This document shows, piece after piece, positions 1-64,000 of a stretch of DNA of 64,000 nt. Within the stretch, counting starts at the first letter, position 1; every line of letters starts with the position of its first letter. Under the pieces are notes generated by a model. It was not told the origin of the DNA, made no database searches, and was given only the letters and a program-made list of their open reading frames with translations. The position numbers and the translations under genes are program-made. This stretch comes from Romboutsia hominis (GTDB lineage: Bacteria > Bacillota > Clostridia > Peptostreptococcales > Peptostreptococcaceae), in contig NZ_LN650648.1 in NCBI RefSeq assembly GCF_900002575.1, positions 1,364,001 to 1,428,000 on the forward strand. Direction: 5' to 3'.

Positions 1-1
1 A

Positions 2-58
2 ATAGGTCTTAAGGATTATATAGAGACTAGAAGAGGACTTGGGTATATAATGAAATAA
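2..58 (+). CDS. C-terminal end of an OmpR/PhoB-family response regulator (partial)
   Basis: Only the last 18 codons lie in the window. They read IGLKDYIETRRGLGYIMK and then TAA. A Y-I-E-T-x-R-G-x-G-Y ending is typical of the winged-helix DNA-binding domain of OmpR/PhoB-type response regulators, where the wing hairpin ends in RGxGY. The gene enters from upstream and is followed at once by a terminator. The family call rests on this short motif alone; no receiver domain can be seen. Confidence 0.6.
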   Translation: MGLKDYIETRRGLGYIMK

Positions 59-91
59 AAAAGTGTAACTAATTTAGTTGCACTTTTTTTA
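59..91 (+). terminator. Rho-independent terminator after the response regulator
   Basis: AAGTGTAACT pairs with AGTTGCACTT (one T-G wobble) around a short loop, followed by a run of seven T. Confidence 0.85.
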
Positions 92-211
92 TTATACTTA
101 AAATATATTATATATGTTTTTTAAAACGACAGATTATCTTGTTTTATGTAACTATATATATTTTTTTGAATATATATATACTAAAAGAAAATTATAAAAT
201 GGAGGGGTAAA

Positions 212-352
212 ATGTCTAAAAAAAACAACAAAAATTCTAAGACTAAAAAGATAAATCAGAAAAATTCAAAGAAGAAACCCCAAGAATCTGTAAATATAAA
301 TAATGAAATAAAACAGATATTACTAAAAAAATTAATAGAAAAGATAAAATAA
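212..352 (+). CDS. Small Lys/Asn-rich protein of unknown function (46 aa)
   Basis: The ATG is preceded by a strong GGAGGGG ribosome binding site 5 bases away, and the gene runs 46 codons to TAA, ending inside a terminator. The product is very basic. An N-terminal half rich in Lys, Asn and Ser (about residues 1-27) is probably disordered. It is followed by a short amphipathic helix-like end (NEIKQILLKKLIEKIK). There is no signal peptide and no Cys. It stands alone between two terminators, so it is likely a single-gene transcript. I recognise no family. Reality as a gene is supported by the ribosome binding site, the adjoining terminator and the non-random composition. Confidence 0.6.
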   Translation: MSKKNNKNSKTKKINQKNSKKKPQESVNINNEIKQILLKKLIEKIK

Positions 353-380
353 AAACCTGATAGCATCAGGTTTTTATTTT
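351..380 (+). terminator. Terminator after the small basic protein
   Basis: AACCTGAT and ATCAGGTT form a perfect stem around a 3-base loop, followed by T5; it begins at the stop codon of the 46-aa gene. Confidence 0.9.
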
Positions 381-457
381 ATCTTTTTAAAGAATAAGAT
401 TAAAACTTACGGGAAAATTAAATAGTAAATTATAAAAATTATATAAGAGGTGCAGAC

Positions 458-2428
458 ATGGCAAATGAAAGACAAACTATAATACATAGTTCACTTGGTT
501 CTGTATTTAGCGTTTTTAGTGAAGAAGAATTAAAAAAATTAACAAAAGAAGGTAAAAGAAGAATTGCTATCTCTGGAAAAATTAATTCTCCAGGTATAAT
601 AGAAGTTCCTAAAGGTGCAACACTTGCTGAAATAATAACTATGGCAGGAGGGCTATTAAATGATAGTGGATTTAAAGCAGCACAACTAGGTATGCCATTT
701 GGAGGATTTATAACTGAAGATAATTTAGATCAAGAATTAGATTTTAAATTATTTGATAAAAACACAAGTCAAACTATAATAATTCTTTCTGACGAAGACT
801 GTATAATACAATATGCTAAATTTTATATAGATTATCTTTTAGGTAAGATGCAAGATGGTAGTTTAGATAACTATTTAGTTGCTAAAAAAGAGATAATAAG
901 AATGTGGAAGCTACTTGATAGAATCAGCAAAGGTAGAGCGAATATGAGAGATATTTTCTTTCTAAGAAGACTTGCAAGTACAGTAAAAGAAAAAGTTAAT
1001 CAAAAACACAATATAATGGAAGAAATTATAGATAAGTTTTATGATGAGATAAAAGAACATATAGAAGGTCACCGATGTTATACATTTCAGTGTAACCATC
1101 TTATAAAGCTATCTATAACTAAAAAATGTATAGGATGTGGAGCTTGCAAAAGAGTTTGTCCGGTTGATTGTATTGAAGGAGAAAGAAAAAGTAGACATTA
1201 CATAGATTATACAAGATGTACCCACTGTGGACAATGTGTAGCTGCTTGTCCAGTAAATGCTATAACTACAGGAAATAATACTTTTAGATTTTTAAGAGAT
1301 CTAGCTACACCAAATAAGTTAGTAATAACTCAAATGGCACCTGCTGTTAGAGTTGCAATAGGTGAAGCTTTTGGACTTGAACCTGGTACTAATGTGGAAA
1401 ATAAAATATCATCGGCGCTTAGACAGATTGGCGTAGATTATGTATTCGATACCACTTGGGCTGCAGATTTAACTATTATGGAGGAAGCTGCTGAACTTCA
1501 AGAGAGAATTGAAAAATATTACTCAGGTGATAAAAGTGTAAGACTTCCAATACTTACATCTTGTTGTCCTGCTTGGGTTAAATTTATAGAACAAAATTAT
1601 GCTGATATGTTAGACGTACCATCATCTGCTAAGTCACCTATGCAGATGTTTGCAACGGTTGCAAAAGATATTTGGGCAAAAGAAAAAGGGCTAGAAAGAG
1701 ACCAGGTAACATTGGTTTCTATAATGCCTTGTATAGCAAAAAAATACGAAGCTTCAAGGGCAGAGTTTTCACGTGATCTTAATTATGACGTTGATTACGT
1801 TATAACAACTAGTGAATTAATGACGTTATTTAAAGATTCAAATATAGATTTAAGTCAAATAGAGGATTCTCCTATTGATTCGGTACTGGGTGACTACACA
1901 GGAGGAGGAATAATATTTGGTAGAACAGGAGGAGTTATAGAAGCTGCGACTAGGACTCTTTATGAAAATATGACTGGTAAAAAACTAGAAAAAGTTGAAT
2001 TTGAATCTCTTAGAGGATGGGATGGTCTAAGGGTAGCAGAAGTTAAAGTTAATGATTTAACATTAAGAATAGGTATTGCCTATGGTTTAAGAGAAGCTGG
2101 TAAACTCCTTGATAAAATAAGAAATAAAGAAGAATTTTTCCATGCTATTGAAATAATGGCATGTCCTTATGGATGTGTTGGTGGAGGTGGACAACCTAAA
2201 GCTAAAAAAAGACTTGAAACTCTTCAACAAAGAGCTGAAGGTTTAAATTCCATAGATAGATCATTAGACCTTAGAGTATCCAAAGATAATCCTAAGGTAA
2301 GAGCAATCTACGACAATCACTTAGATCATCCATTAAGCCATAAGGCACATGAATTGCTTCATACTGAATACTTTGTGAAGGTAAAAAGAGGAAAAGATGA
2401 AAACACTGATGCAAGTAAAGAAGAATAG
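458..2428 (+). CDS. [FeFe]-hydrogenase with N-terminal SLBB / NuoF-like region
   Basis: Catalyses reversible proton reduction to H2, probably in the cytoplasm with ferredoxin. Domains in order: an SLBB beta-grasp fold (about residues 37-100, GKINSPGIIEVPKGATLAEI), a helical stretch (110-185) resembling the C-terminal iron-sulfur region of NuoF but without its cysteines, two 4Fe-4S motifs (CIGCGACKRVCPVDC from Cys224, CTHCGQCVAACP from Cys254), then the H-cluster domain. All three H-cluster signatures are intact: TSCCPAW (Cys369/Cys370), MPCIAKK (Cys425) and MACPYGCVGGGG (Cys569/Cys573). ATG follows an AGAGGTG ribosome binding site. No HydB/HydC-like gene adjoins it, so it looks monomeric rather than part of a bifurcating trimer. 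Maturases HydEFG are not in the window. Family call is firm; the electron partner is inference. Confidence 0.93.
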   Translation: MANERQTIIHSSLGSVFSVFSEEELKKLTKEGKRRIAISGKINSPGIIEVPKGATLAEIITMAGGLLNDSGFKAAQLGMPFGGFITEDNLDQELDFKLFDKNTSQTIIILSDEDCIIQYAKFYIDYLLGKMQDGSLDNYLVAKKEIIRMWKLLDRISKGRANMRDIFFLRRLASTVKEKVNQKHNIMEEIIDKFYDEIKEHIEGHRCYTFQCNHLIKLSITKKCIGCGACKRVCPVDCIEGERKSRHYIDYTRCTHCGQCVAACPVNAITTGNNTFRFLRDLATPNKLVITQMAPAVRVAIGEAFGLEPGTNVENKISSALRQIGVDYVFDTTWAADLTIMEEAAELQERIEKYYSGDKSVRLPILTSCCPAWVKFIEQNYADMLDVPSSAKSPMQMFATVAKDIWAKEKGLERDQVTLVSIMPCIAKKYEASRAEFSRDLNYDVDYVITTSELMTLFKDSNIDLSQIEDSPIDSVLGDYTGGGIIFGRTGGVIEAATRTLYENMTGKKLEKVEFESLRGWDGLRVAEVKVNDLTLRIGIAYGLREAGKLLDKIRNKEEFFHAIEIMACPYGCVGGGGQPKAKKRLETLQQRAEGLNSIDRSLDLRVSKDNPKVRAIYDNHLDHPLSHKAHELLHTEYFVKVKRGKDENTDASKEE

Positions 2429-2470
2429 AAACTTACTTAAATAATGATCTTTAAAGAAAGAGTGAATTTT

Positions 2471-3364
2471 ATGGGTAATAAAAAAATCTTTTTGAGAGAT
2501 ATTAAAAATAATGAACAAATAAAAACCTCTCTTATGGTTATGAAATATCTTCATAGGGATGGTAATAAATATGTATTTAATATGAGTGATAAAAGTGGTC
2601 ATATTAAAGCTAAACTTCCTTACAGAGTACCATTAGGTAAAGTTTTATCTATAGATTGTAAGCAGAATTCTATATTAGATATAGAAGAATTTGATGAAAT
2701 TAAGGATTATGACCTCAAGGATTATTTACCAACAACTAAAGAGCCTATAGAAAATATACTAAATGAAATAGAAGAAATATCAAAAAAATATATAATATCT
2801 ACAGAAGGTAAACTATTAAATGATTATTTTTTCAAAGATGAAGAATTTTTAAATAAGTTTAAAGAAGCTATAGGTGGAGTATCCATGCATCATAATTATA
2901 TAGGAGGTCTTGCTGAACACACTTTAAATGTAATGTACTTGACAAAAGTGTTATGTGAAAGATACTCTTGCAAAAGAAAAGAAATAGCAATATTAAGTGC
3001 TAAGCTTCATGATATAGGTAAATTATATGAGCTTGAATACCATGGTCCATTTAAGTATACTCTACAAGGAGAATTAGAAGGACATATAGTAATTGGAGTA
3101 CAAATGTTAGATAGAGCTTTTAATAATATAGATTATACATTTAGTGAAGAATTTATAAGAAGAATAAAAGGATGTGTAACTCAACATCATGGTAAAATAG
3201 AATATGGTTCTCCAAGGCCAGCTAACATGGAAGAATCATTTATAATAAATTATGCAGATTCAGTCGATGCTACTATGAATAAGATAGTTCAAATAAAAGA
3301 TAATACAAGCGATGATGAATGGTCTGAGTATGATAGAAGGCTAGAAACAAAGCTTTATTTATAA
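2471..3364 (+). CDS. yhaM: YhaM-type 3'-5' exoribonuclease (OB fold plus HD domain)
   Basis: Predicted to trim RNA (and possibly single-stranded DNA) from the 3' end. The N-terminal ~80 residues look like the OB-fold nucleic-acid domain of this family. The C-terminal part is an HD metal-dependent domain with HHNYIGGLAEHTLNV, the HD pair in KLHDIGKLYE and a later QHHGKIEYGSPRP. An ATG exists 27 bases upstream at 2444 without a ribosome binding site; the ATG at 2471, after AAAGAAAGAGTG, gives 297 aa, close to the usual ~310. It lies 42 bases behind the hydrogenase and may be co-transcribed, though no functional link is evident. The substrate is taken from the B. subtilis family. Confidence 0.82.
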   Translation: MGNKKIFLRDIKNNEQIKTSLMVMKYLHRDGNKYVFNMSDKSGHIKAKLPYRVPLGKVLSIDCKQNSILDIEEFDEIKDYDLKDYLPTTKEPIENILNEIEEISKKYIISTEGKLLNDYFFKDEEFLNKFKEAIGGVSMHHNYIGGLAEHTLNVMYLTKVLCERYSCKRKEIAILSAKLHDIGKLYELEYHGPFKYTLQGELEGHIVIGVQMLDRAFNNIDYTFSEEFIRRIKGCVTQHHGKIEYGSPRPANMEESFIINYADSVDATMNKIVQIKDNTSDDEWSEYDRRLETKLYL

Positions 3365-3409
3365 AACATAAATAATTCTAAAATTAAAAACTATATGAAA
3401 TTTTGTTTA

Positions 3410-3450
3410 AAATAAAGTCACGAGTAAAACTTGTGACTTTATTTTTTATA
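3410..3450 (+). terminator. Terminator after yhaM
   Basis: AATAAAGTCAC and GTGACTTTATT form an 11-bp stem around an 11-base loop, followed by T6. Confidence 0.9.
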
Positions 3451-3522
3451 TAATCTGCATGTAATAATATCAATGATTTGTTATACTTGTTTATATATAA
3501 ATAAAAACATAAGGAGAATGAT

Positions 3523-4344
3523 ATGAATAAAAAAATAGGATTTATAGGTTGTGGTAATATGGCTAAAGCTATGATTAAAGGAATTATAAATTCAAAGCTT
3601 ATTAGACCTGAAAACATATCTGCGTCAGCTTTAAGTGAAAATACTTTAAATAATGCAAAAGATGAATTTAATATAAATACAACAAAAGATTCAAGAGAAG
3701 TTGTATTAAGGTCAGACATAATTGTTATTGCTGTAAAACCTAATATATATGATATAGTACTTGATAATATTAAAGACGTAATAGATAATAAAATAATAGT
3801 AACTATTGCAGCTGGAAAAACTATATACTCTATAGAAAATATAATAGGCGATGATAAAAAAATAATAAGAACTATGCCAAATACTCCAGCGCTTGTAAAC
3901 GAAGGTATGAGTGCACTTTGTAAAAATAAAAATATATCGGATCAAGATTTAAAAGATGTAAAGAGTATTTTTGATTCATTTGGGAAAAGTGAAGTAGTAG
4001 ATGAAAACTTAATACATGCTGTTATAGGAGCGAGTGGTTCATCTCCTGCATATGTATTTATGTTTATAGAGGCTATGGCAGACTCATGTGTATCTCATGG
4101 TATGTCAAGGGATATGGCTTATAAATTTACATCTCAGGCTGTTATGGGAGCGGCTAAGATGGTATTAGAAACAAATATTCATCCAGGTGAATTAAAAGAT
4201 ATGGTGTGCTCTCCAGGAGGAACTACTATAGAAGCTGTAAAATCTTTAGAAGAAGAAGGTTTTAGGAAATCTATAATAAAAGCAATAGATAACTGTATTG
4301 ATAAGTCAAAAAAAATGAGTAATGCTGACCTTTCTAAAAAATAA
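3523..4344 (+). CDS. proC: Pyrroline-5-carboxylate reductase
   Basis: Makes L-proline from 1-pyrroline-5-carboxylate with NAD(P)H, in the cytosol. The N-terminal Rossmann motif is GFIGCGNMAKAMIKG; the C-terminal dimerisation/catalytic domain carries the ProC signature (GASGSSPAYVFMFIEA, then PGELKDMVCSPGGTTIEAV). 273 aa is normal length. ATG follows a TAAGGAG ribosome binding site. It is monocistronic: terminator upstream, non-coding DNA downstream, and no proA/proB nearby. In amino-acid-fermenting clostridia this enzyme also links ornithine to proline as Stickland acceptor; whether that applies here is inference. Confidence 0.95.
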   Translation: MNKKIGFIGCGNMAKAMIKGIINSKLIRPENISASALSENTLNNAKDEFNINTTKDSREVVLRSDIIVIAVKPNIYDIVLDNIKDVIDNKIIVTIAAGKTIYSIENIIGDDKKIIRTMPNTPALVNEGMSALCKNKNISDQDLKDVKSIFDSFGKSEVVDENLIHAVIGASGSSPAYVFMFIEAMADSCVSHGMSRDMAYKFTSQAVMGAAKMVLETNIHPGELKDMVCSPGGTTIEAVKSLEEEGFRKSIIKAIDNCIDKSKKMSNADLSKK

Positions 4345-4523
4345 ATTATAATGTATAATGAATAGTTGTATAAAATATTAATATAAGTTTTATAAATTTA
4401 TATTTGGGTAAATTATGTAGAATAAAGTAGAACTACAGAGTTTAAATACCCATTATAATTATTTTATAATAAATATAAATTAATTTAATTAAAATAAAGA
4501 TATAAAAGATTAAGGAGACATAT

Positions 4524-5768
4524 ATGAATAAAGTGGAATTACTAGCACCAGCAGGTGACTTAGAAAGATTAAAAATAGCTTTTACTTATGGTGCAGATGC
4601 TGTTTATCTTGGTGGAGAAATATTTGGCATGAGATCGGCTGCTAAAAACTTTACTATAGAGCAAATGGCTGAAGGTGTAGAATTTGCACATGAAAGAGGA
4701 AAGAAAGTTTTCGTTACAGTAAATATAATACCAAGAAATGAAGAATTAGACCAACTAAAAGCATATTTATTAGAATTAGATAGAATAAATGTAGATGCAG
4801 TTATTGTAAGTGATCCTGGTATATTTACTATAGTTAAAGAAACAATACCTAACATGGAAATACACATTAGTACTCAAGCTAGTACAACCAATTCATTAGC
4901 ATCAAACTTTTGGTATAAAGAAGGTGCTAAAAGAGTAGTTATGGCTAGAGAATTATCATTTAAGGAAATAAAAGAAATAAGAGACAATGCTGCTGAAGAT
5001 ATGGATATAGAAGCTTTTGTTCATGGAGCTATGTGTATGTCATATTCAGGAAAATGTGTAATAAGTAACTATACAACAGGAAGAGATGCAAACAGAGGTG
5101 CTTGCGCTCAACCTTGTAGATGGAAATATACTTTAGTTGATGAAGTTAATCCTGGTCAGTATGAAAAAGTTGTAGATGAAATAGATTCTTCATTTTTCTT
5201 TAATTCAAAAGATTTATGTATGATAGAATACATACCACAAATAATTGAAAGTGGTATAACAAGCTTAAAAATAGAAGGTAGAATGAAAACGGCGTATTAT
5301 GTGGCTACTACTGTTAGAGCATATAGAATGGCACTTGATGAATATTATAAAAACCCTACTGATTGGAAATTTAATCCTATGTGGCTAGAAGAACTCAAAA
5401 AGGGAAGTCATAGAGATTATAGTACTGGATTTTTCATTGATAGACCAAGCGAAAAAGCACACAACTATGACTCAGCTTCATATATAAGAAATTATGATTT
5501 TATAGGAATAGTTAGGGATTATGAAGAAGAAACTGGCCTTTATATAGTAGAGCAAAGAAACAAAATGAATGTGTTAGATAAAATAGAAGTTATAGGTCCA
5601 TTTAAAGAAACAGTTAATGCAACAATTCTTGAAATGTACAATGAATATGGTGAAGAGATAGAATCTGCTCCACATGCAAGACAAATTGTTAAAATAAAGT
5701 TAGATGTTAAAGTAGATAAAGATTATATGTTAAGAAAACCAATTGTAAATATAAGAACAATTAAATAA
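4524..5768 (+). CDS. trhP: U32 family protein, likely tRNA U34 5-hydroxylation protein TrhP
   Basis: U32 'peptidase' family. The N-terminal half is a TIM-barrel-like domain opening with VELLAPAGDLERLKIAFTYG. The conserved cysteine core reads AMCMSYSGKCVISNYTTGRD followed by ANRGACAQPCRW; these are the cysteines of the YegQ/YrrO branch. Members of that branch (E. coli YegQ = TrhP; B. subtilis YrrN/YrrO) use prephenate-dependent chemistry to form 5-hydroxyuridine in tRNA. The C-terminal ~80 residues form the beta-rich U32 C domain. 414 aa matches YrrO. ATG follows TAAGGAG. The gene is followed by a very long perfect terminator. The tRNA role is transferred from homologues. Confidence 0.8.
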   Translation: MNKVELLAPAGDLERLKIAFTYGADAVYLGGEIFGMRSAAKNFTIEQMAEGVEFAHERGKKVFVTVNIIPRNEELDQLKAYLLELDRINVDAVIVSDPGIFTIVKETIPNMEIHISTQASTTNSLASNFWYKEGAKRVVMARELSFKEIKEIRDNAAEDMDIEAFVHGAMCMSYSGKCVISNYTTGRDANRGACAQPCRWKYTLVDEVNPGQYEKVVDEIDSSFFFNSKDLCMIEYIPQIIESGITSLKIEGRMKTAYYVATTVRAYRMALDEYYKNPTDWKFNPMWLEELKKGSHRDYSTGFFIDRPSEKAHNYDSASYIRNYDFIGIVRDYEEETGLYIVEQRNKMNVLDKIEVIGPFKETVNATILEMYNEYGEEIESAPHARQIVKIKLDVKVDKDYMLRKPIVNIRTIK

Positions 5769-5825
5769 AATGTAAATAAAAAGTCCTAGTATTAATTTAT
5801 TAGGACTTTTTATTTACATTTTATT
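5767..5825 (+). terminator. Very long terminator hairpin after trhP
   Basis: A stem of about 22 bp (AAATGTAAATAAAAAGTCCTA with its complement) encloses an 11-12 base loop containing TATTAATTT; the descending arm includes a T-rich tract. Confidence 0.88.
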
Positions 5826-5960
5826 TGAAAAAATATATATTAAAGATTAAAGATGAAGTATATAGCAAAATTTTGTATTAAATTATATAAAGGGAATGCC
5901 AATTATAGAGTTGAATATATATTAAAACAATATTTATTGTTCAATAAGGAGAAAAATAGT

Positions 5961-6626
5961 ATGAAATTTATTAAAGAATCTATTGTAATATGTATACTTG
6001 TAGTTTCATTTATAATATTTATATCTTCATCAAATGAGAAAGTGAACGAAAATATTAAAATAAAAAGCTATGTTCTATCTAGTACTAAGGAAAATTTAAA
6101 TAAAGAAAATGTAAGGCTCATAGAAAAAAATAGAGCCTCAAATATTACCTATAAAAGAGAAGATATTACTGTTGAAAGTGGAGTAAAAAAAGAAGAACTT
6201 GAGAATGTATTTGAGAATTATAAAGGTGCATCTACTATGATTCATCTTTCAGAGGCATTTGTCGATGCCGAGGAACTTTATGGTGTAAATGCATTTACAA
6301 TGGCAGCTATAGTAGCTCTTGAAAGTGGATTTGCTACATCAAGAAGAGCTGTTGAAGATAATAATTTAACTGGATTTGAAGTCTATACAGATGAATCGAA
6401 GGGAAAATTATTTTCTACTCAATATGAATCAGTCTTATATACAGCTAAGCATCTTGCTAATAACTACCTTACAAAAGGAGCTATTTATTATGAAGGGGTA
6501 TCTGTAGATGATGTACAGATACATTATTGTCCTGATGAAGGAAAAAATAAGGAGTGGGAAGTAAAAGTAGATAAATTAGCTTCTGGATTCTTAGATGTAT
6601 ATAAAAAACTTTACGCAAATGAATAA
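5961..6626 (+). CDS. Membrane-anchored glucosaminidase-type peptidoglycan hydrolase
   Basis: Predicted N-acetylglucosaminidase (GH73-like) acting on the cell wall. Residues 5-23 form one hydrophobic segment (SIVICILVVSFIIFISSS), a membrane anchor or signal peptide without a lipobox. A charged linker follows, then the domain: GVNAFTMAAIVALESGFATS with the likely catalytic Glu in ALESGFA, NNLTGFEVY, and a SVLYTAKHLANNYL helix. The frame is open further upstream to an ATG at 5853, but that lacks a ribosome binding site; the ATG at 5961 has AAGGAG 9 bases away and places the hydrophobic segment at the N-terminus. 221 aa. Could play a part in septum or spore-cortex remodelling; the sequence does not say which. 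Confidence 0.8.
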   Translation: MKFIKESIVICILVVSFIIFISSSNEKVNENIKIKSYVLSSTKENLNKENVRLIEKNRASNITYKREDITVESGVKKEELENVFENYKGASTMIHLSEAFVDAEELYGVNAFTMAAIVALESGFATSRRAVEDNNLTGFEVYTDESKGKLFSTQYESVLYTAKHLANNYLTKGAIYYEGVSVDDVQIHYCPDEGKNKEWEVKVDKLASGFLDVYKKLYANE

Positions 6627-6707
6627 AAATATATCTAATCTATTAGCTTATAAGAATATATATTAATCATAATATATTATATATATTTATAGATAGGAGG
6701 ATAATTT

Positions 6708-7067
6708 ATGCAACATGAAAAGGCTGAGTATATAGAGATAACATCTAGAGAATTAGATATATTAAAGTTTATAAATTTAGAACAATTTGATTTAAAAAAA
6801 TGTTCTAAGCAATTTAATTTATCTTTAAATGAAATTTCACAACTAATATTAGATATTAGAAAAAAAGTAACAATAGCTATCATAGAAGATATTCCTATAA
6901 AAATAACCCAATGTGAGACAAAGGAAAAAGTAAATACTATTTGTAAATTTAGGTGCGCTATTTGCGGAAGTATTTATACTATAGATTATACAAATGAAGA
7001 AATAACATGTCCATTATGCTTTTCGAAAGAGATTATGACAAATCAAGATGCTGGTTTTCTAAAATAA
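6708..7067 (+). CDS. Small protein with HTH-like N-terminus and C-terminal zinc ribbon (119 aa)
   Basis: No family recognised. Residues 10-60 are helical and resemble a tri-helical DNA-binding fold (ITSRELDILKFINLEQF, then SKQFNLSLNEISQLILDIRK). The C-terminal third carries two Cys pairs, CAICGS and CPLCFS, spaced as a zinc ribbon. Both features suggest a nucleic-acid-binding or regulatory protein, but that is inference. An AGGAGG ribosome binding site lies 8 bases before ATG. It stands alone between the glucosaminidase and convergent genes. Confidence 0.65.
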   Translation: MQHEKAEYIEITSRELDILKFINLEQFDLKKCSKQFNLSLNEISQLILDIRKKVTIAIIEDIPIKITQCETKEKVNTICKFRCAICGSIYTIDYTNEEITCPLCFSKEIMTNQDAGFLK

Positions 7068-7086
7068 ATTAATTTAAAGTGTAAAA

Positions 7087-7140
7087 TCTATGTAAAATAC
7101 TTTAGATTAATTATAATCATAAATAAGTATTTTACATAGA
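7087..7140. terminator. Hairpin between convergent genes, probable bidirectional terminator
   Basis: A perfect 16-bp stem (TCTATGTAAAATACTT with its complement) around a 22-base AT loop lies between the stop codons of two convergent genes. No long T tract follows on either side, so termination strength is uncertain. Confidence 0.5.
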
Positions 7141-7146
7141 ATATAT

Positions 7147-7887
7147 CTAATTTATTACAAATCCACCATTAGAACTTATAACTTGGCCTGTTATAAAATT
7201 TGATTTTTCACTAGCTAAAAATAAAGCTAAATTAGCTATATCCAGCGGAGTGCCTAATCTTAACAATGGAGTTTCATTTTTTAAATCCTCAATAACATCT
7301 TCATGTATACCATTTAACATATCTGTTTGTATAACTCCAGGTGCTATAGCATTAACTTGAATATTAGAAGGTCCTAATTCTTTTGCTAAAGCTTTTGTCA
7401 TACCTATTAGTGCAGCTTTCGATGTAGAATATGCTACCTCATATGATGCTCCAACCATTCCCCAGATAGAAGATATATTTATTATTTTACCACTATGTTC
7501 ATATAACATATATTTTACTGCAGATTTAGTAGTGTAAAAAACACTATTTAAATTTGTATTTATTATATTATTCCAATCTTCATTAGTTGTATCTGTAAAC
7601 ATCTTATAATCAGTTATTCCAGCATTATTTATAAGTACATCAATTCTTTCAAAAGTACCGATACAAAACTTAACCATTGCATCTGCTTCTAAAGGATTTG
7701 ATATATCTGCCTTATATAAAACTACTGAATATCCTTTTGAGATTAGTTCATCGTAAAGTTCATTGGCTTCTTTTTCTGATTTATTATAATTTATTAAAAC
7801 ATTATATTCATTTTTAGCAAATACTTTTGCCATTTCACGACCAATACCCCTAGAGGCACCTGTTATTAAAACTGTTTTTTTATTCAT
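7147..7887 (-). CDS. Short-chain dehydrogenase/reductase, FabG/YmfI type
   Basis: Classical SDR of 246 aa. Coenzyme motif TGASRGIGREMAK (residues 9-21), NNAG near 88, active-site Ser in INISSIWG, then Tyr and Lys in YSTSKAAL. It resembles 3-oxoacyl-ACP reductase (FabG), but isolated copies outside fab operons in Firmicutes are often YmfI, which reduces the 5-aminopentanone group on elongation factor P. I cannot separate these by eye. ATG follows AAAGG. It lies downstream of rluF on the same strand with 77 bases between, so the two may share a transcript. Confidence 0.82.
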   Translation of the reverse strand: MNKKTVLITGASRGIGREMAKVFAKNEYNVLINYNKSEKEANELYDELISKGYSVVLYKADISNPLEADAMVKFCIGTFERIDVLINNAGITDYKMFTDTTNEDWNNIINTNLNSVFYTTKSAVKYMLYEHSGKIINISSIWGMVGASYEVAYSTSKAALIGMTKALAKELGPSNIQVNAIAPGVIQTDMLNGIHEDVIEDLKNETPLLRLGTPLDIANLALFLASEKSNFITGQVISSNGGFVIN

Positions 7888-7964
7888 ATTTAGTTTTAAC
7901 CTTTCTTAAGTCTATTTTAAAAGAAAAAATTTATATGATTGTAAAATCTATATAAACCTACACT

Positions 7965-8669
7965 TTATAATTTTTGTAATATATTATCCATTTCTTTACT
8001 TGTTAGTTTTCTCCATTTTCCAGTGGGTATTCCCTTTAAGGTTAAATCCATTATTCTCACTCTTTTTAATTTTACAACATTATACCCAAACACTTCACAC
8101 ATTCTACGTATTTGTCTGTTTAATCCTTGAGATAATATAATTTTAAATGTACGATCATTTATTTTACTAACATGGCATTTTTTAGTTATAACCCATTTAT
8201 TATTAACAGGATTAAATATTTTAACGCCAGAACTCATTTTTTCTATAAATTTTTGATTTATATTCTTATCAACTGTAACAACATATTCTTTTTCATGATT
8301 ATTTTCAGACCTTAATATTTTATTTACGATAGATCCATCATTTGTTAAAAGTATTAATCCCTCTGATGGTTTATCAAGTCTTCCAATAGGAAATATTCTT
8401 TCTGGATAGTTTATATAATCAATTATATTACCTTTAACATGACGTTCTGTTGTACATGTTATACCAACAGGTTTATTTAATGCTATATATACATTATTCT
8501 TTTTAGGAGTAATTCTTTTTCCATTAACTTTTACAATATCATTAACCTCAACAGGCTGACCTATTTTGGCTATTTTTCCATTTATAGAAACTTTTCCTTG
8601 TTGTATTAATTTATCAGCTTCTCTCCTAGAACACATTCCAGTAGAGCTAATGTAATTGTTTAGCCTCAT
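7965..8669 (-). CDS. rluF: 23S rRNA pseudouridine synthase RluF
   Basis: S4 RNA-binding domain at the N-terminus ([20 protein letters not shown]), then the RsuA/RluB/E/F catalytic domain with catalytic Asp in [17 protein letters not shown]. The pattern [34 protein letters not shown] and the end [18 protein letters not shown] follow E. coli RluF closely, which modifies U2604 (and tRNA-Tyr U35). 234 aa is slightly short of E. coli RluF (290), lacking its C-terminal tail. ATG follows AAAGGAG. Confidence 0.87.
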
Positions 8670-9109
8670 ATCGTTCTCCTTTGTTTCTTCATCTTAAATA
8701 ATACTTTTAAAGTATATTACAGTTGAATATGTTAATCAAGGTACAAATGATGACTTAAATATGTTTAATTAATATAATGATAGTCTTTATATAATACATT
8801 TTTAAAATATAGGGGGATTCTTAAAAACGAATTATATAACAATATTTAAATAATAATATATGCATAAATGGCAAAAAAACTCGAGTTTATATTTTTAACT
8901 TCCTTATAAACATACGTAAACATACGAATTATATATATTTATATATTTCGATTTGAATTTATTTTTTATAGTAACAAATTACAGAAATTTTTCATAGTAT
9001 TTAGTAACACTATTAAAAACTCCCTACAATAATCTTAAGACAAGAGTTATCTAGCTTTTTCAAAGATAAAACCAATAATTTAACTTAATGTAGGCTAGTT
9101 ATGATAGTT
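8670..9109. other. Non-coding region upstream of the motor genes, possible structured RNA
   Basis: No convincing ORF. The right part (about 9015-9105) contains complementary blocks that could compete: AACTC/GAGTT, TTATCT/AGATAA and CCTACA (9023-9028)/TGTAGG about 65 bases later. It ends in a strong terminator just before the motor operon. This could be a small RNA or a leader. I could not match it to c-di-GMP-I/II, T-box, purine, preQ1 or SAM riboswitch consensus. There is also a short direct repeat, AAACATACG twice near 8915. Confidence 0.3.
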
Positions 9110-9147
9110 AATAAAGTGACTTAGGTTTAAGTCACTTTATTTTTTTG
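9110..9147 (+). terminator. Strong terminator upstream of the motor operon
   Basis: ATAAAGTGACTTA and TAAGTCACTTTAT form a perfect 13-bp stem with a 4-base loop, followed by an unbroken T run. It ends about 60 bases before the TTG start of the MotA-like gene, so it ends an upstream RNA or acts as an attenuator. Confidence 0.88.
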
Positions 9148-9208
9148 AATTTTATTTTGGGCTAGTACATATATATAATTATATAAATATTAAGGGAGGA
9201 GAGAAGTT

Positions 9209-10609
9209 TTGAATAGTTTATTTATAAATATATTAACAGTTTTCTTTGTTTTAGTAATACTTATTTATAGCATTATAAATGTAATCTTAAATAAAGCTTT
9301 ATATAATTATATAAATAGTGATTATATAAGTTTAAATGAGCATAACCAAAGAAGTATGAAATATAAATCTATAAAAGAGAAATATGATTTATACTTACTA
9401 GAAAATAGTCATGCTCAAGTTAATATAACTACATTTATTGAGGAAGTTTGTTCCAATTTAACATTTAAAAAAAGATATGTACTTGATAATATTAAATCGA
9501 TAAAGAGCTCATCATCTAACTGTATATTGCTTGGTGTATTAGGAACATTTGTTGGACTTTCGTTAATGCTTTTAAGTATAAATACTAGCGATATAATAAA
9601 TTCACTTCCTCAGACTATAAGTTCGATGCAAACTGCGTTTATAACTAGTATTTGCGGAATAGTTAGCTCTATTGTATTAAATACTATACTTTCTCGTAAT
9701 GATTGTGAACAAATATTAACTATGTTTATGCTAAAATGCGAAAATTTACTAACTTCTGATGTAACTCATAATAAATCTAAAGACTTAGATAATAAAATAG
9801 AAGATGTAAAAGATACTATAAAGCAAATTAGTAAATCAATAGAATCTATAGAGAAGTTTGATGATATATCAAAAGATTTAAATAGATTTAATAAAGAATT
9901 TATAAACAGTATAAAGACGTTAGAGAACTTACTTCTAGGATCTTCAGACTCTATAAAAGTATTTGATCAAGATATTAGAAAATTAGATAAACAATTTAAT
10001 ATATTGAATGTAAGATTTAATAAATTATTTGATAAATATGATGTTCAAGAGGATATAAATAAAGAAATATTATTAGATATAAAGCTTACTTCTAAAAACA
10101 TAAATGAGTCTGTTGAAAATCAATATAAAATGAGAGAATTTTTAAGAAGCTTATCTGCTAACTTTGCTTTATATGAAAGAACTGCTCAAGATTTATTAGT
10201 TAAGCTTGTAGACTATGAAAAAAATATATCTAATATGCAAGGTAACATAAACAAAGAGCAAATAAACCTAGATCAAACAATAAAACATTTAGCATCTGTA
10301 ATAGCAATTTCAAGTCAAGATATAGATGAAAAATTGAATATGATATTTGATTACATAGAAATTTATAAAGAAGCTGTTGCTATGGATTATATGAAAGAAG
10401 ATAGATATAAGACTGAAAATCAAGAAGAAATTTATGATATAGAAGAAAGTAACTCTAATTATAGTAAATCTAATGAGTTATTAAGGACTTCAGATGTATT
10501 AAGAAAGAAAAGACAAAATAAGTTCATATCTATAGATTCAAAAAAAAGAAATAAATTAAGTAAATCATCTTTAAATAAATTAATTGGAGATGGTAAAGAT
10601 GATAAATAA
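9209..10609 (+). CDS. MotA/TolQ/ExbB-type ion channel protein with long coiled-coil tail (ZorA-like)
   Basis: Stator-type ion channel subunit, predicted in the cytoplasmic membrane. One TM near residues 5-27, then a cytoplasmic loop, then a MotA/ExbB pair of TMs (about 103-122, SNCILLGVLGTFVGLSLMLL; about 142-162, TAFITSICGIVSSIVLNTIL). The remaining ~300 residues are charged heptad-like coiled coil ending in a basic tail. A long cytoplasmic tail on a MotA fold is the hallmark of ZorA (Zorya defence) rather than flagellar MotA or ExbB. TTG start 8 bases after AAGGGAGGA; no better ATG. The next gene is its MotB-like partner, overlapping by 11 bases. No flagellar genes nearby. Confidence 0.75.
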   Translation: MNSLFINILTVFFVLVILIYSIINVILNKALYNYINSDYISLNEHNQRSMKYKSIKEKYDLYLLENSHAQVNITTFIEEVCSNLTFKKRYVLDNIKSIKSSSSNCILLGVLGTFVGLSLMLLSINTSDIINSLPQTISSMQTAFITSICGIVSSIVLNTILSRNDCEQILTMFMLKCENLLTSDVTHNKSKDLDNKIEDVKDTIKQISKSIESIEKFDDISKDLNRFNKEFINSIKTLENLLLGSSDSIKVFDQDIRKLDKQFNILNVRFNKLFDKYDVQEDINKEILLDIKLTSKNINESVENQYKMREFLRSLSANFALYERTAQDLLVKLVDYEKNISNMQGNINKEQINLDQTIKHLASVIAISSQDIDEKLNMIFDYIEIYKEAVAMDYMKEDRYKTENQEEIYDIEESNSNYSKSNELLRTSDVLRKKRQNKFISIDSKKRNKLSKSSLNKLIGDGKDDK

Positions 10610-11222
10610 ATACAGAAGAACTATTAATAAAGAGTTTGAGAAGAGTAGCTTTTGGCCAACTTTTACAGATATGATAGCAACTGTACTAATGGTTATAATG
10701 CTCATACTTTTTAGTAGTGAATCTATAACGGGTTCAGTTGAAAAAGATTTAGCAAAAAGTATAAATGATTCAGTTAAAAACACATTAAAAGATAATGGAT
10801 TAAATGTATTGATTGATGAAAAGAGCGGATTAGTAACCTTTGGAGAAAGTACATTGTTTGATGTAGATAGTTATGAGTTAAAACAAGAAGCCAAAGAAAT
10901 GCTTAAAATATTTATTCCAAGGTACGTAGAAGCTCTTTATAGTAATTATGAGGGTAATATATCAAAAATAGTAATAAAAGGTCATACAGATGATGTTGGG
11001 AGTTATTTATACAATCTAGATTTATCCCAAAAAAGGGCTTATAGTGTAGCTACATTTATAGTAGGTGAGGAAATTGGAGATTATAAATATAAAGATAAGG
11101 TATTAAAGGATATCGAAGCTATAGGTAGATCTGAGGCTGAGCTTATAAAAAATACCGACGGTACTATAAATAAAGATGCATCAAGAAGAGTAGAGTTAAT
11201 GTATGAAATTGATGTTGATTAA
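10599..11222 (+). CDS. MotB/ZorB-like protein with OmpA peptidoglycan-binding domain
   Basis: Partner of the preceding channel. A short basic N-terminus is followed by one TM with the ion-carrying Asp at its start (FWPTFTDMIATVLMVIMLIL), as in MotB/ZorB. The periplasmic-side OmpA-like domain carries GHTDDVGSYLYNLDLSQKRA and a final ASRRVELM, the peptidoglycan-binding signature. 207 aa, shorter than MotB (~260) and like ZorB. An upstream in-frame ATG exists at 10584, but GGAG at 10587-10590 sits ideally for the ATG at 10599, which overlaps the end of the first gene. Predicted to anchor the motor to the wall. A terminator follows directly, so the operon is two genes only. Confidence 0.82.
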   Translation: MINKYRRTINKEFEKSSFWPTFTDMIATVLMVIMLILFSSESITGSVEKDLAKSINDSVKNTLKDNGLNVLIDEKSGLVTFGESTLFDVDSYELKQEAKEMLKIFIPRYVEALYSNYEGNISKIVIKGHTDDVGSYLYNLDLSQKRAYSVATFIVGEEIGDYKYKDKVLKDIEAIGRSEAELIKNTDGTINKDASRRVELMYEIDVD

Positions 11223-11223
11223 C

Positions 11224-11254
11224 AAAAAGGTGGATATAAACCACCTTTTTATAA
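11224..11254. terminator. Terminator shared by convergent genes
   Basis: AAAAAGGTGG and CCACCTTTTT form a perfect 10-bp stem with a 7-base loop. It works in both directions, serving the MotB-like gene and, in part, the convergent gene ending at 11257. Confidence 0.9.
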
Positions 11255-11256
11255 TT

Positions 11257-11715
11257 TTACATATCAAAAACATCTATTAACCATTTAGAACTATGATTAT
11301 CTCGGCAAAGGTATATCCAAGACTCATATGTATTATTTATATTTTTAGGAGTAGTATAATCAATTTTGTACTTAACTTTATAGATTCTAATATTGTCGAT
11401 GCTTTTTTTGCTATATTTTGTGTATGATTTTAGTAAACTATTGTTTGTTTCTCGTTCTAGTGATTTTAATGTAATTTTGTCTATATAATTTAATTTAGAA
11501 CTTAATAAATTAGTTTCATCTTGATCTGTAATAATTTGATTTATTTTAGATATGTCTTTTTTATTGATTGAGTTAAAATATTCATTTACAACTTCTCTAG
11601 AGCTATCATTTTTTTCTATACCTTCAGATTTTATTGTTGCTAAAAAAGAAAATATAAGCATAGGTATTAAAAGTAGTAATGCTAATGTCTGGTTACTCTT
11701 AGTTTTATTTTTTAT
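11257..11715 (-). CDS. Predicted secreted or membrane-anchored protein, unusual AUA start
   Basis: No family recognised; a small alpha/beta domain (NTF2/DUF4878-like size, EVVNEYFNSINKKDI near the start of the mature part) is possible. The conventional ATG (11661) has no ribosome binding site and cuts into the hydrophobic segment. The frame stays open upstream through KNKTKSNQTLALLLLIPMLI, a textbook signal/anchor. A near-perfect AGGAGGTGAT sits 7 bases before an ATA codon at 11715-11713. So either AUA initiates, or an ATG has mutated to ATA. 152 aa from ATA. Weak evidence for function. Confidence 0.55.
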   Translation of the reverse strand: MKNKTKSNQTLALLLLIPMLIFSFLATIKSEGIEKNDSSREVVNEYFNSINKKDISKINQIITDQDETNLLSSKLNYIDKITLKSLERETNNSLLKSYTKYSKKSIDNIRIYKVKYKIDYTTPKNINNTYESWIYLCRDNHSSKWLIDVFDM

Positions 11716-11875
11716 GAAATCACCTCCTAATTAACAATTTTAATTAAGTTAATGCTTAAATTCAGGTATTTATGCCTAGAAAAGGTGCACTTAATTATAG
11801 TATACTATCATATAAGCTAAAAATAAATTATAAGTTAAAATTTGTTAATACTTAATGTTTTAAGGAGGTTAAAAT

Positions 11876-12589
11876 ATGAATAATACACCAACGGCGCACA
11901 ATAATGCAAAGCTAGGAGATATAGCAGAAACTATATTACTTCCTGGAGATCCGCTAAGAGCTAAATTTATAGCGGAAAACTTTTTAGAAGATGTAGTAGA
12001 ATATAACACTGTTAGGGGGATGTTTGGATATACAGGTTATTATAAAGGGAGAAGAATATCTGTACAGGGAAGTGGTATGGGTATACCATCAATAGGGATT
12101 TATTCTTATGAATTAATACACTTTTATGGAGTTAAAAACCTTATAAGAATTGGTTCAGCAGGAGCAATAAATGAAAACTTAAATTTACATGATATTGTAA
12201 TAGGTATGGGTGCTTGTACCGATTCAAACTTTGCATCACAATATAATTTACCAGGTACATATGCTCCAATAGCAAGTTATAAATTACTACAAAAAGCAGT
12301 AAATATAGCTAATGATAAGGGGACTACAGTAACTGTTGGAAATATACTTTCAAGTGATGTATTTTATTCTGATACAGGACTAGGTAATTTAGAAAAATGG
12401 AAGAAGATGGGGGTTCTATGTGTAGAAATGGAAGCAGCTGGTCTTTATATGAATGCTGCTAGAGCAGGAGTTAATGCACTTACTATACTTACAATATCAG
12501 ATTGTCCTTTTACAGGAGAAGAGTGTTCATCTCATGATAGACAAGTAGCATTTACAAAAATGATGGAAATCGCATTAGAATTAGCTTAA
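11876..12589 (+). CDS. deoD: Purine-nucleoside phosphorylase, DeoD type
   Basis: Phosphorolysis of purine (deoxy)ribonucleosides to base and (deoxy)ribose-1-phosphate, cytosolic, usually hexameric. Motifs: [14 protein letters not shown] (phosphate site), [31 protein letters not shown] (ribose site) and the catalytic Asp in [11 protein letters not shown]. 237 aa, normal. ATG follows AAGGAGG. Monocistronic; no deoB/deoC adjoining. Confidence 0.95.
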
Positions 12590-12601
12590 ATTTTAAATCA
12601 A

Positions 12602-12639
12602 AAGTAAAAGATATGGTTATAATACCATATCTTTTACTT
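12602..12639. terminator. Hairpin between deoD and lexA
   Basis: A perfect 16-bp stem (AAGTAAAAGATATGGT with its complement) with a 6-base loop lies between convergent stop codons. T tracts are short on both sides, so it is a likely bidirectional terminator. Confidence 0.7.
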
Positions 12640-12656
12640 ATAAATACTTAAATTTA

Positions 12657-13286
12657 TTATAATACTCTAAACACACCTGTAACAATGCCTATAACTTGTA
12701 CATCTCTGGATGTTAGAACTATTGGTTCCATAAAATCATTTTGAGGTATTAACCTAATAACATCTCCATCTTTTTCAAATGTCTTTACTGTAGCATATTC
12801 ATTGTGAATAAGGGCTACTACTATTTCAGAATCAACAGCAGTATTTTTTCTATCCACAATAACATAGTCTCCATTTAAAATACCTGCATTAACCATACTA
12901 TCACCTTTAACTTTTAAAACAAAGTTATTGCTACCTTTAACTAGATTAGCTGGTAATGTTATGTACTCTTCTATATTTTGTTTTGCAAGTATTGGTAACC
13001 CTGCTGTGATTTGTCCAACCAGAGGAAGATTTAGCATTTCTGGTGTAGGAAAATCTGATTCGAATCCAGCTTTATCTAAAACTTCTATAGCTCTTGGCTT
13101 AGTAGCATCTCTTCTTATATACCCTAATTTCTCAAGCTTATTTAAATGTGCATGTACAGTAGAAGTTGATTTTAACCCTACAGCATCACATGTTTCTCTA
13201 ACTGATGGTGGATACCCCTTTGAGGCTATTTGATCTTTTATAAATTCTAATATTAATATTTGCTTGCTACTCAAATCTATATACAT
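12657..13286 (-). CDS. lexA: SOS repressor LexA
   Basis: Represses DNA-damage genes; RecA filaments trigger self-cleavage. N-terminal winged HTH (YPPSVRETCDAVGLKSTSTV), then the peptidase domain with cleavage site Ala-Gly in ITAGLP, catalytic Ser in VKGDSMVNAG and Lys in ATVKTF. 209 aa, typical. ATG follows AAGGAGAG. A sigma-A-type promoter with an overlapping LexA box lies directly upstream, so it is autoregulated. A recombinase gene precedes it on the same strand. Confidence 0.97.
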   Translation of the reverse strand: MYIDLSSKQILILEFIKDQIASKGYPPSVRETCDAVGLKSTSTVHAHLNKLEKLGYIRRDATKPRAIEVLDKAGFESDFPTPEMLNLPLVGQITAGLPILAKQNIEEYITLPANLVKGSNNFVLKVKGDSMVNAGILNGDYVIVDRKNTAVDSEIVVALIHNEYATVKTFEKDGDVIRLIPQNDFMEPIVLTSRDVQVIGIVTGVFRVL

Positions 13287-13326
13287 AAAATCTCTCCTTC
13301 CTAGTCAATTATTGCATTATACTTAT

Positions 13327-13366
13327 ATTGTAGCACAATGTTTCCCTTTTCTCAAACATTCGTTCC
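13327..13366 (-). promoter_or_regulatory. lexA promoter with LexA box over the -35
   Basis: Reading the minus strand: GGAACGAATGTTTG (13366-13353), a GAAC-N4-GTTT LexA box, overlaps the -35 hexamer TTGAGA (13355-13350); 17 bases on is the -10 TACAAT (13332-13327). Repressor binding here would block RNA polymerase. Confidence 0.85.
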
Positions 13367-13387
13367 GAAATAAGAAGTATTTACTAT

Positions 13388-14533
13388 TTAGTCTAAAGAA
13401 GTTTCTTTTTTATCATCTATCCATTCAAAATTATTTACAATATCTCTTTTAACATGTTTTTTATGTGCAGCATAAAGCTGGGTAGTAGTGACATTGTCAT
13501 GATCTAATAGATTTTGTACATCATATATAGAAAAACCATTTTGAATTAGAGAAGTAGCGGCAGTAGCACGAAGTTTATGAGGGCTATAACCACTATCTCT
13601 AGATGTTTCCATAGAAATAGACGTATATTTTTTAACAAGTTGTCTGATAGCTTTTGGTGTAATTCTTTTATTTTGTAAAGATAAAAATAAAGCATCTTTG
13701 TGTTCTTCAGCCAATAATTCACTTTTTGTCCTCTCATTATAAATATAATCCTTAACAACGACTTCACAAGTATGGTTAATTGGCATCAAGACTTCTTTAC
13801 CTCTTTTTCTATATATTTTAAATTCACCCCTAGAAAAGTTAAAAGAAGAAATATTTAGCTCTCTGAGCTCATTTAATCTAAGTCCATAAGTAACAAATAA
13901 AGCTAAAATAGCCTTATCACGAAGCTTAGTTTTCCTCCAATAAACTTTTTCTTTATCAGTTAATCCATAACCATTTTCAACAGAATCAAGCATTTTAGCG
14001 ACTTCATCTATGTCGAGTCTTTTTATAGCATCTGGTTGAGGCTTAGGAAGTTTAATTGGATTAAAGCCATCAGTTATGTTGCTGTCTAATTGTTCATTTC
14101 TAAACATAAACTTAAATAGAGTAGAGAGAGATGATTTTTTTCTAGCAAGGGCTCTATTATTATTTTCATAAATTAAAGTTGTATCTTGGGATGTATGTTT
14201 ATAGTATCTAGTACAATAATCACCTAAAAATAAGTTTACATCTCTTGCTTTTATTAAATTAAATTCTTCTAAGGTAATATCACATATTTCTTTAGCTATT
14301 GTTAGTTCTTGAGATTCAACTAAGTAATTGCAGAAAAATTTTATATCTTTTAAATATGCATGTCTAGTAGAGACAGATACAGATCCTTTTAAATAAACAA
14401 AGTAATCTTTCATAAAATTAGGCAATGATTTTTCTATTATTATACATTCTTCTATAAGATTGTTATCACGTATGACGATGTTATCTGGTTTATCTGATTT
14501 ATTATGTATTTTTAATATTTTTGTATCTTTCAA
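13388..14533 (-). CDS. Tyrosine recombinase, XerC/XerD-like
   Basis: 381 aa. N-terminal SAM-like core-binding domain (about 35-150), C-terminal catalytic domain with Arg in TYGLRLNELREL, Lys in KRGKEVLMPI, His/Arg in SPHKLRATAATSL, His in LLDHDNVTTTQLY and the nucleophile Tyr in that last motif. The usual HxLRH has Ala in place of the final His. No Arm-binding domain, so it is closer to chromosomal Xer recombinases than to Tn916/phage integrases. It lies 35 bases before the LexA box of lexA. ATG follows TTGGAGG. No phage genes surround it. Whether it serves chromosome dimer resolution or another inversion system cannot be told. Confidence 0.82.
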   Translation of the reverse strand: MKDTKILKIHNKSDKPDNIVIRDNNLIEECIIIEKSLPNFMKDYFVYLKGSVSVSTRHAYLKDIKFFCNYLVESQELTIAKEICDITLEEFNLIKARDVNLFLGDYCTRYYKHTSQDTTLIYENNNRALARKKSSLSTLFKFMFRNEQLDSNITDGFNPIKLPKPQPDAIKRLDIDEVAKMLDSVENGYGLTDKEKVYWRKTKLRDKAILALFVTYGLRLNELRELNISSFNFSRGEFKIYRKRGKEVLMPINHTCEVVVKDYIYNERTKSELLAEEHKDALFLSLQNKRITPKAIRQLVKKYTSISMETSRDSGYSPHKLRATAATSLIQNGFSIYDVQNLLDHDNVTTTQLYAAHKKHVKRDIVNNFEWIDDKKETSLD

Positions 14534-15106
14534 AATTTACCTCCAACTATAAAATGAAAAGTTATTATAACTATAAAATATAATAACACTAGGTTTTTCG
14601 TATTTCAACTATTCCTAAAATTTAAGTATTACTTACAAATTACATTGTAAAGAGATTAAGTATAAGCATTTGAAGCTTAAAATAAAGTATATTAAATATA
14701 CTTATATATTAGATGAAAAATCTTTAATATTAATGTATAAATATATCTTTAAGAAAGATAACTATAAAATGCAATATGAAAAACTATTTATAAACAAAAT
14801 ATATAGAAACAAAAAAAGAGTATTAGCAAATAAATATAAATTAATTAAATCTATATAAGCATAGGTACAAATTGCTAAATTTAATAAATTTATATGCATA
14901 ATATTATTAATTATAATAACTATTCCCTAAATATACATTTAAAGACTAGTTAAATCTTAAAGATTTATAAATATACCACTACTTCCAATTATCAATATTA
15001 AATTTATTTTAATTTTTATTATTAATATTAATTTAATAAATCTGCATGCATAATAGATAAATTTGTTAAATGAATTTATATTAGTGTATTTTTTATAATA
15101 CAAAAT
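14534..15106. other. Long AT-rich intergenic region
   Basis: No credible gene. A 62-codon TTG-started frame (14670-14858) has no ribosome binding site and a random Lys/Tyr/Ile composition. Two imperfect copies of TTTAATAAAT-NNNN-ATGCATAATA lie at about 14879 and 15031 (21 of 24 positions agree). The recombinase promoter must lie in its left part. Nothing else seen. Confidence 0.4.
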
Positions 15107-15149
15107 AAAATATACCTATATAATTAAATTTATCATATAGGTATATTTT
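15107..15149. terminator. Terminator at the end of the acc operon
   Basis: AAAATATACCTATAT and ATATAGGTATATTTT form a perfect 15-bp stem with a 13-base loop, flanked by T/A tracts on both sides. Confidence 0.85.
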
Positions 15150-15156
15150 TTTAAAT

Positions 15157-16110
15157 CTACAAGCATTTTCCGATTTTTCTATATTTATCATATCTTTTAG
15201 AAACTATTTCAGCTTCAGTAAGTTTTTCATAGTAATCAAGTCTATCTAATATAAATTCTTTTATTTTGTTAGCTACTAAATCCACATCTTCTTGAGCACC
15301 GTTTAATGGCTCTTTTATAACTTTATCAATTATACCAAGCGCATATAAGTCTTTACTAGTAAGTTTCATTACTTCACTAGCTTCTTTAGCTTTAGAGGAA
15401 TCTTTAAATAATATGCTCGACAGTCCTTCAGGAGAAATTACCGAGTAAACTGAGTGTTCCAACATACATACATCATTTCCAATACCAATTCCGAGTGCTC
15501 CTCCACTTCCCCCTTCCCCGATTATAAAGGATATGATAGGTACTTTAAGTTTACTCATTTCAAGTAAGTTTTTTGCAATAGCTTCACTTTGACCACGTTC
15601 TTCAGCTTCTATACCACAAAATGCCCCCGGTGTATCTATAAATGTAATTATAGGTCTTTTAAATTTTTCAGCTTGTTTCATAAGCCTAAGGGCTTTTCTA
15701 TATCCTTCTGGATGAGGCATCCCAAAGTTTCTTTTAATATTTTCATGAACATCATTTCCTTTTTGATGACCTATAATGGTAACCTTAAAATTATTTATAT
15801 TGCCTATTCCTCCGATTATAGATGAATCATCTTTAAACAGCCTATCTCCATGAAGTTCTATAAAATTAGAGAAAATTCTATCAACGTAATCTTTTGTTGT
15901 AGGTCTTTTTATATCTCTACTTAAACAAACTTTTTCATAAGGTGATAAATTAACATTAGCTTCATCTTTTAATTTACTTAGTTTTTCTTCCAATTCTCTT
16001 ATTTGATTACTTAAATCTATTTGATTAGATTTGGATATTTCAGTTAAATTATTTATATCTGCCTTTAATTTCTGTATTTTTTTATTTATCTCAATAGTAT
16101 TTATATCCAT
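15157..16110 (-). CDS. accA: Acetyl-CoA carboxylase carboxyltransferase subunit alpha
   Basis: With AccD moves the carboxyl group from carboxybiotin to acetyl-CoA, the committed step of fatty acid synthesis. The N-terminal coiled segment (LKADINNLTEISKSNQ) is followed by the crotonase-fold domain: HGDRLFKDDSSIIGGIGN, MPHPEGYRKALRLM, FIDTPGAFCGIEAEERGQ, GEGGSGGALGIGIGND, VISPEGLSSILFKD. 317 aa, normal. Last gene of accB-accC-accD-accA. Its ribosome binding site and start codon lie in a 29-bp perfect tandem duplication, creating a second, out-of-frame start just upstream. Confidence 0.97.
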   Translation of the reverse strand: MDINTIEINKKIQKLKADINNLTEISKSNQIDLSNQIRELEEKLSKLKDEANVNLSPYEKVCLSRDIKRPTTKDYVDRIFSNFIELHGDRLFKDDSSIIGGIGNINNFKVTIIGHQKGNDVHENIKRNFGMPHPEGYRKALRLMKQAEKFKRPIITFIDTPGAFCGIEAEERGQSEAIAKNLLEMSKLKVPIISFIIGEGGSGGALGIGIGNDVCMLEHSVYSVISPEGLSSILFKDSSKAKEASEVMKLTSKDLYALGIIDKVIKEPLNGAQEDVDLVANKIKEFILDRLDYYEKLTEAEIVSKRYDKYRKIGKCL

Positions 16111-16153
16111 TCTATTCCTCCATAAGTATTTATATCCATTCTATTCCTCCATA
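16096..16153 (-). repeat. 29-bp perfect tandem duplication carrying the accA ribosome binding site and start
   Basis: Two adjacent identical 29-bp units, each containing (minus strand) TATGGAGGAATAGAATGGAT. Unit 2 supplies a second GGAGG and ATG at 16139. Because 29 is not a multiple of 3, the upstream ATG opens a 12-codon frame (MDINTYGGIEWI) that ends at 16101, nine bases inside accA. Confidence 0.95.
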
Positions 16154-16278
16154 GAAATATCTTAAATTAAATTTTTATATATTCAACTTAAATGTAAATA
16201 TTCATTTATTTAATATTTATTTCTAAAAAATTAACGAATAAATTTTTTGTATTTATTCGCTAATTTATATCTATTTAT

Positions 16279-17127
16279 TTAATGTAGTGAAAGTATAGTA
16301 TATAATGTATCTTTTAAATATTTTCTATTAACTATCTTATCTATAAATCCATGCTCTAGTAAAAATTCAGAAGTTTGGAAATTATTAGGAAGCCTTTGAT
16401 TTATAGTTTGTTCTATAACCCTCTTACCTGCAAAGCCAATTAATGTATTTGGTTCAGATAAAATTATGTCTCCAAGCATAGCAAAACTAGCACTAACACC
16501 GCCAGTTGTAGGGTGTGTTAATAAACTTATATATAATAATCCTTTTTCCTCGAGCTTAGAAATGGCCTGAGAAGTTTTAGCCATTTGCATTAATGATACC
16601 ATTCCTTCTTGCATTCTAGCCCCTCCTGAGGCCGTACAAATAATTATATGAAGATCATTACTAGCTGCATATTCTATAGAATATGTTATCTTATCACCAA
16701 CAATACTGCCCATACTTCCCATCATGAAATCTGGATTCATTACACATAAAACTATTTTTATTCCATTTACACTACAAGTGCCACAAATAACAGCTTCATC
16801 TTCTTTAGTTTTTTCCTTGTAATTATTAAGTTTATTTAAATAATTCGGAAATTCTAATGGATCCTGAATGTCAATTTTAAACATAAACTCTTTAAAAGTA
16901 CCATTATCAGAAATTAAACTTATTCTATCTCTAGCTTTAATACTATAATGTGTTTCACATTTTGGACATATATTTAAATTATCCTCTATATCTTTTTTAA
17001 AAACATGATCATTACAACCTTCACAATATATCCAAAATTTATCATCTACACTATTCTTTTTAAATTTATTATCTAGAGAAACTGTGATATATTTAGTTTC
17101 TTTAGATGGTAAAAATTTTTTAATCAT
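16279..17127 (-). CDS. accD: Acetyl-CoA carboxylase carboxyltransferase subunit beta
   Basis: Zinc-finger-containing partner of AccA. The N-terminal four-Cys zinc ribbon reads CEGC and CPKC (about residues 34-56), followed by a crotonase-fold domain with SASGGARMQEGMVSLMQM-like sequence (here TASGGARMQEGM), THPTTGGVSASFAMLGD and GFAGKRVIEQTI. 282 aa, normal. It starts 13 bases after the accC stop. A 168-base gap separates it from accA, unusually long within this operon. Confidence 0.96.
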   Translation of the reverse strand: MIKKFLPSKETKYITVSLDNKFKKNSVDDKFWIYCEGCNDHVFKKDIEDNLNICPKCETHYSIKARDRISLISDNGTFKEFMFKIDIQDPLEFPNYLNKLNNYKEKTKEDEAVICGTCSVNGIKIVLCVMNPDFMMGSMGSIVGDKITYSIEYAASNDLHIIICTASGGARMQEGMVSLMQMAKTSQAISKLEEKGLLYISLLTHPTTGGVSASFAMLGDIILSEPNTLIGFAGKRVIEQTINQRLPNNFQTSEFLLEHGFIDKIVNRKYLKDTLYTILSLH

Positions 17128-17140
17128 AATGATTTCTCCC

Positions 17141-18508
17141 TTATATAGTTGTTGCTATCTGTTTATTTCCCAGAAATTCATTTTCGATAAATTTAGTATA
17201 ATGCCTATCTTCTAAGAAAGCTTCACTATTTATAAGCGATTTTTGAAAATCTATATTAGTTCTCACACCTTCTATAATTATTTCGTCTAGCGCTCTATTT
17301 ATTTTTTTTATACACTCTTCTCTACTCTCTGACCAACAAATAAGCTTACCTATCATAGAATCATAAAGAGGAGGTATAGTATATCCACAGTAAACAAAGG
17401 TATCAAATCTTGTTCCAAATCCGCCAGGTATATTTAGTGATGTTATTTCACCAGGACATGGTTTAAATTCTTCTTCTGGTATTTCAGCATTTATTCTACA
17501 TTCAATAGCATGTCCTTTAAATACTATCTCTTTCTGAGTAAAAGGTATAGGCTTATTATCTGCAATTAATATCTGAAGTTTTATAAGATCAATTCCTGTA
17601 ATCATTTCCGTAACAGGATGCTCTACTTGTATTCTTGTGTTCATTTCTATGAAATAAAAGTTTTTGTGTTTATCTACTATAAATTCTATTGTTCCTGCAC
17701 CTATATAATTAGTTCCTTTTACGATATTAACAGCACTCTTATATAAATTATTCTTCTCTTCTTCACTTAAGTAGTTAGAAAGTGATTCTTCTAGTACTTT
17801 TTGATTTTTTCTTTGCATAGAGCAATCTCTTCCACCTAAATGTATCGCATTTGAAAATCTATCTCCAAATACTTGAACTTCAATGTGTCTAGGATTTTCT
17901 ATGAATTTTTCCATATATAAATCACTACTTCCGAATGACGCTAAAGATTCAGAACTAGCTATATCAAAATTTGAAAACAGTTCGTCTTGCGTATAGACTA
18001 TTCTCATGCCTTTCCCACCGCCACCATTAGAAGCTTTTATAATTACTGGATAACCAATTTTATTTGCTACTTCAAAAGCTTCTTCTTTGTTTTTTAGTAC
18101 TCCATCAGAACCAGGAACTACCTTTATACCTAAACTAATAACAGTTTCACGAGCTCTAGATTTATCACTCATTAAAACCATTTGTTTTTTACTTGGTCCG
18201 ATAAAAATAATATTATTTTCTTCACATTTTCTAGCAAATTCATGATTTTCTGATAAGAATCCAAATCCAGGATGTATAGCATCACATTCAAGTTTAAGAG
18301 CTAAATATATTATATTGTCTATATTATTATAACTTTTTGAGATATTATTAGGTCCAATACATATGGATTCATCAGCCAGATATCTATGTAAACACTCACT
18401 ATCTGCTTTAGAGTATATCGCAACTGTTTTTATGTTTAGTTCTTTGCAAGTTCTAATTATTCTAACAGCTATATCTCCTCTATTAGCAACTAATATCTTT
18501 TTAATCAT
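17141..18508 (-). CDS. accC: Biotin carboxylase
   Basis: ATP-dependent carboxylation of the biotin carried by AccB. ATP-grasp enzyme: N-terminal KILVANRGDIAVRIIRTCKE, glycine-rich ASNGGGGKGMRIV, GRDCSMQRKNQKVLEES, EMNTRIQVEHPVTE and the C-terminal biotin carboxylase domain. 455 aa, normal. It begins 11 bases downstream of accB with an AAGGAGG ribosome binding site. Confidence 0.97.
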   Translation of the reverse strand: MIKKILVANRGDIAVRIIRTCKELNIKTVAIYSKADSECLHRYLADESICIGPNNISKSYNNIDNIIYLALKLECDAIHPGFGFLSENHEFARKCEENNIIFIGPSKKQMVLMSDKSRARETVISLGIKVVPGSDGVLKNKEEAFEVANKIGYPVIIKASNGGGGKGMRIVYTQDELFSNFDIASSESLASFGSSDLYMEKFIENPRHIEVQVFGDRFSNAIHLGGRDCSMQRKNQKVLEESLSNYLSEEEKNNLYKSAVNIVKGTNYIGAGTIEFIVDKHKNFYFIEMNTRIQVEHPVTEMITGIDLIKLQILIADNKPIPFTQKEIVFKGHAIECRINAEIPEEEFKPCPGEITSLNIPGGFGTRFDTFVYCGYTIPPLYDSMIGKLICWSESREECIKKINRALDEIIIEGVRTNIDFQKSLINSEAFLEDRHYTKFIENEFLGNKQIATTI

Positions 18509-18519
18509 AATATACCTCC

Positions 18520-18990
18520 TTATAATGGCCTAATTTTAAATAAAGGTTGATTGTACTCTACTAATTCTTCACTTTCAACCAATATTTCTACTATTTCACC
18601 TTCTATTTCACTATTTATTTCATTCATAAGCTTCATTGCTTCTAATATACATAGCTTATCTCCTTCTTTAACTATATCGCCAATATTTACAAAACTTTTT
18701 TCATTAGGACTTGGCGATGGATAAAATGTTCCCACTAAAGGAGCTTTTACTATATATAAATTATCTTTATTTTGAGAGTTTTCATATTCGCTAATATTTT
18801 CGTGATTTATACTTTCTAATTCTATTTCTTCGCTATTTTTTAAAGTGTCTTTTTTATTTTTAATATTATTTTTTAAAGAACTATTTTTTTTCGATACTTC
18901 TAGTTTTAGTTCAGAGTTTTCTAATTTTACATATTCTAAACTTGTATTATCTATGGTCTTTAAAAGTTCTTTTATTTCATTTATTTCCAT
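18520..18990 (-). CDS. accB: Biotin carboxyl carrier protein
   Basis: First gene of the acc operon. C-terminal biotinyl domain with the biotinylated Lys in CILEAMKLMNEI and the thumb-containing PLVGTFYPSPSPNEK. The N-terminal helix is typical and a Lys/Asn/Glu-rich linker (about 35-80) joins the two. 156 aa. A FapR-type operator and promoter lie directly upstream, which ties malonyl-CoA levels to expression of the entire operon. Confidence 0.96.
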   Translation of the reverse strand: MEINEIKELLKTIDNTSLEYVKLENSELKLEVSKKNSSLKNNIKNKKDTLKNSEEIELESINHENISEYENSQNKDNLYIVKAPLVGTFYPSPSPNEKSFVNIGDIVKEGDKLCILEAMKLMNEINSEIEGEIVEILVESEELVEYNQPLFKIRPL

Positions 18991-19009
18991 GTATTTTTAC
19001 CCCCTTATA

Positions 19010-19055
19010 TTATCACCAGGTACTAATATTATATCATAAAAAATAACTTTGTAAA
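19010..19055 (-). promoter_or_regulatory. acc operon promoter with FapR-type operator
   Basis: Minus strand: -35 TTTACA (19055-19050), 16-base spacer, -10 TATAAT (19033-19028), then the 17-bp imperfect palindrome TTAGTACCTGGTGATAA (19026-19010) over the start point. This matches the FapR consensus TTAGTACCTnnTACTAA except in the right arm. FapR represses lipid genes until malonyl-CoA binds it. The operator call is by consensus; fapR itself is not in the window. Confidence 0.75.
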
Positions 19056-19116
19056 CAGATTTAATCTCATTTAAGTTTTTGCACTAAATTATGAATCTAT
19101 ATCATTTTATATAAAC

Positions 19117-19155
19117 AATAAAAGATACTAATTTAATAAATTAGTATCTTTTATT
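19117..19155 (-). terminator. Terminator after the 190-aa membrane protein gene
   Basis: A perfect stem of about 18 bp centred on ATACTAATTTAATAAATTAGTAT, with T-rich descending arm; two bases beyond the gene end. Confidence 0.85.
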
Positions 19156-19156
19156 C

Positions 19157-19729
19157 TTAATTTAAGTTTTCACCGATATCTATTATTTCTTCTTTAGATA
19201 AACCTGTAATATCAACAATAAACTCTATATCAGCATTTTTCAGTAAAAGTTCTAATGCTATCTCCTTTTTTGTATTCATTAAAATTAAATCCATGTCATT
19301 ACTGCTTAACAGACAATTATTTATAGTACACTCATCATCACTATCAATCTCCTTATATTCTTTAAATACATTCTCCATAAAAACATTAAATAATATAAAC
19401 AAAGCAGGGATTAAAAAATATATCCTAGCTCCAATAAAACCTATAATGACATTTAATGAAATAAAGATCAGATTTAATTTATCTAAATTATTATTTAAAT
19501 GTTCTTTGTTAGTGCCATATGCCTTTATTATAGATAATATAAAAGTCGTTATGCATAAAGGTAATAAGAGATAACTAGATACTATTTCAAAGAAATTCAT
19601 AGTATCAAAAAACACAGAAATATTACTATATGTACATATAAATCCTTTTAAATATGCATATACACATGCCATTATTCCAAATATGGCTCCAAGGGCTTGA
19701 GTATACCAATTTATAAATCGTAAATTCAT
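19157..19729 (-). CDS. Membrane protein of unknown function with C-terminal HTH-like segment (190 aa)
   Basis: Four hydrophobic segments (about 8-28, 43-67, 84-101, 103-121) form an integral membrane part. The last ~50 residues are soluble and acidic, ending LKNADIEFIVDITGLSKEEI, which resembles the recognition-helix region of an HTH and the tail seen in many clostridial transposase-like proteins. I recognise no family. ATG follows a run of G (CTGGGGGGG). It is monocistronic, with its own terminator. Confidence 0.65.
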   Translation of the reverse strand: MNLRFINWYTQALGAIFGIMACVYAYLKGFICTYSNISVFFDTMNFFEIVSSYLLLPLCITTFILSIIKAYGTNKEHLNNNLDKLNLIFISLNVIIGFIGARIYFLIPALFILFNVFMENVFKEYKEIDSDDECTINNCLLSSNDMDLILMNTKKEIALELLLKNADIEFIVDITGLSKEEIIDIGENLN

Positions 19730-19800
19730 AATATCCCCCCCAGATATCTATATATAATAAATATGCTATTTATTATTTGAATATCTCTATATTATATAAA

Positions 19801-20003
19801 TTACTTAATTAAATTATAAGCTGTAGTTAATATTTTTATATTATATAGATTATCTTGAAGTTGTATTAAATCATTAGTTAGTTTTTTAGCTTCATTAATA
19901 TCTCCTATATCTATACATTTGTATATTTTTTTAGTATAATAAGTTCATTTTCCTTTAATATATTTTCGTTATTATTATTAAGATTATGATTATATATACA
20001 CAT
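19801..20003 (-). pseudogene. Small helical protein gene interrupted by a -1 frameshift at A7
   Basis: ATG at 20003 follows AAAGGAG. The zero frame ends after 31 codons, but reading one base back at the run of seven A (plus-strand T at 19926-19932) gives a continuous 67-aa helical protein ending KKLTNDLIQLQDNLYNIKIL-type sequence at TAA 19803-19801. The run is in phase as A_AAA_AAA, a canonical -1 slippery heptamer. Options: programmed or transcriptional slippage, a real mutation, or a homopolymer sequencing error. Function unknown. Confidence 0.6.
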
Positions 20004-20198
20004 TTTAAACTCCTTTAATTAATTTAGTTATATTAATTATTATTTAATATGTTTATTTTTATACCAAATAGTATTATAATTAAATTTATGTATATTAAAA
20101 ATTAGTACATAACCATTAATATCATAAGCTAATGACTAAATATACTTTATATGGAAATACTATAAAATAAATCCACTGAGTTAAGGGGAGTTTTGAAT

Positions 20199-20459
20199 AT
20201 GTTAGACACTATAGAATTTATATTAAAGATTTTATTTTTAATTTTATCTATTGTTTGGATTGGAAAAATCATGGTTTTAAGAAGCGATAAGCAAATCGTT
20301 ATAAATCCACTACTTATAGGAATATCTGCAATACTTTCAGTGCTACCTCATCATTCAAATACTGAGTTACAGTCAACAAGAATTATCTTATATATACTAT
20401 ATTTGTTAGTTGTATGTTTGGGATTATATACTATGAGAAGAAAAAACGGAATATTTTAA
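20199..20459 (+). CDS. Small three-TM membrane protein (86 aa)
   Basis: Three hydrophobic helices (about 5-24, 33-49, 60-79) separated by short polar loops and a basic end (RRKNGIF). No family recognised. A TTG 6 bases upstream is in frame, but the AGGGGAG at 20184-20190 fits the ATG at 20199. A strong palindromic terminator overlaps its end. Confidence 0.65.
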   Translation: MLDTIEFILKILFLILSIVWIGKIMVLRSDKQIVINPLLIGISAILSVLPHHSNTELQSTRIILYILYLLVVCLGLYTMRRKNGIF

Positions 20460-20493
20460 AAAATAAGAGGTGATATCACCTCTTATTTTTTTT
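20458..20493. terminator. Palindromic bidirectional terminator
   Basis: AAAATAAGAGGTGATATCACCTCTTATTTT is a near-perfect palindrome followed by T on the plus side and preceded by A. It overlaps the final codons of convergent trmB. Confidence 0.88.
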
Positions 20494-21120
20494 AGCTTCA
20501 CATCTAAATATTTTCATTCCATAAGACATAAATTTATCTTCATATTCTGTTGTTACATTTTCAAATTCACTATTTGCTAAGTCTAGAGATATATTTTTTA
20601 ATTTCCAGTTGTTATCAGTGATTTCATTTAAACTAAATTCAAATAAATTTTCATTATCAGTTTTAAAATGTATCTCACCATCAGCATTTAAAATTTCATT
20701 ATACATATTTAAAAAGTTTTTATGTGTTAGTCTTCTCTTTGCCCATCTTTTCTTTGGCCAAGGGTCACAGAAATTTATATAAATTCTAGATAGTTCTTCT
20801 TTTTCAAAATAATCTAATATATTAGCTACATTTGCCCATGCAAACAAAATATTATCTAAGTTATTTTCTATAGCCTTTTCCACAGCCTTTAATAGAACTT
20901 CTTCTTTTATTTCAAAAGCTATGTAGTTTATATTAGGGTTTTCTTTAGCTAAAGTGGTTAAGAATTTTCCTCTACCTGTACCAAATTCTACATGTATAGG
21001 ATTATTATTTTCGAATCTTTTATTCCATTTTCCTTTAAATTGTTCTATGTTATCTTTTAGTACATAATTTTCATGGCTTAATAATTTTATATCTGCACCC
21101 TTTACTTTTCTTCTTCTCAT
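20476..21120 (-). CDS. trmB: tRNA (guanine-N7-)-methyltransferase
   Basis: Adds the N7 methyl to G46 of tRNAs with SAM. Motifs: VEFGTGRGKFL (SAM site, residues 45-55), NYIAFEIKEEVL, the family hallmark FCDPWPKKRWAKRRLT and a C-terminal TEYEDKFMSYGMKIFRCEA. 214 aa, normal. ATG follows AAGGAG. Its 3' end is used by the palindromic terminator. Confidence 0.95.
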   Translation of the reverse strand: MRRRKVKGADIKLLSHENYVLKDNIEQFKGKWNKRFENNNPIHVEFGTGRGKFLTTLAKENPNINYIAFEIKEEVLLKAVEKAIENNLDNILFAWANVANILDYFEKEELSRIYINFCDPWPKKRWAKRRLTHKNFLNMYNEILNADGEIHFKTDNENLFEFSLNEITDNNWKLKNISLDLANSEFENVTTEYEDKFMSYGMKIFRCEAKKNKR

Positions 21121-21174
21121 AAGTTGCTCCTTGCTTTATACTTTATTATCTATTAATAATACATTAATTTTAGT

Positions 21175-21213
21175 AAAAAATAAAGAGTATTAGCATTTGC
21201 TAATACTCTTTTT
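21175..21213 (-). terminator. Terminator after the selenoprotein gene
   Basis: AAAGAGTATTAGCA and TGCTAATACTCTTT pair, followed on the minus strand by ATTTTTTA; it begins six bases past the stop codon of the selenoprotein. Confidence 0.88.
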
Positions 21214-21218
21214 AGATA

Positions 21219-21539
21219 TTAATGTCCGCAACCAGAGCATCCTCCACCGCATCCATTATCATCTTTCATATTTTCAGGTATAACTTTGAAACCGTATCCT
21301 GTATCTTCTATAACTATATCTCCATACTTAGTATAGTCATCTTTACTCATTATAAAATGTAATCCATCTACATCGTATTGTAAATCGTCAGCCTTTTGCT
21401 CATCCAGAGCAATTCCAAATGATGGACCACCTCAGCCTATACCTGCAAAGTATACTCTTATATTATGAGGTCTGTCTTGATTATCTTTTAATATGTCTTT
21501 TAGCGTATCTACCGCTGTTTGTGGTAAAGTAACCTTCAT
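21219..21539 (-). CDS. HesB/IscA-like selenoprotein with in-frame UGA (Sec36)
   Basis: A 106-aa frame from ATG (AAAGGA ribosome binding site) to TAA with a single internal TGA (21434-21432, codon 36). The context VYFAGIG-U-GGPSFGIALDE matches the HesB-like selenoprotein family (TIGR01911; IscA/HesB relatives where Sec replaces the first conserved Cys). The C-terminus has the second cluster of thiols, CGGGCSGCGH. Coding continues with full similarity past the TGA, and a SECIS-like hairpin follows at the right distance. HesB/IscA proteins carry or deliver Fe-S clusters; a redox or cluster role here is inference. selA, selB, selC and selD must be elsewhere in the genome. Ordinary ORF calling would miss or truncate this gene. 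Confidence 0.92.
21396..21412 (-). promoter_or_regulatory. Candidate bacterial SECIS hairpin
   Basis: Minus strand: TTGCTC-TGGAT-GAGCAA, a 6-bp perfect stem with a 5-base loop whose second base is G. The loop begins 25 bases after the UGA. Known bacterial SECIS elements have a small apical loop with G in its first two positions about 16-37 bases downstream, so this fits. Confidence 0.75.
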
Positions 21540-21804
21540 ATAATCATTTCCTTTCAATTATTAAATTTATATATATTATATACTTTTATTGTGTATATAA
21601 TCAATTAAATTTTACAAAATATACTAGAAATTAATAAAAATATATCATTTAAATTATATAAATTTATTTATATTATACCCTTTGATATCAATAATAAACG
21701 AAATTTATTTTACTATATAATTATTATACTTTATATACTATGTATTTACTGTTATAATATATAAATGTGATAAAATTTGACAATTTAATATAATGGGGGT
21801 AAAA

Positions 21805-22665
21805 ATGAAAAAGGAAAATTCTAAGTTACTTGTAGAAGCTTTTGGATTAATATTAGGGTGTATATCTATGAGTATAGGTATTAATATGTTCTTAAAGCCA
21901 CACACAATAGCACCTGGAGGACTTAGCGGCCTTTCTGTAGTATTAAGTAAGGTTACGGGCATGTCAGTATCTTTTATAATGTTAGCTATAGGTGTTCCTC
22001 TAGTTATATTTTCATTTAAAATACTTGGAGGAAAAAATTCTATAAAAACCTTAATAGGTACAGTTATGTTTTCTATTATAGTAAATTTAATGGCTCCAAT
22101 TTCTGACCTAATTGTGACAAATGATTTATTATTATCAGCTATATCAGGTGCTATACTACTAGGTATAGGTATAGGTATAATGTTTAGAGCAGATGCTTCT
22201 ACTGGTGGTACTGATTTAATTGCACTTATACTTAGCAAAAGGTTTAAAGGTATTAAGCCTACACAATTTATGGTATGTTTAGATGCTTTTGTAGTTATAT
22301 CTTCAGGAATTGCTAGTAAAAATATTGAAATTTCTCTTTATTCTGCTATAGCACTCTATACAATGGTCAAGGTAGCAGATGCAATAATGGAAGGATTTGA
22401 TTACTCTAAAGCTTTCCTTATAATATCTAAAGAAGCGGAGAGCTTAAAAGAAGTTATAACTAATGATTTATCTAGAGGTGTTACTATATTAAATGGTAGA
22501 GGTGGATATACTGATGATAAAAAAGAAGTACTTTTAGTAGTGGTTCCTAGAAATCAAGAAGTTCACTTAAAAAGATTGGTTAAATTGAAAGATCCCAATG
22601 CATTTATAATAGTTAGTAATGTTCATGAGGTATTAGGAGAAGGATTTAAAGTTTTAGAAAGTTAA
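21805..22665 (+). CDS. YitT family membrane protein (DUF161/DUF2179)
   Basis: 286 aa. Five to six TM helices (first at about 7-28, last ending near 195), followed by a soluble C-terminal DUF2179 domain of about 85 residues (RGVTILNGRGGYTDDKKEVL, VVVPRNQEVHLKRLV). MFRADASTGGTDLIALIL is the conserved family core. Substrate unknown; some relatives are studied as amino acid or ion transporters. An ATG at 21793 lies in frame, but GGGGG at 21795-21799 places the start at 21805. Ends at a terminator. Confidence 0.85.
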   Translation: MKKENSKLLVEAFGLILGCISMSIGINMFLKPHTIAPGGLSGLSVVLSKVTGMSVSFIMLAIGVPLVIFSFKILGGKNSIKTLIGTVMFSIIVNLMAPISDLIVTNDLLLSAISGAILLGIGIGIMFRADASTGGTDLIALILSKRFKGIKPTQFMVCLDAFVVISSGIASKNIEISLYSAIALYTMVKVADAIMEGFDYSKAFLIISKEAESLKEVITNDLSRGVTILNGRGGYTDDKKEVLLVVVPRNQEVHLKRLVKLKDPNAFIIVSNVHEVLGEGFKVLES

Positions 22666-22690
22666 AGCGGTATGTAAATACCGCTTTTAT
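22664..22690. terminator. Terminator after the yitT-like gene
   Basis: AAAGCGGTA and TACCGCTTT pair with a 6-base loop, then a T-rich tract. It overlaps the last codon of the convergent LRR gene. Confidence 0.85.
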
Positions 22691-23784
22691 TTTTTATATA
22701 CCCTAGAATCTATGATTATTTCTCCTTTTTGTGATAAATTACATATAACTAAAGATGGTGTTGTGTACTCATAGCCATTTAAAAATGGAAAAAGTAATGT
22801 ATATCTTCCTTTTTTTAAATTCTTAAACTCATATGATCCATTTTCATTGGTTAATGAATAAGCTTTATTACCATTACTATCTATAATGGTAATAGTTTTT
22901 TCTTTTAATGGTATACTTTTAGTATTAGTACCTGCTTCTTTATTTACTACAAATAAATTTCCAGATATTCTTGATAATGAACTTATTTTAACTATATTGT
23001 CAGGCTCAAAAACACTTAAAACATTTTTTATCTTTAAATTTATTTGTTGGATTATTGTACCACTTAATATAGTAGATTTTGAAAATGGAATTTCATGATA
23101 AAAATCAGCCTTTAACAAACAATTAGAAAGGATATTTTTTATCATTACTTTAGAAATTGAATATAATATAGAAGGTCTTTTATCTGTTTTAATCGAATTA
23201 TAGTTACCTCTTACCTGGACATTGTCTAATAACACTATAGTTTCATCACTAAAATGAATTGGACTATTAAAAATATAGTCTTGACCTTTATAAACAGTTA
23301 CAGGATTTAGCATTATATACTGATCACTAGCTATAATTTTAATATTATCAGATCTAATAGAATCTAAAAAAGTTAAATCTTGAATTTGATTATTTGAAAT
23401 ATTTAATATCTGTAACTCTGTAAGATTAGCTAAATTGCTTATTTCGGATATATTGTTACTATCTAATCCTATAGATTTTAAATTTACCAAATCACTCAAA
23501 AAGCTAACATCTTCAATTTTATTTTCTGATAACTCTAATGTATTTAAATTAACTAACTTAGAAAGTAAAGAAGCATCCCTTATCTCGTTTCTACATAAAT
23601 TGAGATGTTTTAAATTGACTGCATGCTCTATCCCTTTTAAACTTGATATATTTTTATCTGATAAGTCTAATTTTTCTAATAACTTTAGTTCATTTTTTGT
23701 AACATTAAAATTTTCTACACCTAATGTACTAGATATAGCATACTTTAAATGATCATCTATCCAATTATCATTCAAATCTTTCAT
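22687..23784 (-). CDS. Leucine-rich-repeat protein with C-terminal Ig/CNA-B-like domain
   Basis: 365 aa, no signal peptide or lipobox. Residues ~35-140 hold four to five 22-residue internalin-type LRRs (pattern LxxLxLsxNxIxDxSxLxxLxNL, e.g. LVNLNTLELSENKIEDVSFL). Residues ~150-270 are beta-rich. The last ~75 (KTITIIDSNGNKAYSLTNENG, SYEFKNLKKGRYTLLFPF) look like a carboxypeptidase-regulatory or CNA-B Ig-like domain. LRR proteins of this build usually bind other proteins or glycans; lack of a signal suggests a cytosolic role or non-classical export. ATG follows AAGGAG. Function unknown. Confidence 0.75.
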   Translation of the reverse strand: MKDLNDNWIDDHLKYAISSTLGVENFNVTKNELKLLEKLDLSDKNISSLKGIEHAVNLKHLNLCRNEIRDASLLSKLVNLNTLELSENKIEDVSFLSDLVNLKSIGLDSNNISEISNLANLTELQILNISNNQIQDLTFLDSIRSDNIKIIASDQYIMLNPVTVYKGQDYIFNSPIHFSDETIVLLDNVQVRGNYNSIKTDKRPSILYSISKVMIKNILSNCLLKADFYHEIPFSKSTILSGTIIQQINLKIKNVLSVFEPDNIVKISSLSRISGNLFVVNKEAGTNTKSIPLKEKTITIIDSNGNKAYSLTNENGSYEFKNLKKGRYTLLFPFLNGYEYTTPSLVICNLSQKGEIIIDSRVYKK

Positions 23785-23818
23785 AAAAATTTCATCTCCT
23801 TATTATAGATGTTAAATT

Positions 23819-24385
23819 TTATTTATATTTACTCATTAAGTAATTTTTTCGTGATATTTTATATAAATTACATTTTACTTTTTTATTAGATGAATGAAAT
23901 GTTTTGAAATAGGTTTTTATATATTCAAAATTTAAGTTTTCTAATGATTTTATTGAATAATTATTGTCTTCATAAGTTATAGCTATAATTTCCTCAAGTT
24001 TTAATTTTTTAAATCCATATTTTACAATCTCTCTAGCTAATTCGGTTGATAAATCATACCCCCAATAAGATGGGTTTATGCATATTCCGATTTCTCCCTT
24101 TTTATTATCTTTAGAGATATTGTTAAAACCTATATTACCTATAACTTTTTTGTTTGATTTTAATACTATTGCGTAATGGGCTAGTTTGTTCTCATTATAC
24201 TTTTTTAAAAAGAAATTTTTTATAAATTCTCTAGTTTCATAAATATTCTGATGTGCTTTAAATGGGAGATATTTTACGACTATTTCTTGCTTATAACACT
24301 CATGTAAATCTGGAGCATCTTTTAAAGTTATAGGTCTAAGTATACATCGTTTTGTTTCTAAAACATTCATTTTAGAGTTGTACAT
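23819..24385 (-). CDS. GNAT N-acetyltransferase, RimJ/RimL type
   Basis: 188 aa. Begins with ETKRCILRPITLKDAPDLHE, the usual RimJ/RimL opening; the acetyl-CoA loop lies around GEIGICINPSYWGYDLSTEL, followed by LKLEEIIAITYEDNNYSIKSLENLNF, typical of this subfamily. The substrate (ribosomal protein, antibiotic or other amine) cannot be told. ATG follows AAGGGGAG. It lies downstream of nothing on its strand and is probably monocistronic. Confidence 0.8.
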   Translation of the reverse strand: MYNSKMNVLETKRCILRPITLKDAPDLHECYKQEIVVKYLPFKAHQNIYETREFIKNFFLKKYNENKLAHYAIVLKSNKKVIGNIGFNNISKDNKKGEIGICINPSYWGYDLSTELAREIVKYGFKKLKLEEIIAITYEDNNYSIKSLENLNFEYIKTYFKTFHSSNKKVKCNLYKISRKNYLMSKYK

Positions 24386-24657
24386 TTTTAACTCCCCTTT
24401 GATGAAATTTAATTTTGATTATAAAAAAACAATATAGAATCAAAAGACTTTTATATAACTTATGAGATTTATGCATTAACTGTTCTTTATAAACATAAAA
24501 TATATAGTTTTATGCCAAAAAAATAAAGTGAAGTATTTTCAATATATTAGAGCAATACATAACATATTATGTCAGTTGTATGTCAGAACTTTAAATGTTT
24601 TTATTTTTTCTTTTATGATATAATATATATATAATTGTAATAATATGGAGGAATTGA

Positions 24658-25769
24658 ATGAGCTTTGCATTTATAAGAAAAAGAAGCAAAAACTATATAG
24701 TTTATTTAGAATATAAAGATGTTGAAAGTGGAAAAAAGATACAGAAAAATATGGGTTCATTTGATAAAAAAAGAGATGCATCTAAGAAGTTAATAGAATT
24801 AAAAGAATCCATTTTAAACGATGAATTAGCTACACCAAACTCTATAAAATTCGGTAATTTTTGTTGGATTTTTTAGAAAAACATAAGATAAATTTATCTA
24901 TAACTACATATAATTGTTATCTAAGAATATGCAAAAAGTATATAATACCTAAGCTAGGAAATCATAAGTTAGAAGATTTAAAACCTATACATATACAAAA
25001 TTACGTAGATGATTTAGTTGGAATTCTTAGCCCTCAAACTATAAAGATACACATAAATATATTAAATTTAGCTATGAAAAAGGCTTATAGATTAAGACTT
25101 ATAAGAGAAAATATTGTAGATTGTGTAGAAACTCCAAGAATTAGAAAGTTTAAAAATAATATATATGATAAAGATAATATGGTAAAATTACTTAAAACTT
25201 GTGAAAATACACCTTTAAAACTACCTATATATCTAGCTTCAGGATTAGGACTTAGAATATCTGAAATACTAGGGCTAACTTGGGATAATATAGATTTTAA
25301 TGAAAATACTATAACAATAGATAAAATAACTGTAAGAAATGAAGGCAAAGTTATACTTAAAGAACCTAAAACTGAAAGTTCAGAAAGAACAATATCAGTT
25401 CCTATAGAGGTTATATCTTTACTAAAAGAACATAAGAAAAAACAATTAGAAGCTAAATTAAAAGGCATAAAAAATCCTTTTAACTTGTTATTCTATGATA
25501 AAAATGGACAACCTATAGCCCAAGATGTCCTTAGCAAAAAGTTTAGTAAATTTTTATGCGAGAATAATTTAGAACATATAAGATTTCATGATTTAAGACA
25601 TTCACATGTAACTTTACTTATAAATTCAAAAGTACCTATAAAAGTTATATCAGAAAGAGTGGGTCATTCTAATATAAATACAACATTAAATATTTACGCT
25701 CACGCACTTAAAAATATGGATGTTGAAGCTAGCGAAAAAATCTCTGAAAATTTATTCAAGTTAGGATGA
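24658..25769 (+). pseudogene. Tn916/phage-type integrase, frameshifted remnant
   Basis: Two adjoining frames together make one integrase of ~370 aa. The first 66 codons are the Arm-DNA-binding domain (MSFAFIRKRSKNYIVYLEY). In the T run at 24858-24862 one base is missing: the zero frame runs to TAG at 24874, while the other frame continues with LLDFLEKHKINLSITTYNCY, the core-binding domain, then the catalytic domain (GLGLRISEILGL, FHDLRHSHVTLL, GHSNINTTLNIYAHA with the nucleophile Tyr). Catalytic residues are intact. Upstream ATG has TGGAGG. No excisionase, repressor or other phage/ICE gene adjoins, so it looks like the leftover of an excised or decayed element. Confidence 0.85.
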
Positions 25770-26032
25770 TGATAAATATTCTAAAATGAAATAATAATAA
25801 AACTAACTTTTTATATTCGTTTTTAAGGCGATATTTAAATTTATTCAACAGTAAATATGTTAATAAAAATTATAACCTTTAAATTGAATTAAGGAAGTTT
25901 TTTAATATTTTGAAGTTGTTTTATTTATAAAACACAGAAAAACATTTAAAATAATTTAATTATGTAAACTTAAGTATGTATGATACATCAATTATGCCAA
26001 ATTTAAATTATATATCAAATTTTTAAAACAAA
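25770..26032. other. Intergenic region after the integrase remnant
   Basis: No gene seen. It carries the left copy of a 26-bp repeat (25945-25970). The sequence is otherwise featureless AT-rich DNA. Confidence 0.4.
25945..25970 (+). repeat. 26-bp direct repeat, left copy
   Basis: TTTAAAATAATTTAATTATG followed by TAAACT; identical to 27158-27183 in the same orientation. The two copies bracket the alpha/beta hydrolase gene and lie beside the integrase remnant. Confidence 0.85.
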
Positions 26033-26093
26033 ATAATAGTGATGTTAGTTCAAAACTAATATCTTTTCTAACATCACTATTATTTAATAAAAT
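26033..26093 (-). terminator. Terminator after the alpha/beta hydrolase
   Basis: AATAATAGTGATGTTAG and CTAACATCACTATTATT form a perfect 17-bp stem around a 19-base loop; on the minus strand it is followed by T-rich sequence (TTTTGTTTT). Confidence 0.8.
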
Positions 26094-26110
26094 TTATGTT
26101 CAGTAAACTA

Positions 26111-26935
26111 TTAAATACTTTCTAAAAACTCCCTAACAACAGAAATATATTCTTTTGTATTTTCTACATATGGATTGTGTTTACTTTTTAATATTTTTAC
26201 GGTCTTGTTTTTAAAATTAAAATCTTTATAATGATCAATTCCAATAGAATAATCTTCATCACCACAGATTATAAGTGTTTTTACATTTAAGCTTCTAGTT
26301 AGGTTTGTATAGTCGTAAAAATAGTCTTCATTAAAAAATGCTTTTTTAGCTAAATTTTCATTAACCATATTTTTATCTATTATTTCAATATTTTTATAAT
26401 TAGAATAATTCATATACTGTAATTTATAATACAAATCATCTCTGATCAGTTTATTAGCAACCAAAGTCCACTTAGTTATAAGTTCGTCATATTTATATAT
26501 ATCAATATCTATATTTAATAGCTTACATCCATACTCTACTTGACTTTGTAAAGAATCATTTAAATTCAAAGTGCAATTAGTTAATATTAAAGCTTCAACA
26601 TGCTCTTTATATTTATATGCATAATTTACTGCTATTATCCCACCGAAAGAATGTGCTATTAAAATAAGTTTATTTAATTTAAGATTTTTACGTATATCCT
26701 CAATATCATCAACTAAACTGTTTATAGAATAGTCATCATCCAAGTTTCCATCAGAACGTCCGCACCCTCTTTGGTCTAAATATATCATATTACAAAATTT
26801 ACTAAACTCGTCCTTACAATAAATTTTAAAATCTTCACTCCAAGACCCAGGACCACCATGTATATATATACAATTCTTACCTTCCCCATATTCTTCAATA
26901 TATAAATTTATATTTTCTCTATTTTTTATAAACAT
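26111..26935 (-). CDS. Alpha/beta hydrolase, prolyl-iminopeptidase-like
   Basis: 274 aa. Oxyanion-hole motif HGGPGSW (residues 25-31), YLDQRGCGRSDG, nucleophile Ser in LIAHSFGGIIAV, Asp in IICGDEDYS and His in SKHNPYV complete a catalytic triad. The HGGPG plus DQRGxGxS pair is characteristic of S33 prolyl aminopeptidases and close relatives; the substrate is not certain. ATG follows AAAGGAG. Single gene with its own terminator, bracketed by the 26-bp direct repeats, which raises the chance that it was acquired as a unit. Confidence 0.8.
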   Translation of the reverse strand: MFIKNRENINLYIEEYGEGKNCIYIHGGPGSWSEDFKIYCKDEFSKFCNMIYLDQRGCGRSDGNLDDDYSINSLVDDIEDIRKNLKLNKLILIAHSFGGIIAVNYAYKYKEHVEALILTNCTLNLNDSLQSQVEYGCKLLNIDIDIYKYDELITKWTLVANKLIRDDLYYKLQYMNYSNYKNIEIIDKNMVNENLAKKAFFNEDYFYDYTNLTRSLNVKTLIICGDEDYSIGIDHYKDFNFKNKTVKILKSKHNPYVENTKEYISVVREFLESI

Positions 26936-27237
26936 AAATTCTCCTTTATTCTGAAAATGTCTAATAATAATCTCGACTTAATTTGTAAATTATTTTATAA
27001 AAATTCTATAAGTTTTATTCTAAATTCGAATGTTTAAATTAGATTTTAAGAGAGAGTTATAAAAATTATGTTGATTTATATCTAGAATAAATAATATGCA
27101 CTTATAATCTAATCTAAGTATTTTTACTTAATTTTAATCATTTAAATAGAAAAAGGTTTTAAAATAATTTAATTATGTAAACTAAAGTAAGTTATATAAT
27201 TAAAAATATATATTTTAGAATCCAAAACATACATAAT
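26936..27237. other. Intergenic region between hydrolase and alaX
   Basis: No gene seen. It holds the hydrolase promoter region and the right copy of the 26-bp repeat (27158-27183). Confidence 0.4.
27158..27183 (+). repeat. 26-bp direct repeat, right copy
   Basis: Identical to 25945-25970; see there. Confidence 0.85.
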
Positions 27238-27279
27238 AAGGTAAGTATAGCACTTATAGAAATCTACACTTACCTTTAA
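27238..27279 (-). terminator. Terminator after alaX-like gene
   Basis: AAGGTAAGT with TATAG and CTACACTTACCTT form an interrupted stem three bases beyond the stop codon of the AlaX-like gene. Confidence 0.65.
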
Positions 27280-27282
27280 CAA

Positions 27283-28485
27283 CTAAATCAACTCTTTTTT
27301 TATTTTATCAAAAGCATAATCAATAGCTACTTCTAAGTTACCGTTATTATTACCACCACCTTGGGCTAAGAATGTACTTCCTCCTCCTCTTCCATCAAGC
27401 AGTGTCATTGTATCTCTTAAGATATTGTTCATACTAATATTATTTATATTTTTAGAACTAGCAAAAACTAAATTAACTCTATCATCATTTTTAACTCCAA
27501 CTAAAGATATAACATTTTCTGACTCAGTTATTTTAGATGCTATTTTAGATATATACTTGATATCCTTATCTATGTATATCTTTTTTATAATAGATATATC
27601 ATTTACCTTATCTGAATTATTTATCATCTCTTTTATTTCAAAATTAACAATAACATCTTCAATCTTCCTTTTTTCATAAAGGGCATCTTCAAGTTTATCG
27701 TGAAGTTTTTTAACACCATTTATAGCTTCTTCTTCAGTTGAACTTAAATATCTACAAATATCCGTTAAATAAATATCTCTTTTTAGAGAGCTGTTTATAG
27801 CTCTTTTTCCTGCTAAAAATTCGATTCTTATAGAATCCTTATTTTTTTCCCATCTTCTTATCTTTATCATTCTAACATCTAGTGTAGACTTTGGGTGAAC
27901 ACCACAACAAGCATTAGAGTCTAAATCACCTATTTTAACAATTCTTATTTCTTCTGAAGTATCTGGTAAATCTCTTCTTATCCATATCTTTTTTAAATCT
28001 TTTTTAGATGGAATCAATGTTTCTACCTCTATATTTTCACTTATTATATCATTTGCCATTCTTTCAACTTCTCTTATTTCATCAATAGTAAGAGGACCTT
28101 TTATATCGACAGTACTTATCTCACTACCTAAATGAAAAGCAGTTGTATTTTTTTTAAATAAAGTATAAAAGCATCCTGATAATATATGCTGTGCAAAATG
28201 TTGATGCATTCCATCTTCTCTTCTTTCCCAATCTATAAAACATTTTACTTTATGTATTTTTATAGGTTTTTTTTCCACTACATGGTATACCTTATTGTCT
28301 TTTTCATATACATCTAAAACATCATGAACATCTATCTTTCCTAAATCGCAAAACTGTCCACCACCACCAGGGAAAAATGCTGTTTTATCTAATACTATAT
28401 GATATTTTCCATTTACTTCTAATATTTCCTCTATTTCTGCGACGAATTCTTTTATATATTGATTTGTATAGTATAATTTTTCCAT
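27283..28485 (-). CDS. Alanyl-tRNA editing protein AlaX, long form with DHHA1 domain
   Basis: Free-standing relative of the AlaRS editing domain that hydrolyses Ser- or Gly-tRNA(Ala). N-terminal beta-barrel (KTAFFPGGGGQFCDLG), zinc site HQHFAQHILSG plus CCGVHPKSTLDVRMI (His-x3-His and Cys-x3-His), a helical linker, then a C-terminal DHHA1 domain with DGRGGGSTFLAQGGGN (about 370-385). 400 aa fits AlaX-L. ATG follows TAGGAGG. Probably single-gene transcription. Confidence 0.88.
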   Translation of the reverse strand: MEKLYYTNQYIKEFVAEIEEILEVNGKYHIVLDKTAFFPGGGGQFCDLGKIDVHDVLDVYEKDNKVYHVVEKKPIKIHKVKCFIDWERREDGMHQHFAQHILSGCFYTLFKKNTTAFHLGSEISTVDIKGPLTIDEIREVERMANDIISENIEVETLIPSKKDLKKIWIRRDLPDTSEEIRIVKIGDLDSNACCGVHPKSTLDVRMIKIRRWEKNKDSIRIEFLAGKRAINSSLKRDIYLTDICRYLSSTEEEAINGVKKLHDKLEDALYEKRKIEDVIVNFEIKEMINNSDKVNDISIIKKIYIDKDIKYISKIASKITESENVISLVGVKNDDRVNLVFASSKNINNISMNNILRDTMTLLDGRGGGSTFLAQGGGNNNGNLEVAIDYAFDKIKKELI

Positions 28486-28655
28486 ATTACCTCCTACTGT
28501 GAATTTATTTATAATTGTAATTTTACACTACTTCTTATAAAGAATAAAGCTTTCTTAACAATATTAATTTTTAAGTATTTTAACTTAATTAAATAAACTA
28601 AAATGCCATTTGATCAAATGAGACGACTTAAAATAATTAAGTTAATCTAATATAA

Positions 28656-28688
28656 AATAAAAAAGAGGGTTTAAACCCTCTAAAAAAT
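28656..28688 (-). terminator. Terminator downstream of corA-like gene
   Basis: AGAGGGTTTAAACCCTCT is a perfect 18-base palindrome; reading the minus strand it is followed by TTTTTTATTTTAT. It lies 90 bases beyond the CorA stop; the bases between hold no gene. Confidence 0.8.
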
Positions 28689-28777
28689 ATATTAATAAAT
28701 CATTTTCAATTAAAAAATAGTTTTAACCATTATATTCCAGTATTTGTAGTATTAAAATATTAAATTAAGAGATATAA

Positions 28778-29737
28778 TCAAAGTAGATTTTTTAGTTTGA
28801 ATATTAGAATGCCTATTATAACTATTATAATCATAACAGTTATAACTATTGGATAAGCATATACAAAGTCAAGTTCTGGCATAAATCTAAAGTTCATCCC
28901 ATATATACCTGTTATAATAGTCAATGGCGATGATATTGCTGTAAGTAAAGTAAGTTTTGTTATCAAGCTATTAGTTTTTTCTGCTACTTGAGAAGAATAA
29001 ATATCAAGAAGCTTATCTGCTAGTTCTCTAGTGGATAAAGAAAATGAATAAAGTTTCTCTATACCAAAGTCTATACTTTGAAAGTTTTCGAGATTTTGCT
29101 TCCTTATATCAGAGTATTTCAAGTACCTTATATTTTCCTTTAATATTCTATCACCTATATATAAAAGGGGTCTTGTATTTTTTACGATAGATCTAGTTAT
29201 GCCTCTTATATGATTTATTTTTATTACATGTTCATCTATTGCATTTTCAAGTATATCATCTTCTAATTTTAATATGATATCTTCTATCTTTTCTAGTATT
29301 TCAAATTGATGCATTATTATATTTTTAAGTATTAAATAATTAATATTAAATAAAATAACTATATTAGAAGTATTATTTAATTTAATATTATTAGTTATTA
29401 TATTTTTTACAAATTCGAATATAAAATTTTCTTCATTGCATATAACTAATACAAAATTTTCTGATAAGTATATATTTATTTCTTCTACGTATATATCATT
29501 ATTCATTATTTCAAAGGTATTTATGCTAAGAAAATCATAATTATCAAATAAATCTAATTTTATATTTTCATCAAATTTAAGGCAATCATTAAAAGTAATT
29601 TCATCTATCTCTAATATATTTTTAAGTAGATTTAATTGCTTAGGATCACTTAGTATAATATAAGAATTATTTTTATTGTAAAATCCTTCAGTAAAATTAT
29701 CATATTTATCTCTAGTATCTAGATTAAGTATATACAT
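28778..29737 (-). CDS. CorA-family divalent cation transporter
   Basis: 319 aa. Cytosolic N-terminal domain of ~255 residues, long helix, then two C-terminal TMs; the first ends with the signature GMN in ITGIYGMNFRFMPELD, the second is VYAYPIVITVMIIIVIIGIL, followed by a short basic tail. This is the CorA/Alr1/Mrs2 build for Mg2+ (or Co2+/Ni2+) uptake; some clostridial paralogues are divergent, as this one is outside the pore. ATG follows TAGGTGAT. Monocistronic. Confidence 0.88.
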   Translation of the reverse strand: MYILNLDTRDKYDNFTEGFYNKNNSYIILSDPKQLNLLKNILEIDEITFNDCLKFDENIKLDLFDNYDFLSINTFEIMNNDIYVEEINIYLSENFVLVICNEENFIFEFVKNIITNNIKLNNTSNIVILFNINYLILKNIIMHQFEILEKIEDIILKLEDDILENAIDEHVIKINHIRGITRSIVKNTRPLLYIGDRILKENIRYLKYSDIRKQNLENFQSIDFGIEKLYSFSLSTRELADKLLDIYSSQVAEKTNSLITKLTLLTAISSPLTIITGIYGMNFRFMPELDFVYAYPIVITVMIIIVIIGILIFKLKNLL

Positions 29738-29804
29738 TTTATCACCTATGTTATATTATTCCTTTTATTTATGATTAAATATACATACATTTAATTTTTA
29801 TATT

Positions 29805-29851
29805 AAAATATCCTACATATATCTTTAACCAAGATATATGTAGGATATTTT
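29805..29851. terminator. Bidirectional terminator
   Basis: A perfect 21-bp stem (ATATCCTACATATATCTT with its complement) and 5-base loop; ends three bases from the stop of the 103-aa gene, followed by T-rich tracts on both strands. Confidence 0.85.
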
Positions 29852-29853
29852 AT

Positions 29854-30165
29854 CTATTTTAAACTTTCTAAAAGTTTATATGCATTCTCTTTAGTCGTTA
29901 ATGTAAGTTTCGCATCATCTGTTAAACTCTCACCTACATACTTTTTATCTACAAATTCAGTTCCATTTTTTATTTTTATAAGGTATGGTTTACTCATATT
30001 TGATTTAGTTAATGTGGTATATGATATTATATCTTTTTCTTTATCATAATTCCATACTTGAACAGAAATAGCTGTAGTATCATGTAACTCTATCTCTGAT
30101 GTTATATATACAGCTTCCACTTCTCCTCTAATAAGTTTTTTCATCTCATTTTTACATACTCCCAT
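29854..30165 (-). CDS. Conserved-looking hypothetical protein (103 aa)
   Basis: No family recognised. Mixed alpha/beta composition, no signal peptide, no TM, one Cys near the start. Central beta-rich stretch (AISVQVWNYDKEKDIISYTT, then YLIKIKNGTEFV). Third gene of a tight operon behind the UDG-like gene (15 bases between) and the NUDIX gene. GGGGG precedes ATG; an in-frame ATG at codon 8 is an alternative start. Confidence 0.6.
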   Translation of the reverse strand: MGVCKNEMKKLIRGEVEAVYITSEIELHDTTAISVQVWNYDKEKDIISYTTLTKSNMSKPYLIKIKNGTEFVDKKYVGESLTDDAKLTLTTKENAYKLLESLK

Positions 30166-30180
30166 GTTATCCCCCTAATA

Positions 30181-30918
30181 TTATAAGTTAAAGTTATGCT
30201 TTTTTATTATTTTAATCATATTATCTTTATTCTCTTTTAATTGGATTAATCTATGAGCATTAGCACCTGATGGGTGAGGAAATCCTATTAGTATTTGATC
30301 TCTATCTAATATTTTTTCATCTGCTAAATGTATCAAAACTTCTTCTACTGCTTTTCCCATAGGTATTATTAAAACCCCTTTTAAATCTTCTAATTTATTT
30401 TTAAAGTTGTTATTAATGTATTTCATCAGTAGCTTATTTTTCATAAGCTTTGGAGTATGGCCTGTATAATTTTTGCCATTTACAAAAACAGGATAAGGAA
30501 TAAGAGCATCTGTGTATAACAAATGACTATTAGAATTAAATAATTCTTCACAACTTTTTATGTTTAAAGCTTCATTTAATTTAACTTCATCTAACATGTA
30601 TATAATATTTTTAGTCAAACTTTTGCTAAATGGTGAAGAGATTTTGCAATTACTTTGTCTGTTATATATGTTATAAGAATTTTCTAATCCATTTTTAAAG
30701 TTAGATATATATGTACTCATCTGCTCAAATCCTGGTGTTATACCAACTATAAACACTCTAGTGCAAATACTTATTTTTTCACTTATTGGAATATAGTATA
30801 TTTCTAGATTTTTATCCCTATCTAGCAGTAAGCCTTCTGTTAACAAATCTTCTCTAGTGTATTTTTCTTTATTTGGCAATCTTTTTATGATATTAATATA
30901 ACCGTCTAAATTTTTCAT
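30181..30918 (-). CDS. Uracil-DNA-glycosylase-superfamily-like protein
   Basis: 245 aa. Two motifs of the UDG fold are present: VFIVGITPGFEQM (motif A, GxxPG, about 54-66) and GFPHPSGANAHR (motif B, HPSxxN, about 213-224). The usual catalytic Asp/Asn after GxxPG is not obvious, so activity may differ from uracil removal. It sits between a NUDIX hydrolase (18 bases) and a small unknown gene in one operon, suggesting nucleotide or nucleic-acid housekeeping. ATG follows AGAGGAT. Superfamily call is inference from the two motifs. Confidence 0.65.
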   Translation of the reverse strand: MKNLDGYINIIKRLPNKEKYTREDLLTEGLLLDRDKNLEIYYIPISEKISICTRVFIVGITPGFEQMSTYISNFKNGLENSYNIYNRQSNCKISSPFSKSLTKNIIYMLDEVKLNEALNIKSCEELFNSNSHLLYTDALIPYPVFVNGKNYTGHTPKLMKNKLLMKYINNNFKNKLEDLKGVLIIPMGKAVEEVLIHLADEKILDRDQILIGFPHPSGANAHRLIQLKENKDNMIKIIKKHNFNL

Positions 30919-30936
30919 AAAATTTCATCCTCTTTA

Positions 30937-31497
30937 TCATTTGGTATTCATTTTATCTATAAATTTATTGTATAGTCTTAACATATGAGGCTCATTTTTT
31001 ACGTATTTATCTAATTTATTTATAGGTATCCACATAACCCCACTATTTTCATCTTCTTTAACTATTAATTCTTCATTTTCATCAGCTTCCACTAAATATG
31101 CTATAGATAAATGAAGATGAGGGGCTACATATTTTCCTCTTTTGATGTGGCTTTTAACTTCTAATATGTCTATAGAAAATATATCATTTCCTATTATCCT
31201 TGGATTTTTAACACCTGTTTCTTCTTCTAGTTCTTTTATAGCCACCCTTAAAAAGTCATCATCTCCATCATTATGTCCTCCCATCCATGACCAAGTATTA
31301 TAGATATTGTGATGTACCATTAAAACTTTATCACGTGATTTATTTACTACAAATGTAGAAGATGTTAGATGAGCTATTTCATTATTTCTAGTTAACACAT
31401 CGTCAAAATCATTTATAGCTTTTAGTATTATTTCCTTATCTTTACTTTCTTGTTCATTAAATGGCTTATATTCTTTTATAGGTTTAATCCATTTCAT
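30937..31497 (-). CDS. NUDIX hydrolase
   Basis: 186 aa. Nudix box GHNDGDDDFLRVAIKELEEE followed by TGV: the pattern Gx5Ex7REUxEExGU with Asp for the first Glu and Lys for Arg; the metal-binding EExxE core is intact. N- and C-terminal extensions (KYVAPHLHLSIAYLVEAD) are like those of clostridial NUDIX proteins of unknown substrate. First gene of a three-gene operon. ATG follows AAGGGAG. Confidence 0.85.
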   Translation of the reverse strand: MKWIKPIKEYKPFNEQESKDKEIILKAINDFDDVLTRNNEIAHLTSSTFVVNKSRDKVLMVHHNIYNTWSWMGGHNDGDDDFLRVAIKELEEETGVKNPRIIGNDIFSIDILEVKSHIKRGKYVAPHLHLSIAYLVEADENEELIVKEDENSGVMWIPINKLDKYVKNEPHMLRLYNKFIDKMNTK

Positions 31498-32045
31498 ATT
31501 ATCATCTCCCTTGCTATATATAAGTATATATTAACATATAAATATGTAAATTAATGTAGCTTTTGTATTATTATTTTATATCTAAATAATTATTCAAATC
31601 TTCATTTTGCTTTATCATATATTTTACTAAAGCTATAATTCAAGTTACTACACTTAAAGTATTTGTAAGTATTATTAGTGTTTCAATGATTCCAAGTTTT
31701 TCTACTTGCATGAACCCTCTACTCTTTCCAAAATTATTTATTAAATAAGATTAAGTCAACAGTTTTTCTTTAAATATATTGCTCTCATGAGGAAGTATTG
31801 CTGTTGCACCAGTTTTAATACTGATTTTATCTAAGTTTACATTTATACCCATATATTTTATCGTAGTTTTTCAATAGATTTATTTTAAGATTATTTCTTA
31901 TTCTACATAAGTCACTTTTAATCCTTTTACTTAGATATGATAATTTATTAGCTATATAAATTAATAAATAATTTCATAATATATGTAACAATCTGTTTAT
32001 ATATTTAATATATTTATAGTAAATATATTTTAAGGAGTTGACACT
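31498..32045. other. Gap with small interrupted ORF(s)
   Basis: Apart from the UGA-interrupted ORF at 31571-31711, the minus strand holds a 33-codon frame from ATG near 31852 to TAA near 31752 (MGINVNLDKISIKTGATAIL at its start). Its composition looks coding but it has no ribosome binding site. Nothing else found. Confidence 0.35.
31571..31711 (-). pseudogene. Small single-TM protein ORF interrupted by in-frame TGA
   Basis: ATG at 31711 follows AGAGGG. 23 codons are read to TGA (31642-31640), and the same frame continues 22 more codons to TAA. Joined, it reads as one membrane-spanning helix followed by a charged tail (IIALVKYMIKQNEDLNNYL). TGA sits in the hydrophobic part where Trp (TGG) would fit, so a nonsense mutation is the simplest reading. 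A 6-bp stem GCTTTA/TAAAGC starts 6 bases after the TGA, but its loop starts at 12 bases, closer than usual for SECIS. Confidence 0.45.
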
Positions 32046-32246
32046 ATGTATGAATATGCTTTAGATTTTTTAAATGAATATGTTGAAATATACTCATATC
32101 TATCTAAAGAAAAACTATACGGTGAAATCATAAGAGTAACTCCTATAGAAGTTGTTTTAAATAGAAAACATATAGATAAAGCATCCAATAAGAATTACGA
32201 CTTGTATATACCTTTAACATCTATAATTTATATAAAGAAACTATAA
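32046..32246 (+). CDS. Small protein, possible Sm-like/beta-barrel fold (66 aa)
   Basis: ATG follows AAGGAGTTGACACT. A short helix (YEYALDFLNEY) is followed by alternating beta strands: VEIYSYLSKEKLYGEIIRV, TPIEVVLNRKH and DLYIPLTSIIYIKKL. The order strand-turn-GEI-strand-VxL-strand-IPLTSIxYI resembles Hfq/LSm or SH3-type small barrels. No family identified; fold call is by pattern only. Followed directly by a terminator. Confidence 0.6.
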   Translation: MYEYALDFLNEYVEIYSYLSKEKLYGEIIRVTPIEVVLNRKHIDKASNKNYDLYIPLTSIIYIKKL

Positions 32247-32261
32247 TATAAGGATATCAAA

Positions 32262-32296
32262 AATAAAAAGCTACAGCTTTAAGCTGTTGCTTTTAT
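32262..32296 (+). terminator. Terminator after the 66-aa gene
   Basis: AAAAGCTACAGCTT and AAGCTGTTGCTTTT pair with one T-T mismatch. The T run is short. Confidence 0.75.
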
Positions 32297-32307
32297 GAGT
32301 GTATTTG

Positions 32308-33282
32308 TTACTTTATTAACTTAAATATGCTATTAAAGAATTTATCGTATACTCTTGCAAAAACTTTTTTAGATAATATATATGTTACAAATATAGGGCT
32401 TGCAAGTATAATCCACATAGTCAAAATATTTTTATTCCAAGCAGGTACTAAATAAAATATTATTAATATTACGTATATATGGTAAACATACACATACATA
32501 GTCGACTTTCCCATTGAAGTGTAAAAGGTCTTTTTATTAGGTATCACAGTTAATATAAATGTAGAAAGTATTATACTACATAAATATAAAATAACCCTAT
32601 ATACACTACCCTTAAATATATTCATTCCAAGTTCTAAATAAGAGTATGAACCATATAAAAAGCTATAGCTTATAATATTATTTTCGGATATAAATAAAGC
32701 TAATGCTATAAACATACTTATTCCCAAAATGCTAATCCATATATTTATACTATTATATAACTTATTTAATGTATTTATATTAGTATAATATCCTAATAAG
32801 AAAAAGGGCAAATATACTATTGTTCTTGAAAAAGATAACATTGAACCATTAGGAACAAGCCCAATAAAAATACCAAGTATAAAACTTATAGGAAGTATAT
32901 ATTTAATCTTTATTAAATATTTAAGAGATATCCTCCAAAAAAATAGGCTTAATAAAAACCATAAGGTCCATCCCGGATATATAACTGGTATGTAAGTTTC
33001 CTTTGTATATAGATATGCCAAGGAATACCAAATTATATTTAATACAATATACGGTATAAGTAACTTTCTTAAAAGAAACTTTCTGCTTTTGTTTATATTT
33101 TTCGAAAGTAGCCCTGATATAAATATAAATAAAGGCATATGAAAAGTATATATAAATATATATATACCCATTAAAATATAATTTCCTTCCATATATCGTT
33201 CTATTAGATGACCAAATACTACAAAGAATATGAGTACAAACTTTATATTATCTATGTAGTAATTATTTTCAATTTTATTCAT
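32308..33282 (-). CDS. Acyltransferase family 3 membrane protein
   Basis: 324 aa from ATG at 33282 (AAAGGAG 6 bases away; an upstream frame to 33327 lacks a site). About ten TM helices. N-terminal signature YIDNIKFVLIFFVVFGHLIE with the conserved His of AT3 acyltransferases, LWFLLSLFFWRISLKY in the middle. These integral enzymes O-acetylate or acylate surface sugars, peptidoglycan or lipids. It follows an esterase gene closely (55 bases), suggesting a coupled modification function; the acceptor is unknown. Confidence 0.83.
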   Translation of the reverse strand: MNKIENNYYIDNIKFVLIFFVVFGHLIERYMEGNYILMGIYIFIYTFHMPLFIFISGLLSKNINKSRKFLLRKLLIPYIVLNIIWYSLAYLYTKETYIPVIYPGWTLWFLLSLFFWRISLKYLIKIKYILPISFILGIFIGLVPNGSMLSFSRTIVYLPFFLLGYYTNINTLNKLYNSINIWISILGISMFIALALFISENNIISYSFLYGSYSYLELGMNIFKGSVYRVILYLCSIILSTFILTVIPNKKTFYTSMGKSTMYVYVYHIYVILIIFYLVPAWNKNILTMWIILASPIFVTYILSKKVFARVYDKFFNSIFKLIK

Positions 33283-33337
33283 GGTTACTCCTTTACTTTT
33301 AAAACACTTACTATAATCATTATTCATAAAAATGTAT

Positions 33338-34174
33338 CTATATATCTATTTTCTTTATATCATCTATTTCCTTTATAAATCTTAATATATATTCAGAATA
33401 TTTATTTCCATCTCCTCTTACTATATCTATTGTATCTTCGTGTTCTGCTCTTTTTATTGTTTTAAGTATAGTATTTTCATCTAGATTATTTACTTTTTTA
33501 ATAAAAGATATAGAAGTATTAACATTAATTAAAGAATCACTTTCTCCATGAATACACAGTATAGGTAAATTAACTTCTTTGTTTAAAAGGCTTATAGGAT
33601 TTGCTTTTTTAATATTACTTTTATATACATAATTGTTCACCAATATTTTAGAGTATATAGAAGTACATTTTGAAAAATCAAGCACTCCAGACAATGATAT
33701 AAAACCCTTTAATAAATCTTTATTAATATTATATTTTAACTGTCTATCATGGTCGAACACTAAACGAGAAGCTAATTCTCCACCTGCCGAATATCCTGCA
33801 ATTACTATACTATTTATTTCTTTATTACATTCTATATAGTGTTTTAAAGCTTTAAATACATCATCTATCTGAGTTGGATATCTATGAAAAGGAACTAGCC
33901 TATATCCACATAATACAGTTTGATATCCTAATTTATAAAAAAATTTCCCTACACCACTATAAAGTGATGGATTTCCATGCCACCAGCCTCCACCATGTAT
34001 AAAAAATATAGTTGACTTTAAATTACTGCTATAAGGAGTGTATACCTTATAATATTGTCTTTTATTATTACCATATCTAATAATTTTCCCTTTTATATTA
34101 TTATCTTTTATATAGCTATTAGTTATAGTTTTGCCTATATTAAATAATTTAAGTTTTATGGATTTTAAGTTCAT
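33338..34174 (-). CDS. Alpha/beta hydrolase, carboxylesterase/lipase-like (HGGGW)
   Basis: 278 aa. Oxyanion motif FFIHGGGWWHGNPS (about 72-85), nucleophile Ser in VIAGYSAGGELAS, Asp in LCIHGESDSLIN and His in KRAEHEDTID. This is the hormone-sensitive-lipase / BD-FAE esterase type. No signal peptide. ATG follows AAGGA at modest strength. It is upstream of the acyltransferase on the same strand, so the pair may add and remove acyl groups on the same compound (inference). Confidence 0.83.
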   Translation of the reverse strand: MNLKSIKLKLFNIGKTITNSYIKDNNIKGKIIRYGNNKRQYYKVYTPYSSNLKSTIFFIHGGGWWHGNPSLYSGVGKFFYKLGYQTVLCGYRLVPFHRYPTQIDDVFKALKHYIECNKEINSIVIAGYSAGGELASRLVFDHDRQLKYNINKDLLKGFISLSGVLDFSKCTSIYSKILVNNYVYKSNIKKANPISLLNKEVNLPILCIHGESDSLINVNTSISFIKKVNNLDENTILKTIKRAEHEDTIDIVRGDGNKYSEYILRFIKEIDDIKKIDI

Positions 34175-34208
34175 TTATATACCATCCTTGAATTTTTCTT
34201 CTAAATAT

Positions 34209-34244
34209 ATAAAAAGACATGAAGTTTAATTCATGTCTTTTTAT
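34209..34244 (-). terminator. Terminator after nox
   Basis: ATAAAAAGACATGAA and TTCATGTCTTTTTAT pair with a 5-6 base loop; it lies about 40 bases beyond the NADH oxidase stop. Confidence 0.8.
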
Positions 34245-34286
34245 ATATTATATGCTATTATATTTTTATAATACTTATTCTAATTT

Positions 34287-35621
34287 CTATTTTATAGCTT
34301 CAAGTGCAGCTATATTTAACAAACTCCAAGGTTTATTAAAGTGAGGTTGGAAGAAAAAGTCTGTTACAGCCAATTCTTCCAAAGTCATTTCATTTTGTAT
34401 AACTACAGATAATGTGTTCATAAATTGAGTTAAATCTACTTTAGATATAATTTGGCCACCTAAAATTTTATGATTATCTTTATCAAATACCAATTTTAAG
34501 ATTACTTCCTCAAATGTTGGCATAAATTCAGGTCTATAATTATCTTTAACTATCACTGAGCCTACATTAAATTTAGTTGTTTTATTTGCCATTTCTTCTG
34601 TAAGTCCGGTTGATGCTATTGATAAATCATATATCTTTATTCCTGAAGTTCCTTGTGTTCCGAGATATTTTAATTTTGGTTCAACTAAGTTTTTAGCTAT
34701 TAAAGTTCCCATTCTAACTGCATTCGTAGCAAGTGGTATATATCTAGTATCTTTAGCTGGATTATATTTAACTACGCAACAATCTCCTGCTGCAAAAACA
34801 TCTTTAGCACTTGTTCTCATATACTCATCTATCATTATAGCTCCATTAGGTAACATATCTATTTTATCTTTAAGTAAGTGAGTATTAGGTTTAAACCCAA
34901 TACAAAGTACAACTAAGTCTGCTTCAAATTTGCTTTTATTTGTTATAACCTTACTTACCTTACCATCTTTACCTTCAAATTTTTCGACCTTTTGACCTAG
35001 CTCTAACCTTACACCTTTTTCTGTAAAAGTTTTTTCTGCTATATCTGTAAATTCAGAATCTAAATATTTAGACATTATCCTATCTTCTGCATCTATTAAT
35101 ATAGTATTTTTGCCTTGAATTTTGAAGGCTTCAGCTAGTTCTACACCTATATAACCCGCACCTATTACAACTACATTTTTTGCATCTTTACTTTTATTTA
35201 TTATAGTTTTTGCATGGTCGTAGTTTTTGCATAATACTATATTTTCTAACTCTCCTCCTTCAAATCTAGGGACTATTGGCCATGAGCCTAGTGTTAATAT
35301 TAACTTATCGTAAGTGTCCTCTAATATTTCATTATCCATTAAGTTTTTTACCTTAACTTTTTTATTAATAAAATCTATATCTAAAACTTTATGTTTCATA
35401 TTTGCTTTGATTCCTAAATCTTCTAAACCTTTAGGAGAGTTATAAAAAAGCTTTTCTGGCTCAGTTACAACTTTTGAAATACTTAATGCTATACCACATG
35501 ATAAAAATGATATATTATCATTTTTTTCATATACTACTATTTCACTTTCTGGATATTTTTCTTTTATATTAATAACTGCAGCTGTTCCTGCATGAGTGCA
35601 TCCTACAACTATAACTTTCAT
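34287..35621 (-). CDS. nox: NADH oxidase (CoA-disulfide-reductase-like flavoprotein)
   Basis: Reduces O2 to water with NADH, protecting an anaerobe and recycling NAD+. FAD motif VIVVGCTHAGTAAV, redox Cys in SFLSCGIALS (Cys43), NAD motif VVIGAGYIGVELAEAF and C-terminal FAD motif VFAAGDCCVV. 444 aa matches Nox/CoADR proteins, which cannot be told apart by eye. ATG follows TGGAGG. Single gene. Confidence 0.87.
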   Translation of the reverse strand: MKVIVVGCTHAGTAAVINIKEKYPESEIVVYEKNDNISFLSCGIALSISKVVTEPEKLFYNSPKGLEDLGIKANMKHKVLDIDFINKKVKVKNLMDNEILEDTYDKLILTLGSWPIVPRFEGGELENIVLCKNYDHAKTIINKSKDAKNVVVIGAGYIGVELAEAFKIQGKNTILIDAEDRIMSKYLDSEFTDIAEKTFTEKGVRLELGQKVEKFEGKDGKVSKVITNKSKFEADLVVLCIGFKPNTHLLKDKIDMLPNGAIMIDEYMRTSAKDVFAAGDCCVVKYNPAKDTRYIPLATNAVRMGTLIAKNLVEPKLKYLGTQGTSGIKIYDLSIASTGLTEEMANKTTKFNVGSVIVKDNYRPEFMPTFEEVILKLVFDKDNHKILGGQIISKVDLTQFMNTLSVVIQNEMTLEELAVTDFFFQPHFNKPWSLLNIAALEAIK

Positions 35622-35872
35622 TATTTATACCTCCATATTGATATATTTTTAACATACTACATATATACCCAAAGCTTTATATAAAAAAACATAATTATTA
35701 ATATTAGTATTATCTTATTTAGCTATAGTTATCTATATATTATTATAAATATCGTTATTTAAATAACTATTACTTATATAAATTATTCTATAATTAACAA
35801 TTGTATGTTACTTTTTTGTTTTAGTTTACTATATTATAAGCATTAAATCCATATTATTATTTTTATACAAAT

Positions 35873-35903
35873 AAAAAGCTTAGATATTTAATCTAAGCTT
35901 TGA
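35873..35903 (-). terminator. Terminator after ispH
   Basis: AAAGCTTAGAT and ATCTAAGCTTT pair with a 5-base loop; TTTTTATTT follows on the minus strand. Closes the six-gene operon. Confidence 0.85.
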
Positions 35904-35918
35904 GTAGTAATTTACTTC

Positions 35919-36758
35919 TTATAATGATTTTATAAATGTAACAACATCTTCTATTATCCAATCTGGTGTTGATGCACCAGCTGTTATTCCAATATTTTCA
36001 TACTTTTTTAATGTATCTATATCTAATTCTTCCTTTGTTTCTATTGCATATGTATCTACATACTCTTTGCATATATTAACTAGTTTTTGAGTGTTTGAAC
36101 TATGTTTTCCACCTATTACAACTACACAATCTACTTCATTTGATAATTCTCTAGCAGCTTCTTGTCTTACTTTTGTAGCTGAGCATATAGTATTATTTAA
36201 TACTACATTATCTAAAATAGATTCTAAGTAATCTGTTATCTCTTTATATAATTCTATATTTATTGTAGTTTGAGCTACTACACAATATTTCTTAGTTTTA
36301 TCAAATTCTAAATTTTTTGCATAATCTAGTGTTTTTATTATTATAGCATTATTTTTACACCATCCATTTATACCGATGACTTCTGGATGTTTATAGTCTC
36401 CTATAACTATTATCTGATACCCTTTATCATAGTAAGATTTAGCTTTTCTATGAATCTTTTTTACAAACGGGCAAGTTGTATCTATTATGCTTATATCTTT
36501 TTCTCTCGCTTCTATATATACATCTTCACTTACTCCATGAGATCTTATTATCATATGTTTTGAATTTGGAACAGAGTTTATATCATCAATAGTTAAAAGT
36601 CCTTTATTTTCATACTTTTTAACTGCTTGTTTATTATGTATAAGTGGACCTAGTGCATATATGCCATCACTATTTTTTTCTAATTCATTCCAAGCCATTT
36701 TCATAGCTCTTTTTACACCAAAACAAAATCCTGCTTCTTTAGCTATTTTTACGTTCAT
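35919..36758 (-). CDS. ispH: 4-hydroxy-3-methylbut-2-enyl diphosphate reductase
   Basis: Last step of the MEP isoprenoid pathway; 4Fe-4S enzyme. Conserved Cys in AKEAGFCFGVKRAM (Cys12), TTCPFVKKIHRKA and ICSATKVRQEA; HGV in IIRSHGVSEDVY and GITAGASTPDW near the end. 279 aa; no fused S1 domains, unlike some clostridial IspH. ATG follows AGGGAG. Last gene of an operon: phosphatase, BaiN-like, aroH, cmk, plsC, ispH. Confidence 0.96.
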   Translation of the reverse strand: MNVKIAKEAGFCFGVKRAMKMAWNELEKNSDGIYALGPLIHNKQAVKKYENKGLLTIDDINSVPNSKHMIIRSHGVSEDVYIEAREKDISIIDTTCPFVKKIHRKAKSYYDKGYQIIVIGDYKHPEVIGINGWCKNNAIIIKTLDYAKNLEFDKTKKYCVVAQTTINIELYKEITDYLESILDNVVLNNTICSATKVRQEAARELSNEVDCVVVIGGKHSSNTQKLVNICKEYVDTYAIETKEELDIDTLKKYENIGITAGASTPDWIIEDVVTFIKSL

Positions 36759-36782
36759 ATCATTCTCCCTATATTAAAATAA

Positions 36783-37379
36783 TTATTTTGAATGTATATA
36801 ATAATTTTCTTTAATAACTTCTAATACATTTTGAGCTAATCTTTCATTATCCTCAGTAGTAAGCTTTTTACCATAGTATTCTTTAAATGATATAGGCTTA
36901 TCTATATATACTGTAACTCTATTAAAAAACTTATAATTACTTATTATAGATATAGGAACAACATCAGCCTTTCCTTTTACGGCAAATACTGTAAGCCCAC
37001 CTTTGGCCTGTCCAAATCCTGGTTCTTTAACTCTTGTTCCTTCTGGGAATATACCTAATATATACCCATCTTTTATAGATCTTAAAATATTTTTTATGGT
37101 TGACACGTCAGGCTTATCTCTATTTATCGGTATAACATTTAATTTATTTAAAATAAATGCCAGCGGTTTTGATTTAAATAATTCCTTCTTAGCAATAGCT
37201 GCTATTTCTCTATTTTGTATTGCTGATGCTATAAATATAGGGTCTAAGTTTGATTTATGATTACAAGCTATTATTATATTTCCTTCATTTGGAATATTCT
37301 CTTTTCCTATTACTTCAAATTTATAAAATGTTTTTGAAAACATTAAAAGAACTTTTGTTGCAAAATTATAAAAACTCAC
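36783..37379 (-). CDS. plsC: 1-acyl-sn-glycerol-3-phosphate acyltransferase
   Basis: Makes phosphatidic acid from lysophosphatidate at the membrane. NHKSNLDPIF (H-x4-D catalytic motif, about 36-45), FPEGTRVKEPG (acceptor-phosphate site), VPISIISNY. 198 aa, short soluble-type PlsC with one hydrophobic N-terminal segment. GTG start after AAGGGAG; no ATG in frame nearby. Operon position between cmk (27 bases) and ispH (24 bases). Confidence 0.93.
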   Translation of the reverse strand: MSFYNFATKVLLMFSKTFYKFEVIGKENIPNEGNIIIACNHKSNLDPIFIASAIQNREIAAIAKKELFKSKPLAFILNKLNVIPINRDKPDVSTIKNILRSIKDGYILGIFPEGTRVKEPGFGQAKGGLTVFAVKGKADVVPISIISNYKFFNRVTVYIDKPISFKEYYGKKLTTEDNERLAQNVLEVIKENYYIHSK

Positions 37380-37406
37380 ATCTATCTCCCTTCAAAACTA
37401 AACTTA

Positions 37407-38057
37407 TTATAAATTTATTTTAGATATTACACTTTCAACAACATCATCTATAGTTTTTCCAGTTGTATCTATTTCTATAGCATCATCAGCCTTAACAAGT
37501 GGCGCAAATTCTCGATTTGAATCTATTTCATCTCTCTTAATTATATCTTTAATTATTTCTTCAAGAGTTGTTTCATATCCTTTTTCTTTTAATTCCTTGA
37601 AACGTCTTTGACCTCTTTCTTCTGGAGTTGCTACTAGATAGAATTTATAATCTGCATTAGGGAATACATATGAACCTATATCTCTTCCATCTAATATAAC
37701 AGAATTTCTTTTTCCTATTTCTCTTTGAACATCTACCATTAAATATCTAACTTCTTTTATTTTAGCTACATTAGACACATTATTACTAACTTCCATAGTT
37801 CTTATTTCTTCTTTTAATATATTTCCATCTATATATATATTATTATCTCTAAAATCTATATCTGTGTCCTTGGCTAGCTTAACTACTTCTTCTTCGTTAT
37901 TTATATCTATATTATTTTTTAAACACTTGTAAGTTATTGCTCTGTACATTGCACCTGTATCTATATAGTTTATATTTAACCTATTTGCTATTATTTTAGC
38001 TATTGTACTTTTACCTGCTCCTGCAGGACCATCTACTGCTATTACTAAATTTCTCAT
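37407..38057 (-). CDS. cmk: Cytidylate kinase
   Basis: Phosphorylates CMP and dCMP. P-loop VDGPAGAGKSTIAK (residues 7-20), DTGAMYRAITYK, ILDGRDIGSYVFPNADYKFY, ERGQRRFKELKEKG and RDEIDSNREFAPLVKADDA. 216 aa, normal. ATG follows TAGGAG. Confidence 0.96.
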   Translation of the reverse strand: MRNLVIAVDGPAGAGKSTIAKIIANRLNINYIDTGAMYRAITYKCLKNNIDINNEEEVVKLAKDTDIDFRDNNIYIDGNILKEEIRTMEVSNNVSNVAKIKEVRYLMVDVQREIGKRNSVILDGRDIGSYVFPNADYKFYLVATPEERGQRRFKELKEKGYETTLEEIIKDIIKRDEIDSNREFAPLVKADDAIEIDTTGKTIDDVVESVISKINL

Positions 38058-38097
38058 AATTGTTTCTCCTAACTTTTTATCTATTATCTAATAAAAT

Positions 38098-38475
38098 TTA
38101 TTTGTATATATTTGTTATTAGATCTTTTCTTAAGTCTTTAGCATCGTTTAAATATATATGTTTTATATCTTTTTTAGATTTGTCTGTATTTACATGCATC
38201 ATAATTCTTATGCACATTTTAAGACTTCCATCTATATATTTTTCTTCAAAGTTAAGCATAGGAATATCTGTTATATCTAATATATCCCTAACTGCTACTG
38301 ATGGATATACTTTATCTAAGTCATTTGTCATTGTAAAACACATACTTATTATATCATCAATATCTAATGCATTTTCTATTATTATAGTTTGTACTAACTT
38401 TGCAGTCTCATCAAGTATATCTGCTTTAGTATTAGAAACAACCGTTGTTGCACCTCTTATCGCTAATGTTTTCAT
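38098..38475 (-). CDS. aroH: AroH-type chorismate mutase
   Basis: Converts chorismate to prephenate. MKTLAIRGATTV holds the active-site Arg near position 7; later SLKMCIRIMMHVN carries Cys/Arg of the B. subtilis-type site. 125 aa. An in-frame GTG at 38484 is possible, but AGGTGA fits the ATG at 38475. The middle gene of the operon, 9 bases beyond the BaiN-like gene. Interesting context: prephenate is also the carboxy donor for U34 modification, which TrhP-type proteins need; a link is speculative. Confidence 0.88.
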   Translation of the reverse strand: MKTLAIRGATTVVSNTKADILDETAKLVQTIIIENALDIDDIISMCFTMTNDLDKVYPSVAVRDILDITDIPMLNFEEKYIDGSLKMCIRIMMHVNTDKSKKDIKHIYLNDAKDLRKDLITNIYK

Positions 38476-38484
38476 ATTAATCAC

Positions 38485-39699
38485 CTATACACTTATTCCC
38501 GCTAAATATCCCGTTGAAAAGGCTATTTGTAAATTATAGCCCCCTGTTTCTGCATCTATATCTATTAATTCCCCTGTAAGATATAAATTTTTTATTATTT
38601 TTGATTCCATAGTTGAAGAGTTTATCTCTTTAACTGATATTCCACCACTTGTTACTTGCGATGTTTTTATTCCTTTAGTACCATTACAAGTAAGTTTCAT
38701 AGATTTTATATAGCTTATTATTTTCTCTTCATCTGTTTTTGTTAATTCATTTGCTTTTTTATCAGTTAAATTAAGAATCTTAAGCACTTCTTTTAAAAAG
38801 TTTTGTGGAAGTAATCTTCTTAAATTATTTATTATATTTTTATTAGGATTCTCTCTTATTATTTTAGATATTTCATCTGAACTAGTATTTGGCAAGAAGT
38901 CTATGTTAAGTTCTATTAAGTTATCTTCTACATATTTATTTATATAAGAAGATAGTTTAAGTACACAAGGACCTGTTAGGCCAAAGTGTGCAAATAATAT
39001 ATCTCCCACTTGATATATCTTTTTATTTCTTATCTTACAAGATATTTCTACATTTTGTATAGATACACCTTGTAAATTTTTTATCCAATGCTCCTTTATA
39101 GTAAGTGGAGTAAGTGCTGGATATATTTTTTTCAATGTGTGATTATGTTTAACTAATATATCATACATTGATCCATCCGAACCTGTATGAGGGTAGCTTT
39201 TCCCTCCAGTTGATATTATAACCTTATCTCCCTTTATATTTTGACCATCATTAAGTATTACACCAGAAACTGCATCATTTTCTACTATTATATCTATAAC
39301 TTGTTTATTATATATAACTTTAACACTGTTATCTTTTAAGTCATTTTTTAGGATATCTATAACTTCTTCTGATTTACCTGATTTAGTATATACCTTATGA
39401 TCATTAAAATCTTCTATTATATATTCTAATCCATTACTTTTAAAATACTCCAATAAGCTATGATTAGTAAATGTATAAAAACTACTATATAAAAATTTTT
39501 TGTTAGTTACTATCTTATCAAAGAAATCTTCTATATCTCTATAATTAGTAAGATTACATCTTCCTCCGCCCGTGACTCTAAGCTTTTTTCCTAATTCTTC
39601 ATTTCTTTCTATAAGTATAACTTCATTATTATTTTTTGAAGCTGTAATAGCTGCCATCATACCTGATGGACCACCACCAACTACTATTACTTTTGACAT
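38485..39699 (-). CDS. BaiN/RdsA-type (HI0933 family) FAD-dependent oxidoreductase
   Basis: 404 aa flavoprotein. N-terminal FAD motif VIVVGGGPSGMMAAITA, then the family hallmark LGKKLRVTGGGRCNLTN, central ISTGGKSYPHTGSDGSMY and C-terminal LTGELIDIDAETGGYNLQIA. Family members include the bile-acid dehydroxylation protein BaiN and YhiN; substrate here unknown. ATG follows AGGAG; 9 bases behind the phosphatase gene. Confidence 0.88.
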   Translation of the reverse strand: MSKVIVVGGGPSGMMAAITASKNNNEVILIERNEELGKKLRVTGGGRCNLTNYRDIEDFFDKIVTNKKFLYSSFYTFTNHSLLEYFKSNGLEYIIEDFNDHKVYTKSGKSEEVIDILKNDLKDNSVKVIYNKQVIDIIVENDAVSGVILNDGQNIKGDKVIISTGGKSYPHTGSDGSMYDILVKHNHTLKKIYPALTPLTIKEHWIKNLQGVSIQNVEISCKIRNKKIYQVGDILFAHFGLTGPCVLKLSSYINKYVEDNLIELNIDFLPNTSSDEISKIIRENPNKNIINNLRRLLPQNFLKEVLKILNLTDKKANELTKTDEEKIISYIKSMKLTCNGTKGIKTSQVTSGGISVKEINSSTMESKIIKNLYLTGELIDIDAETGGYNLQIAFSTGYLAGISV

Positions 39700-39708
39700 A
39701 AATATCTC

Positions 39709-40350
39709 CTATTCTAATGCAGAGTTGTTTATCTTTTCATTGTTTTTTATATGATTAGTATCATTCATTTTTATTATTACTGGGCCATAATCTCTATATT
39801 CTACTATGTTTAAAGCCGTATTATCTTGCTTTATTCTGTATATATTTTCCATACCTGAGTTTAAAAATGATAATAGTAATACTCTAACAGTTACAGAATG
39901 ACTGACTAATAATATATGTTTGTCATTATATTTCTCATTTAATTCTTTTATAAATACTTCTAATCTATCCTTTATTAAATGAAGAGTTTCTCCACCTTCT
40001 ATATTTACTAGATGAGGTTCATTTCTCCAAGTATTATAAGTTTCTAAATAATCTTTTTTAATTTCATCTATTAAAAGACCTTCCCAAACACCAAATCCCA
40101 TTTCTCTAAGTGCAGGTGTTTCTTTTACCTTAACACCTATTTTTTCTCCTATAAGATTAGCAGTTTGTAGCGCCCTTCCTAAATCACTACTGTATATGTA
40201 ATCTATTGGGTACTCTTTTAAAGCTTCACCAAGACAAATTGCTTGTTCTTCTCCCTTAGCTGTTAAATCAGAGTTTCCATGCCCTTGCGTTTTACCTAAT
40301 ATGTTCCAATTGGTTTGTCCATGTCTTACTATATAAAATGTATTAGCCAT
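39709..40350 (-). CDS. Histidine phosphatase family protein (phosphoglycerate-mutase-like)
   Basis: 213 aa. Catalytic RHG in FYIVRHGQTNWN (His11), second Arg in SSDLGRALQTA, second His in LLVSHSVTVRVL, Glu in LREMGFGVWEG. This is the broad-specificity phosphatase branch (PhoE/CobC-like) rather than glycolytic mutase, judging by length. First gene of the six-gene operon. ATG follows TAGGAGG. Confidence 0.87.
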   Translation of the reverse strand: MANTFYIVRHGQTNWNILGKTQGHGNSDLTAKGEEQAICLGEALKEYPIDYIYSSDLGRALQTANLIGEKIGVKVKETPALREMGFGVWEGLLIDEIKKDYLETYNTWRNEPHLVNIEGGETLHLIKDRLEVFIKELNEKYNDKHILLVSHSVTVRVLLLSFLNSGMENIYRIKQDNTALNIVEYRDYGPVIIKMNDTNHIKNNEKINNSALE

Positions 40351-40452
40351 CTGTTGCCTCCTATGTTGTATATAGTTATTTTTATCTTTTACTAAATTTT
40401 TATTATACCATAAATATAATTTATTAAAAAGATATATCCTTTTAACTATTCC

Positions 40453-41277
40453 CTAAATATTATTTTCAATAAGTATCTCTATTTGTGCTAGTGCTTTTAT
40501 TTCACCACTACTATTTGCTCTTGTTATTATATATACTTCATGGAAATCTCCAATAACTTTTACATTTTTTTCCTTTATATAGTTTATTATTAAATTATAG
40601 TATTTTTTAATATCATAAAAGGTATCATCAAAATACATTGTAAGGTAGTTTCCTTTAGGTAGGATTATTATTCTCTCATCTGTATTTAATACATCTTCTG
40701 TTTTTATCATAGTTCTTGTATAAGTTAATTTATCTTTATTTATTAAGTCATTGTAAGATGTTGAAAAAACTATTTGATAATTAAATGTATTATACATTTC
40801 TTCTATTTCTACTAGACTTTTTCTAAGATTCATTTCAAATTCTTCTGTATACCTTCCAGAGTAATTATATTTTATCATTTTTCTTTCTTCATTATATTTT
40901 ATGAATACATTATTAAGTCCAATAGCAAGCGAGTCTTTTATATCATTTTCAAGGTGTTCTATACTTTCCTTTATAGTATTTAACTCATGTAGTTTTTTGT
41001 TTACAAGATCCTTTTGTTTTTCAAGTGTTTTTAGTATAGATCCTAATGAATCATAGTCATTCATTACATCCTTTATTTCATCTAAGGATAGACCTATTGC
41101 TTTACATTTTTTTATAATATCAAGCTTCATAAAACTTTTTATAGAATAATATCTATATCCTGTTTTTTCATTTATATAATCTGGGTTTAATAAATTATAT
41201 CGATCGTAATGTCTTAATGTTTCTATGGATATATTATTTAATTTAGCCATTTCTCCTATTGAAAAGTATTTTTCCAT
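40453..41277 (-). CDS. MerR-family regulator, BmrR/TipA-like with effector domain
   Basis: 274 aa. N-terminal winged HTH (FSIGEMAKLNNISIETLRHY, GYRYYSIKSFMKLDIIKKC), coiled-coil linker (residues ~75-125), and a C-terminal GyrI-like domain of ~150 residues that binds bulky ligands in BmrR. It lies downstream of a MATE exporter on the same strand, and its own upstream region carries a perfect dyad, so ligand-induced autoregulation and control of efflux are likely (inference). ATG follows AGAGGTG. Confidence 0.87.
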   Translation of the reverse strand: MEKYFSIGEMAKLNNISIETLRHYDRYNLLNPDYINEKTGYRYYSIKSFMKLDIIKKCKAIGLSLDEIKDVMNDYDSLGSILKTLEKQKDLVNKKLHELNTIKESIEHLENDIKDSLAIGLNNVFIKYNEERKMIKYNYSGRYTEEFEMNLRKSLVEIEEMYNTFNYQIVFSTSYNDLINKDKLTYTRTMIKTEDVLNTDERIIILPKGNYLTMYFDDTFYDIKKYYNLIINYIKEKNVKVIGDFHEVYIITRANSSGEIKALAQIEILIENNI

Positions 41278-41308
41278 TTAATCACCTCTAAATTTATATC
41301 TTTTTATA

Positions 41309-41331
41309 GTATATGCTAAATGACCATATAC
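41309..41331 (-). promoter_or_regulatory. Inverted repeat operator upstream of the merR-like gene
   Basis: GTATATG-N9-CATATAC, a perfect 7-bp dyad just 32 bases before the ATG and overlapping a TATACT -10-like element, as expected of MerR-family operators. Confidence 0.65.
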
Positions 41332-41436
41332 TTAAAGAGATAACATGCTTTTATAAAATAAATCTAATAAAAGAACAGTTTCAAAAATAAAATTAACATT
41401 AAAATAAACTATACATTTTTAATTTACAAAAATAAT

Positions 41437-41486
41437 AAAAAGCTATGAACAATAAAGATTTTACTCTATTGTTCATAGCTTTACTT
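41437..41486 (-). terminator. Terminator after the first MATE gene
   Basis: AAAGCTATGAACAATA and TATTGTTCATAGCTTT form a perfect 16-bp stem; TTTTTATTATTTTT follows on the minus strand. Confidence 0.9.
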
Positions 41487-41487
41487 T

Positions 41488-42810
41488 TTACTGTGCAGTT
41501 TCTACAAGTTTATTTATTGATTTAGTTGTTGAAGTTTTTATATTAGCTATTAAGTTTATTGCTATAAATGTTAATGATTCAGATACTAATGTACCTGCCC
41601 ATATACCATCTGCACCGAATACTTTAGATAGTACAAATAAAGATATCGGTAAGAATATAACAGATCTAAATAAACATATTAAAGTAGATAACTTTGGCAT
41701 TTCTATAGCTTGGTAAAACACTATTGTTCCTATATTTAACCCAACCATGAAATAACTTAAAGTTCCTAGCTTAACAGCAAAATATGCTATTTCTAATATT
41801 TGTTTATCATTTGTAAAAATTCCTATTATTTGTTTTCCAAATACATAACATATTACTACAAATACAGCTGTTGTAACTATAGATGCCATAGAATTAATTT
41901 TGTAATATTTTAACACCTTATCTTTATCTTTTCTCCCAAAGTTATAACTAATAAGAGGTTGTGCTCCTAATGTCAATCCAAATAGTACCATATATATATT
42001 AGTTCCAATATAATTTAATATACTATATGCCGATACTCCTATTTCTCCCATAACATTTACTAATGTCAAATTATGAACAAGCACTATAAAAGAGAAACTT
42101 ATTTGAGATAAGAAAGAAGGAAACCCTATCTTTAATAAATCACTTATAACTTCTTTTTCTATTTTTACTTTCCCAAAAGTTAAACAACCTTTTTTCTGTA
42201 TAAAATGAGGAAGCATTATAGCTACTGTTACTATCTGTCCAAGTCCTGTTGCTATAGCTGCACCTTTTATTCCAAGTCCAAATGGGAATATGAATACATA
42301 ATCTAATATTATATTAGTTATAGCACCTGCTATTATGGAATACATTGCTAATTTTGGTTTTCCGTCATTTCTTACGAAACTGTTAAGTGCTAATCCTACT
42401 AGGTTAGGAATACAAAATATTGCATAGTATTTTAAATAGTCAACTGCCAATGTTTCAAGAGCTTCCGTCGCTCCTAGCATTTTTACTATAGGCTTTGCAA
42501 ATATAACACATACTAAACTTATAAATACAGTTACTATAAGTAAGAATTTACATACCTGTCTAAATATATTTACTGCTTTTTCAATATTTTTAGCTCCTAT
42601 ATTTTTAGAGATTAAAGCTCCTCCCCCTACAGCCATCATATTAGCTATACCAACTAACATTACTGTAAATGGCAGTACTATATTGACTGCTGCTAACGCG
42701 TTATCTCCTACACCTTGCCCAACAAAAATTCCATCTATTATAGTGTATAATGCCGATACAAGCATAGCGAAGGCAGAAGGGATTGCATATTTTAAAAACT
42801 CACTTATCAT
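41488..42810 (-). CDS. MATE family efflux transporter
   Basis: 440 aa, twelve TM helices in two repeats. N-terminal half has YTIIDGIFVGQGVGDNALAA (the MATE VDxxFVG signature region) and a second copy-like TLGAQPLISYNFGRKDKDKV. Exports cationic drugs or metabolites by Na+ or H+ antiport. The frame opens at a GTG (42828), but that would place the AAAGGAG inside the gene, so the ATG at 42810 is the start. Likely controlled with the neighbouring MerR protein. Confidence 0.88.
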   Translation of the reverse strand: MISEFLKYAIPSAFAMLVSALYTIIDGIFVGQGVGDNALAAVNIVLPFTVMLVGIANMMAVGGGALISKNIGAKNIEKAVNIFRQVCKFLLIVTVFISLVCVIFAKPIVKMLGATEALETLAVDYLKYYAIFCIPNLVGLALNSFVRNDGKPKLAMYSIIAGAITNIILDYVFIFPFGLGIKGAAIATGLGQIVTVAIMLPHFIQKKGCLTFGKVKIEKEVISDLLKIGFPSFLSQISFSFIVLVHNLTLVNVMGEIGVSAYSILNYIGTNIYMVLFGLTLGAQPLISYNFGRKDKDKVLKYYKINSMASIVTTAVFVVICYVFGKQIIGIFTNDKQILEIAYFAVKLGTLSYFMVGLNIGTIVFYQAIEMPKLSTLICLFRSVIFLPISLFVLSKVFGADGIWAGTLVSESLTFIAINLIANIKTSTTKSINKLVETAQ

Positions 42811-42828
42811 AATATCACTCCTTTTCAC

Positions 42829-43164
42829 TTTCTTTCTTTTAAAATTATAAACTCTTGTGTAACAAAAGGGTCAATATATTTTTTATCAAATTCATTAAAA
42901 AGTACATACTATTTAATAAAAACCGATAAATAGTTTACAATATTGATTTATTTTTAATTATACTAAATTAATAATTTATATATTAATATTTGGTTTATAA
43001 ATAGAGAGTTATTATGTATAATTATGAATATATGATTATTACTGTAAATTTTGGGAATAAATTATTGTAGCTATTTACCATTTACTAATCAATATTACAT
43101 TAGACTATATAATTGTAATTTGCAAACAATTATATTAAGAATTAGATTAAGGAAGGAGTATTTT
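42829..43164. other. Divergent intergenic region between MATE and CDF genes
   Basis: No gene seen. An open frame joins the CDF gene from the left (43051) but has no ribosome binding site. Must contain promoters for both divergent genes; I could not fix them with confidence. Confidence 0.4.
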
Positions 43165-44334
43165 ATGATTTCTAATTTTTTAGTTAAATCTTTCATTAAA
43201 AATAGTGAGGATATTAATAATGAAAGTGTTAGGAATAGATATGGTTACTTAGCTGGGATTGTTGGTATAGTTTTAAATTTACTACTGTTTATAATGAAAT
43301 TTTCAGTAGGATTTATAACATCTAGTATCGCAATAACAGCTGATGCTTTTAACAATTTCTCTGATATGGCATCTTCTATTATAACTATAGTAGGATTTAA
43401 GTTAGCTAGTATGCCTCCAGATAAAGAGCATCCCTTTGGGCATGGACGAATAGAGTATATATCAGCCTTAATAGTTGCATTTATGGTTATGTTTGTTGGT
43501 GTAAGCTTTACGAAAACTTCTATACAAAGAATACTAAACCCAGAAGTTGTAGTATTTGAATTTGTACCATTTATATTATTAATTATATCAATTGCAATAA
43601 AACTTTGGCTAAGTAGATTTAATAAGCATATTGGGCAAAAAATTGACTCATCTGCACTTAAAGCATCTGCAGCAGATGCACTTGGTGATGTATTTACTTC
43701 AAGTTGTGTTGTATTATCTTATCTAGCATCAAAGTATATATCTTTTCCGATAGATGGTTATATAGGTGTTTTAGTTTCTCTAGCTATAATCTATGCAGGA
43801 TTTACGTTAGTCAAGGAAACTATAAGTCCTTTACTTGGAGAAGCTCCAGATCCACATTTAGTTAAAGCTATAAATGAAAAATTATTATCTTACGACTATA
43901 TATCAGGAGTACACGACTTAATAATTCATAACTATGGTGTTGGAAGACGTATAGCATCTGTACATGTTGAAATTCCTGCTACTATAGATATTATGACCAT
44001 ACATAATATTATAGATAATGCCGAATATGATATATCTAAGGAACTTAATATCCATTTAGTTATTCACATGGATCCTATATGTATGAAAGATAGTGAAATA
44101 GTTAAAACAAGAAATGAGCTTAATGAGATATTAAAAAAACATAAAGATATTAAATCTATGCATGATTTTAGAATTATTGGTAATGATGATGTAAAAACTT
44201 TAGTATTTGATGTGGTAACTTCCCATGATAAAGATACATCTGATGACGAAATAATAAAATATATAAAAGATGAAGTTAAAAAAATACATCCTCATTATAA
44301 ATGTAAAATAATAATAGATAAGGACTATCATTAA
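43165..44334 (+). CDS. Cation diffusion facilitator (CDF) transporter
   Basis: 390 aa. Six TMs. Metal-site motifs: ITADAFNNFSDMASS in TM2 (D-x3-D type), HPFGHGRIEY in the loop, and SSALKASAADALGDVFTSS in TM5. A cytosolic C-terminal domain (SGVHDLIIHNYGVGR, ASVHVEIPAT) is extended by a further ~80 residues. Such DxxxD proteins export Mn2+, Fe2+ or Zn2+. ATG at 43165 has GAAGGAG; an upstream ATG at 43051 has none. Monocistronic with a terminator. Confidence 0.88.
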   Translation: MISNFLVKSFIKNSEDINNESVRNRYGYLAGIVGIVLNLLLFIMKFSVGFITSSIAITADAFNNFSDMASSIITIVGFKLASMPPDKEHPFGHGRIEYISALIVAFMVMFVGVSFTKTSIQRILNPEVVVFEFVPFILLIISIAIKLWLSRFNKHIGQKIDSSALKASAADALGDVFTSSCVVLSYLASKYISFPIDGYIGVLVSLAIIYAGFTLVKETISPLLGEAPDPHLVKAINEKLLSYDYISGVHDLIIHNYGVGRRIASVHVEIPATIDIMTIHNIIDNAEYDISKELNIHLVIHMDPICMKDSEIVKTRNELNEILKKHKDIKSMHDFRIIGNDDVKTLVFDVVTSHDKDTSDDEIIKYIKDEVKKIHPHYKCKIIIDKDYH

Positions 44335-44336
44335 AG

Positions 44337-44380
44337 TAAAGGGTGCCTAAATTCAAATAAATTTAGGCACCTTTTATTTT
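44337..44380 (+). terminator. Terminator after the CDF gene
   Basis: GGTGCCTAAATT and AATTTAGGCACC pair with a 6-base loop, followed by TTTTATTTT. Confidence 0.88.
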
Positions 44381-44440
44381 GCAAAAGTTTATAATAATAC
44401 AAATATGTATTAAATATAGTAATTTAATTTTGTTATATTA

Positions 44441-44554
44441 TTAAAGTATTATCTCATATATAAGTTTAACGCCTACTAAAAATGCCATAATCAAAATATA
44501 AGTGCTTCTATCTACAATTATCTCCTTATTTTGTTTTTTATGAGAATATTTTTT
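44441..44554 (-). pseudogene. Possible remnant of a membrane protein C-terminus
   Basis: A 37-codon open stretch on the minus strand, with no start codon or complete domain, reads NKEIIVDRSTYILIMAFLVG then VKLIYEIIL and stop. It looks like the final TM of a transporter (TauE/SafE-like proteins end similarly), divergent from the Crp/Fnr gene that begins at 44767. Probably a decayed gene; low certainty. Confidence 0.3.
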
Positions 44555-44766
44555 TCATATATGATAACTTAAAATATAATTTTAATAATTGAATTTTGTT
44601 TTTTACAGGAATTATCAAACTAATATTAATCTATCTTAATATTTACTTTATGCACTAAAAACTATTTTTTATCTGTATTAAGATTAAGTATAATTAACTT
44701 ATAGTAGTATATTATATATAAATTTGATATATTTTTAATATGAGTAAATTTACTTGGAGGTATTTA

Positions 44767-45441
44767 ATGAATCATTGGAATGAATTAATATATATATATC
44801 CATTTTTAAATACATTAGATGAAGAAACTAAATCAATTATAAAAAATTCTTTAATAATTAGAGAATTTGATAGTGATTATACATTAATATATGAAAGCTC
44901 TTCTTGCTTAGGTTTCTCTCTTATAATAAGCGGATCTATAAGAGTGTATAAATTATCGGATAAAGGTAGAGAGGTGACACTTTATAAATTAGAGAAGGGT
45001 GATACTTGTTATCTTTCTATGTCTTGTATGCTAACTAATAAACATTTTCCAGCATTTGCAGAAGTTATAGAACCAACAGTTATTGCTTTTATACCAAGTT
45101 CTATATTTAATAAGTATATTTATAATACATTAGAATTTCAAAAGTATATATTTGAAAATCTTTATACTAAATTTAACAATGTATTAAAAGTATTAGAGGA
45201 ATTAGCTTTTGAAAGTGTAGATATTAGAATAGCAAAATATTTATTATTAATTTCTCAAAAAGCTAATAGCAGCAAGTACTTATATTTAACTCAGGAAAAA
45301 ATAGCACAGGAGCTTGGAACTAGTAGGGAGGTTGTAAGTCGTATACTTACTGATTTTAAGAATAAAGGTATACTTATTTCAAGTAGAGGTAAAATTAGTA
45401 TATTAGATTTTGACAAATTAAATAACATAGCAAAGTTATAG
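44767..45441 (+). CDS. Crp/Fnr-family transcription regulator
   Basis: 224 aa. N-terminal cyclic-nucleotide-binding-like beta barrel (GFSLIISGSIRVYKLSDKGR, LYKLEKGDTCYLSMSCML), then a winged HTH (LTQEKIAQELGTSREVVSRI). One CxxxxxC-like pair in the barrel (SSSCLG, SCML) is not an obvious Fe-S ligand set. ATG at 44767 has CTTGGAGG; a start 27 bases upstream lacks one. Ligand unknown. The closest other gene is the possible membrane-protein remnant on the opposite strand. Confidence 0.85.
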   Translation: MNHWNELIYIYPFLNTLDEETKSIIKNSLIIREFDSDYTLIYESSSCLGFSLIISGSIRVYKLSDKGREVTLYKLEKGDTCYLSMSCMLTNKHFPAFAEVIEPTVIAFIPSSIFNKYIYNTLEFQKYIFENLYTKFNNVLKVLEELAFESVDIRIAKYLLLISQKANSSKYLYLTQEKIAQELGTSREVVSRILTDFKNKGILISSRGKISILDFDKLNNIAKL

Positions 45442-45461
45442 CTTTGCTATGTTTATTTTTT
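45422..45461 (+). terminator. Terminator overlapping the end of the crp-like gene
   Basis: AACATAGCAAAG and CTTTGCTATGTT form a perfect 12-bp stem with a 6-base loop containing the TAG stop, then T-rich sequence. Confidence 0.85.
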
Positions 45462-45482
45462 CGTGTATAACTATAATATTAT

Positions 45483-47171
45483 TTACCACTTTCCACTTAA
45501 TAAAAAGTTCTTAGCTTTTTCATCTGCTTTAATTACAATATTTTTATCATAGCCCATAAATTCAAGAAGTCTTATAGCATTTCTGGTTTCTGATCTTCCC
45601 TTATGCAATTTATAGTCAAATTTTATATCTTTATTTGTTATAGTTTCTTCAAAGTGATAATTTTCAAATTTATCTTCAAGTATATGAGTAAGTTCTATAT
45701 CGTGAGTTGCCGCAAAGCACAAAGTGTTACTTTTATAAAGAGCTGATAGTACTTCACAAGAAGAAGCTATACGCTCTATGGTATTAGTTCCTCTTAATAT
45801 TTCATCTACAAAGCATAAGCATGGTATATCTTTCTTAGAGTTGTCTATTATCCTCTTTAGAGATTTTATTTCTACTATATAATAACTTTCATTGCTAAAT
45901 ATATCGTCCTTTAAAGCCATTGATGTATATATGTTAAAATATGATGAGTTGTACTCCCTTGAAGTAGTTGTATATATAGTTTGAGCAAGTATTGCATTTA
46001 TTGCTATAGTCTTTATAAAAGTTGATTTTCCTGACGCGTTTGAACCTGTGATTAACACATTTTTATCAAAGTTAGCAGAGTTAGATACAGTTTTTTTTAT
46101 AAGTGGATGATATATATCAACAAAATTTATATGGTTATTGTATTTACTTGTGCTAATTTCAAGATTTGGTTTAGAATAATAATCTAGACTATCTCTAAAT
46201 GACGCAATTGCTATAAGAGCATCTATAGTCCCTACATAATCATATATAGCTTTAAAGTCATCTGCATTTTTTATAACAGTACTTTTGACTTTTTCATATC
46301 TCTTAAGCTCTTTTAAAAATATTAAGTTCATATATTCACTAAATATTTTCATATCATCCATCATTGCATTACTATCTGCGCCTAGCGATTTTTTTCTAAT
46401 ATGTTTAATATTATCTAAGTTTCTTGATATATCTTTTAAGTTATCATTTATTTCATTTATATTTAAATTTGTTATTTTTTTAGTTGCATTTATTAAAGAT
46501 ATCATATATGTAAAACCGTCTACATTATAATTGTATCTTTCATTTCTTTGACTTATAAATACATTGTATGTAGCAGATGCTATTAAAAGTAGTATAAAAT
46601 ACCTATTAAAAAATATTAGTGTTAAGCTTATTATTGGTATGTATGATAATATAGTATACCTTAGTAACCTACTTTTGCTATTATCACTTTTATTAAATAA
46701 ACAATTTGTAGTATATAAATCATTGCTTATTCCTAATTTTGCTAATATATATTGTACTTCAAATCTTTTATCTGGATTTTTCATAAAATATTCTATTAAG
46801 TTGTCTCTTTTTATAAGTTCTTCTTTTTCGTATAAAGGTATTCTTAGAATATTATATAAAACTTCTCTTCCTGATGTACTTTGAGTATTATTTATTTTTT
46901 TGTATATGTCATCCATGCTTAAATCATTCCATGTTATATCATCTATAAATTCTTTTTCATTAATATTTTTAAAGTAACTAGAGACACTATCCATTTTATA
47001 GTTAATATCTTCTATATCTAATTCTTTACCATATTTTTTTAATATATCTTTTTTTATTGTCTTATCTTTCTTTATCTTAAAGTATAGTTCTATAGAGAAA
47101 AGGATTAATAATAGAGCTATAAAACCAAATATAAATTCTAGGATATTGATGTTTAAATTAATATTTTCCAT
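45483..47171 (-). CDS. Membrane-anchored MutS-like (MSH family) ATPase
   Basis: 562 aa. Two hydrophobic regions: one at 9-29 (FIFGF-type, IALLLILFSIELYF) and a pair at about 168-205. The C-terminal ~200 residues are a MutS ATPase: Walker A ITGSNASGKSTFIK, Walker B CLCFVDEILRGTN, and CFAATHDIEL. MutS I/II mismatch-binding domains are absent, as is the Smr domain of MutS2. The core and lever-like helices lie between. Membrane-bound MutS-like proteins are known in Firmicutes, with no agreed role. ATG follows AGGAGG. It lies 93 bases downstream of an XRE-TPR regulator on the same strand. Confidence 0.8.
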   Translation of the reverse strand: MENINLNINILEFIFGFIALLLILFSIELYFKIKKDKTIKKDILKKYGKELDIEDINYKMDSVSSYFKNINEKEFIDDITWNDLSMDDIYKKINNTQSTSGREVLYNILRIPLYEKEELIKRDNLIEYFMKNPDKRFEVQYILAKLGISNDLYTTNCLFNKSDNSKSRLLRYTILSYIPIISLTLIFFNRYFILLLIASATYNVFISQRNERYNYNVDGFTYMISLINATKKITNLNINEINDNLKDISRNLDNIKHIRKKSLGADSNAMMDDMKIFSEYMNLIFLKELKRYEKVKSTVIKNADDFKAIYDYVGTIDALIAIASFRDSLDYYSKPNLEISTSKYNNHINFVDIYHPLIKKTVSNSANFDKNVLITGSNASGKSTFIKTIAINAILAQTIYTTTSREYNSSYFNIYTSMALKDDIFSNESYYIVEIKSLKRIIDNSKKDIPCLCFVDEILRGTNTIERIASSCEVLSALYKSNTLCFAATHDIELTHILEDKFENYHFEETITNKDIKFDYKLHKGRSETRNAIRLLEFMGYDKNIVIKADEKAKNFLLSGKW

Positions 47172-47264
47172 TTATTCCTCCTATGTACCATTATGACTTA
47201 TTAGTTATAATTTACTTTCTTTTCAAAGGCATTTAATATTAACTTGTATATAATAAATATTATA

Positions 47265-48392
47265 TTATTTATTATCTTTATTAACTAATTTTCTTAAATT
47301 TACTATTCTAGATATTATATCTTCAAACTCTTTATTTCCTTTTAAATTGATAAATGTTGTATTTAGTGAATCTATTAGTATTTGTAGTACATCTACATTT
47401 ACTGACTCCTCTTTCTTTATATCATCAAGATTGTCAAAGTATGCTATTTTATTAAGTTGCCTAGGTATATCTGTACCCAAATATTCTAAACTATCTACCA
47501 ATCTATTTAAGTACATTAATGAAGCTTTTATATCTCCTTTTTTTAAATTAATATGTGCTAAGTTTGAATTTAAAAATGAACCCATTTGATTTCCATCATA
47601 TACTAACTTGTCAATATCGATAGCTAATTGATAATACATACTAGCTTTAGAGTAATCTATACTATTCTCGTCCATATCATCTTTGTAACTATAGTAAGAA
47701 ATGGCTAGTCCCATGCAAGACGTTATAGCTTCTCCAATTGAAGTATTTAAATTTTGTTGCATAAGTTTTCTTGCTTCATTTATTTTATCCTGTTGCATAT
47801 ATATAAGAGGTAGCATTACATCTGGATTGCAATTTGGTTTGTATATTTTTTTTAAAACTTCTTCAGCCTTATCATTTTTATCTACTATCATATAGTTACT
47901 GCTTAATTGCATAAGAGAATATTCTTTTAACTCTATATCATTTGTATTATCTACTATATCTTCTAAAATTTCTATTATTCTATTTGTTATATCTTCTTTA
48001 TTTAAATCTGTTTCTTTTATCATAGCAAGAGAATAAATATGAGTTAGTTTAAATTTAAGTTTGTAATTAGATGGATAATTTTTCATATAACTTTCACATA
48101 GTTTAATAGACTCTTCTATTGAATTTATAGATATTAATTCTTCACACTCTTTAATTATTTTTGCGATATCATTTTCATCAAGTTCTTTTCTATAATTTAA
48201 CAAATCATCAATATTTACTTCAAAGTAATTTGCTAGTACAGGAAGATATGTTATATCCGGAAAACTTACACCCTTTTCCCACTTAGATACTGCTGGTATT
48301 GATACTCCATTAATACTTGCTAATTGTTCTTGAGTAATATTTTTCTTTCTTCTTAATAACTTAATATTTTCCCCTATTTTTATTTTCTCCAT
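47265..48392 (-). CDS. XRE-family HTH regulator with TPR-like C-terminal region
   Basis: 375 aa. Lambda-repressor HTH at residues 7-62 (NIKLLRRKKNITQEQLASIN, SIPAVSKWEKGVSFPD) and ~300 residues of helical repeats with TPR spacing (e.g. SKASMYYQLAIDIDKLVYDG). HTH-TPR proteins often answer peptides or quorum signals (Rgg/PlcR-type), but many clostridial ones have unknown ligands. ATG follows AAAGGAG. A promoter and a dyad lie upstream. It may regulate the MutS-like gene that follows. Confidence 0.83.
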   Translation of the reverse strand: MEKIKIGENIKLLRRKKNITQEQLASINGVSIPAVSKWEKGVSFPDITYLPVLANYFEVNIDDLLNYRKELDENDIAKIIKECEELISINSIEESIKLCESYMKNYPSNYKLKFKLTHIYSLAMIKETDLNKEDITNRIIEILEDIVDNTNDIELKEYSLMQLSSNYMIVDKNDKAEEVLKKIYKPNCNPDVMLPLIYMQQDKINEARKLMQQNLNTSIGEAITSCMGLAISYYSYKDDMDENSIDYSKASMYYQLAIDIDKLVYDGNQMGSFLNSNLAHINLKKGDIKASLMYLNRLVDSLEYLGTDIPRQLNKIAYFDNLDDIKKEESVNVDVLQILIDSLNTTFINLKGNKEFEDIISRIVNLRKLVNKDNK

Positions 48393-48422
48393 TAATTTAC
48401 TCCTTTTATGTGTTATATTTAT

Positions 48423-48499
48423 AGTATAAATTAAGTTTTGTATGTTAACAATGGACGTATAATTAACTTCTGATTAAATTTTTTAACTATTGGTTAAAA
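48423..48499 (-). promoter_or_regulatory. Promoter and upstream dyad for the XRE-TPR gene
   Basis: Minus strand: -35 TTGTTA (48451-48446), 17-base spacer, -10 TATACT (48428-48423). Further upstream TTTTAAC-N5-GTTAAAA (48481-48499) is a perfect dyad that could bind the regulator or an activator. Confidence 0.55.
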
Positions 48500-48512
48500 C
48501 TATCATTTACAT

Positions 48513-48560
48513 AAAAATAAAAGACTTAATAAGTTATAACTTATTAAGTCTTTTATTTTT
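48513..48560 (-). terminator. Terminator after clpB
   Basis: A perfect 23-bp stem (AATAAAAGACTTAATAAGTT with its complement) and 2-base loop, with a T tract in the arm. Confidence 0.88.
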
Positions 48561-48580
48561 GCGGTTTCAATTTTATTTAA

Positions 48581-51178
48581 CTAGTTTTTAGTAGATACCT
48601 CTATATTTTCTCCATCGGCATCTATAACTACAGTACATCCGCTATAAACTTCTCCAGAGATTATTTTTCTAGCTATTTTTGTTTCTAATGTATTTGATAT
48701 ATATCTCTTAAGTGGTCTAGCACCATATACTGGATCGTACCCTTCTTTTGCCATAACTTCTTTAGCACCATCAGTTATTTTTATATCTATATTTTTTTCA
48801 CTAAGTCTTTTTCTTAATGCATCTACAAATATATCTATTATTTTTTTGATTCCTTCTAAACTAAGTGGCTTAAACATTATTATATCATCAACTCTATTTA
48901 AGAATTCTGGCTTAAATCTATGTTTCATTTCATTCATAACCATATCTTTTGTAAATTCATCTATGTTTTCACCAGCTTCTAATAGATGATGACTACCTAT
49001 GTTTGATGTCATTATTATAAGTGTATTTTTAAAGTCTACTGTTTTACCTTTATTATCAGTAAGTCTACCATCATCTAATATCTGAAGGAATATATTAAAT
49101 ACATCTTCATGTGCTTTTTCTATTTCATCAAATAGTATTACAGAGTATGGGTGTCTTCTAACAGCTTCTGTTAATTGACCTCCTTCTTCATATCCTACAT
49201 AACCTGGAGGAGGTCCTATAAGTCTAGATACTGCATGTTTTTCCATGTACTCACTCATATCTATTCTTATAATGTTGTCTTCACTATCAAATAAGTTGTT
49301 AGCTAAAGTTTTAGCAAGCTCTGTTTTACCAACTCCTGTTGGCCCTAAGAATATGAATGAACCTATTGGTTTTTTCTCATCTTTAAGTCCTGCACGAGCT
49401 CTTATTACTGCATTAGATACTGCTGTTACTGCTTCATCTTGTCCTATAACTCTTTTGTGAAGATCATCTTCTAACTTAAGAAGCTTTTCTCTTTCACCTT
49501 CTACTAATTTAGTTACAGGTATGCCAGTCCATTTAGCTACTATTTGAGATATTTCATTTTCTGTTACTTCTTCTTTTAATAATGCATTTTCATAACTTGA
49601 TGCCATTTTTTCTTCATGATTTTGTATTTGTTCTTCTAACTTTGGTATTATACCATATTTTAATTCTGCTGCTTTGTTAAAGTCATATTCTCTTTCATAT
49701 CTTTCAACATCGCCTTTAGCCTTATCTAATTCCTCTTTTAAATTTCTTATATCAAGTATTTGTTTTTTCTCATTTTCATATTTAGCAGTCATTTCATCAT
49801 TCTTAGATTTTAACTCTGCTAACTCTTTTCCTAGATTTTCTAATCTATTTTTACTTTTTTCATCATTTTCCTTAAGAAGTGCTTCTTTTTCAGTTTCAAG
49901 CGTAAATATTCTTCTTCTTACAGTGTCTAGTTCTGTTGGTAAAGAATCTATCTCACTTCTAATCATAGCACCAGCTTCATCTATTAAGTCTATTGCTTTA
50001 TCAGGAAGGTATCTATCTTGTATATATCTATCTGATAATTTAGCAGCAGCTACTATTGCGTTATCATGTATTCTTATACCATGATGTATTTCAAATCTTT
50101 CTTTAAGCCCACGAAGTATAGATATAGTATCTGATACACTTGGTTCCTCTGCTATAACTGGTTGGAAACGTCTTTCAAGTGCTTTATCTTTTTCTATATA
50201 TTGTCTATATTCATCAAATGTAGTAGCACCTATACAATTAAGTTCTCCACGAGCTAACATTGGTTTTATTAGGTTACCAGCATCCATTGCTCCATCAGTT
50301 TTACCAGCACCTACTATTGTGTGTATCTCATCTATAAATAGTATTATTTTTCCTTCTGAAGATTGAACTTCTTTAAGTACTGCTTTTAATCTTTCTTCAA
50401 ATTCCCCTCTATATTTTGCACCTGCTATTAATGAACCCATATCTAGTGCATAAATAACTTTATCCTTAAGTCCTTCTGGTACATCTCCACGAACTATTCT
50501 TTCTGCTAATCCTTCAACTATTGCAGTTTTACCAACACCAGGTTCACCTATAAGTACTGGATTATTTTTAGTTCTTCTTGATAATATTCTTATAACTCTT
50601 CTTATTTCTTCGTCACGACCTATAACTGGATCTAATTTATTTTTCTTAGCTAAATCTACTAAATTAGTTCCATATCTAGTTAGTGCTTCATAAGTGCCTT
50701 CAGGATCTTGAGTTTCTACTCTTTGACTTCCACGAACTTGTGATAGTACTTCTAAGAAATTACTTTTATTTATATTGTATTGTCTTAATACTTTTCCTAC
50801 TGGTGTATTACCTTCCATATCTATCATAGCAAGCATTACATGTTCTACACTTATATAAGAATCTTTAAATTCTTTAGATATTTCTTCTGCTTTTATTAAA
50901 ATTTCATTTATTCTTCTTGTAGCTGTAACACCTTGTGAACTTATACCTTCTCCATGAATTTGAGGTAATTTGCTCAGTTCCATATCTATACTATTTTTTA
51001 CTGAATCTACTGATACACCCATTTTTTCTAATATATTAGGTATAAGTCCATCTTCTTGATTGACTAATGCACTTAATAAGTGTATAACATCTATTTGTTG
51101 ATTATGGTTTTTAACACCTATATTATAAGCTTCATTTAAAGCTTTTTGTACCCTTACAGTCATTCTTTCTATATCCAT
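48581..51178 (-). CDS. clpB: Chaperone ClpB (Hsp100 disaggregase)
   Basis: 865 aa, full length. N-domain (residues 1-150), first AAA+ module with Walker [13 protein letters not shown] and Walker [14 protein letters not shown], coiled-coil M domain (about 410-530) that separates ClpB from ClpC/ClpA, second AAA+ with [12 protein letters not shown] and [11 protein letters not shown], and a C-terminal D2 small domain. No IGF/L ClpP-binding loop seen, as expected. A CIRCE element lies in its promoter, indicating HrcA control. ATG follows TGGAGGG. Confidence 0.97.
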
Positions 51179-51254
51179 ATGTATCCCTCCACTATCATAA
51201 TATATATTATTTTCAGTAAAATCTTAATTGTTTATTTTATTTAGAATTTTCTTA

Positions 51255-51325
51255 TTAGCACTCTATTTAGTTGAGTGCTAATAATTTATTAACTACAATA
51301 TACTCCTATAAAAATACTTTGTCAA
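51255..51325 (-). promoter_or_regulatory. clpB promoter with CIRCE (HrcA) operator
   Basis: Perfect CIRCE at 51255-51281: TTAGCACTC-N9-GAGTGCTAA. Upstream on the minus strand: -35 TTGACA (51325-51320), 17-base spacer, -10 TATATT (51302-51297). HrcA bound here would cover the start point. Confidence 0.93.
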
Positions 51326-51360
51326 TAGTTTTTTATCTTATTTGTCAATATAAAATATAT

Positions 51361-51412
51361 AAAAGTAAAAGCACCTATTACAATTCATTGGAATAGGTGC
51401 TTTTACTTTAGC
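51361..51412 (-). terminator. Terminator after the 142-aa gene
   Basis: AAAGTAAAAGCACCTATT and AATAGGTGCTTTTACTTT form a perfect 18-bp stem with a 12-base loop; it overlaps the stop codon. Confidence 0.85.
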
Positions 51413-51836
51413 TTTTCATATTATATTCTTGTAATTTTTTAATGTTTTCTAATTCCTTTATAAAATCATTAGCCTGAATATAATCTATATATAAAAGACA
51501 AGAAACCTCTTTTGTTTTTTCACTTATTCTAGTAGTTATTCTAATATGATCCTCTAATTTCTTTGTGTAAAATTTGTATATTAAATCAAGGTGTACTCTA
51601 TCTCCGTTTAATATTATATCTATACTTTCCTTAGGAATTTCCACATCTACATTTTTTTGAGTACAACCCTTAGATATATTATTATATTTAGTATATTTAT
51701 AAGAATATCCCTTATAATCAAATCTATTGCTTTCCTTTATTCTATTTAATATATACTCTCCCTCTTCCTCTTTTAGAAAGTCTTCTTCTTCAAAGAAATA
51801 ATATTTAGCGAAATAGTCTAATTTATATTTTCCCAT
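51408..51836 (-). CDS. Hypothetical soluble protein (142 aa)
   Basis: No family recognised. Charged, with N-terminal EEEDFLKEEEGEYILNRI, a cluster of aromatics (YKGYSYKYTKYN), and C-terminal helix. Two Cys (GCTQKN; SCLLYI). No signal peptide or TM. ATG follows CAGGAGG. Stands alone between clpB and the BI-1 gene with its own terminator. Confidence 0.6.
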   Translation of the reverse strand: MGKYKLDYFAKYYFFEEEDFLKEEEGEYILNRIKESNRFDYKGYSYKYTKYNNISKGCTQKNVDVEIPKESIDIILNGDRVHLDLIYKFYTKKLEDHIRITTRISEKTKEVSCLLYIDYIQANDFIKELENIKKLQEYNMKS

Positions 51837-51937
51837 AGTTTCCTCCTGAGTTATATAATAATAGTATTCCTATATTTAATAATTATATGAAGATTATTTA
51901 GAATTAAATTATTGCAAATATATAAGGATTTAAGGAT

Positions 51938-51988
51938 AAATAAAAAGACTAGATTATACTAATTAGTATAATCTAGTCTTTTTATTTA
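51938..51988 (-). terminator. Terminator after the BI-1 gene
   Basis: AAAAAGACTAGATTATACTA and TAGTATAATCTAGTCTTTTT pair with a short loop, extending into flanking A/T. Confidence 0.88.
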
Positions 51989-52654
51989 TTAATCTTTGAA
52001 TTCATATATTAAATTTAATAAATCTAGTAAGATATTTACAAAGTCTAGATAAAGATTTAATACATGTATAGATAAATCATTCTTACTTATTATGTTTCCT
52101 GATTCTATGTCATATTTTATTAGACTTATATCATATAATATATATCCTGAGAATATTAATATACCCAGAACACTATATAATATATTTAATGTCTGTGAAC
52201 CTATAAATATATTTATTATACATAGAAGTAAAAGTGATATAAGACCTGCAAATAATATAGATCCTATACCTAGGTAATGCCCAGCTTTCTTTCTATAAGA
52301 TATAAAGGCTAGTATACCAAATAATATACAAGTTCCAAGTAAAGCATTAATTACTATAGATGTTCCTAAACTTTGTAAGTAAAAAGATAATAGTGGATAT
52401 AAAAGTATACCATCTATAAATGTAAATAAGTAAACATAGTTCATAGAAAAACTTCTAGGTATTATACTTTTCTTAGATAATATTGCCATTATAAGTAAAC
52501 CTATTATTAAAAATGGTAATATTAAATTTGCTACTTGAACAACACTTATAGGAATAAAAGCTTGCCCAAATGCAAACCCTATAAACATAAATAGTATAGA
52601 TATTGCTAGATATTTAAAAATATCAGCCATTGGGTTTGTAATTTCTTTATGCAT
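51989..52654 (-). CDS. Bax inhibitor-1 / YccA family membrane protein
   Basis: 221 aa, seven hydrophobic segments from about residue 14 on. Typical BI-1 pattern: cytosolic N-terminus, MFIGFAFGQAFI early, ILYDISLIKYDIESG near the end with conserved Asp residues (pH-sensitive pore in the B. subtilis homologue), and a final helix LDFVNILLDLLNLI. Usually a Ca2+-leak channel. The frame opens at ATG 52669, but GGAG (52666) fits the ATG at 52654. Single gene. Confidence 0.83.
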   Translation of the reverse strand: MHKEITNPMADIFKYLAISILFMFIGFAFGQAFIPISVVQVANLILPFLIIGLLIMAILSKKSIIPRSFSMNYVYLFTFIDGILLYPLLSFYLQSLGTSIVINALLGTCILFGILAFISYRKKAGHYLGIGSILFAGLISLLLLCIINIFIGSQTLNILYSVLGILIFSGYILYDISLIKYDIESGNIISKNDLSIHVLNLYLDFVNILLDLLNLIYEFKD

Positions 52655-52743
52655 TTTTATCATCTCCATATATTATAAAAAACTATATATGTATTATACC
52701 ATATATTGTTAAATTTATATTATATGAAATAATTTGTATCAAA

Positions 52744-53331
52744 TTAGTTGATTATATTACTTATGCTATCAGAAATTTTATTTACTTTATCATTCGCTAC
52801 ATTTGTTAGGTTTTCTTTAGTATTTTCTATTTTAGATTTTATAGAGTTAATATCACTTTGTAATTCTTTTTCTTTATCTAAATAATTACTTAAATTAATA
52901 TCTTTTATAAAATCATCTAAATTTTCAGATAAATTATTTTTGTATTTACCTATCAAAGTTTTTAATTTGTCATCTCCTATGTTAGCAAGTTCATCAATTG
53001 ATGTAAGTTTATTTTCTATGTCTCTTAATTTCATATCATCTAAACTCAATATTTTGTTAGTATAATTAGATATCTTCTTTTGATCTAGATTAGTATTATT
53101 TGACTTATCTATAGAAACCTTATCTTCAATTTCTTCTACAGAGTCTTTATATTTGTTTTTTATTTCAGATAGCATATTATCTATCTCTTTTATTGATTCG
53201 TCTGATTTTTCTTCAACATTAGATACTGCCTTTTCTTGATCTTTTTGTATATCATTTTTATCGCAAGCCACAATACCTAATGACATTAATGATATTATAA
53301 TTAATGATATTATTTTTTTATTGCACTTCAT
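52744..53331 (-). CDS. Lipoprotein with coiled-coil body (195 aa)
   Basis: Signal peptide with lipobox: KKIISLIIISLMSLGIVACD (Cys23), so it should be anchored outside the membrane. The mature part is Lys/Glu/Asp/Asn-rich, helical, with heptad-like repeats (DDMKLRDIENKLTSIDELAN), no Trp or further Cys. No family recognised. ATG follows AGAGGAG. Stands alone. Confidence 0.7.
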   Translation of the reverse strand: MKCNKKIISLIIISLMSLGIVACDKNDIQKDQEKAVSNVEEKSDESIKEIDNMLSEIKNKYKDSVEEIEDKVSIDKSNNTNLDQKKISNYTNKILSLDDMKLRDIENKLTSIDELANIGDDKLKTLIGKYKNNLSENLDDFIKDINLSNYLDKEKELQSDINSIKSKIENTKENLTNVANDKVNKISDSISNIIN

Positions 53332-53505
53332 TTATATAACTCCTCTTAATATTTTAGTATTTATATTTTACCACTAAAATCTAACTATTTACAACCTTAT
53401 TTAATTTAATCAAAATAAATTATACATTTATAATATTTTATAGTTAACAAAATACGAATTAATTAATATCTTAATATTAGTTAAATATTTTGGGGGTGTC
53501 ATCCA

Positions 53506-54123
53506 ATGCTACAATCTCTTCTCTTGGTGCTATCACTTTCATTAGATACATTTGTAGCTAGTGTTGCTTATGGTACAAATAAAATTAAAATTCCTTTTAA
53601 ATCGGCATCTATAATAACATTAGTATCTACAATTACTTTAGGTATTTCTTTATTTTTGGGATCTTTGTTTAAAGATTTACTATCAGCCAATATAGCATCC
53701 TTATTAAGCTTTTTATTGTTATTAGGGCTTGGCATATTTAGATTATTTGAATGTATAATTAAAAGCTATATAGATAAAATATATAATAATCAAGCTCCTC
53801 TAACATTTAAATTATTTGATTTTAAGTTTGTACTTGAAATTTATGCGGATGAAACTAAAGCAGATTATGATAAATCTAAAATGCTTACACCTAAAGAAGC
53901 TTTTTATCTTGCAATAGCTCTTTCTTTAGATAGTTTAGCAGTTGGATTTGGAAGCAGTTTAGGATATATTAATTATGCAGAAGTTTTATTATTATCTTTA
54001 ATTATTGGATTTTTATCTTTACTATTTGGTTGTATAGTAGGTTGTCATATTAATAAGATTAGCCATATTAATTTGTCTTGGTTATCAGGAGTAATGCTTA
54101 TAGCTCTTGCATTTATAAGATAA
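53506..54123 (+). CDS. ytaF: YtaF family sporulation membrane protein (MntP-like)
   Basis: 205 aa, six TM helices in two repeats with conserved Asp pairs: LSLSLDTFVASVAYG near the start, ALSLDSLAVGFGSSLG in the second. This two-fold repeat is that of MntP/YtaF; length and the central hydrophilic loop (about 100-130) fit YtaF. Named for sporulation in Bacillus; role unknown, possibly ion transport. ATG follows GGGGGTG. Supports a spore-forming host. Ends at a terminator. Confidence 0.85.
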   Translation: MLQSLLLVLSLSLDTFVASVAYGTNKIKIPFKSASIITLVSTITLGISLFLGSLFKDLLSANIASLLSFLLLLGLGIFRLFECIIKSYIDKIYNNQAPLTFKLFDFKFVLEIYADETKADYDKSKMLTPKEAFYLAIALSLDSLAVGFGSSLGYINYAEVLLLSLIIGFLSLLFGCIVGCHINKISHINLSWLSGVMLIALAFIR

Positions 54124-54158
54124 AAAAAGAGTTATCTCATACTTGAGATAACTCTTTT
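54123..54158. terminator. Terminator between ytaF and the Na/Pi gene
   Basis: AAAGAGTTATCTCA and TGAGATAACTCTTTT pair; convergent genes lie on both sides. Confidence 0.88.
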
Positions 54159-54161
54159 GAC

Positions 54162-55787
54162 TTATGCTACTTTATTACTGTTTGCTTTTATAACTTGTTG
54201 AGCTATATTTACTGAATGGTCAGATATTCTCTCTAAATTACTTACTATATCTAAATAAACAACTCCATTATCTATTGTGCATACACTCTCATCTAATCTT
54301 TTCATATGATTTTGACGACATACTTTTTCCATTATATCAACTTGTTCTTCCATTTTGACAACTCTTAATGCTAAATCCACATTATTAGATTCTAAAGATT
54401 CAAGTGCATAAGTATATGTGCTTAATACTTTGTTGTATATTTCAGTTAACTCACCTTTACATTCATCAGATAATTTTAATTCTTTAGTTAATATTATTTC
54501 TGATAATTCAGCTATATTTTCAGCATGATCTCCTATTCTTTCTATATCATTTACAGTATTGAATAGATAGTCAACACCTTCTCTTGAATCATCATTTAAA
54601 GTTGTTTTAGATAGCTTTAGTAAGAAACTTAGTATAGCTTTTTGTAATTCATTTATCTTTATTTCTTCATTAAATGCCTTTTTTATTTTAGCATCTGACA
54701 TTTCAAGCACACCTTCCATTGAACAAATCAGAGCTTTCTTAGCTTTTTCACCCATTCTTAAAGTCTCTTTAATAGTATTTGATAAAGCTATAGATGGTGT
54801 TTCTAATATTCTTTCATCTAAGAATTTAACAGTTTTTCTCTCTTCTATTTCATCTTCTTTCTCTGGAACTAACTTCATAGTAAGTTTTACTATTAACTTA
54901 GAAAAAGGTAATAGTAGTATAACGTTAGTTATATTAAATAAAGTATGTGCATTAGCTATTTGTCTACTCACATCATTTGGATCTAAGTGTGTAACTACCA
55001 TTGTTATTGGCTTACTTAGTAATAACATAAATACCAATGTCCCTATTACATTAAATGTTAAATGCATTGTAGCAGCTCTTTTAGCGTTCTTACTAGCACC
55101 TATACTTGATATTAATGAAGTAACGCAAGTCCCGATATTTTCACCATATAATATTGGTAAAGCAGATGATAATGGTAATATTCCTTCAGATGCAAGTGCA
55201 AGTAACATACCCATTGAAGCACTAGAACTTTGAACTATTGCAGTTATACCAAATCCAAGAAGTATACCAAGTATCGGATTATGTCCAAATGATACTAATG
55301 CATTAGTAAATCCTGAAAACTCTTTTAAAGGTGCAACAGCTTCCTTCATAAAATCCATACCTGTAAATAATATACCAAATCCTATAAATATTTCAGCTAT
55401 TGTTTTAACCTTTGGCTTAGAACTAAATAAGTAAAGTATTATACCTACGCCTAATGCCATTGGCGCTAACCCAACTAAATCTAGTGATACTAATTGAGCA
55501 GTTATAGTTGTTCCTATATTGGCTCCCATTATTACACCTATTGCTTGAGGTAGTGTCATTATACCCGCATTAACAAATCCAACTACCATAACTGTCGTAG
55601 CACTTGAACTTTGTATTATAGCTGTAACTAAAGCTCCAACTATAACCCCCATTAGTACATTACTAGTTAGAAGTTCAACTATCTTTTTTAGTTTTTCTCC
55701 TGCTGACTTTTGAAGGCCATCAGCCATCAAATTCATACCGTATAGAAAAAGACCTAGTCCCCCCATCAGGTTTATTGCTATTTCCAC
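54162..55787 (-). CDS. Na+/phosphate cotransporter (NptA/YjbB-like) with PhoU domain
   Basis: 541 aa. Two inverted repeats with QSSSATT in the first (IIQSSSATTVMVVGF) and QSSSASMGMLLAL in the second, the SLC34/NptA signature. A C-terminal ~200 residues of PhoU-like helices (FNTVNDIERIGDHAENIAE, SNLERISDHSVNIAQ) bind metal clusters and likely sense phosphate or regulate transport. GTG start after AAGGAGG; no ATG in frame nearby. Single gene. Confidence 0.88.
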   Translation of the reverse strand: MEIAINLMGGLGLFLYGMNLMADGLQKSAGEKLKKIVELLTSNVLMGVIVGALVTAIIQSSSATTVMVVGFVNAGIMTLPQAIGVIMGANIGTTITAQLVSLDLVGLAPMALGVGIILYLFSSKPKVKTIAEIFIGFGILFTGMDFMKEAVAPLKEFSGFTNALVSFGHNPILGILLGFGITAIVQSSSASMGMLLALASEGILPLSSALPILYGENIGTCVTSLISSIGASKNAKRAATMHLTFNVIGTLVFMLLLSKPITMVVTHLDPNDVSRQIANAHTLFNITNVILLLPFSKLIVKLTMKLVPEKEDEIEERKTVKFLDERILETPSIALSNTIKETLRMGEKAKKALICSMEGVLEMSDAKIKKAFNEEIKINELQKAILSFLLKLSKTTLNDDSREGVDYLFNTVNDIERIGDHAENIAELSEIILTKELKLSDECKGELTEIYNKVLSTYTYALESLESNNVDLALRVVKMEEQVDIMEKVCRQNHMKRLDESVCTIDNGVVYLDIVSNLERISDHSVNIAQQVIKANSNKVA

Positions 55788-56006
55788 TATATTTCTTCCT
55801 CCTTAAAACTTTAATGTTTTTAAAATTAAATAATTTTATTCTTTTATTATTACAAACTTATTCTATCAAAAAAATTGTCATAATGTGTTAAGCAAATGTT
55901 AATTTATTGCACTTAATGTTAAATCTATGTTAAATAAAAGTTGATTAAATCCTATTATGTTAAGTTTTTTAAATTTAAGTTAAAAATAATATATGTAATG
56001 TAAATA

Positions 56007-56036
56007 AAAAAACCCATTAAATGGGTTTTATTTTCT
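56007..56036 (-). terminator. Terminator after the 176-aa gene
   Basis: AAAACCCATT and AATGGGTTTT pair with almost no loop; overlaps the gene's stop. TTTTTTTATTT follows on the minus strand. Confidence 0.75.
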
Positions 56037-56558
56037 AAAGTCTTTTAAGTTATTTTCTATGCTTAAATTTTTTAATATTGATGTTAATAATATTTGTCTA
56101 GTTTCTATTGATTTACCAAACTCTTCAAAGCTTTTCATACAATCTAACTGATAAGTTTCTATTATGCCTTTTTCTAATTCTTCTAAATGTTTTACGATAT
56201 ACTCCTTTATATCTTCTTTGCTTTTTAACCTATCTATTTCTTCGCCTCTTAAAACATGCTTAAATATTTCAAATCCCTCACCTTTTGATCCCCATATAAA
56301 TATTCTAAATGTTATTAATGCCATTTCACAATATATACCTGCACTTATAGAATTCATATGATTTATATCTTCATACAAATGTTGATTAAAATCAAAGAAG
56401 TTACTAGATGCTATTTCATAAGTTTTTTGAGGTTCAAATTCGATATTACTTTCAGCTATGTTTTTGTCTAAACTTTCATAGCCACTACTTTTTATAAGAA
56501 CATCACATAATGGTGATGTATGTATTGATAATTTGTCTTTTGATAAAAATTGTTTCAT
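56028..56558 (-). CDS. Hypothetical soluble protein (176 aa)
   Basis: No family recognised. All-helical look; central YEDINHMNSISAGIYCEMAL with aromatic-rich neighbours and three scattered Cys. No signal peptide. The frame is open to 56618 but ATG 56558 with AAGGAG is the start. Could belong to a helical-bundle DUF. It stands alone between the Na/Pi gene and a lipoprotein gene. Confidence 0.6.
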   Translation of the reverse strand: MKQFLSKDKLSIHTSPLCDVLIKSSGYESLDKNIAESNIEFEPQKTYEIASSNFFDFNQHLYEDINHMNSISAGIYCEMALITFRIFIWGSKGEGFEIFKHVLRGEEIDRLKSKEDIKEYIVKHLEELEKGIIETYQLDCMKSFEEFGKSIETRQILLTSILKNLSIENNLKDFRK

Positions 56559-56745
56559 AGTTTTGCTCCTTAATTTAAAATATATGTTTATTATAACTAT
56601 GAGTCTATTTTTAAACAATAGTTATTGTAGAAAATATCTATAATAATTAGATTTACTAGTATTTATGGCAACAGATGAACAGCATATAATTGTTTATCTG
56701 TAAACTTAGTTTTTATAGTAATTACTACTATATTAAAATGAATAT

Positions 56746-56787
56746 AAAAAAGATGTGTAAAATAATTATATTTTGCACATCTTTTTA
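56746..56787 (-). terminator. Hairpin downstream of the small lipoprotein gene
   Basis: AAAAAGATGTGTAAAATA and TATTTTGCACATCTTTTT pair with one T-G step; about 75 bases beyond the lipoprotein stop. T tract in the arm. Confidence 0.7.
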
Positions 56788-56863
56788 GTATTAATATTAT
56801 TATATAAAAAGTTTCATATTGATTTATTTTCTAAGAATTAATTTAAAGCCATACTTTACATAG

Positions 56864-57277
56864 CTACTTAGCCCAGTAGTAAACATCGCCATTTTTACTT
56901 ACTGCATATATATTATCGTCTTTTGTGCCTACAGTAAGCTTATTATTTTTGATTTTTTCTTTTATATCTTTTTCATTAAACCATTTAGTTTCTATAAACT
57001 TATCATCTAGTACACTTTTTTTATCTACCTTTTCTAATGTTTGTATAAATTTATCTGTTTCATCTTTTGGTATTATAAATCTTCCATTTGCTTTATTGGA
57101 ATCTAAGTTATGAACTTCTTGTATATTGGTAGCATTAGTTGGGATATTTTCAGGAATCCAACCTCTTTCTATTATATCTTTAGCATCTTTATAGCTATTA
57201 AACTTATGGATTTTTATATCCATACTACATCCTGTCAATATAGTTGCCAACATTAAAAATACTATTATTTTCTTCAT
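56864..57277 (-). CDS. Small lipoprotein (137 aa)
   Basis: Signal peptide and lipobox: KKIIVFLMLATILTGCSMD (Cys near 17). The mature part has ERGWIPENIPTNATNIQEVH, a stretch seen in clostridial lipoproteins of unknown role, and ends in a beta-rich VGTKDDNIYAVSKNGDVYYW. An ATG upstream at 57304 exists, but TGGAGG suits the ATG at 57277. Stands alone. Confidence 0.7.
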   Translation of the reverse strand: MKKIIVFLMLATILTGCSMDIKIHKFNSYKDAKDIIERGWIPENIPTNATNIQEVHNLDSNKANGRFIIPKDETDKFIQTLEKVDKKSVLDDKFIETKWFNEKDIKEKIKNNKLTVGTKDDNIYAVSKNGDVYYWAK

Positions 57278-57399
57278 TCTCAATTTCCTCCATGTCCGTT
57301 TCATTTAATATTATAAACATATTATATATACTATATCTTAAAAAATAATAAACCCAACATTAAATAAATCTTAAATTATTTAAATAGTATCCAAAAATA

Positions 57400-57462
57400 C
57401 AAAAAGACCATCTTAAAATAAGTCTAGCTAATAACAAAACTTACTGTAAGACGGTCTTATAT
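57400..57462 (-). terminator. Terminator after the DUF898-like gene
   Basis: AAGACCATCTTA and TAAGACGGTCTT pair with one mismatch around a long loop; TTTTTGTATTTTT follows on the minus strand. Confidence 0.7.
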
Positions 57463-57470
57463 AACTTTTA

Positions 57471-57773
57471 TTAATCTTTAAATACAGTATTTTCAGTTTT
57501 CCATTGTAATAATTTTATATATAACCAAAAACCATATATACCAAGAGTTATTATAGTTAATACTAGCCATTTTATATAGTTAAAAAATAAGCTAGATCCA
57601 GTACCTTTAAATTCGAGCCTTCTTCCTTCTATTACCGTATTTTCGGCTTCCCATCTATATTTTATGCACATAGCCCACGGTGTGGCTAATCCTAACGTAA
57701 AAGCAGTTATTAACCAAGCTAATATATTAACTCCAATAAGTCCTAGTAATCCACCTTCAAATCTTGATTCCAT
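57471..57773 (-). CDS. DUF898/YjgN-like small membrane protein (100 aa)
   Basis: Two hydrophobic helices (about 10-32 and 65-85) each preceded by the repeated pattern of this family: LGLATPWAMCIKYRWEAENT with IEGRRLEFKGTG, and LGIYGFWLYIKLLQWKTENT. ATG follows AGGAGGG. Function unknown; single gene. Confidence 0.8.
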   Translation of the reverse strand: MESRFEGGLLGLIGVNILAWLITAFTLGLATPWAMCIKYRWEAENTVIEGRRLEFKGTGSSLFFNYIKWLVLTIITLGIYGFWLYIKLLQWKTENTVFKD

Positions 57774-57892
57774 ATGTTTCCCTCCTATTATGTATATATA
57801 TTAATATATATGCATAATAAAGTATATAAACTGCAACTTAATTAAATCTTAAATAAACCTTAAAACTTTATAAAAATTTATGGTATAGTGAA

Positions 57893-58438
57893 TTATTCTT
57901 TTATTATAAATCTTTCTATAAAATTAACAATTACTTTTTCTAAGTCTCCACTATCTTCTACTTCTATTATCCTAGGTGTAGCTAATTCACCTCCATGTTC
58001 AAAGTTTACGCTTGATATTACGATTTCTTTGTCTTCATAGTCAAAGTCAAGTGTTAAACCTACTAGGTTATTTAAATCTAGTCTAAAGTCCCCAATGTCT
58101 CTTATATTATAATCCTCATACTCATCATCACCATAACTTCTTAAATTATATATCTTTCCATCTAAAAATTCTACCTTATCTAAATCTTCATTAGTCTTAC
58201 CTATAGCAAAATGGAGTGCATACTCTTCTCCTAACAATAAATTAGCATAATCACTTGCATCATTTATATCTTCATAATCTTCATCAAAAGTTATTACATC
58301 CATATAGTCTCTATCTATCAAACATACTCTTGATACATAATCTGGATAATCATATAATAATTCATCACAATTATCCTTATAATAATTTATAAAATTTTCT
58401 AATCTAAACTCTTCTGGTTTTATTCTTATAGCTTGCAT
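57893..58438 (-). CDS. Acidic hypothetical protein (181 aa)
   Basis: No family recognised. Highly acidic throughout (clusters such as DEDYEDINDASDY and DDEYEDYNIRD), Tyr-rich, with alternating beta-like strands in the second half (LVGLTLDFDYEDKEIVISSV). No signal peptide or TM. ATG follows AAAGGAC. Ends without an obvious terminator. Confidence 0.6.
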   Translation of the reverse strand: MQAIRIKPEEFRLENFINYYKDNCDELLYDYPDYVSRVCLIDRDYMDVITFDEDYEDINDASDYANLLLGEEYALHFAIGKTNEDLDKVEFLDGKIYNLRSYGDDEYEDYNIRDIGDFRLDLNNLVGLTLDFDYEDKEIVISSVNFEHGGELATPRIIEVEDSGDLEKVIVNFIERFIIKE

Positions 58439-58721
58439 ATTTATGTCCTTTCTATACTAATTCGTCAAATCTTTGTTATGCTAAAAATCAAATTTAATTT
58501 AAAATATGTTTGTATATTTTTAATACTTATATAATATATCATACTATTAATTCACTTTGAATATATGTTTTTTTATATGCTCCTTTTTTATTATTAATCT
58601 CAACTATATCTTTCAATAATATAAGAGAATTTGAATAATGGAGCGTTTCTACAAATAATGAATTAATATATACAGTCAACTAAAATATGAAAAAAACTAT
58701 AATTGTAGTAAATATAATAAT

Positions 58722-58766
58722 ATAAAAAGAGCCCTTATTTAGAAATTTAATACAGGCTCTTTTTAT
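58722..58766 (-). terminator. Terminator after the ABC operon
   Basis: AAAAAGAGCC and GGCTCTTTTT pair with a 21-base loop, ten bases beyond the permease stop; the 283 bases to its left hold no gene I can support. Confidence 0.8.
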
Positions 58767-58775
58767 TAATTCAAA

Positions 58776-59408
58776 TTATTTGAACTCTTTTTTATCATAT
58801 ATCTTTATGGATATTATCATAGATATTAAAATAGTTAAAATACTTATAATTATTGATACTATTAAAGGATTTATATTATTTATATAGTCTATTATATTTT
58901 TTAGCTGTTTTGAAGGATTTTGAAGTATATCTACAATTGGCATTGAACAAAATATTGTAGCTAAAGTTATAGCCATAGTTATGAATTTTCCCTTTATTGC
59001 ACCATATTTAATCATTGTTGGAATTAACATACTAATAATTAATGTAGATGATAATATTACTGTAGTTAATAGTAAATCTAAATTTATATCAACTTCTATT
59101 ATATGGTATATAACACTTACTATAAGCATTGATGATATCATTGTTATAATACCAATTACATATCTCGATATAACGTACTCACTTCTTTTTACAGGAATTA
59201 CTCCTATCAAATTATCTATACCACTTACATCTTCATAAGACATAAGCTGTGGTACACCAACAATTGTAATCATTGAAGATAAAGCACCTATAAATGAAGG
59301 ATTGATTGCTGATACAAATAACCACATTATAATTATTATACCAACTTGCTTAAGTATTGCTTTAAAATTTATTAAACTCATTTTAGTAAGATTCATTATA
59401 TTATTCAT
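58776..59408 (-). CDS. ABC-2-type permease of a YtrA-regulated ABC system
   Basis: 210 aa, six hydrophobic segments from about residue 18 to the basic tail KIYDKKEFK. The loop DVSGIDNLIGVIPVKRSEYV resembles the ABC-2 permeases that lie next to YtrA regulators (relatives of the YtrBCDEF and bacitracin/lantibiotic-resistance families). ATG 7 bases after a run of G. It starts one base after the ATPase stop, so translation should be coupled. Confidence 0.78.
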   Translation of the reverse strand: MNNIMNLTKMSLINFKAILKQVGIIIIMWLFVSAINPSFIGALSSMITIVGVPQLMSYEDVSGIDNLIGVIPVKRSEYVISRYVIGIITMISSMLIVSVIYHIIEVDINLDLLLTTVILSSTLIISMLIPTMIKYGAIKGKFITMAITLATIFCSMPIVDILQNPSKQLKNIIDYINNINPLIVSIIISILTILISMIISIKIYDKKEFK

Positions 59409-59409
59409 A

Positions 59410-60263
59410 TTAATACCCCCTAGTATAATACATTAGTATATCTTCTAAATTAACTTTGTCATAAACAACTTCTTCCCCAAATATTTCGTATGCATGTTTT
59501 ACATTTGATGTTAATCCTTCAAATCCAAATGAATTTTCATTAAATGCTACTAATGCTCTTTTAGTTTCATTGTCTAATAAATTTTTCCCACCTCTTATCA
59601 TACTATGTCTTTCTAATATGCTATCTTTATCTCCGCTTAGTATTATTTTCCCATCATATATAAATACTAAATAGTCTGAGACTTTATCTAAATCAGATGT
59701 TATATGAGTAGAATAAAATACAGTAGCTTCTTCTTTTTCTATATGTTCTTGAAGTATATCTAAAAATTCATTTCTGACTAAAGGGTCTAAATTTGCTGTT
59801 GGTTCATCCATTATTATAAGCTTTGGATGATGAGACAGCGCCATTGTTAATTCAAACTTTTTCTGTTGTCCCTTTGAAAGTTTCTTATATATTTTATTTT
59901 CATCTAATTTAAATTTTTGTATATATCTTCTATACAATGATTCATCCCAATTCTTATAAAAAAAAGATACTGACTTTTTTATATCCTTAAGTTTAGATTC
60001 ATTTAAGTAACCAGGAACATCACCAATATAACCTATTAATTCTTTTGTATTTATATCATTTTTTTATATTCTTTTCCAAATATTTTTATACTACCACTAT
60101 CTTTAAATATCATATTCATAATTAATTTTATTGTGGTAGTTTTTCCTGATCCATTTGGACCTATAAACCCTGTTATATATCCCTTTTTTATATCTAAATT
60201 ATCTATACATAAATTAAATGTATCTAAATTTTTCTTCAAATTTCTAATCTCTATTGCATTCAT
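59410..60263 (-). pseudogene. ABC transporter ATP-binding protein, frameshifted at A7
   Basis: N-terminal part holds Walker A GPNGSGKTTTIK (60263 side). At a run of seven A (plus T 60059-60065) the zero frame meets a stop within two codons; adding one base restores KEYKKNDINTKELIGYIGD, then VPGYLNESKLKDIKKS and on into the next frame, with signature KLSKGQQKK, Walker B LIIMDEPTANLD and the switch His in YSTHI. Everything an ABC ATPase needs is present across the two frames (~284 aa). A real mutation, slippage or sequencing error are all possible. Second gene of gntR-ATPase-permease. Confidence 0.85.
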
Positions 60264-60274
60264 AATATACCTCC

Positions 60275-60649
60275 TTATATTTCTTCATATATACTTTTAA
60301 ATATTTCTAGTCCTTCTTCTAATGTTATACCTACTGATTTTACTTGCCTTATAATATCCTCTAATTTATTTTCTATTTCATATAAAGCTATTTCTCTTAA
60401 TCGATCTGTATTTTTTGTTGATACAAAAGTTCCTCGCCCTGTAACAGTCTCTATAAATCCTTCTTTCTCAAGTTCTTCATAGGCTCTTTTTATGGTTATT
60501 ATGCTAACCTTTAATTCTTTTGCGAAATTTCTTATAGATGGGAGACCTTCCCCTGGCTTTAATGTTGAGTCTAATATCTGATTTTGTATCTGGCTTTTTA
60601 TTTGTTCATACAAGGGTATTGTTGATGTATTACTTATATTTATATTCAA
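60275..60649 (-). CDS. GntR-family regulator, YtrA type
   Basis: 124 aa. N-terminal winged HTH (PLYEQIKSQIQNQILDSTLK, GEGLPSIRNFAKELKVS, ITIKRAYEELEKEGFIETV) and a short ~50 residue helical tail, the YtrA build. TTG start with GAGGTG 7 bases away. First gene of the ABC operon; a 10-bp perfect dyad upstream is its likely operator. YtrA-type regulators usually answer cell-wall stress or antibiotics. Confidence 0.88.
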   Translation of the reverse strand: MNINISNTSTIPLYEQIKSQIQNQILDSTLKPGEGLPSIRNFAKELKVSIITIKRAYEELEKEGFIETVTGRGTFVSTKNTDRLREIALYEIENKLEDIIRQVKSVGITLEEGLEIFKSIYEEI

Positions 60650-60679
60650 TTTTACACCTCTCTTCCTTACTTAATATTT

Positions 60680-60715
60680 AGTGTATATAAAATGTATATA
60701 TTATATATATACACT
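60680..60715 (-). promoter_or_regulatory. Inverted repeat, probable YtrA-type operator
   Basis: AGTGTATATA-N16-TATATACACT, a perfect 10-bp dyad 31 bases before the start. The GTGTA/TACAC ends match YtrA-type operators. A further TGTACACTT lies just beyond. Confidence 0.7.
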
Positions 60716-60952
60716 TTATGTACACTTCATGTCAACCTATTTTCAAAATTAATTAAAAAAATATATACTTAATGATTTTTATTTAAATGTAAGTTTTATA
60801 GAATTGTTCTGTAACAATAAATTAAATACTATTGTAATATAATAAAAATATAGTATCATTTTTAATAACTTTTTTATAATCTATTGTATATGGTTTTAAA
60901 TAATGTTAGTATATGCTGATGGATATGTCTTACATAAAAGGGGGGAATGTTT

Positions 60953-62299
60953 ATGACTAAAGATATGACTACTGGTAATCCAGTAAAATTAATTTTATAT
61001 TTTTCTATACCATTACTTATAGGAAATATTTTTCAACAATTCTATAGTATGGTAGATACAATAATTGTTGGAAGATTTTTAGGTGTTAAAGCTCTAGCAG
61101 CTGTTGGATCAACAAGTTCTATGATTTTTTTAATAATAGGATTTATATTAGGCCTTGCATCTGGTTTTTCCGTATTAGTTTCACAAAGGTTTGGAGCAAA
61201 TGATGAAGAAGGTGTTAAAAAAGCCGTAGGTAGTGCAATTGTACTGTCTGTAATTATGACTATTATAATTACTATTTTAAGTATATTTTTTACTAAACCA
61301 CTTTTAAATTTAATGAAAACTCCACATGATATAATAGATGAAGCTTATTCATATATAATAATTATATACGGAGGTATATTTGTTACATTTTTCTATAATA
61401 TAATTGCAAGTATACTTCGTGCACTTGGAGATAGTAAAACTCCTTTATATTTCTTAATTGTTGCATCCATTTTAAATATAATACTAGATTTGATGTTTAT
61501 AGTTAAATTCTCTATGGGAGTTAAAGGAGCTGCTTATGCTACTGTTATTTCCCAAGGAGTTTCAGGTATACTATGCTTAATTTATACTGCTAAAAAATTT
61601 CCTATATTAAGACTTGAAAAAAGACATTTTAGCTTCAACTTAGACTTTTATAAGAAACACTTAAATATAGGAATCCCAATGGCTCTTCAATTTTCAATAA
61701 CTGCTGTCGGAGCAGTAATACTTCAGGGTGCTGTTAATTCATTTGGATCAACTATTGTTGCTGCATATACTGCTGCTTCTAGGGTTGAACAACTTGTTAT
61801 GCAGCCAAGTGTAACATTTGGTGTTACTATGGCAACTTATTGTGCTCAAAATCTTGGTGCTAATAATATCGAACGAATTAAAGAGGGAGTTAAAAAGTGT
61901 ACATTAATAAATATAGCTATTGGTGTTATTGGTGGAATTATACTTATGACACTTGGTGAATATTTTGTTAAGCTATTTGTATCAAATTCAGATCCAAATG
62001 TAATATCATACGCTACTAAATATCTAACTACAGTTTCTTTCTTCTTTATACCTCTTAGCTTAATATTTATATACAGAAATGCACTTCAGGGTATGGGATA
62101 TACTTTCGTGCCTATGATGGCTGGTGTTTACGAATTACTTGCCAGAACTATTGTTGCATTTACATTACCTTTAGCTATTGGTTATACTGGTATTTGTTTA
62201 GCAGGTCCTATGGCTTGGCTTGCAGCATCTATACCGTTATTTATTGACTATCATAAAAAAGTTAATAGTATAAATTCTTCAGAGTGTTACTCATCATAA
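60953..62299 (+). CDS. MATE family efflux transporter (second copy)
   Basis: 448 aa, twelve TMs. MTKDMTTGNPVKLILYFSIP is the usual start of this clostridial MATE clade, and YSMVDTIIVGRFLGVKALAA is the N-terminal MATE signature. It differs clearly from the copy at 41488-42810. An ATG at 60947 is too near the GGGGGG; the ATG at 60953 is better spaced. Divergent from the gntR-ABC operon, sharing its regulatory region. Drug or metabolite export; substrate unknown. Confidence 0.87.
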   Translation: MTKDMTTGNPVKLILYFSIPLLIGNIFQQFYSMVDTIIVGRFLGVKALAAVGSTSSMIFLIIGFILGLASGFSVLVSQRFGANDEEGVKKAVGSAIVLSVIMTIIITILSIFFTKPLLNLMKTPHDIIDEAYSYIIIIYGGIFVTFFYNIIASILRALGDSKTPLYFLIVASILNIILDLMFIVKFSMGVKGAAYATVISQGVSGILCLIYTAKKFPILRLEKRHFSFNLDFYKKHLNIGIPMALQFSITAVGAVILQGAVNSFGSTIVAAYTAASRVEQLVMQPSVTFGVTMATYCAQNLGANNIERIKEGVKKCTLINIAIGVIGGIILMTLGEYFVKLFVSNSDPNVISYATKYLTTVSFFFIPLSLIFIYRNALQGMGYTFVPMMAGVYELLARTIVAFTLPLAIGYTGICLAGPMAWLAASIPLFIDYHKKVNSINSSECYSS

Positions 62300-62322
62300 A
62301 AATTATAAGACAAATCTACATT

Positions 62323-62359
62323 TAAAAAGCTAGCTTAAAAATTTAAGCTAGCTTTTTAT
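62323..62359. terminator. Bidirectional terminator between MATE and queL
   Basis: AAAAAGCTAGCTTAAA and TTTAAGCTAGCTTTTT form a perfect 16-bp stem with a 2-base loop. Overlaps the last codons of queL. Confidence 0.88.
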
Positions 62360-63048
62360 TCTCCTACTCCAAAATCAGTATTATTATATAATACTTCTAT
62401 ATTAGGATTTTTATCTAGTAAGTCTTTATATTTATCTACAAACCAATTAACTATCTCATCATCTCTTTTAATATCTGATGTATTATTTACAAAAACATTT
62501 ATAGTAGCATGATCAAAATTATTTAAAACTATATCCATATCTTTATCTATCATTTCTTTTGTCTGACCTTTTATACCTACCATCATGCATGGAGAATCAA
62601 AATAAGTTTTAAGTTCTTCTACACTTTTAAATTTAGCATTTTTATTTAGAAAATTATTTCTAAAGTCATAATCAAAACTTTCTACACCTATTTTAAAAGT
62701 TATAGGTATTTCAAAATATTCTCTCATATCTTGTATTTTATTTTTATATGACCAATGACTTTCTAAAAATAGTTTTTCAATATTTTTGTCTTTTATTATA
62801 TCTTTTATTTTATCAAGTGTAGCTTTCGGAAGTTCAAAACAACTTCCTGAGTTTATAACTTCTAAAACTTTGTATTTTCCTGTTATATTTTCAAGTACTT
62901 TAAAATTTAATTTATTTATTTCCTCTTCTGATTTTGAGTTATCTAATATATAATCACAGAAACTACATTTTCCCCATACGCATGGAAAACTTTTAAGTAG
63001 TACTATTTCTCTTTGGTTTTTATTAGTTATTTCACTATATCTGTCCAT
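62356..63048 (-). CDS. queL: Radical SAM enzyme, likely queuine lyase QueL
   Basis: 230 aa. The cluster motif reads CVWGKCSFC (Cx4Cx2C), not the textbook Cx3Cx2C. The following INSGSCFELPKA resembles the SAM-binding GGE region, and KIGVESFDYDFRNNF and GIKGQTKEMIDKDMD continue a partial TIM barrel. Small radical SAM proteins next to an ECF S component and a nucleoside hydrolase are the arrangement of the C. difficile queuine-salvage genes, in which QueL releases preQ1 from queuine. Assignment rests on this context plus size; the enzymatic step is from the literature family. ATG follows AAAGGAG. Confidence 0.72.
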   Translation of the reverse strand: MDRYSEITNKNQREIVLLKSFPCVWGKCSFCDYILDNSKSEEEINKLNFKVLENITGKYKVLEVINSGSCFELPKATLDKIKDIIKDKNIEKLFLESHWSYKNKIQDMREYFEIPITFKIGVESFDYDFRNNFLNKNAKFKSVEELKTYFDSPCMMVGIKGQTKEMIDKDMDIVLNNFDHATINVFVNNTSDIKRDDEIVNWFVDKYKDLLDKNPNIEVLYNNTDFGVGE

Positions 63049-63155
63049 TTTTTCTCCTTTATAATAAATTAGGTATTATACATAATATAATACCTAATTT
63101 GATATATTCCAATCTATGTTTAATTTAAATTTATAAAAATTAGTTATTATGAATT

Positions 63156-63719
63156 TTATCTATTTAATAATATTTGTGATTTTACATTTCTAGGAAGTGC
63201 ATTAACACAACCCCCTATTAATAGTACTGCCACAAATTTATCAGCATAATCTGTAAATATTTGTGTTATAAATACACTTAATACATCTGGAACTCCAATT
63301 ACACTTAGTACTTGAACAATATATGATGAACCCGATGATGTTATACCTCCAAATAAAAATGCACTTATCATGGCACTTATTATAGATGTTGGTAATGTGA
63401 ATATAAACACTCCAAGAGGAGTTTTTATACCTTTTAAGAATCCTTTTTTATACATCAAACCAGCTAAATACCCTGTACTTATTTGAACAGGAGCAAAGTA
63501 TATTGAATATATATCAAAAGTCATTCCACTTACTAAGCTTCCACATAGACCTGTTATTACGGCATATTTAGGTCCAAGTAAACAGGCTATAAATATTGTT
63601 CCTATAGAGTCCATATATATAGGAAGTCTTAAAGAATAGGCTATAAATGCTCCTACTACATTTAAAGCTATTCCAAAGCTTATTAAAGTTAAGTTTCTAA
63701 CGTTTAATTTCTTTTCCAT
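63156..63719 (-). CDS. qrtT: ECF transporter substrate-binding S component, likely QrtT (queuosine/queuine)
   Basis: 187 aa, five to six TM helices. N-terminal NVRNLTLISFGIALNVVGAF and the LRLPIYMDSIGTIFIACLLG segment match S components. It needs shared EcfA/A'/T subunits encoded elsewhere. It begins one base after the nucleoside hydrolase stop (AAAGGAG inside that gene), so the two are translated together, and queL follows 107 bases later. Substrate is inferred from these neighbours. Confidence 0.75.
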   Translation of the reverse strand: MEKKLNVRNLTLISFGIALNVVGAFIAYSLRLPIYMDSIGTIFIACLLGPKYAVITGLCGSLVSGMTFDIYSIYFAPVQISTGYLAGLMYKKGFLKGIKTPLGVFIFTLPTSIISAMISAFLFGGITSSGSSYIVQVLSVIGVPDVLSVFITQIFTDYADKFVAVLLIGGCVNALPRNVKSQILLNR

Positions 63720-63720
63720 A

Positions 63721-64000
63721 TTATATCACTCCTTTTATAGAGTCTATAATATTACCTTTATCCTTAAATATATTTTTTATAAACATCTTCATAAAAGCTT
63801 TTGCATCTACTTCTGTCAGTATATGTGCATTATGTTTCTTTTTATAAAAATCATATGCATCTACTATAGTTTGACCTATGGCTTTTCCTTCTTCTACTAT
63901 TTCAACGTAAGAATCAAATCCGTTGCATAGATTTCTGTCTATAAAATATGCGACTGCTAATGGATCATTTATTACACAACCTATTATGCCTTCTTGATTC
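63721..64000 (-). CDS. queK: Nucleoside hydrolase, likely queuosine hydrolase QueK (partial, 5' end outside)
   Basis: The C-terminal 92 codons run off the right edge. They read as the C-terminal end of an IUNH hydrolase: INDPLAVAYFIDRNL (the HDPLA-type core), SYVEIVEEGKAIGQTIVDAY, then HNAHILTEVDAKAF. In queuine salvage this enzyme splits queuosine nucleoside into queuine and ribose. The family call is solid, the queuosine role comes from the qrtT-queL context. The N-terminal Asp cluster (DxDxxxDD) is not in the window. Confidence 0.75.
   Translation of the reverse strand, partial: NQEGIIGCVINDPLAVAYFIDRNLCNGFDSYVEIVEEGKAIGQTIVDAYDFYKKKHNAHILTEVDAKAFMKMFIKNIFKDKGNIIDSIKGVI

Follow-up and report, generated by a model that had tools for sequence, protein, structure and literature searches.

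A HesB/IscA-like gene of Romboutsia hominis with a predicted selenocysteine at the first ligand position of A-type carriers

HesB-like proteins have long been counted among the prokaryotic selenoproteins. The available portions of a 2006 survey record 11 members and two Sec-to-Cys events, describe Cys homologues that carry remnant SECIS-like structures, and list Clostridium difficile without a HesB-like selenoprotein (PMC1794560), an entry with which the Cys forms L098–L101 of the present analysis agree. A 2026 review, as far as its accessible text goes, lists the HesB-like family under TIGR01911 with the motif UxGP and calls the functions of most selenoproteins not clear (PMC13188914). In Methanococcus maripaludis, according to the extracts at hand, a HesB-like selenoprotein was found by mutagenesis and 75Se labelling, its function being given as not clear; disrupting the gene left the mutant able to fix nitrogen (PMC11097638). 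The titles and abstract openings returned by a literature search contain nothing on the HesB-like clade treated below. The kind of protein is already known; what is added here is the clade itself, the failure of the curated models to cover it, and the Sec/Cys pairs within it.

The gene under study lies on the minus strand of the window (the 64,000-nucleotide stretch of the R. hominis chromosome that was analysed), running from 21539 to 21219, the coordinates at which a sequence-only reading had correctly placed it while leaving the strand unstated. Re-translation agrees with that reading in giving one HesB/IscA-like frame of 106 codons plus a stop, broken by TGA alone, at codon 36 (21432–21434, minus strand) in the context GIG-U-GGPSFG. 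With TGA read as Sec, the translation is MKVTLPQTAVDTLKDILKDNQDRPHNIRVYFAGIGUGGPSFGIALDEQKADDLQYDVDGLHFIMSKDDYTKYGDIVIEDTGYGFKVIPENMKDDNGCGGGCSGCGH, closing with a Cys-rich tail, CGGGCSGCGH (residues 97–106; codons 21222–21251, minus strand), whose cysteines are conserved. The gene stands alone, with its own signals on either side: a ribosome-binding-like AAAGGA (21549–21554, minus strand) 9 nt 5' of the ATG, a promoter-like site TTGATT-18-TATAAT (21575–21604, minus strand) found by motif scan and matched by similar sequence 5' of orthologues, and, 3' of the frame, a terminator-like hairpin of 13 pairs followed by a T-run (21182–21211, minus strand; motif scan). Because the region holds 12 promoter-like sites against a shuffle mean of 6.8, the promoter-like site is weak taken alone; terminator-like sites number 2 in the region, both strands counted, against a shuffle mean of 0.1. 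The gene has no entry in the table 11 list of ORFs of at least 60 aa, so the statement that an ordinary ORF caller loses it is true at that length.

Overlapping the promoter-like site is a perfect 9-bp inverted repeat, ATTATATAC-N9-GTATATAAT (21575–21601, unstranded), operator-like in form. The genome contains it at a single site, which reads on both strands; with few changes it lies 5' of many Sec and Cys orthologues in Romboutsia, Clostridioides and Paraclostridium; the upstream regions of the Peptostreptococcus orthologues are without it.

Whether a cell could read such a UGA as selenocysteine depends on its machinery, and on this point the genome, a single contig of 3.04 Mb with a computed completeness of 99.92%, is unambiguous. 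The sequence-only reading had staked itself on the presence of selA, selB and selC, and all are found, together with selD, in one cluster: selA over cut-off in the genome profile search, selB over cut-off at 369 bits, a tRNA-Sec with anticodon TCA and, adjoining these, selD at 402.5 bits (cut-off 125). The selD gene itself has one in-frame TGA, in TSGGUAAKIG, which we take to be the usual SelD Sec site, and fdhA, also over cut-off, has one in LUHSSTVAG, presumably the usual Sec site there, followed by a hairpin, TTGCAGGTCTTGCAA. Searches for GrdB and PrdB gave no match in this genome, but none in the control genomes either. Across the family, selA is over cut-off in 67 of 71 genomes. The three without a selA match (G013, G064, G082) have only the Cys form of the HesB-like protein, while in G067, whose genome is 83% complete, selA is matched in part and the protein is present in a Sec form.

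The residue at position 36 was counted among relatives gathered from 71 genomes of the family, 64 of which gave HesB-like matches and seven none, and from a contig scan that added 80 named loci (the best 80 of 90), mostly from Peptostreptococcaceae and other Clostridia/Tissierellia. The count used loci L023–L172 with no motif filter and with query position 36 masked; after 52 duplicate rows were dropped from 166, there remained 114 distinct sequences covering the position, and the widened searches took in CC-type and second-subgroup genes that narrower motif patterns had missed. Position 36 is TGA in 71 of these, Cys in 42 and Ala in one. Every stop is TGA, none TAA or TAG, and each is the sole stop of its alignment; recurrence at this codon in 71 of 114 distinct relatives is more than chance would give. 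Within the window clade, defined by 55% identity or more, TGA appears in nine genus groups (g1, g2, g8, g9, g12, g13, g18, g32 and g33). The earlier placement of Sec exactly as in HesB-like selenoproteins is borne out by this spread and by the presence of Cys in all but one of the 43 non-TGA relatives (distinct sequences): an in-frame UGA stands where homologues carry Cys, the pattern looked for in a selenoprotein gene. The one Ala belongs to a further tandem copy at L058:3023-3337, beside a Sec copy.

The R. hominis genome carries two further HesB-like copies that appear damaged, and one could suppose that the present TGA is likewise a nonsense mutation, or a sequencing error, in an IscA-like gene. 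Such a pseudogene is, in our estimation, very improbable: the same TGA recurs in the relatives just counted, never replaced by another stop; a hairpin tracks it, as described below; and the sequence beyond it is constrained. Against seven Sec orthologues, dN/dS (NG86) 3' of the TGA is 0.10–0.33, values that are rough because several dS are high, and by these ratios the codons after TGA are under purifying selection. The same comparisons bear on the idea that TGA is read without a SECIS as some other amino acid, Trp for example, or Cys by suppression. Non-TGA homologues have Cys (42) or Ala (1) and never Trp, the Sec machinery is complete and the hairpin is conserved; nothing in the analysis spoke in favour of this decoding, which is more improbable still.

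The TGA is followed, after 19 nt, by a hairpin (21396–21412, minus strand) with the stem strands TTGCTC (21412–21407) and GAGCAA (21401–21396) closing a TGGAT loop (21406–21402). Stem and loop are as the sequence-only reading had them; its spacing of 25 nt is in fact the distance from TGA to loop, the stem starting 19 nt after the TGA. The folding energy of the hairpin region is not unusual (z -0.05; 81 of 200 shuffles fold equally well), and it is the comparison of Sec with Cys homologues, not folding energy, that upholds the claim of a SECIS element; energy alone being ordinary, the support is comparative. Counted over distinct 45-nt stretches (65 from 69 Sec rows, 41 from 46 Cys rows), a hairpin with four apical pairs and a TGGA loop is found in 62 of 65 Sec genes versus none of 41 Cys genes. 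It is found, too, in Sec genes L149 and L172, from records titled Desulfobacteraceae and Proteobacteria. The three exceptions are Sec genes of the Peptacetobacter group (L061, L108, L116), where the local sequence differs. These same copies are placed among Cys copies on the tree, possibly by a Cys-to-Sec gain or by gene conversion. A silent-site choice follows the same division, the Leu45 codon being CTG in 58 of the 65 Sec genes versus one of the 41 Cys genes.

Base pairing in this region was further examined over 56 Sec sequences, a set that leaves out the damaged copy L021 (part of an earlier set of 57) and the Sec genes from the later widened search. Paired cells amount to 92.3% against 85.7% in shuffles, and the covariation score to 0.203 against 0.113, neither value being equalled in 500 shuffles. 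The pair at columns 24/38, which joins the third position of codon 43 (Ile/Leu) to the second position of codon 48, is UA in 25 sequences, AU in 11, GC in six and GU in four, and is unpaired in 10. Two of the five covariation measures stay within the shuffle range (pairs changed on both sides, 60 of 500 shuffles as high; further pair types, 380 of 500), and in 33 Cys stretches, fewer than the 41 of the hairpin count, none of the same measures rises above shuffles. On comparative grounds the hairpin shows compensatory change, although related sequences are not independent in any of these hairpin and covariation statistics. When hairpin is set against Sec/Cys on well-supported branches, there are five independent contrasts, of which three agree, none opposes and two show no difference; with just five, significance is out of reach. 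An earlier protein tree gave three independent pairs, two of them in agreement. By comparison, then, a hairpin stands soon after the UGA with a G in its apical loop, as looked for in a SECIS element.

With Sec machinery in the genome, TGA recurrent at the codon, and a hairpin that tracks the TGA with compensatory change, UGA36 is almost certainly decoded as selenocysteine; on TGA recurrence, hairpin, selection and Sec machinery we reject a pseudogene, another decoding of the TGA and a chance ORF alike. The cell's SelB and tRNA-Sec would read UGA36 as Sec under the direction of the hairpin 19 nt downstream, SelB docking the Sec-tRNA on that hairpin so that full-length protein forms.

The surroundings of the gene show how Sec and Cys have been exchanged. 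Downstream on the same strand lies trmB (20476–21120) and, upstream and divergent, a gene for a YitT-family membrane protein (21793–22665), both with profiles over cut-off. The order YitT, hesB-like, trmB is common to Sec and Cys species (e.g. L095, L105), which argues for Sec/Cys exchange at one locus; a trmB-type family is present at 26 of the 55 loci examined (the window and L093–L146). On a DNA tree of 62 rows with the trait codons removed, the Sec/Cys character needs seven changes, five of them forced by supported branches. Within Paraclostridium, L109 is Cys and L110 is Sec. Tandem Sec/Cys pairs, 85–378 bp apart, occur at seven loci in three genus groups. The clade thereby offers a clean test bed, with a hesB-like gene before trmB carrying Sec or Cys in close relatives, plus tandem pairs, so that one could measure directly what is gained by having selenium at a ligand position of IscA.

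Further HesB-like copies lie elsewhere in the R. hominis genome. At C1:1715033-1715272 (L021:9020-9360, plus strand) there is a second HesB-like Sec gene, with IAUHGPIFDLALDE, a TGGAT hairpin loop and an extra TAA. In its relatives L078, L079 and L083 the frame is open apart from one TGA and ends in a tail, EYHYSxWxKPW, that is without the Cys cluster; by their sequences they are a HesB-like Sec subgroup lacking the tail cysteine cluster. A Cys paralogue, GFGCSGAIFNLALDE, lies at C1:1652867-1653133 (L022:8865-9190, minus strand), its frame broken near an A run. At L020:13580-14529 a thioredoxin gene (PF00085) is followed by a short pyridine-nucleotide-disulfide-oxidoreductase-like ORF, which resembles what is left of a disrupted gene for thioredoxin reductase.

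As to family, the best-scoring curated model is NF038090 (IscA_HesB_Se), at 59.8 bits over residues 4–99 against a cut-off of 85, followed by TIGR01911 (HesB_rel_seleno) at 47.4 bits against 66.35; PF01521 scores 20.2 bits, below its gathering cut-off of 26.3. The expected likeness to TIGR01911 members therefore holds in part: the protein is HesB-like and has the UxGP motif, as UGGP, and by its score it is no member of TIGR01911. Membership of either curated model is accordingly not adopted. The shortfall is shared. Nine of ten relatives scanned, among them the window-clade members L093, L098, L106, L119 and L122, fall below both NCBIfam cut-offs; those five score 49.9–64.0 bits with NF038090, and L067 is the sole relative of the ten over the TIGR01911 cut-off (73.4). 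Selenoprotein genes can thus score short of the threshold in each of the two curated models.

The AlphaFold2 model (mean pLDDT 84.6; tail residues 94–106 under 50) finds its best PDB matches by Foldseek in 2apn (HI1723), IscA (1s98 and 1r94), SufA (2d2a) and IscA with [2Fe-2S] (1x0g), and VIA superposes it on IscA 1s98 with Z 11.7 and an rmsd of 2.6 over 92 aligned residues. As modelled, the HesB-like selenoprotein has an A-type carrier (IscA) fold. The ligand positions of IscA are Cys35, Cys99 and Cys101. By phmmer, residue 36 aligns with Cys35 of E. coli IscA, so that the first ligand position is Sec36 by alignment; the tail cysteines are conserved but modelled at low confidence. The explanation as a whole, a Sec-containing HesB/IscA-like protein whose likeliest role would be that of an Fe or Fe-S carrier, seems to us highly likely. 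With moderate confidence, from sequence and model, we would call it an A-type Fe-S carrier-like protein in which Sec replaces the first ligand cysteine and which binds and passes on iron or an Fe-S cluster. Sec36 and the tail cysteines, in the place of the other two IscA ligands, would bind the iron or cluster, a selenolate standing in for one thiolate, and the protein would hand its cargo on, working beside a system of the NifS/IscS-NifU/IscU type.

Such a system is encoded in the genome by an operon in which mnmA is joined by genes for an Rrf2-family regulator, a cysteine desulfurase of the NifS/IscS type and a scaffold of the NifU/IscU type. The regulator is over the Rrf2 cut-off and below those for IscR (140.9 of 207.55) and CymR (150 of 195), and its identification as IscR was dropped on that score. 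Because of these sub-cut-off scores, and because desulfurase and scaffold prefer the NifS (TIGR03402) and NifU_clost (TIGR03419) models over IscS (TIGR02006) and IscU, we keep neutral names for the operon proteins. The SUF core (SUFBD) has no match in the genome, all 14 controls being positive. A genome search with PF01521 gave nothing over cut-off and one weak match (E 0.035, at C1:815345); it missed the window gene itself and so is not exhaustive. A carrier role would suit this setting of operon, no SUFBD match and no PF01521 match over cut-off. No Fe-S assembly gene adjoins the HesB-like gene among the window neighbours examined, and ATTATATAC-N9-GTATATAAT, sought as a sign of co-regulation, does not precede the Fe-S assembly operon, where other repeats lie. 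The gene's position away from that operon, the lack of a shared upstream motif, the tail pLDDT under 50 and the lack of a match in seven of 71 family genomes all count against a carrier role, and from the subgroup without the tail cysteine cluster it follows that a three-ligand site is not general.

The main rival of the carrier role is a redox one, in which the protein is a thiol/selenol redox enzyme or a peroxide/thiol reductant, Sec36 attacking and a tail Cys resolving with no cluster involved. The tail cysteines could indeed resolve a selenenyl-sulfide, and in three Cys forms (L109, L113, L114) the Cys at the active position is directly followed by another (C-C-G-P), as though an extra thiol compensated. 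The accessible text of the 2026 review, moreover, holds most uncharacterised prokaryotic selenoproteins to be likely redox proteins (PMC13188914). Given the fold and alignment of A-type carriers and the lack of a UxxC or CxxU motif at Sec36 (U-G-G-P), we nonetheless think the redox reading somewhat unlikely. The Cys-rich tail that the sequence-only reading took to suggest metal or redox chemistry does fit either, to judge by its sequence, and metal binding or detoxification by the selenolate (of mercury, arsenic, copper or selenium itself, for example), outside Fe-S traffic, has to be weighed as well. It can draw on that tail, which alone gives a sub-cut-off match to PF12669 (FeoB_associated, E 0.058), and on the review's available text, which for other families names Sec as a potential ligand of metals (PMC13188914). 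The seven window ORFs checked near the gene (TrmB, YitT, leucine-rich-repeat, GNAT acetyltransferase, biotin carrier and two without a Pfam match), however, include no known metal-resistance family, and we regard the metal-binding reading as quite improbable. Returning to the carrier role, a more far-reaching version, speculative and on balance doubtful, would make the Sec protein the genome's only intact A-type-carrier-like protein, taking a selenolate-ligated cluster to the targets of a minimal NifS/IscS-NifU/IscU system, while sister species swapped Sec for Cys at this very locus or keep a tandem Sec/Cys pair, which may work as a mixed carrier or as a switch that depends on selenium.

Among the known systems, M. 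maripaludis has a HesB-like protein of the same selenoprotein kind by name, archaeal, and likened here by its description in the available text (PMC11097638). The HesB-like selenoproteins of TIGR01911, like the window protein, have Sec at the conserved Cys of HesB/IscA, the UxGP motif, Cys homologues and a downstream SECIS-like hairpin; the window protein differs in its CGGGCSGC tail and in scoring, with five other clade members, 44.4–56.9 bits against the cut-off of 66.35. With the A-type Fe-S carriers IscA, SufA and ErpA it would have in common the modelled fold, Sec36 opposite Cys35 of IscA, and Cys near the C-terminus, whereas it is set apart from them by Sec in place of the first Cys and by a gene that does not lie beside Fe-S assembly genes.
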